This document shows positions 1 to 34,459 of a stretch of 34,459 bases of DNA, one piece after another. Under the pieces are notes generated by a model that saw only the letters and a list, made by a program, of their open reading frames with translations, was not told the origin of the DNA and did no database searches. The stretch is taken from positions 1-34,459 of the forward strand of contig CACAKI010000007.1 in NCBI GenBank assembly GCA_902533035.1. The letters are read 5' to 3'. A program made the position numbers and the translations under genes. Position 1 is the first letter of the stretch. Each line of letters opens with the position of its first letter. This DNA comes from an uncultured Bacteroidota bacterium. Lineage in GTDB: Bacteria > Bacteroidota > Bacteroidia > Flavobacteriales > TMED113.

Positions 1-3
1 GAC

Positions 4-34
4 AAAAAAGCCCTGAAGATTTCGGGGCTTTTTT
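4..34. terminator. Rho-independent, potentially bidirectional terminator
   Basis: AAAAAAGCCCTGAA-GAT-TTCGGGGCTTTTTT: 14-bp stem with one G.U pair, 3-nt loop, flanked by A and T tracts. Confidence 0.85.
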
Positions 35-64
35 ATATATTCGTAAACTATAAATCTAAATAAG

Positions 65-1087
65 ATGAATGTTAAAAAATTTATTTTCTTTATTTTCCCT
101 TTTATTACTTTTTCCCAGACATATAAAAATGGAGAATGGACTGGAAGCGAACACACCCCTCAAACACAACAACAAGAATTAAAAATAGAGAAAAAAGAAA
201 TTCTAAGAAAAAGTGTCTCTAAAATAAAAGATGGACAGAAATGGTTTGGAGAATTAATTTTATTTGAAGACTCTACTGCAAAATGGGTTTCATGGACACC
301 ACAAGAAATAGAAACATCTCGAGAGATTTTAAAAATAAAATCTGATACAATGAAGATTTTTAATGAATACTGGAGCACCACAAAACTATTTCCATATAAA
401 AAACAAAACCTTCAAAATTTAAAAGATACTATTCTAATTGACTTAGAAGTTTCAGGGAGTTTTTACTGCAGCCCAAGTAATAAAGTTAATTCACCTTTCG
501 GTTGGAGATACAGGCGACAACATCATGGAGTTGATACTCACGGAAAAGAAGGTGACACATTAAGAGCTGCATTCGATGGAAAAGTAAGATTTTCTGGTTA
601 TAATGACGGAGGATATGGTCATTTAATAATAATAAGACATTTCAATGGACTTGAAACTTATTATGCACATCAAAGTAAAAGAATTTCTCAAGCGGGTGAT
701 ATTGTAAAAGCAGGGGATGTTATAGGATTAATGGGAGAAACAGGAAGAGCAGATGGACCACATCTACATTTTGAAATGCGATATTACGATCAAGCTTTCA
801 ATCCAGAAAATTTAATTGACATCAAAAATCAAAAAATAAAAGACAAATTTAAAGTTATAGGGAAAAATGGAGAAGAAAGTTATATATACCCCCTAAGTAA
901 AAAAGATTTTTCTTATATCAAAAAAAATAATTCAAAAAAATATCACACTGTCAAAAAAGGAGAAACATTAGGATATCTTGGACAGAAATATTATGGAGAA
1001 GCTTATAATGGAGCACAAAAAATAATGAAATTAAATAAATTAAAATCGGATATAATACATCCAGGACAAAAACTAAGAGTAAAATAG
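65..1087 (+). CDS. M23 family metallopeptidase with C-terminal LysM domain
   Basis: Signal peptide; SPFGWRYRRQHHGVDTHGKEGD...HLHFEM (LytM/M23 zinc motifs); C-terminal YHTVKKGETLGYLGQKYYG...KLNKLKSDIIHPGQKLRV (LysM). Confidence 0.93.
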   Translation: MNVKKFIFFIFPFITFSQTYKNGEWTGSEHTPQTQQQELKIEKKEILRKSVSKIKDGQKWFGELILFEDSTAKWVSWTPQEIETSREILKIKSDTMKIFNEYWSTTKLFPYKKQNLQNLKDTILIDLEVSGSFYCSPSNKVNSPFGWRYRRQHHGVDTHGKEGDTLRAAFDGKVRFSGYNDGGYGHLIIIRHFNGLETYYAHQSKRISQAGDIVKAGDVIGLMGETGRADGPHLHFEMRYYDQAFNPENLIDIKNQKIKDKFKVIGKNGEESYIYPLSKKDFSYIKKNNSKKYHTVKKGETLGYLGQKYYGEAYNGAQKIMKLNKLKSDIIHPGQKLRVK

Positions 1088-1088
1088 A

Positions 1089-2345
1089 CTATTTTGATTT
1101 TAAATAAATAGTATAGTTTTGTTTTCTGTCTTTCCAATGATAACCTAAAGAGAAAGGTAAATCTCCACCGTGATTTTTTGAATTTTTAAAGAAAGAATTT
1201 AAATCTTCCTGCATCATATAAGGCCATCTGTCAAAATCCTTAATAGGTTTTTCATAAGTACCAAAAGGAATTATATTCCAATCATTTTTTTTGAAATATT
1301 TAAAAGGAACCCCTGTGTCATCCTGAAAAATAGACTTACTTTTACTAAGAATGACATTAATCACATTATTAAATGACAAATCAGGCTTATTGTGATGCAT
1401 CATGTAAGAGGCTGCTTTTATAAAAGTATTACAAGTTCTCATATTATTTAAAAAAACTAATAAATTAGGATTATTATGGTAAACTCTTTTATTGTTTCTA
1501 CCTGTTAATGCTTGATCGGACATGTCACAAGAAAAATAAATTAATTTTTTTAATTTATTATCTGATGTTTTAAAACAAAATCGAACACCATCTACACCAT
1601 TAGAATTCCATCCTTCATTAACTGTTTTCTCTTCAATTATATTCCCTAAACTATCTAATGTAATTTTTTCAACACTAACTATATCATGATTAGTTCTTTT
1701 TATGAACCAATAAAGAGTAGAAAGCACTCCATCTACTTTATTTGTCGCAATATCATCTTCCATGTTTCCAGTGATAAAATAACTACGCATATAAATATCC
1801 CTCAAGAAGATATTTAAATTCATCGCATAATTTTGAGTGCTATCTATTGAAAAACTTGAAAAATCAGGAATACTACCAATATCTTCTAATGCTAAAAGTA
1901 TATATTCATTTGCATTTGGAAAAAATTGAAAAGCATGTAAAAAATCAGGACCAGAAAATGGATAAAATAAAAGAGCTGTGTCTGTCTCCGATAAAAGATG
2001 CTTTTGACCAAATTTCATCATTGGATCTAATCTTTCTTTTTTGATTAAATTAAAATCTTTATTTATTCTATTAGAAAATTCATTCCAAAAATCAGGATTA
2101 AAAGAACCATAAAACAAAGAAGTATCCACTCCAGATAAAAAACTTGCCACTCCATCCTCAACAAGATTCGTTTTTATTGACACATCCTCAATTGGATCAA
2201 CAACTGTTGTTTTCGATTCATCATCTAATAATATAGGATTCTGAATAGATTCAGGGCTAGAATTCAAAATCACATCCCATGGAACAAAAAAAGAAACAAC
2301 TAACGTTAGTACTAAAAATAGACCTAATAAATTATACTTTTTCAA
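1089..2345 (-). CDS. Hypothetical protein with N-terminal membrane anchor/signal
   Basis: Intact 418-aa ORF with N-terminal hydrophobic segment; no family recognised. Confidence 0.75.
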   Translation of the reverse strand: MKKYNLLGLFLVLTLVVSFFVPWDVILNSSPESIQNPILLDDESKTTVVDPIEDVSIKTNLVEDGVASFLSGVDTSLFYGSFNPDFWNEFSNRINKDFNLIKKERLDPMMKFGQKHLLSETDTALLFYPFSGPDFLHAFQFFPNANEYILLALEDIGSIPDFSSFSIDSTQNYAMNLNIFLRDIYMRSYFITGNMEDDIATNKVDGVLSTLYWFIKRTNHDIVSVEKITLDSLGNIIEEKTVNEGWNSNGVDGVRFCFKTSDNKLKKLIYFSCDMSDQALTGRNNKRVYHNNPNLLVFLNNMRTCNTFIKAASYMMHHNKPDLSFNNVINVILSKSKSIFQDDTGVPFKYFKKNDWNIIPFGTYEKPIKDFDRWPYMMQEDLNSFFKNSKNHGGDLPFSLGYHWKDRKQNYTIYLKSK

Positions 2346-2384
2346 ACTATAAAAACTAATTTTGAGTAAAAATACTAAAATTTT

Positions 2385-4238
2385 ATGCGGAAATTTTACT
2401 TTGTACCTTTTTTAATACTTCTTATCTCAAGTTGTGGAACAACTTATGATAAAGATTTACTTATTAGAAATAATCAGGAATCTTTTAAAAAAGACAGTTT
2501 ATACAAAGTAAATGAAAGAATAAAATATATAGATTCAATATTTTTTTATGTGAAAAATGAAAATAATATAAACTTATATACTCATTTTATAAATAGCTTT
2601 CCGAAATCCAAAAATGCCCCAATTGCAAAACAAGAAAGAAAAAAATTATTTCTAATTAAAGAAAAAGTCATAGAGTCAAATTTAGACATAGAAAGCTTAA
2701 TAGCAGCAAACCCCTGTTATATACCTATTTATAAAAATATTGATTATATAAATAAGAAGAATTTTCAACTGCATGAAATTATAAACTCAGATTTAGACTC
2801 ATCAAATCCATACAGAAATAGATTTGTAGTTGCTGACTTAAACACGTTAAATAAAAAAGGTAAATCAAGAGGAATAAAAGAAATTCACTATAACCCAAAA
2901 AAAAGTTGGGAGTTTTTAGATCTTTTTGGGTTTTTAGAAAAAGAACAATTCAATATAGATTCTATAGAAAATATTAAACCTGAAAAACTAAACATATCAA
3001 AAGAGTACAATAAAAAAAACATTCTATTTCAATTAAAAATATTTCAAAATTATCTTCAAAAAGTAGCAAAATACAAAGAACCTGAAATTGAAAAAGCATA
3101 CAGTATTTATCAAGGAAGAAAGTATAATGTAGGGCAAAATCTTTGTTTTTGTGAACTTAGGGGAGACACTATTTTTTTAGAAGCAAAGCACATTACCTCA
3201 TCTCAAGGAAAAACAAGAATATTTAAAAGAGATAGTATAACTCAAGAATACGTTTTAAATGAGAGAGGAAAAAGAATCAGTTTATACTCTAATCGTTTTC
3301 CTATAAACCAACACAGAGGTTATTATGCTCCAGTTAATAAATTATCCTCCAGAAATTGGGATAGAGAAAGAGATTATAATGAATTTGATGCCTTTAGAGA
3401 CAGTCTTTTAGGTGGAGGAAAATCAACTGTTGCTTTATTTGATTCTGTAGTCCCATTACCTAATTTTATTACATTATTTCCAAATAAAAATAAGTATCGT
3501 AAAGCTGTTTTAAAAAATGGCATTCATGAAGGAAGTTTAAATCTGATGAGCAGGTGTATGCTAGGGACCCCGCAAAGTCTAGGGTGTTTTCGAATGAACG
3601 ATTATGGATCAAAATTCGCTAGATGGTGGATCCCAAATCACACTAACTTTTTTGTTTATTTTGATGAAAAAAAATACTCTGGAGAACAAATTGATTCAGC
3701 TCAAGCACTTGTTCCATTTCAATCAAAAAATGAAGGTGATATATTTAGAGGTTGGATACATAAAAATTATCCTAAATATGCGAAAGAAATAGATTTGGAC
3801 ATTAGTGGCTCTTGTAATAATTGTTTTGTATACTTAGCATGGCAAAAATATGGACAAGAATTTTTAAATTCCAATGAAGGATCTTTTTTTAGAAAAAGGA
3901 AAATTGAAGCATCAAATAAAAGTGAAGAAAAAATAAATTCATCAAATGAAAAAACACAAAATAAAAAAGAAAATTTTTTTCGAGAAAATCCTAAATTTTT
4001 AATATCAAAAAAGTATGAAATTGTTATCAATTGCTTAGAAAATGAAAAAAAAGCTAATCGTTACATAAAAAAATTAAAAACTAAAAACTACAATCCAACA
4101 TTTTCACTCAATGAAAAAGGAAATTGTTACATCATAAAACTAGGATTGTTTTTTGAAAAAAATGAAGCAATAAAATATTTAAAAAAAATACAATCTGAAA
4201 TCACAGAAGATGCCTGGATTTATATTTCAATGAAATAA
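2385..4238 (+). CDS. Lipoprotein with L,D-transpeptidase (YkuD)-like region and C-terminal SPOR-like domain
   Basis: Lipobox LLISSCG; GTPQSLGCFRMNDYG resembles the YkuD S-x-G-C-x-R catalytic motif; C-terminal YEIVINCLENEKKANRYIKKLK...YIIKLGLFFEKNEAIKYLKKI is SPOR-like. Confidence 0.6.
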   Translation: MRKFYFVPFLILLISSCGTTYDKDLLIRNNQESFKKDSLYKVNERIKYIDSIFFYVKNENNINLYTHFINSFPKSKNAPIAKQERKKLFLIKEKVIESNLDIESLIAANPCYIPIYKNIDYINKKNFQLHEIINSDLDSSNPYRNRFVVADLNTLNKKGKSRGIKEIHYNPKKSWEFLDLFGFLEKEQFNIDSIENIKPEKLNISKEYNKKNILFQLKIFQNYLQKVAKYKEPEIEKAYSIYQGRKYNVGQNLCFCELRGDTIFLEAKHITSSQGKTRIFKRDSITQEYVLNERGKRISLYSNRFPINQHRGYYAPVNKLSSRNWDRERDYNEFDAFRDSLLGGGKSTVALFDSVVPLPNFITLFPNKNKYRKAVLKNGIHEGSLNLMSRCMLGTPQSLGCFRMNDYGSKFARWWIPNHTNFFVYFDEKKYSGEQIDSAQALVPFQSKNEGDIFRGWIHKNYPKYAKEIDLDISGSCNNCFVYLAWQKYGQEFLNSNEGSFFRKRKIEASNKSEEKINSSNEKTQNKKENFFRENPKFLISKKYEIVINCLENEKKANRYIKKLKTKNYNPTFSLNEKGNCYIIKLGLFFEKNEAIKYLKKIQSEITEDAWIYISMK

Positions 4239-4251
4239 ATACTGATTTTTA

Positions 4252-5640
4252 TTAAAAGAAATATTGTGTAAAAAGAAAGAAAATCTCACCTAAAATTATT
4301 GCCCATAATATCAACATTCTAGAATTAGAACGAGTAACATAAAGGTAAAAAATCTGACCTAAAACGATTGTCCAAAAAACATATATTAGCATTGTAAAAT
4401 CATCAGAAATCAAATGATACATCATCCAAAGGTTCACAACAACAAAAAGAAAACCACATATAATATTTCCTAATGGAAGAACAAAAGCATTAGGGTCTTT
4501 GAATTTTTTTCTAACTAATAATAATCCTAACACTACTAAAACAGAAAAAAAAGATAAACAAACGCCTATATACCTAACAATCCAATCAAAAGAAGCTGTT
4601 TGAATCATAATTATAGGTAATATCATAAAACAAAGTATTGCAATATATGGAGATGAATTTTTATTTTTTTTATTTAATACTTTAAGCGCTTTATAATCTT
4701 TTCCCATAATATCCAAAACTGAGGGCCCTGCTATAAATAAAGAACTAAGAGATGATAATAAAGCTATTCCAAAAATCAATGATAATGATGCCGCTATTTG
4801 ATCAGAAAAAATTGTTTTTAAAAAAATATTAGCAATGTCTGTCTGACCTGTTAAATCATCAAGTTCTACGGAAAAAAGAAATGCAGAATTTAAGCCTAAG
4901 TATAAAACACTAACAAATAATGTCCCTAAAATTAAAGAGTATGGAATGTTTTTTCTTGGATTTTCAATTTTATCTGCAAAATAAACAGAAGCATTCCAAC
5001 CAGAGAAAGCAAAACAGACATATACTAAAGAAATTGCAAAATCAGAGCTAAATATTAAATCAAAATCATTAACTCCATTATTCAATGGATTAAAAATTAG
5101 TGAACTTCTAGAAAAATCCCCAAACATTAAAAGAATAATTGGTAAAAATATTATTGCAAGAATTAATAAAATTTTAAATCTAGTTGCAATATTTTGAAAA
5201 AAACCGCCAATTTTAATTCCAAATAAATGAATAGAACCTATTAATATAATTACAGAACTAGCTATATAAGTGTGAGTAATACCAAAAAAATCATTTGTAT
5301 ATTCTCCTATTGCAATTGCAACAGCTGCTATCGGAGCAGCAAAACCAACAAAAAAACTAATCCAACCAGCCATAAAACCCAACCATTCGGAATAAATCTT
5401 AGATAAATACTTATATTCCCCTCCTGACTCTTTTATTCTTGTAGCAATCTCTGAATAAACAAGAGCGCCAAATAAAGAAATTAACCCTCCTAAAAACCAT
5501 AAAACCATAATACTAAACCAAGAAGGAATAGCCCCTGTTTGATAACCTAGAGATGTAAAAACACCTGTCCCAATCATGTTAGCAATCACAACATTTATTG
5601 CAACAGTTTTAGAGTATTTCTGATTTTTTAAATTTTTCAT
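4252..5640 (-). CDS. APC superfamily amino acid permease
   Basis: About 12 TM segments; N-terminal VAINVVIANMIGTGVFTSLGYQTG typical of APC transporters. Confidence 0.9.
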   Translation of the reverse strand: MKNLKNQKYSKTVAINVVIANMIGTGVFTSLGYQTGAIPSWFSIMVLWFLGGLISLFGALVYSEIATRIKESGGEYKYLSKIYSEWLGFMAGWISFFVGFAAPIAAVAIAIGEYTNDFFGITHTYIASSVIILIGSIHLFGIKIGGFFQNIATRFKILLILAIIFLPIILLMFGDFSRSSLIFNPLNNGVNDFDLIFSSDFAISLVYVCFAFSGWNASVYFADKIENPRKNIPYSLILGTLFVSVLYLGLNSAFLFSVELDDLTGQTDIANIFLKTIFSDQIAASLSLIFGIALLSSLSSLFIAGPSVLDIMGKDYKALKVLNKKNKNSSPYIAILCFMILPIIMIQTASFDWIVRYIGVCLSFFSVLVVLGLLLVRKKFKDPNAFVLPLGNIICGFLFVVVNLWMMYHLISDDFTMLIYVFWTIVLGQIFYLYVTRSNSRMLILWAIILGEIFFLFTQYFF

Positions 5641-5695
5641 TTATTGATTAAGTTAAAATTATTATTTTAAACACAAAATCATTTATTCAATAATA

Positions 5696-6025
5696 ATGAA
5701 GGAAGAAAAAACCAAACAAATAAAAAAAAGAATAAAAGAGGAAATAAAAAACACTATTTCATCAATCAAAGAATATAAACTCTTAACCAAACCAATTACT
5801 CCAGAAAATGCTATTGGCCGTGTTTCAAGAATGGATGCTATAAATAATAAAAGTGTCATAGAGGCTGCATTGAGGAAAGCAGAAGAAAAATTAAAACAGT
5901 TAGAATTCATAAAAACTCAAGTTGATAATGATGATTTTGGCATTTGTATTAAGTGTTATAAAGAAATACCAATAGCAAGAATTTTAATTGTACCACACAG
6001 TAGATATTGTGTGAATTGTGCATAA
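5696..6025 (+). CDS. TraR/DksA-type zinc finger protein
   Basis: Coiled coil followed by DNDDFGICIKCYKEIPIARILIVPHSRYCVNCA (C-x2-C...C-x2-C DksA C4 finger). Confidence 0.9.
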   Translation: MKEEKTKQIKKRIKEEIKNTISSIKEYKLLTKPITPENAIGRVSRMDAINNKSVIEAALRKAEEKLKQLEFIKTQVDNDDFGICIKCYKEIPIARILIVPHSRYCVNCA

Positions 6026-6027
6026 AA

Positions 6028-6615
6028 ATGAAATTATTATTTATATTAATTATTATGATTAACCCCCTATTAAAAAGTCAAAATATTGAAAAAAAAATAT
6101 ATTTCGGGGGAGGTTGCTTTTGGTGCATAGAAGCTTTTTTTGAAAATGTAAAAGGTGTGACAAATGTTGTAAGTGGATATTCAGGAGGGAATGTCAAAAA
6201 CCCTACATATAAAGAGGTTATAAGTGGAACAACAAATCATGCTGAAATTTGTGAAATAACTTATAAGCCAAAAAAAATTAATTTAAAGTCTTTACTTGAA
6301 ATTTTTTTTACTTCACATAACCCCACAACAATAAATAGACAAGGAAATGATATTGGGAGTCAATATCGTTCTATAATAATGTATGAAGATCAAATAGATC
6401 AGAAACAAATTATAGATTTTATATCTGAAATACAAGAGAGTATTTTTAAGAAACAAAAAATAGTAACCAAAATCGAAAAATTAAAAGAATTCTATGTAGC
6501 GGAAGAATACCATCAAAACTTTTATAAACTAAATAAAAATTACCCTTATTGTATAATGATCATCAATCCAAAAATCCAAGAATTAAGAAAAAAATTGAAA
6601 AAATATTATAAATAA
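6028..6615 (+). CDS. msrA: Peptide-methionine (S)-S-oxide reductase MsrA
   Basis: YFGGGCFWCIEAFFENVKGVTNVVSGYSGG; ATG at 6028 preferred over the TTG at 6007 that overlaps the upstream gene. Confidence 0.94.
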   Translation: MKLLFILIIMINPLLKSQNIEKKIYFGGGCFWCIEAFFENVKGVTNVVSGYSGGNVKNPTYKEVISGTTNHAEICEITYKPKKINLKSLLEIFFTSHNPTTINRQGNDIGSQYRSIIMYEDQIDQKQIIDFISEIQESIFKKQKIVTKIEKLKEFYVAEEYHQNFYKLNKNYPYCIMIINPKIQELRKKLKKYYK

Positions 6616-6635
6616 AAATTGCTTAAATTTAAAGT

Positions 6636-7487
6636 ATGCAAAACAAAAAAAATTTCTTAATCATCATTTTTTTCTTACCAATATCTATTTTATCTCAGGA
6701 TGAAAAAAAACTAAGTAAAAAAGAAGCAAATGAAGAGGTGAAAAGACTAACTATTTTAACAGAAGAATTACAATCTGAAAAAGAAGAGTTAAATAATAAA
6801 TTAATGATTGAATATGAAAAATTGCTATCTCAAATGGACGAAAATAGTAACCTAAGAACTGAAAATGGAGAATTAAAAAGTGAGATAAGAGACATGCAAC
6901 AAGAATTAGTCGAGCTACAAAAATTACTTGCTAAAACAGAAAATGAAAAATTAAGCTTAATAGAAGAAAATAACACACAAAAAAATAATATTAGATTAGA
7001 TAGCATCTCACTAAAAAATTTAAATGACAGTATTATTTTTATAAAAAATTTAAGTGATAGCCTTTTAAAAGAACAAATGAATATAGAAGAAGAAGTATTA
7101 GGAGAAAACTCTGTAGAATTATTATTATACTTAGAAGATGGAAGTAATTACTTTGAAGGAGATGAGTGGTGGTTTTACTTTTATTATTTAAATGAAAAAA
7201 ATAATACAAAAACACACTTTCTAATGTTTGCTTCTCCAGTAAACGAAGTAAAATTAAAAGGAAGTTTAGAACAATCTGGATTCTATGGATGGGAAACTGA
7301 AGAAATGGAAAATGAATGGGTTCGAAAAGATTTATATAAAGTAACTTTCAAATTAGATTATTATGGATATGAAACTACTGATGTTTGGTGTAAACTTATT
7401 GAATTAGAATTAGCAGAAGATTTATCTAAGGAAGAAATAGAATATATGCCTGAACCTTATTTCATAATAAATCATTTAAATGACTAG
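6636..7487 (+). CDS. Secreted coiled-coil hypothetical protein
   Basis: Signal peptide, long heptad-rich region, acidic C-terminal domain; no family recognised. Confidence 0.75.
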   Translation: MQNKKNFLIIIFFLPISILSQDEKKLSKKEANEEVKRLTILTEELQSEKEELNNKLMIEYEKLLSQMDENSNLRTENGELKSEIRDMQQELVELQKLLAKTENEKLSLIEENNTQKNNIRLDSISLKNLNDSIIFIKNLSDSLLKEQMNIEEEVLGENSVELLLYLEDGSNYFEGDEWWFYFYYLNEKNNTKTHFLMFASPVNEVKLKGSLEQSGFYGWETEEMENEWVRKDLYKVTFKLDYYGYETTDVWCKLIELELAEDLSKEEIEYMPEPYFIINHLND

Positions 7488-8515
7488 TTCTTTTTAGAGC
7501 CTAGCCATGTCAACACATTATCCTTCCAAATCCTAGCAGATTCTTTTTGACTCAAAATACTATATTCAACAGCATCATCAATGACTCGACCAGGATAAGA
7601 CTTGCCAACACCTTCCATTTCCCCTAAAGGATATGGATCATCAAGGCCAGCAACAATCTGAGAAACCCCTACCCTTTTCTTCATTAGTTCTAATGTATAA
7701 ACATCATGAACTAATGTGTCAAAAAATAAATTTTGATGAGATAAAAATTTTCTTGGATTATGAGCTCCTTTAAATAAATCTTTTCTACCATCATACCCTT
7801 GCACTCTTCTCCCATAATTAGCTATAGCCAACATACAACCATGAGCAAAACAAGTACGAATATTGGGATACTTATCAGGAATTCCTCTGAGTGTAAATAA
7901 ATGAAATGTGTCAGCACATTGAGCCATCATCCATATTAAATGAAAACGCCAATATTTATCTTCTAGCTTAACCATTTTTTCAGCATTATAAGGATGAATT
8001 TCAAGAGACAAAGAATATTTATTTGCTAAATCATAAATAGGGTCTACTTTTTCATCAGCAACTGAAATCCACTTTCCAGATTCAGAAAGAAAATGAGTAG
8101 GCAAGCATAGAACTTTTAAATCTAATTCATTAACACATCTTTCTATTTCCTTTAAAGCATCAGCAAGATATAATGGCTGAACAACAAATCCAGCAGTAAA
8201 TTGATGAGAAAATTTATTTTGAATAGATGCATTAAAATCATTTTGGAATCTTATTGTATCTAAAGTATCTTGTTTTTTCCATCCATTACAATACAATTGA
8301 GATAGTGGTAATACAACAGCATGATCAATATTGTGTTTTTTCATCCATATTAATTTACTATCAATAAAAAAACTAGAATCTGTAATAGGACGAACCCAAT
8401 CACCCTGCCTCATAAATTTTTTATCAAAATCAACCGAAAATAATTTTTTTTTCTTTAAAAAATCCGGAATCTGATTAGGCTCTGGTAATAAGTGAGAATG
8501 AGCATTAATTTTCAT
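7484..8515 (-). CDS. Amidohydrolase-2 family protein, ACMSD-like
   Basis: N-terminal INAHSHLLPE (HxH metal motif), LEIHPYNAEK, CFAHGC, GLDDPYPLGE; overall ACMSD-like TIM-barrel motif order. Confidence 0.8.
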   Translation of the reverse strand: MKINAHSHLLPEPNQIPDFLKKKKLFSVDFDKKFMRQGDWVRPITDSSFFIDSKLIWMKKHNIDHAVVLPLSQLYCNGWKKQDTLDTIRFQNDFNASIQNKFSHQFTAGFVVQPLYLADALKEIERCVNELDLKVLCLPTHFLSESGKWISVADEKVDPIYDLANKYSLSLEIHPYNAEKMVKLEDKYWRFHLIWMMAQCADTFHLFTLRGIPDKYPNIRTCFAHGCMLAIANYGRRVQGYDGRKDLFKGAHNPRKFLSHQNLFFDTLVHDVYTLELMKKRVGVSQIVAGLDDPYPLGEMEGVGKSYPGRVIDDAVEYSILSQKESARIWKDNVLTWLGSKKN

Positions 8516-8575
8516 TTAATAAATTTAAAATGTAATTCAAAATTAAAAAACTTATTTTTAAAAAAAGAAATTATA

Positions 8576-9748
8576 ATGAATCTGGAAAAATCTAGCTCTA
8601 ATTTTTTAATGATTGCAAAAACTATGCACGGGTTAGAAGATGTTCTAATTAACGAACTTAAAGCATTAGGAGCAACAAAAATAAATAAACAAATAAGAGC
8701 TATTGAGTTTTATGGAGACACAGCATTACTTTATAAAAGTAATATTTCCTTAAGAACAGCCTTAAGAATATTAAAACCTATATCTATTTTTTATGTAAAA
8801 AATGAAAATGAATTATATAAAAAAACAAAAGATATAAATTGGGAGAATTATTTATCATTAAATGATACCTTTTTAATAAATACAACTATTAGTGATTCAA
8901 AAGAATTTAATCACAATCAATATATTTCACAAAAAATAAAAGACGCTATAGTAGATCAATTCAGAGAAAAATATGGTAGAAGACCATCAATAAATAAATA
9001 CACCCCAACAATACGAATTAGCGCACACATCAAAAATAACACATGTCAAATATCTTTAGATAGTTCGGGAGAATCTTTACATAAAAGGGGATATAGGATT
9101 CAAAAGGGCGAAGCTCCTATAAATGAAGTGTTAGCAGCTGGGATAATTCTTCTAAGTAATTGGAATAAAGAAACAATATTTAAAGATCCTATGTGTGGAT
9201 CTGGAACTATTATTATAGAAGCTGGGATGATTGCAAAAAATCAAGCTCCAAATATAAAAAGAGAAAAATTTGGCTTTATGAATTGGAAAGATTTCGAAAT
9301 AAATATTTTCAAAAATATAAAGAGAGAAATAATAGAAAAAGAACAGAAATACTCTAAAAAAATTGAAGGATGCGACTACCATTTTGGATCAATTTCAGCA
9401 TCTAGAAAAAACACCTCTGTAGCAAATTTGTCAGAAAATATTCAATTGAAAAGATTTAATTTTTTCAAACAAAATAAATTACATGAAAAAAGACATATTA
9501 TCTTCAATCCACCGTATGGAGAAAGATTAGAAATTCTAGATGAAAATTTTTATGAAAAAATGGGAAGTATACTTAAAAATTATTATATAAATTCTACCAT
9601 TTGGATTATAACATCTGATTATGAAAATATAAAATCTATAGGTCTAAAACCATCAAAAAAAATTCAACTTTTTAACGGAAGTTTAGAGTGTAAACTTTTA
9701 AAATATGAATTATATAGTGGAACTAAAAAAAATAACACCTATTTTTAG
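8576..9748 (+). CDS. THUMP-domain class I SAM-dependent 23S rRNA methyltransferase (RlmL-like)
   Basis: KTMHGLEDVLINELKALGA (THUMP N-term), DSSGESLHKRGYR, DPMCGSGTIIIEA, IIFNPPYGERL (NPPY). Start set at ATG 8576. Confidence 0.92.
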   Translation: MNLEKSSSNFLMIAKTMHGLEDVLINELKALGATKINKQIRAIEFYGDTALLYKSNISLRTALRILKPISIFYVKNENELYKKTKDINWENYLSLNDTFLINTTISDSKEFNHNQYISQKIKDAIVDQFREKYGRRPSINKYTPTIRISAHIKNNTCQISLDSSGESLHKRGYRIQKGEAPINEVLAAGIILLSNWNKETIFKDPMCGSGTIIIEAGMIAKNQAPNIKREKFGFMNWKDFEINIFKNIKREIIEKEQKYSKKIEGCDYHFGSISASRKNTSVANLSENIQLKRFNFFKQNKLHEKRHIIFNPPYGERLEILDENFYEKMGSILKNYYINSTIWIITSDYENIKSIGLKPSKKIQLFNGSLECKLLKYELYSGTKKNNTYF

Positions 9749-9788
9749 ATTTTAAAACATATTATAAACAAAAAATAATTAAAACAAT

Positions 9789-9983
9789 ATGAAAAAAGGA
9801 ACTGTCAAATTCTTTAATGAAACTAAAGGATTTGGATTTATCATTGAAAATGAAACTGAAGAATCACATTTTGTTCATATTTCTGGAGTTATTCATAAAA
9901 TTTCAGAAGGAGACAATGTAGAATATGAATTAGAAGAAGGAAAAAAAGGAATGAACGCCGTCAACGTGAGGCTAATAGAGTAA
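9789..9983 (+). CDS. Cold-shock domain protein
   Basis: MKKGTVKFFNETKGFGFI...HFVHISG: RNP1/RNP2-like cold-shock domain, 64 aa. Confidence 0.95.
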   Translation: MKKGTVKFFNETKGFGFIIENETEESHFVHISGVIHKISEGDNVEYELEEGKKGMNAVNVRLIE

Positions 9984-9988
9984 TCATA

Positions 9989-10399
9989 TTAAAGATTAAA
10001 ATCCTTTTTGATCTCTTCATACACAGGAATTGTTTTTTTAGAAATAAAATCATAGCAAACAATCGTTATTGTGGCAACACAAATAATCTTATCTTCTAAA
10101 AAAATTACCGAAAGATTATCAAAACTTTTTTTACCTATACGAGATATTTTTTGACATATAGTTAATTCTGATGGATGGATTACTTGATTAATATAATCTA
10201 TTTTAACAGATGCTACAATTAAAGATTTTTCTTGAAAATTGATACTCCATCTTTTAAAAAATAATAGGCGAGCATCCTCTAAATAACTTAGAAAAGTTGC
10301 ATTATTTACATGTTTAAAAGCATCAAGATCTCTAAATCGAGTTTTAATTTTATGCTGAAAATAAAAATCATTAATATTAAAATCATTAGAGTTTTTCAT
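9989..10399 (-). CDS. Acyl-CoA thioesterase (hot-dog, 4HBT/YbgC type)
   Basis: KIKTRFRDLDAFKHVNNATFLSYLEDARLLFF: canonical 4HBT motif. Confidence 0.9.
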   Translation of the reverse strand: MKNSNDFNINDFYFQHKIKTRFRDLDAFKHVNNATFLSYLEDARLLFFKRWSINFQEKSLIVASVKIDYINQVIHPSELTICQKISRIGKKSFDNLSVIFLEDKIICVATITIVCYDFISKKTIPVYEEIKKDFNL

Positions 10400-10405
10400 T
10401 TTTCT

Positions 10406-10849
10406 CTATTCTTTAAAAGATTTTAAAAAAAATGTTGTTTTCTCAATGATATCATTTTTTATCTCTTCCACCAAATTAGATGATAAGCCATTTTTAGAAA
10501 AACAATTGTTTATATCTTCTTTCTTATTATTGTAAGAAATCTTAAATTCTTTCATTGATCTAATAGGGTCATTTTTAATAGAATCTATTTGAAATTTATC
10601 AAATCTTTTTTCAAAATCAGAGTTTATATTTAAAACAAAACATTCACATTTTATATTTTTAATACCACCATCATCATTACAATACAATTGATTCATCGTG
10701 TCAAAAATATTTTTATTTGATAAATACCAAAAACCTAAAAATATAATCAAAAGTGTAAAAGTAATTAAGACTATTTTAAATAAAAGTTTAGTAACAAATC
10801 TTATTATAAACCAAATACACACACAAAATATTATTACTAAAAAAAACAT
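10406..10849 (-). CDS. Hypothetical small membrane-anchored protein
   Basis: Intact ORF with two N-terminal TM-like segments; no family recognised. Confidence 0.65.
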   Translation of the reverse strand: MFFLVIIFCVCIWFIIRFVTKLLFKIVLITFTLLIIFLGFWYLSNKNIFDTMNQLYCNDDGGIKNIKCECFVLNINSDFEKRFDKFQIDSIKNDPIRSMKEFKISYNNKKEDINNCFSKNGLSSNLVEEIKNDIIEKTTFFLKSFKE

Positions 10850-12348
10850 GATATATATCCATAATTATATTTTTTTTTCTTAAAAATTGTAAAATTTTAA
10901 ACATAGCAAACGTATCCATCTTACAATACTCTAATAAATCACCTCTAATTCTTTCCACTTCTTTAGGGGGTTTTTTATTCAAATTTAAGAATTCTAAACT
11001 AGCAACATCTCCTTTACTAATAGATAAATCTTTATAAGTCAAATTTGGCACTAATGCAGGTAAAACTTTTTTAATAGAATAACTACCTTCCATTTGAGGA
11101 ATATAATACCATTTTTCTTTAAAGGGCAACATTAAATCCTTCATTCTATTAATAATTTTTGTTAGATCATTTTCATAATAAGGAAAAGATTTGATTAAAT
11201 CTTGTAACTTTCCTCTTTCAAATCCAATATTATAGACCAGAATATCACCTTCTGTTTTTTAAATTTTTAATCAAAGATTTCACAAATGGCTCTCGAGGAT
11301 CTTTATTTGAGTCCGCTAAAAACTCATAGTGCTTTACTATTTGTCCATTTATTTCTTGATGTAATGAATATTGAAAAGGAATATGTTGAAAAGGTTTCAC
11401 TCCATCAAACTTTGGAATAGCTGAACCAAATGTTTCAAAATCTAAATGAAAAACATTATTACTAAGATTTTCTAAAAACTCTCTGATTTTTTGTTTATGA
11501 AAAAGTTCTGTTTGATTGATTTCACAATCTACTTGTATTCTTTGATTTGAGGATAATTTAGTTTCCAAAGGAACATCCTTGACATAAAGATATCCAGCAT
11601 TATACAGATTCCATTTAGTTTCAGCTTTTAATCTTGAAATATTTAAAACTGAATACTCAGGAACATGCTTCCAACAATAACTTTTAAAATCACATTCATA
11701 AGGTTTATTACAATGTTTTCCAATTTCCATACTTGGAATATTATCTTCTAAAAGAAGGGCTTTAAAATCATTTAATTTAAGTGGTATAAAGTCGGATTTT
11801 TCTTGAATTTTTTTTAACACCGATACTATTTTAAATAATTTATTAATTTCTAAATCACCACTCTTTACGTAACTGTTATCTATATGAACTACTGACGCAC
11901 CACTTACTTTTAAACCACACTTTCTTAATACAAAATATTGCAATGCAACATCATTAATATATGTTTCTGAAATATGAGTTGAGCTTTTTACTTCGTAAAT
12001 GTGCCATTCATTTTCTTTTTTGACTAATATATCCACAAAACATCTCACATGTTCATATTCAAAAGCTGCTTCATAAATTATTTCAATTCCATTTTGCATT
12101 AAACTTTTAGTATAATCAATAGATTCAGATATTTTACTATAATCTTCAGGAGAAGAATCGACTCCACCAGGAAATAAATCTTGAGCTAATAATCCAACTT
12201 GAGTTCCCACTTCAAAAATATTTTTTTTATTTAATGTTATTTCATCAGCTAATTGTGAATGAAATTTTTTAAGATACAAAGCTTTTTCACATTGTAAACC
12301 AGTTATAAAATTAGATTTTGAGATGTGTTTTATAGACATAAATAACAA
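10788..12348 (-). pseudogene. DUF2779 domain protein, interrupted by frameshift near 11255..11260
   Basis: N-terminal part 11245..12348 (FITGLQCEKALYLKK...YEVKSSTHI...NVFHLDFETFGSAIPKFDGVKPFQHIPFQYSLH) and C-terminal part (EGDILVYNIGFERGKLQDL...GSYSIKKVLPALVPNLTYKDL...YCKMDTFAMFKIL) lie in different frames. Removing one A from the coding-strand A6 joins them. Confidence 0.8.
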
Positions 12349-12493
12349 TTAAAAAAATATTTTTTTTATTAGTATGTATAATATAATTATTAAATTAATA
12401 ATGAATATTATTACATTTTGAATGAAAAAAAGAATTTTTGCATTATTAATTTTATCAAACTATAACGTTTTTCTAAAAAGTGTGATTTCAAAT

Positions 12494-13738
12494 ATGTTAA
12501 GAAAAAAAACATTATTTAATTTTTTTATTTTTTTTCTTACATGTTTTTTTTCTCAAGCTCAAGAAAGAAATTTAAAAGGTGTCTCTAAAATGAGACTAAA
12601 GGCTATAATCAATGAAATAGATCATAAAAACGATAGTCTTTTAAAAAAAATAGAAGAATATAAGTCTTTAAATAAAGAACTAAGAGATAGCATCAATAAT
12701 TTAACCAAAACTGATTCTTTAAGTTTAATTTTTATGGGTGATATTATGGGGCATGATGGACAAATAAAATCTGCTTTTAATGAAAAAACAAATAAATATA
12801 ATTATGAACCTGTTTTTGCAGAAGTAAAAAATTTAATTTCAAATGTAGATTTTGCAATTGCTAATCTGGAAGTAACATTAGCAGGCCCGCCTTATAAGGG
12901 ATATCCTAAATTTTCATCTCCAAAAGAACTGGTAATTGCATGTAAAAATAATGGAATTGATGTTTTGGTAACATCTAACAACCACACATGTGACAGAGGA
13001 AAAAAAGGGGTAATAAGAACATTAGACATTTTGGATTCTTTAAACATAAAACACACAGGTAGTTTTAGAAATTCTAATGAATTCAAAACAAACAATTTAC
13101 TTGTTTTAGAAAAAAATAATATTAAAATTGGACTATTAAATTACACTTTTAGCACGAATGGAATGCCAATCCCCTACCCTACAATAGTAAATAAAATTGA
13201 CACAACCTCTATGCTAAAAGATATACAAAAAAGTAAAAAACAAGATATTGACAAACTTATTGTATTTATTCACTGGGGACCTGAATACAAATCACATCCA
13301 TCTAATAGTCAAAAAAAAATTGCTAATTTTTTATTTCGAAATGGAGTTGATATAATAATAGGAGCTCATCCTCATGTATTACAAAAAATGGAATATTTTG
13401 AAAATTGTGGTTCGGAAAATGGTCAACTAATCGCATATTCTTTGGGAAATTACGTATCAAATCAAAGAACAAGAAAAAGAGACGGGGGAGCAATGATTGA
13501 AATACTACTTACTAAAAATCAAGAAAAAACTAAAATTTCAGATTTTGGCTATCATTTAACTTGGGTTCAGAAACCTATTATTAACGGGAAAGAAGTTTTT
13601 AAAATTCTTCCGTGTAAAGAATATGAAAAAAATAACTTTAATGGATTAAGTTTAAAAGAAAAAAATGCCATGAAATTATTTATAGAAGACTCTAGAAAAT
13701 TATTCCAAAAAGAAAACCAAAAGGTAACAGAAAAATAA
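12494..13738 (+). CDS. CapA family (PGA_cap-type metallophosphatase-like) secreted protein
   Basis: LIFMGDIMGHDGQ, FAIANLEVTLAGPPYKGYPKFSSP, VLVTSNNHTCDRGKKG, FIHWGPEY, IIIGAHPHVLQKME, YSLGNYVSNQ. ATG 12494 gives a proper signal peptide. Confidence 0.9.
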   Translation: MLRKKTLFNFFIFFLTCFFSQAQERNLKGVSKMRLKAIINEIDHKNDSLLKKIEEYKSLNKELRDSINNLTKTDSLSLIFMGDIMGHDGQIKSAFNEKTNKYNYEPVFAEVKNLISNVDFAIANLEVTLAGPPYKGYPKFSSPKELVIACKNNGIDVLVTSNNHTCDRGKKGVIRTLDILDSLNIKHTGSFRNSNEFKTNNLLVLEKNNIKIGLLNYTFSTNGMPIPYPTIVNKIDTTSMLKDIQKSKKQDIDKLIVFIHWGPEYKSHPSNSQKKIANFLFRNGVDIIIGAHPHVLQKMEYFENCGSENGQLIAYSLGNYVSNQRTRKRDGGAMIEILLTKNQEKTKISDFGYHLTWVQKPIINGKEVFKILPCKEYEKNNFNGLSLKEKNAMKLFIEDSRKLFQKENQKVTEK

Positions 13739-13740
13739 TT

Positions 13741-13869
13741 TTATTTTTTTGTCTTTTTTGCATTTGATTTTATCTTATCTTCTTCAGCATCCTTATTTTT
13801 TTTTATTCTTCTTTGTAATTCTTCTAAAGAGATACCTAGTTTGTTTGCCAATTTTTCAAGATTATCCAT
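13741..13869 (-). CDS. Small 42-aa charged hypothetical protein
   Basis: Hand-translated: MDNLEKLANKLGISLEELQRRIKKNKDAEEDKIKSNAKKTKK; purine-rich upstream sequence. Below the ORF-track length cutoff. Confidence 0.5.
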   Translation of the reverse strand: MDNLEKLANKLGISLEELQRRIKKNKDAEEDKIKSNAKKTKK

Positions 13870-13910
13870 ATTTCTTTATTTAGACCAATAAAAGTACAAA
13901 AAATAAAAAG

Positions 13911-13984
13911 TCGGAGCAAGAGGATTTGAACCTCCGATCTCACGCCCCCCAGACGTGCGCTTTACCGGACTAAGCTATACCCCG
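13911..13984 (-). tRNA. tRNA-Pro(GGG)
   Basis: CGGGGTATAGCTTAGTCCGGTAAAGCGCACGTCTGGGGGGCGTGAGATCGGAGGTTCAAATCCTCTTGCTCCGA: cloverleaf with loop CTGGGGG (anticodon GGG), T-loop GGTTCAAATCC, C1-G72; CCA not encoded. Confidence 0.95.
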
Positions 13985-13988
13985 AAAA

Positions 13989-14957
13989 TTAAGGAATTAC
14001 CTGAAAATAAATAGATTTTCCTGAAGCAAACACCCCTGCTCCATTTTCAATATTTGTAAAAATAGGAACTGGCTCTGTAGCAATATCACTAAAAAACCTA
14101 TTGTCATTTGCCTCCATAGAATTATAATAGTTAAACGCTTCTTCGCTAAAAGAAGTTAATTGAAGAAAAATACTATCACTCATTTCTGAATCTATTTTAT
14201 ATTCAAAATCAAAAGAAATTTCTTTTTGTGTGCCATTAAATAAATCATCACTAAAAAAAACTCGTCTTCCACTAAAACTATAACCATCCCATGGAATACC
14301 TTGAGAAAATGAAGGATCATTAGAGTATAAAACTAATGGATATTCTTTGCTAATATTTTCTTCCTCACCATCTTCATTAAAATGTGAACCTGAAGTATGA
14401 ACGAACAACCTAATTCTATAATAGTTATTTATATTTGGATCATCAAAAAAACTCAAATTAAGTGTTGAAGCATAAACTTCACTAAGGTCTGAATTATCAA
14501 GAATCTCTAGCTCAGTTAATTCTATTTCTTCAGGAACAGTAGTTTCAGCTGAAACAGATTCAAAATTTGGATGATTAACTTCAATAGAATATGTTTTTCC
14601 AACTTGAGGAAGAGTGTTAAATTTATAGTAATAAATTGGAGCACTTTGCTCGGCACCCCACCAATAACCAGATTGTTCCATTATATAAAGAGTATCTACA
14701 TTATTAAAATCAATATTCATTTCACCAAGAGGCTCATCATCTTCATACAAAAAAACATTAGCGTCTGAAATCGAATTAACTTCTCCTTGTTGAAACGCTC
14801 CAACAGAATTGGAAACATGAAGAGAAATAATAGAATCTGTATCTAAAATACCATTAACAACCAAAAAAGGAGTATGACCCGGAATTTCCAATTCTACAAC
14901 CTGTTCTTGACAACTAAAAATTAAAATAGAGCACAAAAAAATTAAAGTTTTTTTCAT
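13989..14957 (-). CDS. DUF4249 domain-containing lipoprotein
   Basis: Lipobox SILIFSCQE; VVELEIPGHTPFLVVNGILDTDSIISLHVSNSVGAFQ...ISDANVFLYEDD typical of DUF4249; directly downstream of a TBDT. Confidence 0.88.
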   Translation of the reverse strand: MKKTLIFLCSILIFSCQEQVVELEIPGHTPFLVVNGILDTDSIISLHVSNSVGAFQQGEVNSISDANVFLYEDDEPLGEMNIDFNNVDTLYIMEQSGYWWGAEQSAPIYYYKFNTLPQVGKTYSIEVNHPNFESVSAETTVPEEIELTELEILDNSDLSEVYASTLNLSFFDDPNINNYYRIRLFVHTSGSHFNEDGEEENISKEYPLVLYSNDPSFSQGIPWDGYSFSGRRVFFSDDLFNGTQKEISFDFEYKIDSEMSDSIFLQLTSFSEEAFNYYNSMEANDNRFFSDIATEPVPIFTNIENGAGVFASGKSIYFQVIP

Positions 14958-14959
14958 AA

Positions 14960-17281
14960 TTAAAATTTAATACTATATGTAATTGTTGGGATGACTGGAA
15001 ATAAAGAAACTTGTCTTGCAACATTTTCATTATTATCATTTTGAGCTAAATAAACAAAAAACGGATTTTGTCTATTATATAAATTATAAACTGACAGATT
15101 CCATGTTCTTTGATATCTTTTTTTCTTTTTATGAAAATTAATCCCCAAATCAAATCTATGATATGGATTCATACGACTAGAATTCCTTTCCCCATAATAT
15201 GCAATTGTTTGTATATAATCCCCTGCTGGGCCTCCCTCAAAAGACCAATAAGTAGCTTGAGGAAAAGTAATAGCATTTCCCGTTCCGTATACCCAAGTAG
15301 CCCCTATATCAACTTTATCACTAAAAGCATGAGATAAAACTAAAGAAATATCATGTCTCCTATCATATTTATAAGAATACCATTCACCAAAATTAATATT
15401 ATCAAACCTTCTATCAGACCAGGACAATGTATAACCTATCCAACCAGTTGTGTTTCCATTATTTTTTTGAAGAAAAAGTTCTAAACCATAAGACCTACCC
15501 TCTCCGCCTGTTTCTATAGAAGACTCCCATCCAGTAGCATCAAAAAATGAAGACCCTTCTTTATAAGAGATTAAATTATTCATAGTCTTATAATAACCCT
15601 CTAGACTGGCTTCTAATTTTCCATCAAAAAAATTAGTATTTATAGACATAGCTATTTGTCTCGATTGTTGTGGAGGAACACTATCTGTTGCGGGAACCCA
15701 AATATCAGTAGGAAGACCAACTGAAGAATTAGTTAATAAGTGTAAATTTTGTTGCATTTCTGCATAAGAACACTTAACGGACCATTTATCATCTAACATA
15801 TACCTTCCTGAAAAACGAGGTTGTAATTTAAAATAATTATTATCTCTAATTGAAAAAAGACCTAAATGAACTCCAAAATTAGCTTTTAATCTTTCAGAAA
15901 ATTTAATTTCATCTTCAACATACCAAAAAGCATCATGAGCAACTAAATCTTCAGAAAAATAAAAAGTAGTATCTATATCAATATCAGAAACACCATTTGG
16001 ATACTCAAAATCTAAATTAAGTTGACCGGGAAAAAAATCATGATAAGTATAAGAAGAACCAAATTTTATCGCGTGATTTGGATTAGGAGAAAACTCAAAG
16101 TCTATTCTAGAACCAAAATCTCTTAAACCAGAAATATACCCGAATTCTAAATTATAATCACCGGAATTAAAACCCTGATCTATATCAAATGCATAACGAC
16201 TATAAGTCAATGTAGTATTACTAAATAATTTATCAGAAAATAAATGATTCCATCTCAATGTAGCTGTTTTATTTCCCCAACCTAAACCAAAATTAAATTC
16301 ATCTTCATTATCCAAAAAATTCAAACCAAATATATCATCTCCAAAATAACCACTTAAATATAATCTATCTGTATTAGAGATTTTATAATTTAATTTTGCA
16401 TTTAAATCATAAAAATAATAACCACCATTAACACCAGAATCAGCAGGGTTAAGTGAGTTTAACAATAAATCCGCATATGTTCTTCTAGCTGAAACAATAA
16501 ATGAAACTTTATCTTTAATTATAGGCCCTTCAATAGCTAATTTAGAAGATATCAAACCTAAACTACCCTCTCCTTTTAATTCTTTCATATTTCCTTCCTT
16601 CATATCAATCTCTAAAACAGAAGATAATCTTCCCCCAAATCTAGCAGGAAAGCCCCCCTTAGTAAGTTTTACATTTTTAATGGCATCAGCGTTAAAAACT
16701 GAAAAAAAACCAAATAAATGAGATGAATTATAAACAGGCACTCCGTCTAAAAGAATTAAATTCTGATCTGGACCGCCACCTCGCACATAAAACCCAGAAG
16801 TTCCCTCATTTCCTGATTGAACACCAGGTAAAAGCTGAATAGATTTTAAAACATCTACTTCACCTAACAGCATTGGAATAGATTTAATTTGCTTTACTGG
16901 AACAGAGATTACAGATGTTTGTGTGGTTTTAATATTTGAAACTTTACTCTCTAAAGTAACTTCATCTATAAGTTGGGAAGAAAAAATAAGTTCAATATTT
17001 AATTTTTTATTTTTTATTAGGTTAATATTTTTAGTAAAATCTTCATATCCAATAAATGAAAAAGTGATATCGACTTCACCTTTAGGAAGCGAAAGAGTAA
17101 AAAAACCAAAACTATTAGTTGTAGTACCAACTCCTAAATCATTCGAAAAAACATTTACTCCTATTAAAGTTTCTCCACTTGCTGAATCCTCTACAAAACC
17201 ACTAATGGTAAAATATTCTTGAGAAAATGCAACGGAAGAAATAAAAAGTGCCAAAGCACAAAAAATTATTTTTTTGTTCAT
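14960..17281 (-). CDS. TonB-dependent receptor with carboxypeptidase-regulatory-like N-terminal domain
   Basis: ISGFVEDSASGETLIGVNVFSNDLGVGTTTNSFGFFTLSLP; plug GVQSGNEGTSGFYVRGGGPDQNLILLDGVPVYNSSHLFGFFSVFNADAIKNVKLTKGGFPARFGGRLSSVLEI; beta-barrel. ATG 17281 preferred. Confidence 0.95.
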   Translation of the reverse strand: MNKKIIFCALALFISSVAFSQEYFTISGFVEDSASGETLIGVNVFSNDLGVGTTTNSFGFFTLSLPKGEVDITFSFIGYEDFTKNINLIKNKKLNIELIFSSQLIDEVTLESKVSNIKTTQTSVISVPVKQIKSIPMLLGEVDVLKSIQLLPGVQSGNEGTSGFYVRGGGPDQNLILLDGVPVYNSSHLFGFFSVFNADAIKNVKLTKGGFPARFGGRLSSVLEIDMKEGNMKELKGEGSLGLISSKLAIEGPIIKDKVSFIVSARRTYADLLLNSLNPADSGVNGGYYFYDLNAKLNYKISNTDRLYLSGYFGDDIFGLNFLDNEDEFNFGLGWGNKTATLRWNHLFSDKLFSNTTLTYSRYAFDIDQGFNSGDYNLEFGYISGLRDFGSRIDFEFSPNPNHAIKFGSSYTYHDFFPGQLNLDFEYPNGVSDIDIDTTFYFSEDLVAHDAFWYVEDEIKFSERLKANFGVHLGLFSIRDNNYFKLQPRFSGRYMLDDKWSVKCSYAEMQQNLHLLTNSSVGLPTDIWVPATDSVPPQQSRQIAMSINTNFFDGKLEASLEGYYKTMNNLISYKEGSSFFDATGWESSIETGGEGRSYGLELFLQKNNGNTTGWIGYTLSWSDRRFDNINFGEWYSYKYDRRHDISLVLSHAFSDKVDIGATWVYGTGNAITFPQATYWSFEGGPAGDYIQTIAYYGERNSSRMNPYHRFDLGINFHKKKKRYQRTWNLSVYNLYNRQNPFFVYLAQNDNNENVARQVSLFPVIPTITYSIKF

Positions 17282-17282
17282 T

Positions 17283-17621
17283 TTATTTAACACCATATAA
17301 ATCCATTTCTAAAAGAAGATTTTGATAATTATCACAAATCTTTAATTCAATATCATCTCCTTCAAAAACAATACATTTTTGATCAATCGTATTCATAATC
17401 TTCTCAAGTTTATTTTTTGTTTTTAAATACGTGTGAGAATCTAAATTAGATTCATTTTTATTTAACGTATTAAGTTCTGAAACTACTAAATAAAAAGAAT
17501 TAACACAATCACAATGAGTTAAAACTTCATCAATGACTATATCTTCAGCTTTTTTTTCTTTTGCACATGAATTGAATAGTAAACAGAATATAAAAAAAAA
17601 TGATATTTGTTTCATAGTCAT
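17283..17621 (-). CDS. Small lipoprotein
   Basis: Lipobox LLFNSCAK; 112 aa; TAATG coupling with upstream ORF. Confidence 0.75.
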   Translation of the reverse strand: MTMKQISFFFIFCLLFNSCAKEKKAEDIVIDEVLTHCDCVNSFYLVVSELNTLNKNESNLDSHTYLKTKNKLEKIMNTIDQKCIVFEGDDIELKICDNYQNLLLEMDLYGVK

Positions 17622-17986
17622 TAATTAGGTTGAACAGAAGAATGATGAGAAATTATTAAATTATTTTTAATTACAAACGTATATCTTGCTTTAACTGTTT
17701 TTTTTATTCCTGATTCTAAATAATAGAATTCGTACAAACCACTGGAAATTTGAAATTTTCCAGAATCATCTTTTTGAGTATAATTATCGATAATTTGACA
17801 TTCAATACCTTCTTTATTAAGAAAGCTTATCATGTACTCAATCACACCATCGTGACCTAAAAAAAGATTTTGAAAAGTTGCCAATAATACTGCATTTTTA
17901 GAGTATAATTGAGTTTGCTTTTTAGGATTTCTTTCCGAAACTGTTTTAGCCCACAAGGAAACTATTTTAGGAATAGATTTAAACAT
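17621..17986 (-). CDS. NTF2/SnoaL-like (CaMKII association domain-like) protein
   Basis: IPKIVSLWAKTVSERNPKKQTQLYSKNAVLLATF...GHDGVIEYMISFL...VKARYTFVIKNNLIISHHSSVQP. Confidence 0.8.
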   Translation of the reverse strand: MFKSIPKIVSLWAKTVSERNPKKQTQLYSKNAVLLATFQNLFLGHDGVIEYMISFLNKEGIECQIIDNYTQKDDSGKFQISSGLYEFYYLESGIKKTVKARYTFVIKNNLIISHHSSVQPN

Positions 17987-17995
17987 ATTTAAAAA

Positions 17996-18151
17996 TTACA
18001 TTTCAGAACAGCAACAATCCTCTGTTCCTAATTGGCCACAACAATGACTATCACAAATTTCACAAACATCATTATTATCTCCTTCTTCTTTTTCACAAGA
18101 AAAGAAAAAAGGAGAGAAAAACAACAAACTACAAAAGAAGATTTTTTTCAT
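17996..18151 (-). CDS. Small cysteine-rich lipoprotein (51 aa)
   Basis: Hand-translated: MKKIFFCSLLFFSPFFFSCEKEEGDNNDVCEICDSHCCGQLGTEDCCCSEM; lipobox FFFSC; seven Cys after the lipidated Cys; 9 nt upstream of the NTF2-like gene. Absent from the ORF track. Confidence 0.72.
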   Translation of the reverse strand: MKKIFFCSLLFFSPFFFSCEKEEGDNNDVCEICDSHCCGQLGTEDCCCSEM

Positions 18152-18233
18152 TTTAAATAAATTTTTCAGTGTTTACAATTAATAATGCTATTGTTTTACA
18201 AAAATAGTTATTTTTAAAATCTAAAAAACTAAT

Positions 18234-19007
18234 TTGAAAACAAGATTTCTATTAATTTCATTTTTTTTCTTTTTCTCTTGTGAAAACGAAAATCAACTTA
18301 GGTCATTTTTTAAAGAAATAAGAGCTTTTGTGAAAAACACAAAGGCTTTACCTAAAGGAGATTACACAGTTGATTATGTAAATAAAAAATCAATTATAGG
18401 AATTGACATCTCTCATCATCAAAAAGAAATAGATTGGACAAAAATAAAAAAGTGGAGAGAACACAACATACAATTTATATATATCAAAGCAACAGAGGGA
18501 TCAAAAGGGAAAGGATCAAAAGACCCCAAATATCAAAAAAACATTGAAGAGGCAAAAAAACATGGATTCTTAGTAGGAAGCTATCATTATTTCAGAACAA
18601 CAAGTAGCGCAGAAGATCAATTTAAAAATTTCATCAATATAACTAAAGATTATAAACAAGATTTAATTCCAATGGTTGATCTAGAACAAAATGACAATTT
18701 TACAAAAAAAAAATATAGAGAAGAATTAACAAAATTTCTAATATTATTAGAAAATCACTTTAATCAGAAACCAATATTATATTCTGTTACTAATTTTTAC
18801 AACCAATACTTAGCTAATTATTTCTTAGATTATAAAATATTTCTTGGCTTTTATAATTTAGAGTATAAAAAAATTTCTTTAAAGGATAGAAAAAATTGGA
18901 CTATATGGCAGTTTTCTCAACAGGGGAAAATTGAAGGAATAACAACAAGTGTAGACATAAATGTTTTAAACAATGATGTCTCAATAAATGACATCTCATT
19001 AAAATAA
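18234..19007 (+). CDS. GH25 family lysozyme, lipoprotein (TTG start)
   Basis: SIIGIDISHHQKEIDWTKIKKWREHNIQFIYIKATEGSKGKDP...GSYHYFRTTSSAEDQFKNF...MVDLEQND...WTIWQFSQQGKIEGI...VDINVLN; lipobox FFFSCEN. Confidence 0.93.
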   Translation: MKTRFLLISFFFFFSCENENQLRSFFKEIRAFVKNTKALPKGDYTVDYVNKKSIIGIDISHHQKEIDWTKIKKWREHNIQFIYIKATEGSKGKGSKDPKYQKNIEEAKKHGFLVGSYHYFRTTSSAEDQFKNFINITKDYKQDLIPMVDLEQNDNFTKKKYREELTKFLILLENHFNQKPILYSVTNFYNQYLANYFLDYKIFLGFYNLEYKKISLKDRKNWTIWQFSQQGKIEGITTSVDINVLNNDVSINDISLK

Positions 19008-19014
19008 AATAAAA

Positions 19015-19920
19015 ATGAAAAAATTTAACAGAAGGTTTTTTTTAAAATCACTTATTAATATAAGTTTATTCTCATTAATACCATTTAAATTAAAAGCATT
19101 TAGCCTATTAGAAGAAAATTGCGAAACAACTTCTGATATACAAGGGCCTTTTTATATAGAAAATCCACCCAATATATCTATATTAACGCCACCTGAAATT
19201 ACATCAAATTTTTTATTTATCACCGGCACTGTATATGCCAAAGATTGTAAAACCCCTATTCCAAATGCACTGGTAGATATTTGGCATGCAAATAAAGGAA
19301 TATATGATGAAAAAAGTAATACTTATTTAAACTCCGACTATAAAAATGATTTTTATAGAGGAAAAGTATTCACAGATTCAAATGGTAATTATGCTTTCCA
19401 GACAATATTACCTGGAAAATATTTAAACGGAATAATTTATAGACCCAGTCACATTCACTACAAATCATCCTATTTAAATCAAAATGAAATAACTACTCAA
19501 TTATATTTTGAAGGTGATACAAGTATAGAAACGGATCCTTGGGCATCAGATCCAATAGCAATAAATCGAATAGTGCCACTAGAAGAAGATGCTGAAAATA
19601 ATCTACATGCAATTTTTGATATTTTTCTTGATGTAAATCCAGAAGAAATTGAAAATACCGATTTGAAAGAAAATAAAATAATAGAAAGTATTTATCCAAA
19701 TCCTATAAATTCAAATACTATAATCCATCTAAATAATACAAATATAACAATTGATATATGTGATATAAACGGAAAAATAATCTGTAAAAAAGAAAATGTT
19801 GAAAACAATATTAAAATCACAAATCTTTTTAAAAATAGACTACCAAAAGGAATCTATGTACTTAGGGCTTTTAAAAACAATAAAGCAATTGACGCTAAAA
19901 GATTTATTATAACTAAATAA
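19015..19920 (+). CDS. Intradiol ring-cleavage dioxygenase-like protein with Tat-like signal and T9SS type A CTD
   Basis: NRRFFLKSLI (twin-Arg motif); DIQGPFYIENPPN, PIPNALVDIWHANKGIYDE, GKVFTDSNGNYAFQTILPGKY, RPSHIHYK (Tyr/His ligand region); C-terminal SIYPNPINSNTIIHL...YVLRAFKNNKAIDAKRFIITK. Confidence 0.9.
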   Translation: MKKFNRRFFLKSLINISLFSLIPFKLKAFSLLEENCETTSDIQGPFYIENPPNISILTPPEITSNFLFITGTVYAKDCKTPIPNALVDIWHANKGIYDEKSNTYLNSDYKNDFYRGKVFTDSNGNYAFQTILPGKYLNGIIYRPSHIHYKSSYLNQNEITTQLYFEGDTSIETDPWASDPIAINRIVPLEEDAENNLHAIFDIFLDVNPEEIENTDLKENKIIESIYPNPINSNTIIHLNNTNITIDICDINGKIICKKENVENNIKITNLFKNRLPKGIYVLRAFKNNKAIDAKRFIITK

Positions 19921-19922
19921 TA

Positions 19923-22289
19923 ATGAAAAATTTAATTTTAATACTTTTATTAATACCTATTTTACTTTTGTCACAAAGCATCTTAGTCAAACCTTATTTA
20001 CAAAACGCATCTTATAATAGTATAGTCATTATGTGGGAAATAGATCAAAATGAAAATGGACATATCGAATGGGGAGAAACTGAAAATCTAGGTAATATTA
20101 CAACTGCAAACTCTGAAAATTCAGAATCTGGAAATTATATTTTTACTACAACAATAAATGATTTGAATCCAAATACAAGATATTATTATAAATCAGTAAA
20201 TGGAAATACATTTTCAGAATTATATAGCTTTTATACAGAAGATATAACAAGTAATGAAGCATCTACTAAGATGATTGTTATGAGTGATATGCAAAAAGAC
20301 TCCAACTTTCCAAATAAATTTTACGAAGTAGTACATGATGGGATTCTAAATTATGTCCTAACAAATTTAAATGGAAATATTAATGAAGAAATAAATTTAA
20401 TATTAATCCCTGGTGATTTAGTTGAAAATGGATTAAGTTATGAGCAATGGCAAGAAGATTTCTTTAATCAAGCAGACCCATTATTTTCATTTATCCCTGT
20501 TTACCCAGTCCCAGGAAATCATGAAAATGATTCCCCCTTTTTCTTTGAGTATTTTAATTTACCTTTAAATGGAACTCCTGGATACGAAGAACATTGGTGG
20601 TTTAAAGATATTTCAAACGTGAGAATAATTGGATTAGATTCAAATGGAGCATATAGAATTACAGAACAATTAAATTGGCTAGAAGGAATTTTAACAGATG
20701 CTTCTAATAACCCGAATATTGATTTTGTGTTTGCCCAACTCCATCATCCACACAAATCAGAACTTTGGACACCAGGAAATACAGATTACACAGGGGAAGT
20801 CATTTCTCTATTAGAAAACTTTTCAACCAATAGTGGAAAACCCTCAATTCATTTTTTTGGACATACACATGGCTACTCTAGAGGACAATCAAAAAATCAC
20901 AATCATTTAATGGTAAATGTTGCAACAGCTGGAGGAAATATTGATTCTTGGGGAGAATACCCAAATAATGATTATGATGAATTCACAGTCAGTCAAGCTA
21001 AATATGGTTATGTTCTTGTTGAAACAATTGCAGGAAAAAATCCTAAATTTACCTTAAAAAGGTTTAACCTTGGTGATAAAAATATATTTCAAAATAACTC
21101 CTTAGAAGATAGTATAACTATTAGATTGCTTAACACTCCTCCTGAAACACCTATTGGAATATTCCCAAACGAAATAAATATTAATCCTGATTGTATTATG
21201 TTATTAGGAAATACATTTTATGATGAAGATGGGGATGAACATGGTGCAACACAATGGCAAATAAGTACTGATTGTAACGATTTTAGCTCTCCTATATTTG
21301 ATAAATGGAGACAATTTGAAAACTGGTACAATGAAGAAAATACTCAAGAAAATGACAATCTAATAGATGAAGAAGTTAACCTACTAGAAGAAAACACAAG
21401 TTACTGCTGGAGAGTACGTTATCGTGACAAAAGTTTAGTTTGGAGCAATTGGTCAGAACCAATAATTTTTGAAACTGGAACAAGTAGCGTAAGTGAAAAT
21501 CTTTTAGAAAACTTTGGTGCTGAAGATGGAATAAACTCATGGATTGTAGAATCTGGCATCTTAGAATCTCTTTCTGCTTTAGAATGCAATGGAACAAATC
21601 CTTTTTCAGGAGAAAAATACTTTAGTGTCGGGGGAATATGTGAAGAATCTGAATTCGGATATGCTTATCAAATCATAGATGTAAGTAATTATTCAGAAGA
21701 AATAAATATGGGATTAGCAACAGCGTTTTTTGGAGCTCAATTATCTAATTGGGGAGGATCTGACACACCCTCTATTGGTATTGAATTTTTAGATGAATTT
21801 GATGAAGTATTATTTTCAACAAATATGTTTTCATCCACATCAACAAACTGGAATCTAATTCAAAGTGAATCAAATATACCATATGGAACCAAAAAAATAA
21901 AATATAAAATGACTGGGGAAAGATTTAGCGGAACAGATAATGATAGTTATATTGATGAAAATTTTTTAAAAATTGATCCATTATCAATAGATTGTAGTTA
22001 TTATATTGAAAACAACAACACAACTCTTCATAATAATCATTTAATCAATTTAAAACTGTCCCCTAACCCATTTAAAGAACATTCTATATTAAGTATCCCT
22101 TTGAATAACAAAAAGCATGTTAAAATTAATATTTATGATTCTGTAGGGCAATTACAAAAAACCTACAACAATATTCATCCTCCTACTTTCATATTAAAAA
22201 AAGAAAATTTTAAACCCGGAATTTATTTTTTAGAATTACTTGAAAGAAACAATAAACTAGGAATATTAAAATTTGAAATAACAAATTAA
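19923..22289 (+). CDS. Secreted metallophosphoesterase with FN3/PAP-like N-terminus and T9SS CTD
   Basis: FN3-like NSIVIMWEIDQNENGHIEWG; calcineurin motifs GDLVENG, GNHEND, HHPHKSE, GHTHGYSRG; C-terminal LSPNPFKEHSILSIPL...GQLQKTYNN...GIYFLELLERNNKLGILKFEI. Confidence 0.92.
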   Translation: MKNLILILLLIPILLLSQSILVKPYLQNASYNSIVIMWEIDQNENGHIEWGETENLGNITTANSENSESGNYIFTTTINDLNPNTRYYYKSVNGNTFSELYSFYTEDITSNEASTKMIVMSDMQKDSNFPNKFYEVVHDGILNYVLTNLNGNINEEINLILIPGDLVENGLSYEQWQEDFFNQADPLFSFIPVYPVPGNHENDSPFFFEYFNLPLNGTPGYEEHWWFKDISNVRIIGLDSNGAYRITEQLNWLEGILTDASNNPNIDFVFAQLHHPHKSELWTPGNTDYTGEVISLLENFSTNSGKPSIHFFGHTHGYSRGQSKNHNHLMVNVATAGGNIDSWGEYPNNDYDEFTVSQAKYGYVLVETIAGKNPKFTLKRFNLGDKNIFQNNSLEDSITIRLLNTPPETPIGIFPNEININPDCIMLLGNTFYDEDGDEHGATQWQISTDCNDFSSPIFDKWRQFENWYNEENTQENDNLIDEEVNLLEENTSYCWRVRYRDKSLVWSNWSEPIIFETGTSSVSENLLENFGAEDGINSWIVESGILESLSALECNGTNPFSGEKYFSVGGICEESEFGYAYQIIDVSNYSEEINMGLATAFFGAQLSNWGGSDTPSIGIEFLDEFDEVLFSTNMFSSTSTNWNLIQSESNIPYGTKKIKYKMTGERFSGTDNDSYIDENFLKIDPLSIDCSYYIENNNTTLHNNHLINLKLSPNPFKEHSILSIPLNNKKHVKINIYDSVGQLQKTYNNIHPPTFILKKENFKPGIYFLELLERNNKLGILKFEITN

Positions 22290-22325
22290 ATAATATCTAA
22301 GTTTATTTTAATAAATTTATAGAAC

Positions 22326-24537
22326 ATGAAACAATGGATAATTATTCTTTTTTGCGTTCCTTTTGTATTATTATCTCAGGAACATCTAAAAGGAAAAATT
22401 TTAGATGAAAATAACCCTTTAATTGGAGCAAATGTTCAATGGATTAACACTAATATTGGAACTACCAGTGATTCAAATGGTAATTTTAGTATAAGCAAAA
22501 AAAAATATTAGTGATAAAAGGTTAATAATTAGTTTTATAGGATTTCAAACTGACACCATTCCTATTCAAGAAACTATCAATAATATAATTATAACATTAA
22601 AAACGACCAATAATTTAAATACTATTGATTTAAAAGAAAATAAGGACGGCATCTATATAGATAAGAAAAACCCTATCAAAATTGAAATTATAACGCAAGA
22701 AGAACTAACCAAAGCAGCATGTTGTGATTTAGCTGGATGTTTTGAAACACAAATTAGTGTAGAACCTAAAACAACAAATATTATCACAAACACTAAAGAA
22801 ATCAGCATACTTGGTTTGTCTGGGGTTTACAACCAATTACTTTTAGATGGAATACCCATTATAAATGGCTTAAATTATACATATGGAATTAGTGCTATAC
22901 CAGGAACATTAATTGATAATATTTTTATATCTCAAGGACTAGCATCAACCATTCAAGGTCATGAAAGTATAACAGGACAGATAAACATCGAGTTAAAAGA
23001 AAAAAGCGAAGAAGAAAAAATATTTCTTAATCTTTACATGAATAGTTTTTTGTCAAAACAAGCTAATATTGATTATAATTTCAATCTTGGAAATTGGAAA
23101 TCAATTATTTCATTACATAGCACTCAACCAGGAAAAAAAATAGACAACAATAGTGATACTTTTTTAGATTTACCTTTAACAACAAAATATTCACTATATA
23201 ATAAATGGGTTTATGGATTACAAAATAATTCTGGTTTATACTCTAAAATCACCTTACGTTATTTAAACGAAAAACGATTAGGAGGGCAAATAAATTATAC
23301 TGAAAACAAACAAGGAAGTAATGAAGTGTACGGGCAAATTATTAATTTTTCTCAGCCAGAACTACATATTCATTCATCATATAAGTTTAATAAAAGGGAA
23401 TCGGTTATTTTAAGATCTGCATTAACTTATCATGAACAAGAATCTTTTTTCGGAACCACACAATATTTAGCAAATCAATTAAATTATTATCTTAATTTTT
23501 CATATAAGTTAAATTGGAATACACATGAATTTCACTCTGGTTTAAATTTTAAAAAATTAGATTTAAATGAGACTATTAATTTAAATGACAATTTCAACAG
23601 AACATTTGGTGGTGAGTATAATAAAAATGAAAATATAGCTGGAGTTTTTATAGAAAATACATTTAATTGGAATAATAAAAATCTACAATTAATTAGTGGA
23701 GTTCGAGTCGATAAACATAATGATTATGGCTTATTTTTTACACCTAGATGTTTAATAAAGTATAATTTTAGTGAAAATACTATAATGAGGGCGAGCTTTG
23801 GAACAGGTTGGAAAACAATAAACCTTTTTAGCGAAAACATAAAATTATTTGGTACTAATAAAGACATTATAATTTCTGATAATTTAGAACCTGAACACGG
23901 ATTAAATTATGGATTGAACATACTACATGCTATATATCTAGAAAACATTGAGTTACAATTTATTTTTGATGCATATAAAACTAATTTCTTAAATCAAATA
24001 CACCCTGATTATCATACAAATTTAAATAATATATATATTCATAATTTAGAAGGAAAAAGTATAAGTAATTCATTACAAGGTGAGTTCGCTATTGAGTTAT
24101 ATGAATCGTTAGGAATAAAATTAGCATATAATTATTTAGATGTTTTTCATATAGAAAATGGACATAAACATAGACTTCCTTTTAATTCAAAACATCATAT
24201 TTTGAGTACTCTTTCTTACAAACCAATTGAAGGAAATTGGCATTTTGATTGTAATTTACATTGGTTTGGAAAAAAGAAATTAATTAACACATCTCAAAAC
24301 CCAGAACCTTTTAGACGTAATAACACATCTGAGCCCTATTCAACATTTGGAGCACAATTCACAAAAAAATTAAACAATATGGATTTATATATTGGCGCAG
24401 AAAACTTATTCAATTTCAAACAAGAAAACCCTATTATAAGCTGGGAAGATCCATTTGGAGAATATTTTAATATTGCTAACGTTTGGGGCCCAACTAAAGG
24501 CAGAGAAGTGTATATCGGATTAAGATATAGATTGTAA
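22326..24537 (+). pseudogene. TonB-dependent receptor (ACC-motif subfamily), frameshifted at A9 (22497..22505)
   Basis: 22326..22511 encodes signal plus carboxypeptidase-regulatory domain start; downstream frame continues ISDKRLIISFIGFQTDTIPIQE...ELTKAACCDLAGCFETQISVEPKTT...LGLSGVYNQLLLDGIPIINGLNYTYGISAIPGTLIDNIFISQGLASTIQGHESITGQINIELKEK, then barrel. Removing one A restores a single ORF. Confidence 0.85.
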
Positions 24538-24538
24538 A

Positions 24539-25576
24539 TCAAAATATTTTAAAAGATTTTTGCACACTCCCATCATCATAAATAAATAATAGAGGGATCA
24601 AAGAATTAGGTGACAATTCCCTACCTAAAACATCTATAATTTTTATAATTTTCTTTTCTGAAATTTGCATATCCTCTAATGAACTAGAACTACAATCAAT
24701 TAAACCATTTATATCATGTTTGGAAACAAAATTCCATATTTCTTCATCTGAGTCAATATCCATATTTCCAAAAACACCAGGCCAATCATGACCACCGCCA
24801 TTAACTTTAAGTTCTTCCACAGAAACACAATTAGTCCCATTAGCCCAAGTTTTTCTTTCAACAGTACTTCCGTCAGAAGTATTAAAATTAGGTATATCAA
24901 TAATAATAGGATCAGAATCTGTATTATTAAAACTAGCCCAATAAGCATGCATATCATCAGCTGAGACATAATATAACTCACCATTCCAAGACAAACCTTC
25001 ATATGGAGAAACAAAGTCATCTGTACCTAATATTGTCATTAAAGCTGTTGGATGTTCTAGATTACAATTATTATATTGAAATGACTGCATAGTTCTTGCC
25101 ACTGCCGCACCAGCTGCAATTCTAAAATTTAATCTACATAAAACTTCATATGTAAATTCTCCTCCCAAAGAATAACCACATGCATAAACTCTAGATTGAT
25201 CAATCATATATTGCGAAGCTAATTCATCAATAATTGATTCAATAAAATAAATATCATCATGATCAGTGGGATCTTTATGAATCCAATTCAAAGAACCTCC
25301 ATCATTAGGGTCAGCTAAAGCTTGAGGGAACACTAGTATAAATCCTTCTAAATCTGCAACAGAAGTCATGTTTGAACCTAAAATCCAATCTGACGCATAA
25401 CCATTTCCCCCATGAAAATTAAACATTAATGGAACCTCCTCATTTTCCTGATAACTTTCAGGTATATAAAGAATATACTCCCTTGTTTCACCATCATAAA
25501 CTATTGTTTCTGTTATTTGTTGTTGAGAAAAGCCTATAGTCATTAAAAAGAAAAAAAAGAAGGAAAATTTGTGCAT
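24539..25576 (-). CDS. Secreted alpha/beta-hydrolase esterase (PHB depolymerase/LpqC-like) with short C-terminal tag
   Basis: REYILYIPESYQENEEVPLMFNFHGGNGYASDW; YACGYSLGGEFTYEVLC (GxSxG); GGGHDWPG; C-terminal KKIIKIIDVLGRELSPNSLIPLLFIYDDGSVQKSFKIF. Confidence 0.9.
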   Translation of the reverse strand: MHKFSFFFFFLMTIGFSQQQITETIVYDGETREYILYIPESYQENEEVPLMFNFHGGNGYASDWILGSNMTSVADLEGFILVFPQALADPNDGGSLNWIHKDPTDHDDIYFIESIIDELASQYMIDQSRVYACGYSLGGEFTYEVLCRLNFRIAAGAAVARTMQSFQYNNCNLEHPTALMTILGTDDFVSPYEGLSWNGELYYVSADDMHAYWASFNNTDSDPIIIDIPNFNTSDGSTVERKTWANGTNCVSVEELKVNGGGHDWPGVFGNMDIDSDEEIWNFVSKHDINGLIDCSSSSLEDMQISEKKIIKIIDVLGRELSPNSLIPLLFIYDDGSVQKSFKIF

Positions 25577-25584
25577 TTTTATTA

Positions 25585-26013
25585 TTATTTAACGATTATT
25601 TTCGAAGATAAGAATTTAGATTTCAGATTTTCACTAGGAAGCATACAACTTTTTTGCTTACCAAAAATATTATATCTTATTTTAGCAATCATCGTATAAA
25701 AAAAATCTCTTATCGGATACGGTATTATATAAAAAATAAATAAAACCTTCCAAAATGTATTTAAATAACGAAGAGCTGTTAAAACAGCTGATGATTTAAA
25801 TTTTATTTTTTTATTTTTTATTAAAATAATGGAATCAATTTTTTTAATATCAATAGAAAAATTCTTAATTATTTCTTGCCCTTCAGGACTTTGAATCGCT
25901 GCTAATCTAAAAACATCATTAGAGTCATTTTTTATAATAAATTTCACAGATTTAATACACAAATTACAAACCCCATCAAAAAGAATAATAATTTTATCGT
26001 TAATTGACTCCAT
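25585..26013 (-). CDS. DCC family thiol-disulfide oxidoreductase (DUF393)
   Basis: IILFDGVCNLCIKSVKFIIKNDSNDVFRLAAIQSPEGQEI: DxxCxxC DUF393 signature. Confidence 0.94.
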   Translation of the reverse strand: MESINDKIIILFDGVCNLCIKSVKFIIKNDSNDVFRLAAIQSPEGQEIIKNFSIDIKKIDSIILIKNKKIKFKSSAVLTALRYLNTFWKVLFIFYIIPYPIRDFFYTMIAKIRYNIFGKQKSCMLPSENLKSKFLSSKIIVK

Positions 26014-26020
26014 AATGAAT

Positions 26021-28453
26021 TTAAAATTTATACTGCATCGTAATAAAAAAATTTCTATTTGGAGAAGGAATAATTCCAGGTCCAGGATAACCAGTTGCCC
26101 GATTAGTAAAATAATGTTTATCTAACAAATTATTGACCCCAAATTCAAATTCGAAGTTATTTATAAAATAGGAAAAAGATAAATCTAAGACATCATATTT
26201 TGGTAGAGAGCCTATCACACCACTCAGATCACTTTCAATAGAGTTAGTAGCATCTGTAAATTGCTTAGACATAAAAGTATATTGCAGACTAGATTTAAAG
26301 TTCTTAAATTTGAAATCCAACCCTGTTTTACAATTTAATTTTGGAACAAACTCAACTTGATTTCCCTCAACACCATTTAATTCAGAACTAACATAGTTAG
26401 AATTTATGTTAGAAAAATTCAAAAAATAATTTATTCCCAAATCTTTAGAATCAAACAATAAATTAGAAATATTAAAATTGATTAAAAACTCTTGTCCATA
26501 TAAAAGAGCATCTCCCACATTACCTTTTTCATTTTTAACACTTCCGTCAAAAAAAGGACGTTGAACAAATCCAATTCTATCACTATAAAAAAGATAAAAA
26601 GTACTAAAATCATAAAATATAAAATTTTTATAACTCCCTCTAAAGCCTAAATCTATAGTATACCCACTTTCATCACTAATGTTGGGGTTAATAATAAAAC
26701 TAGGACTAACAATATTAATATCCGAAAAAGTAACTGCTCTATAATTTCTAGAATAATTTGAGTAAAATTCGGAAAAACTTGAAAACTTAAAACTGTAGCC
26801 TAACCCATATAATAATAAACTTCGTTTTCTTACATCGTTAGTGACAATTAAATCATTTAGTATAACATTTCCTGCCGCATCTGTATTTATATCTCTATAA
26901 TGCCCATCAGAAGCAGTTTGAATATATTCAAATCTAAAACCTGGAACAATTGACATCTTATCATTTAAATAAAAAATATTTTCATTAAATATTGAGTAAT
27001 TTAAATTTGGATTTGAATAATTTGATTGATTTTCATAATTAGGAAAAAGTGTTGATTGAAAATTAAAATTTGCATCTGAAGCAGAAGACCCAGGACCTTG
27101 TTTAATGGAATTAGACCCAGAATATAATTTAAATCCTAATAAAGAAATTAGTTTTTTATTTAAAAATTTAGATTGGTGAAATAATTTTGTTTCTAAACCA
27201 AAGTTATTAAAATCAGATTTAATGAGATCTCTTTCCTCAAAAGAGTCAACTTGGTCTACCCTATTTGACCTAAATCCAACTGCGTATCTATGAGCATCTA
27301 AAATAAAAGTGCTAATAGACCAATTTGTCTTATCTGAAAGGTTATAGGAAAATTTAAAATTATATAGAAGCCAATTTACCTCAAACCAATTTCTTTCTCT
27401 ATTACTTTGAAATATATTATCATAAAACATAGCATCTGTTAAACCCCCAGGTTGTTGAGCTAAATAATTTAAATAAGAAACTTCAAATGAAAAATTTATT
27501 TTATCAGACAAATCATACTTGAAAAAAGAAAAAAGATTATATGATTTAAAATCAGAATTTGGCCTAAAACCATCTCCTTTTTTATAATTAAAAAAAGTAT
27601 AGTAACCAAGTTTATCTAAAGTGCCGGATAGGCTAGTGAAATTTGAATAAAAATTATTTGAGCCTAATGTATTTCTAGCAAGAATCTCTAAAGATTTATT
27701 TCTAATTGGTTTTTTAATATTAAAATTAATTAGCCCCCCAAACTGAGTTCCATATTGAAGTGAGCCTGCTCCCCTAATCAGTTGAATGTTTTCCAAAGAT
27801 TCAAATGGTGGTGAATAGTAGCTCTCTGGATAACCTAAAGGGTCTGCGCTAATTTCATAACCATTTTGGCGAACATTAAAATTTGAACTTCTTCTAGGGT
27901 CCAGCCCCCTACCACCAATATTTAATTGCAATCCAGCATCATCAGTTTGATAAATATTAAGACTAGTAGTCTGATTGTACATTTGACGGGCATTATTAAT
28001 AGAAGTTCCTGATTTTTTTTCTGACAAAATCAACTCACTTTTTTTTCCAGAATATATTGAGTTTGATTCAATGTCATCTAAATAATCTGTTCCAAAATCA
28101 CTGTATTCTTCATCGTAAAGAATCACTTCATCCAAATTTGTATTAACTGCTGATAATAAAACATTTAATTCAATTTTACTTTGATTATCAAAAATAATTT
28201 CTTTCACTAATGAATTATAGCCTTCTTTGATAAAATATAGTTCTAATGTGTCTAAAAAAGTATTATAATTATAAAAACCCAAAGAATCTGAAATAGTTAA
28301 AAAATTATTTTTTGCATCAAAAAGCTTAACATTATTTAAATGGTTCCCTGAAATACTATCTTTTGTAAAACCAGATAATACATTCTGTGCTTTAGAAGAA
28401 AAAAACACAAAAAATAAACACATAAAATATTTAAAACCCTTTAATTTCATCAT
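26021..28453 (-). CDS. TonB-dependent receptor (siderophore/FecA-like)
   Basis: Carboxypeptidase-regulatory domain; plug LQLNIGGRGLDPRRSSNFNVRQNGYEISADPLGYPESYYSPPFESLENIQLIRGAGSLQYGTQFGGLINF; C-terminal FGVNNLLDKHYFTNRATGYPGPGIIPSPNRNFFITMQYKF. Confidence 0.95.
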   Translation of the reverse strand: MMKLKGFKYFMCLFFVFFSSKAQNVLSGFTKDSISGNHLNNVKLFDAKNNFLTISDSLGFYNYNTFLDTLELYFIKEGYNSLVKEIIFDNQSKIELNVLLSAVNTNLDEVILYDEEYSDFGTDYLDDIESNSIYSGKKSELILSEKKSGTSINNARQMYNQTTSLNIYQTDDAGLQLNIGGRGLDPRRSSNFNVRQNGYEISADPLGYPESYYSPPFESLENIQLIRGAGSLQYGTQFGGLINFNIKKPIRNKSLEILARNTLGSNNFYSNFTSLSGTLDKLGYYTFFNYKKGDGFRPNSDFKSYNLFSFFKYDLSDKINFSFEVSYLNYLAQQPGGLTDAMFYDNIFQSNRERNWFEVNWLLYNFKFSYNLSDKTNWSISTFILDAHRYAVGFRSNRVDQVDSFEERDLIKSDFNNFGLETKLFHQSKFLNKKLISLLGFKLYSGSNSIKQGPGSSASDANFNFQSTLFPNYENQSNYSNPNLNYSIFNENIFYLNDKMSIVPGFRFEYIQTASDGHYRDINTDAAGNVILNDLIVTNDVRKRSLLLYGLGYSFKFSSFSEFYSNYSRNYRAVTFSDINIVSPSFIINPNISDESGYTIDLGFRGSYKNFIFYDFSTFYLFYSDRIGFVQRPFFDGSVKNEKGNVGDALLYGQEFLINFNISNLLFDSKDLGINYFLNFSNINSNYVSSELNGVEGNQVEFVPKLNCKTGLDFKFKNFKSSLQYTFMSKQFTDATNSIESDLSGVIGSLPKYDVLDLSFSYFINNFEFEFGVNNLLDKHYFTNRATGYPGPGIIPSPNRNFFITMQYKF

Positions 28454-29798
28454 TTAGAGGTAATATCCATTTTTTATGTCGGAAAGACTGTTTTTCCGAA
28501 TACAAATTAACAGAATCATTAATAAATCTTTGACTTTTTCTTCCATTCAAAGCAACAAAACTATCTACAAAAACCTGAATTTCTCCATTTTCCCCAAACC
28601 ATAAATACTGGTCTCCCAAATAATGAGCATATTCTAAAATCATATCTGGCTGAAAACTCATCTGCTTTTCTTGAAAATCAGTTAAAAAATCACTATTCAA
28701 AACTGTAATTGATTTATTATTCTTAGTATTAAGAATTTTAAAATTAGTTTCCGCTGTTTTCTCTACCAACATAACTCTCCAAGAAAATCTATAACCTTGT
28801 TCATTCCAAAATAATTCTCCAGGATATAACAGATATCTAAAAGGAAAGGTAATTTGAAAAAGAAAAAAAGCAGATACAATAAATAAAATAGGCTTTTCAT
28901 AGGAAGCCCTAAAAGAATCGTGATGTTTTAATTTTATCGAAAAAGAAAATATTTTTTGAAAAAACTTCTTAATCCAAGAAATAATTTTATTATGAAAATT
29001 AGCTGAAAAAAAGATTAGTGAACTAAATATCATAATATATGGAAACATACCTATTGGAAATAAAATTTTAGTTAAAGAATGAAAAATTACAACTAATAGA
29101 AAAGCAAACAACCTTGTTCTAGAATTGAGTAGCAAAAAAGGAATCAATAAATCATAAACCATACCAGACCAACTCATAAAATAATGAATCCATTTTTTTT
29201 GAAACAAATCACCTAATAAGGGCAGGTCATAATTAGAAGTTAGCCAAATCTTTAACGGCATTGCTTTGAATAACCAATCGGAATTCATTTTGGCTATAGC
29301 AGCATATATAAAAACAATACTAATTAATAACTTAATACTATCAATAGTCCATTTTGGTATTTTTTGATAAGTCTTTTTATTTATGATATTATCAATTGAG
29401 AAAGAAGCATTAGCAGGTAAAAAAATCATTAAAAAACTTAAAACAGAAACAAAATAATAATGATTTAAATAAGTAGTTTTATCCATTAATTCTATATATG
29501 TAAAGCTTAAAAAAAATATAATTATAGAAATTCGGTATTTTAAGCCTAGACAAATAAAAACAGATGAAATAAAACAAATAAAAAATAACAAATAAGTAAA
29601 ATCCCCTAATGGCTTTACCCACTCAAAACCATAATAAGAAAAATGAAAACTTGGGTCAATATATAATTCTTTAATCCAGCCTTTAGACCAAAATCTTATT
29701 ATACTCACAGACATTAAAAATCCAAAGAAAAACCTAAATACAGATAGTGGAGAAGATGGAACTTCTTTTTGAATATATAATTTAGGATTAAAAATCAT
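28431..29798 (-). CDS. HTTM domain (vitamin K-dependent gamma-carboxylase-like) membrane protein
   Basis: SPLSVFRFFFGFLMSVSIIRFWSKGWIKELYIDPSFHFSYYGFEWVKPLGDFTYLLFFICFISSVFICLGLKYRISIIIFFLSFTYIELMDKTTYLNHYYFVSVLSFLMIFLPANASFSID: HTTM-type TM domain. Confidence 0.9.
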   Translation of the reverse strand: MIFNPKLYIQKEVPSSPLSVFRFFFGFLMSVSIIRFWSKGWIKELYIDPSFHFSYYGFEWVKPLGDFTYLLFFICFISSVFICLGLKYRISIIIFFLSFTYIELMDKTTYLNHYYFVSVLSFLMIFLPANASFSIDNIINKKTYQKIPKWTIDSIKLLISIVFIYAAIAKMNSDWLFKAMPLKIWLTSNYDLPLLGDLFQKKWIHYFMSWSGMVYDLLIPFLLLNSRTRLFAFLLVVIFHSLTKILFPIGMFPYIMIFSSLIFFSANFHNKIISWIKKFFQKIFSFSIKLKHHDSFRASYEKPILFIVSAFFLFQITFPFRYLLYPGELFWNEQGYRFSWRVMLVEKTAETNFKILNTKNNKSITVLNSDFLTDFQEKQMSFQPDMILEYAHYLGDQYLWFGENGEIQVFVDSFVALNGRKSQRFINDSVNLYSEKQSFRHKKWILPLNDEIKGF

Positions 29799-29801
29799 AA
29801 T

Positions 29802-30927
29802 TTAATCCCCATCTGCATCTACATAATCTACTGAAATACCTAAAGCTTGTAACATATCAACTTTAAAAGAAACAACTAATAGTTGAATGGCATCATATGT
29901 TAATAACATTTCAGTATTATTAAATTCAATTTGAGAAACAAAATTATTATCTAATTGATTTAATTGATTTTCAGCATTTTTCAAATTGATTATTGATAAC
30001 TGAAGAAATATTATCACTTCCAGGATATAAAAAATCTAAATAGTTTTCTAAACTTAAACCAACAATACTACTTGTGATTTCTTGATCATAACTAAAATGT
30101 TTTCCAACAAAAAAATTCTTTGATGCTCTCAGGGCTTGAATTGCTAATTCTTTGGAAACATCTTTTTTGTAATAGGCCTCAACAGTATGAGGTAAAGGGT
30201 CTGAAGAAAAAATCCCTGCAGGGATTCCTATTTTATTAGCTCTTAAACCTTTTTCAAAATAATATATAAAATCATTTGTCATTTTATTAACAGATGAAGT
30301 TGCAGTATTAGAACTAAGGGTAATAAATTCATCTCTATATGAATTCCAATCTTCAATAATTAAATTAGTATTAGAAAGCATATTACTCACTAAATCAGAT
30401 AAATATAGGGAGTAGGAAGAATTTGTATTATAAATATTTAAAATACCATCTGTGGTTTCTGCTAAACCATGAAGCATATAATCAATTGCAGGAAAACCTC
30501 TAGAATCAAAATTATTATTATTATTTAAATCATAATTACCATTGATTATATTTTGATTAATTAACTCAGAATCAGTAGGGTAAATATTCATCTTTCCTTT
30601 ATAATTTATAACTTCTGCTAAACCTATATCAAACATTTCAATATGCTGCCAATATTTATAGGAATTAAGCCATGCTTCTGAGATTTCTTGTAACAAATTA
30701 TCACTAGGATTAGAAACAAAATTATTAACAGCATCATCTAAAGAATTAAGACTAACATAGAAATCATTATATGCAGGAATGATAATGTTATCAGCCCAAT
30801 TAATCAACATAGATTTTCTATCAAAACCATCTCCATTATCATTATCATTATTATCATTCTCATCTGTTTCACAAGAAAGTAAAAGAAAAAAGAAAAGAAA
30901 GAAGTAAGAGTAATTTCTGAGTAACAT
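29802..30927 (-). pseudogene. Imelysin family (peptidase M75-like) lipoprotein, frameshifted near the 3' end at 29977..29981
   Basis: Lipobox LLLSCETD; NWADNIIIPAYNDFYVSLNSLDDAV...GFPAIDYMLHGL...LRANKIGIPAG. Frame breaks at NNQFE; 29802..30017 continues NAENQLNQLDNNFVSQIEFNNTEMLLTYDAIQLLVVSFKVDMLQALGISVDYVDADGD. ATG 30927 chosen. Confidence 0.87.
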
Positions 30928-30946
30928 AATAAAAGTTTTAAAAAAG

Positions 30947-31008
30947 TTAACCAATCTAAAAAAGAATAAAAAATTCCCTTTATATGTACTCTTTTTTAGA
31001 TTGGCTAA
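30947..31008. promoter_or_regulatory. Long inverted repeat between DUF4856 and imelysin genes (intercistronic stem-loop)
   Basis: CCAATCTAAAAAAGA (30951..30965) and TCTTTTTTAGATTGG (30990..31004): perfect 15-bp inverted repeat, extendable by TTA/TAA across one mismatch; followed on the transcribed strand by a U-rich stretch. Confidence 0.8.
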
Positions 31009-31022
31009 ACTTTAAATAGATA

Positions 31023-32174
31023 TTATAAACCTGCAGCAGATTGAATCTGAGAAGCCATTTCATTCAAATCATCAGCTGATATATCCCAAAAACCATTTCC
31101 TGCCATCATTTGATCAAGCATTGTGTTTACTTCAGCATTTGAAAAATAACTTGTAAACTGTAAACTTAAAACAAAACCATAACCCTCAGACAAACCATGA
31201 AAAGTATCTTCTCTAGGAGCTCCGGACTCAATTGTTTCAGCACCACCTAAAAGATAATCCACTGCTTTTTGAGCAATAATTTTATCTACATGTTCTTTTA
31301 TAATTAATGCTTGATTATCTCTAAGATTATAATCTCCAGCAACAATAGCAGCTCTACCTAATTTAAAGGCATCATAAATAACATTTGCAATACCAGGGTG
31401 AGAACCTTCATCTACTTTCTTTAAGTATTTGTTTAGCAGAACACCTTTTCCTTCAGCAGGTCCAATAGCATTATTGTCAGTACCACCAACATGTTCATTA
31501 TTATATCCATATAAATAACCATATCCCTCATCCCAGTAATGTTCCATATCAGTATACTCTCCAGCACCTAATCCATTAGTATCATTGGTTGTTCCATCAC
31601 CATCTAATTTAGAAGGAGTTAAATAGTTATTAGTCATTTGATCTGCAACCATTGCACCAATTAAACCTTTAATGAAAGCTTGATCAATTTCAAGACCTTT
31701 CCCATCAACTTGATAAGTAGACCCACTACTGGTTGTAATTTGACCAGCCATACCCATTGAAGCAGAACTAGTCCAATTAGGATAAACTTCATCAACTAAG
31801 ACAGTAAACATATCTTCAAATTGAGATTTTACAGTAGATGATGCTGTTGGAGAAGCAGCTGTTTTCCCACCAACATTTTTACCACATGTGTAAGCAAAAT
31901 CAAAACCTGTTCCTTCATTGAACATTGTTAAAAATTCACTTACAGTCGCAGCATTTTCACTGTTCATCGCATCATAAATATCCTTAGCCATTTGCACTCT
32001 ACATGTTTGGCCAGAAAAAGAAACTGTAGAAGCCCCATCTCTTTCAAAAGTATAAGTTGCTGGAGCAACAACTGTATCGTGGTCATGATCATGATCATGA
32101 TCATCATCTTTTTCACATGAGTTAAAAAAAAATGGTGACATTAATAAAAGTGATAAATAAAATATATTTTTCAT
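31023..32174 (-). CDS. DUF4856 domain lipoprotein with His/Asp-rich N-terminus
   Basis: Lipobox FFFNSCEK then DDDHDHDHDHD; ATYTFERDGASTVSFSGQTCRVQMAKDIYDAMN...FAYTCGKNVGGKTAASPT...GKGLEIDQAFIKGLIGAMVADQMTNNYL...DMEHYWDEGYGYLYG...REDTFHGLSEGYGFVLSLQFTS typical of DUF4856. Confidence 0.93.
   Translation of the reverse strand: MKNIFYLSLLLMSPFFFNSCEKDDDHDHDHDHDTVVAPATYTFERDGASTVSFSGQTCRVQMAKDIYDAMNSENAATVSEFLTMFNEGTGFDFAYTCGKNVGGKTAASPTASSTVKSQFEDMFTVLVDEVYPNWTSSASMGMAGQITTSSGSTYQVDGKGLEIDQAFIKGLIGAMVADQMTNNYLTPSKLDGDGTTNDTNGLGAGEYTDMEHYWDEGYGYLYGYNNEHVGGTDNNAIGPAEGKGVLLNKYLKKVDEGSHPGIANVIYDAFKLGRAAIVAGDYNLRDNQALIIKEHVDKIIAQKAVDYLLGGAETIESGAPREDTFHGLSEGYGFVLSLQFTSYFSNAEVNTMLDQMMAGNGFWDISADDLNEMASQIQSAAGL
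32083..32104. repeat. TCATGA hexamer microrepeat encoding the HDHDHD tract
   Basis: TCATGATCATGATCATGATCAT in the N-terminal coding region of the DUF4856 gene. Confidence 0.9.
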
Positions 32175-32203
32175 GTTTTTAAAATATTAATTAATAATTT
32201 ACT

Positions 32204-32253
32204 ATTTAGAATGATTCAAAATTAATAAATTATTATTTAGAATCAATATAAAT
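32204..32253 (-). promoter_or_regulatory. Bacteroidota-type promoter overlapped by two 19-bp inverted repeats (putative Fur-like operators)
   Basis: ATTTAGAATGATTCAAAAT (32204..32222) and ATTTAGAATCAATATAAAT (32235..32253), 31-bp period. On the minus strand TTG (32244..32246) - 19 nt - TAATTTTG (32217..32224) matches TTG-N19-TAnnTTTG. Confidence 0.72.
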
Positions 32254-32283
32254 AATAAAAGTATTTTAAAAATTCTTTGTTTA

Positions 32284-33246
32284 TTACTTTATAATCATTG
32301 ATTTTGAAACCGTTCCGTCATTATAAATAATAAAAAATGGGAGATTATATATGGGATCAAAAATAGATCGACCTAAAATATCTTTCATTAAAATAACCTT
32401 TTTAGAATTTTGATTTACTAAAATATAAGTATTGCAACCTGAGTTCCAATAAGGATTCCAAAGACTTCCCAACCAATATTCATCACTAGAATCATTCCCA
32501 ACCCATATACCTAAACATTCTGACTGATTAATATAAGAAACCGAATTAGTTCCTAAATCATAGCAATAAGGCACTTGACAATCTCCACAATCATCAATTA
32601 AACCGCATGTCCCATTATCTATCGTTGCATCAGGATTATAATTACAAGCCACCTCATCAGTACAACCAAACACCTCTTCAACAGGCTCACTAACTCCCTG
32701 ACAAGAACATTCACATATATCGCTAATCAACATACCCAAATCGATCATTGGGAGACCATCCCAATTACAAGCCTGATATTCAGAATAATCATAACTTGTT
32801 ATCAAAAAATCTATCAAAGAAGAACAATCATTGATAAAAAAATCCCCAAAATTAGCCTCTATAAATGAATCATCATCTTCACAGCCTTGCTCATTAACAG
32901 TAATCGACCCAACCATCCCCATAGAAGCATGCTGCCCCACAGAACAGTCATAATTATAAAAACCTGGAACATTAAATGTATGTGTGTAAATTTCACCACC
33001 AACTGTATTCATAGCGTCAGAATCAAAAGCTTCAGGATTATTAAATGACTCACCAGTAATAGTATTAATATCTCCATTCACATCATGAAACCCACCATCA
33101 TTTATCCAAACAACAATATCTCCCTGATTAATAGTTAAATCAGAAGGAGAATAATAAAAACTACCCGCATTTACATAATGAGTTTCTTGAGAAAAAGAAA
33201 CGCCAAAAATGAAAGAAAATAAAAAAAAGAAAGTAAAATTTTTCAT
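32284..33246 (-). CDS. Secreted cupredoxin (plastocyanin-like) protein with GCTDxxACNYNP repeat and short C-terminal tag
   Basis: THYVNAGSFYYSPSDLTINQGDIVVWINDGGFHDVN...YTHTFNVPGFYNYDCSVGQHASMGMVGSITV (His, Cys, His, Met copper ligands); FGCTDEVACNYNPDATIDNGTC; C-terminal KKVILMKDILGRSIFDPIYNLPFFIIYNDGTVSKSMIIK. Confidence 0.92.
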   Translation of the reverse strand: MKNFTFFFLFSFIFGVSFSQETHYVNAGSFYYSPSDLTINQGDIVVWINDGGFHDVNGDINTITGESFNNPEAFDSDAMNTVGGEIYTHTFNVPGFYNYDCSVGQHASMGMVGSITVNEQGCEDDDSFIEANFGDFFINDCSSLIDFLITSYDYSEYQACNWDGLPMIDLGMLISDICECSCQGVSEPVEEVFGCTDEVACNYNPDATIDNGTCGLIDDCGDCQVPYCYDLGTNSVSYINQSECLGIWVGNDSSDEYWLGSLWNPYWNSGCNTYILVNQNSKKVILMKDILGRSIFDPIYNLPFFIIYNDGTVSKSMIIK

Positions 33247-33300
33247 AAAATAACTTATTTATTGATTAATAAAAACTGTGGCAATATTAGTTATTTTTTT

Positions 33301-33319
33301 ATTTAGAACAAATCTAAAT
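33301..33319 (-). promoter_or_regulatory. 19-bp inverted repeat overlapping a TAnnTTTG -7 element (putative operator)
   Basis: ATTTAGAACAAATCTAAAT; minus strand carries TAGATTTG (33309..33316). Same half-site and spacing as the repeats at 32204 and 32235. No clear -33 TTG at the expected spacing. Confidence 0.6.
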
Positions 33320-33373
33320 AATGAAAATTTTTAAGATTTTTTTTTAGAAAATTATAAAGTGCTTAAAAGTCAG

Positions 33374-34459
33374 TTAGTTAGCTCGAAAAAGCTTTCTAAC
33401 TAAACCATTTTCAAAAATTAAAATCTGTATACCAAAAGACTGATCTACAGTTGATTCTTGACCCAATAAATTAATCTTTTTAATCAATTTTTGATTCAAA
33501 AATGAGTGTTCTAAAATAGAAGACTGATTATTATTCAAAGAAAAGAATTCTAACTTTCCAGGAGTAACGCCAACATTAAAATTATTCACTAGATTATTCT
33601 GATCATCATATACATATACATCTCCGTAAGAAAAAAAATCAGTATTACTGGCATATAAATAATTATCTACACCCTCTATGATTTTATAAAAATTTAAATC
33701 TATACCCTCTTCAACGCCTAAAGTCTCCATGTTTTCAAAATCAAATTTATATAAAGAATCACCACCTGATATTTGATAATTTAAATAATCCCCTCTCAAT
33801 GTAGATGTTCCGCATCCCGTAGATAATTCAGAGAGATCTTCAGTAACAACTTCATCATTTATTAAACTAATTCTTGAAATTGAACTTCCAGACCAATCTT
33901 TATTATTTACAGTTATTATATAATCCCCTTTCACCATCATATTATCAGGATTTTTTCCATTTTCACCTAAATCTATTTCATACAAATAATCAAATGTATT
34001 TGCATCCAAAACACCAATTAATCCTTTTTCATTACCCCACTCAAAGCCATTGTTAATTGCAACATAAACTAAGTCATCTTTTATAACTAAATTTTGAGTT
34101 GACCATTTTGGCCCATTTATAGTATCCAGCTCACTTAAAAGCATTAAATTATTTTTATCATAAATCTGTAAATACGAATCAAATACAATTGGAGAAAAAG
34201 TTATATAATCATAATCACCTCTTGATAGATATAAATTTTCATTATGAATTAATAAATTTCTCACACCCTGAACTTCAACTTGACTTAATAGCTCAAAAGA
34301 ATTCAAATCATATTTAAGAACTCTGTTGTCTGCCGCTACATAAAGAAAATCGCCATCTACAATCATATCCGAAGCAAATCTTACATCATTAACTATGATA
34401 ACTTCTTCATAAATTTGAGAATCCATATTAAAAACACCAATTGAAACAGGCTCAATCAT
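33374..34459 (-). CDS. Secreted beta-propeller-like protein with short C-terminal tag (5' end truncated by window)
   Basis: Repeated DLVYVAxxN / LYVAADNRVLKYDLNSFELLSQVEV / LIGVLDANTFDYLYEIDLGENGKNPDNMMVKGDYIITVNN blades; C-terminal NQKLIKKINLLGQESTVDQSFGIQILIFENGLVRKLFRAN. ORF open to window end. Confidence 0.82.
   Translation of the reverse strand: MIEPVSIGVFNMDSQIYEEVIIVNDVRFASDMIVDGDFLYVAADNRVLKYDLNSFELLSQVEVQGVRNLLIHNENLYLSRGDYDYITFSPIVFDSYLQIYDKNNLMLLSELDTINGPKWSTQNLVIKDDLVYVAINNGFEWGNEKGLIGVLDANTFDYLYEIDLGENGKNPDNMMVKGDYIITVNNKDWSGSSISRISLINDEVVTEDLSELSTGCGTSTLRGDYLNYQISGGDSLYKFDFENMETLGVEEGIDLNFYKIIEGVDNYLYASNTDFFSYGDVYVYDDQNNLVNNFNVGVTPGKLEFFSLNNNQSSILEHSFLNQKLIKKINLLGQESTVDQSFGIQILIFENGLVRKLFRAN

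What the first reader, a model, noticed from the sequence alone, without database searches (positions are those of the whole stretch)
24539..32174. Candidate metal-acquisition operon combining an HTTM (gamma-carboxylase-like) protein, DCC oxidoreductase, imelysin, DUF4856, TBDT and esterase
Seen: six minus-strand genes in tight succession. HTTM and TBDT overlap, TBDT to DCC is 7 nt, DCC to esterase is 8 nt, imelysin to HTTM is 3 nt. The first gene encodes a lipoprotein starting CEKDDDHDHDHDHD, a likely metal-binding stub. Established: imelysins are tied to iron uptake (M75/EfeO-related), TBDTs import iron or metal complexes, and HTTM is homologous to the vitamin K-dependent gamma-carboxylase membrane domain. 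DCC/DUF393 proteins carry a thioredoxin-like CxxC. I recall that DUF4856, imelysin, HTTM and TBDT genes recur together in marine Bacteroidota, but cannot verify this here. Inference: this is a coherent surface iron/metal capture system in which the HTTM and DCC proteins perform an uncharacterised quinone- or thiol-linked redox or modification step in the inner membrane.
Basis: partly seen in the sequence, partly recalled or inferred. Interest (0 to 1): 0.8.

Follow-up and report, generated by a model that had tools for sequence, protein, structure and literature searches.

The report
Iron operon with vitamin-K-carboxylase relative
Marine bacteria of the phylum Bacteroidota carry a conserved set of genes, preceded by what looks like an iron-sensing DNA site, that pairs an apparently intact relative of the human vitamin-K blood-clotting enzyme with an iron-linked protein that always ends in the same three amino acids; this suggests that the enzyme modifies that protein and gives bacterial relatives of the clotting enzyme a testable job.

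Summary
Four of the six genes, DUF4856 lipoprotein – imelysin – HTTM – TonB-dependent receptor (TBDT), form a core found in this order in 77 of the 80 nearest relatives and across the phylum. DCC is largely a local addition; the esterase is not conserved.

The HTTM protein is a homologue of human GGCX (phmmer 7e-45; fold match 1e-22, TM 0.83). All 105 operon copies keep K218, H160, N159 and core quinone-pocket residues. GGCX's C-terminal propeptide-binding part is missing, and no VKOR was found in HTTM-bearing relatives.

A 23-bp palindrome (TTATTTAGAnTnAnTCTAAATAA) lies upstream in 104 of 110 operons, and also before IrpA imelysin clusters and siderophore-type TBDTs. And 106 of 108 HTTM-linked imelysins end exactly in Asp-Gly-Asp. 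This tail was found only in genomes with the enzyme (46 of 46), including one without DUF4856 or operon TBDT, and on a plasmid with a different operon.

Best reading: an iron-capture system in which a menaquinol-dependent carboxylase modifies the imelysin, probably at that tail. The chemistry is untested.

The parts
31023..32174 (-). DUF4856 lipoprotein (core gene 1), 383 aa; CEKDDD at the lipobox fits a surface-export signal
   Evidence: PF16148 1.6e-87; AF2 pLDDT 88, all-helical, no significant PDB fold match; invariant K169, H326, E330 among 46 homologues
29802..30927 (-). Imelysin (M75-like) lipoprotein (core gene 2), GxHxxE replaced by GFPAID; frame change near 29971-29981; downstream frame ends ...ISVDYVDADGD 3 nt before HTTM
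   Evidence: PF09375 1.3e-19; the two frames read separately; tail 74-86% identical to intact relatives
29805..29813 (-). Codons of the conserved C-terminal Asp-Gly-Asp of the imelysin
   Evidence: 106 of 108 HTTM-linked imelysins end exactly in DGD
28431..29798 (-). HTTM protein (core gene 3): inner-membrane homologue of vitamin K-dependent gamma-carboxylase, TM domain plus lumenal domain
   Evidence: PF05090 4.8e-77, PF22777 2.3e-54; human GGCX phmmer 7e-45; fold E 1e-22, TM 0.83; K218/H160/N159 equivalents invariant
26021..28453 (-). TonB-dependent receptor (core gene 4), overlaps HTTM by 23 nt
   Evidence: Plug domain; best NCBIfam hits FecA 4.6e-30 and TonB-siderophor 1.7e-27, both below cut-off; overlap common in relatives
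25585..26013 (-). DCC1-like thiol-disulfide protein (GVCNLC), accessory gene
   Evidence: PF04134 4.6e-27; beside TBDT only in the window's family and 2 of 78 others
24539..25576 (-). PHB-depolymerase-like esterase; not part of the conserved system
32284..33246 (-). Cupredoxin (plastocyanin-like) secreted protein, upstream neighbour with its own palindrome; associated gene in this lineage
   Evidence: PF00127 2.8e-11; same position in L005, L006, L008; box upstream
32233..32255 (-). Predicted operator, 23-bp palindrome upstream of DUF4856
   Evidence: PWM 24.7 bits; class found in 104 of 110 operons
32202..32224 (-). Second, weaker predicted operator copy upstream of DUF4856
   Evidence: PWM 18.0 bits
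33299..33321 (-). Predicted operator upstream of the cupredoxin gene
   Evidence: PWM 28.0 bits

Best explanation
This is an iron-acquisition operon whose functional pair is a vitamin-K-type carboxylase and a tagged imelysin. Proposed working: when iron is short, a metal regulator releases the 23-bp palindromes and the operon is expressed. The imelysin lipoprotein crosses the inner membrane. The HTTM/VKGC enzyme, with its active site facing the periplasm, uses menaquinol (vitamin K2, the respiratory quinone of these bacteria), O2 and CO2 to modify it. The site is most likely the free C-terminal Asp-Gly-Asp tail, or a residue presented by docking of that tail; the product would be a malonate-type side chain that binds Fe(III). 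Together with the lipoprotein DUF4856, predicted to be surface-exposed, the modified imelysin captures iron and passes it to the TBDT.

Shown by computation: conservation of the operon, GGCX homology with intact catalytic and quinone-pocket residues, the shared operator, the invariant DGD tail and its restriction to enzyme-bearing genomes. Inferred: activity, substrate, product, the metal bound, surface location and the order of events.
For: GGCX homology: PF05090 and PF22777; phmmer 7e-45 over residues 15-449; model pLDDT 89 matching GGCX structures, E 1e-22, TM 0.83. Human N159, H160, K218, W223, G259, F286, F294, F299, W399 and M402 kept in 105 of 105 operon copies; roles of most of these residues from PMC12589487.

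Operon. Operator: 104 of 110 operons, 0.05 sites per shuffled locus, also before IrpA clusters, periplasmic binding proteins, PepSY and a TBDT that passes the siderophore-receptor cut-off.

Tail: 106 of 108. In the 248-genome sample, 46 genomes with a match running through the tail all have VKGC; 8 with imelysin matches that stop before it have none. In one family of 92 genomes, DGD imelysins occur only among the 36 enzyme-bearing ones.

Separation cases: G142 has an enzyme of the operon clade and an unlinked DGD imelysin but no DUF4856 or operon-type TBDT. Persicobacter plasmid pPP1 has IrpA-DHOR-imelysin(DGD)-HTTM with two operators and no DUF4856 or operon TBDT beside it. DUF4856 loci without the enzyme (L116-L118) have no DGD imelysin.
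Against: No biochemical or expression data. Human GGCX acts on Glu beside a propeptide; the tail offers Asp, and the propeptide-binding part is mostly missing. VKOR, which recycles the quinone epoxide in animals, was not found in any HTTM-bearing relative examined. Most enzyme-tail associations are within one operon and related genomes are not independent; only a few cases are unlinked. The tail could serve docking, export or metal binding without being modified. Non-operon HTTM paralogues keep the same catalytic residues, so catalytic conservation does not by itself point to the imelysin.
Confidence: 0.45

Rival explanations
1. The operon is an iron-uptake system and the VKGC enzyme is active, but its substrate is another operon product (DUF4856 or TBDT) or a small molecule; the DGD tail has an unrelated structural or docking role.
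For: DUF4856 co-occurs with VKGC in 34 of 37 genomes; DUF4856 has invariant H326/E330/K169; HTTM and TBDT genes overlap.
Against: G142 and the Persicobacter plasmid keep the enzyme and the DGD imelysin without DUF4856 or operon TBDT.
Confidence: 0.25
2. The HTTM protein is a menaquinol-linked redox protein (for example helping ferric reduction or quinone oxygenation), not a protein carboxylase; it has the GGCX fold and quinone site but not its protein substrate.
For: Most of the propeptide-binding part and VKOR are missing; human R436 and K217 are replaced by Q and A. From memory, not read here: a Leptospira homologue was reported with altered activity suggesting a role other than protein carboxylation.
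Against: The Glu-pocket residues N159 and H160 are invariant and Y395 is Y or F; the tail association suggests a protein partner.
Confidence: 0.2
3. Ordinary iron-uptake operon: the HTTM protein is kept for membrane or assembly reasons and the DGD tail is a structural or metal-binding end of one imelysin subfamily that happens to be inherited with it.
For: The tail marks imelysin subfamilies that are mostly inherited with the operon.
Against: The DGD end persists when preceding residues diverge, e.g. NIQDADGKNDGD and ITYSSGDGD; separate architectures keep the pair; strict conservation of catalytic residues.
Confidence: 0.1

Closest known systems
Human vitamin K-dependent gamma-carboxylase (GGCX)
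   Same: Same fold of TM and lumenal domain, catalytic Lys218, His160, Asn159 and naphthoquinone pocket
   Different: Ends at about human residue 506: later propeptide-binding and arch regions absent; K217, M401, R436 changed; no VKOR in HTTM-bearing relatives; the partner carries a C-terminal tail and no known N-terminal propeptide
Imelysin family (M75): IrpA, ICMP, LruB, EfeO
   Same: Pfam M75 match; lipoprotein; linked to iron genes; same type of operator upstream of IrpA clusters
   Different: GxHxxE is GFPA(I/V/L)D; invariant C-terminal DGD, absent from the 12 IrpA/LruB-type imelysins examined
Leptospira LruB-di-haem-imelysin operon (PMC7567364, PMC13066512)
   Same: Same architecture as the IrpA-DHOR-imelysin clusters in L203-L205 and L220; reported as induced by iron limitation
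   Different: Not examined here for a DGD tail or an HTTM gene; no DUF4856-TBDT arrangement described
EfeUOB iron uptake system
   Same: EfeO joins a cupredoxin and an M75 domain (general knowledge); here a cupredoxin gene and an imelysin gene lie close together
   Different: No EfeU or EfeB among the window's genes; TBDT, DUF4856 and VKGC take their place
FecA/siderophore TonB-dependent receptors
   Same: Best family scores for the TBDT
   Different: Far below curated cut-offs; ligand unknown

Membership tests
Vitamin K-dependent gamma-carboxylase (GGCX) family | HTTM transmembrane domain plus lumenal domain in one chain | tested here: met
   PF05090 4.8e-77 and PF22777 2.3e-54, both over cut-off
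Vitamin K-dependent gamma-carboxylase (GGCX) family | Same three-dimensional fold | tested here: met
   AF2 model against GGCX cryo-EM structures: E 1e-22, TM 0.83 over the query
Vitamin K-dependent gamma-carboxylase (GGCX) family | Catalytic base Lys218, His160/Asn159 Glu pocket, naphthoquinone pocket | tested here: met
   105 of 105 operon copies; residue roles from PMC12589487
Vitamin K-dependent gamma-carboxylase (GGCX) family | Complete propeptide-binding domain and arch-like region (animal enzyme) | tested here: not met
   Homology ends at about human residue 506. This argues against an animal-type GGCX, not against membership of the wider family
Vitamin K-dependent gamma-carboxylase (GGCX) family | VKOR partner for quinone recycling (animal pathway) | tested here: not met
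   PF07884 in none of the HTTM-bearing genomes of 40 relatives
Vitamin K-dependent gamma-carboxylase (GGCX) family | Carboxylation of Glu in a protein substrate | not testable with these tools
   Needs mass spectrometry or an assay
Imelysin family (M75) | M75 domain | tested here: met
   PF09375 1.3e-19
Imelysin family (M75) | GxHxxE motif | tested here: not met
   GFPAID in the window, GFPAVD/GFPGID in relatives; a GxxxxE variant member is described in PMC3143127
EfeUOB iron system | EfeU permease and EfeB peroxidase beside EfeO | tested here: not met
   Not among the window's annotated genes
Iron-responsive (Fur-type or other) regulon | Conserved palindromic operator shared with iron genes | tested here: met
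   104 of 110 operons plus IrpA, binding-protein, PepSY and TBDT genes
Iron-responsive (Fur-type or other) regulon | Binding by an identified regulator and response to iron | not testable with these tools
   Regulator not identified; no expression data
FecA ferric dicitrate receptor | Score over the curated cut-off | tested here: not met
   104 bits against 1100

The most novel reading that the evidence does not exclude
A bacterial protein-carboxylation system for iron: a menaquinol-dependent GGCX homologue recognises and carboxylates the C-terminal Asp-Gly-Asp tail of an imelysin (giving beta-carboxyaspartate or a related malonate-type ligand). The vitamin K-dependent carboxylation of animals would then be one branch of a wider chemistry used for metal capture, aimed in bacteria by a C-terminal tag and in animals by a propeptide.
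Probability: 0.3. Interest if true: 0.95.

Novelty: new variant of a known kind. Interest (0 to 1): 0.75.

Why it matters
The role of bacterial GGCX/HTTM homologues is an open question, and the held open-access library has no paper that links them to imelysin or DUF4856. Here a widespread, apparently iron-regulated operon gives one a defined partner with a short invariant tail, so a single mass-spectrometry comparison can test protein carboxylation in bacteria. If true, it would place vitamin-K chemistry in marine iron nutrition and bear on the origin of the clotting enzyme's reaction.

Tried and rejected
DUF4856 as a hidden imelysin: its HxxSEGxGF-like motifs suggested it, but the confident AF2 model has no significant PDB fold match. 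Other DGD-tailed substrates: DxDGD-stop patterns outside imelysins are not clearly enriched in enzyme-bearing genomes (about 13 hits in some 47 genomes against about 7 in some 33), so the tail looks imelysin-specific. VKOR as recycling partner: absent. DCC as a general VKOR substitute: rejected, because most operons lack it nearby. HDHDHD stub as metal site: not conserved. Esterase as member: rejected. Literature for DUF4856, imelysin with HTTM, and HTTM domain: no link found. The Leptospira carboxylase paper and an early Leptospira iron paper are not held. MliR in Bizionia argentinensis activates an imelysin-like gene and a siderophore TBDT (PMC9478572), but these could not be mapped to this operon. 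Only two structure predictions were allowed, so the imelysin tail was not modelled.
Full report
Where it is. The window is contig C7 of a 1.02-Mb, 83%-complete assembly; named relatives are mostly marine Flavobacteriales and Flavobacteriaceae. On the minus strand lie, in order of transcription, cupredoxin, DUF4856, imelysin, HTTM, TBDT, DCC and esterase.

The observation. The imelysin frame stops at 29971, 172 nt before HTTM. A second frame, 29802-29975, encodes 57 residues that match the C-termini of intact imelysins of close relatives at 74-86% and ends 3 nt before HTTM. A plus-strand TBDT at about 22325-24537 is also broken at an A run, so sequencing error is likely for both.

Conserved neighbourhood. 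Of 554 HTTM relatives the best 80 were fetched. DUF4856, imelysin, HTTM and TBDT stand in this order in 77, one of them with a 3-kb gap inside; the rest are two short contigs missing an end gene and one locus without a DUF4856 hit. Because those loci were chosen by HTTM similarity, a second sample was drawn evenly over the phylum: of 37 genomes with DUF4856, 34 have a VKGC lumenal domain within about 3.5 kb on the same strand. Distant families have a very divergent DUF4856-like gene in the same place. HTTM and TBDT often overlap by 20 or 23 nt. DCC is next to TBDT in the window's family and rarely elsewhere; the esterase is not conserved.

The enzyme. phmmer aligns residues 15-449 with human GGCX at 7e-45. 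AF2 gives pLDDT 89, and Foldseek finds GGCX structures at E 1e-22 and TM 0.83. In 105 operon copies N159, H160, K218, W223, G259, F286, H287, F294, F299, W399 and M402 (human numbers) are invariant, and Y395 is Y or F. PMC12589487 assigns K218 to deprotonation of vitamin K hydroquinone, N159/H160/Y395 to the Glu side chain, and F286/F294/F299 with others to the quinone pocket. Changed are K217 to A, M401 to V and R436 to Q. The protein stops near human residue 506, so the later propeptide-binding and arch regions are absent. HTTM proteins outside the operon fall outside the operon clade, except G142's copy, which is inside it. VKOR occurs in 4 of 40 relatives, none with HTTM. That these bacteria use menaquinone is general knowledge, not tested here.

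The operator. Upstream regions of the first gene share TTATTTAGAnTnAnTCTAAATAA, found in 104 of 110, with matching changes in both halves in distant taxa (TTATTTGGAC...GTCCAAATAA). Shuffled loci give 0.05 sites each. The window has it at 32233-32255 and 32202-32224 before DUF4856, and at 33299-33321 before the cupredoxin. In the fetched loci it also precedes IrpA/LruB-type imelysin clusters, three periplasmic binding proteins of the SBP_bac_8 type whose N-termini resemble Fe(III)-binding proteins (by eye; NCBIfam gives only weak hits to other substrates), a PepSY membrane protein and a TBDT that passes the siderophore-receptor cut-off. I read it as an iron box; the regulator is unknown. The IrpA-DHOR-imelysin cluster matches the Leptospira LruB-di-haem-imelysin operon, reported as induced by iron limitation (PMC7567364, PMC13066512).

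The tail. Of 108 imelysins beside HTTM, 106 end exactly in Asp-Gly-Asp; the exceptions are L065 (DGDND) and the frameshifted window copy. Twelve IrpA/LruB-type imelysins do not. Of the proteins best matched by a profile of the DHOR-linked third imelysin, 9 end in DGD, all from enzyme-bearing genomes or loci, and 8 do not, all from genomes without VKGC. In 248 genomes, 46 have an imelysin that matches a DGD-tailed query to its last residue, and all 46 are in the VKGC list; 8 have imelysins whose match stops before the tail, and none has VKGC (lists compared by eye). In a family of 92 genomes, 36 have an operon-type enzyme and DGD imelysins occur only among them. Three whose tails had not aligned also end in DGD, after a changed stretch (NIQDADGKNDGD). 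G289, without the enzyme, has IrpA-DHOR without a DGD imelysin.

Separation cases. Because most of this association is within one operon, unlinked cases carry the weight. G142 has an operon-clade enzyme alone and a DGD imelysin 1.7 Mb away in an IrpA-DHOR cluster; it has no DUF4856 and no TBDT of the operon type (best 32% over part, against 77-100% in sister genomes). Persicobacter psychrovividus plasmid pPP1 has IrpA-DHOR-imelysin(DGD)-HTTM with two operators and no DUF4856 or operon TBDT beside it; its HTTM groups with the operon clade at modest support (0.71) and has the clade's residues T290, Y395, V401 and Q436. Three DUF4856 loci without the enzyme have no DGD protein. The constant pair is enzyme plus DGD imelysin.

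Mechanism. A GGCX-type active site needs a reduced vitamin K, O2, CO2 and a side chain with an acidic C-H next to a carboxylate. The candidate is the imelysin tail, which is at the very C-terminus and acidic, in a lipoprotein that passes the periplasmic face of the inner membrane. Carboxylation would give a malonate-type ligand suited to hard ions such as Fe(III). DUF4856 has CEKDDD at its lipobox, which fits the surface-export signal C-X-K-(D/E)2-X (PMC5080379), so the last steps may be at the cell surface beside the TBDT. Activity, substrate and product are inference. The tail might only dock the imelysin, and Asp is not the usual GGCX substrate.

Verdict. The parts are known families, the combination appears undescribed in the library searched, and one simple experiment would decide it.

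Noticed in passing
window 22325-24537 (+): A second TonB-dependent receptor is split by a frame change at an A run near 22500; together with the imelysin this suggests homopolymer errors in the assembly.
   Followed up: partly
L002 (G000:C24:8653-9393): A second, divergent HTTM gene in the same genome, next to a peptidase-like gene and without the operon; similar single copies occur in family relatives.
   Followed up: partly
L096-L102, L119: Another HTTM paralogue sits between a riboflavin kinase/FAD synthetase (ribF) gene and seryl-tRNA synthetase in several genomes (checked by Pfam in L096, by gene lengths in the others); it keeps the catalytic residues but has no DGD imelysin beside it.
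   Followed up: partly
L135:7563-10368: Tandem duplication of DUF4856 upstream of imelysin.
   Followed up: no
L013, L014, L223-L225: DCC genes also lie next to some non-operon HTTM genes, or on the opposite strand before the operon, hinting at an older HTTM-DCC link.
   Followed up: no
L018:1856-2749, L082:13818-14741: A DUF6607 protein (and a look-alike in L082) with a neighbouring TBDT gene has the 23-bp palindrome upstream, so DUF6607 may belong to the same regulon.
   Followed up: partly
window 32284-33246: Cupredoxin gene with its own palindrome beside the imelysin operon; EfeO joins the same two domains in one protein.
   Followed up: partly
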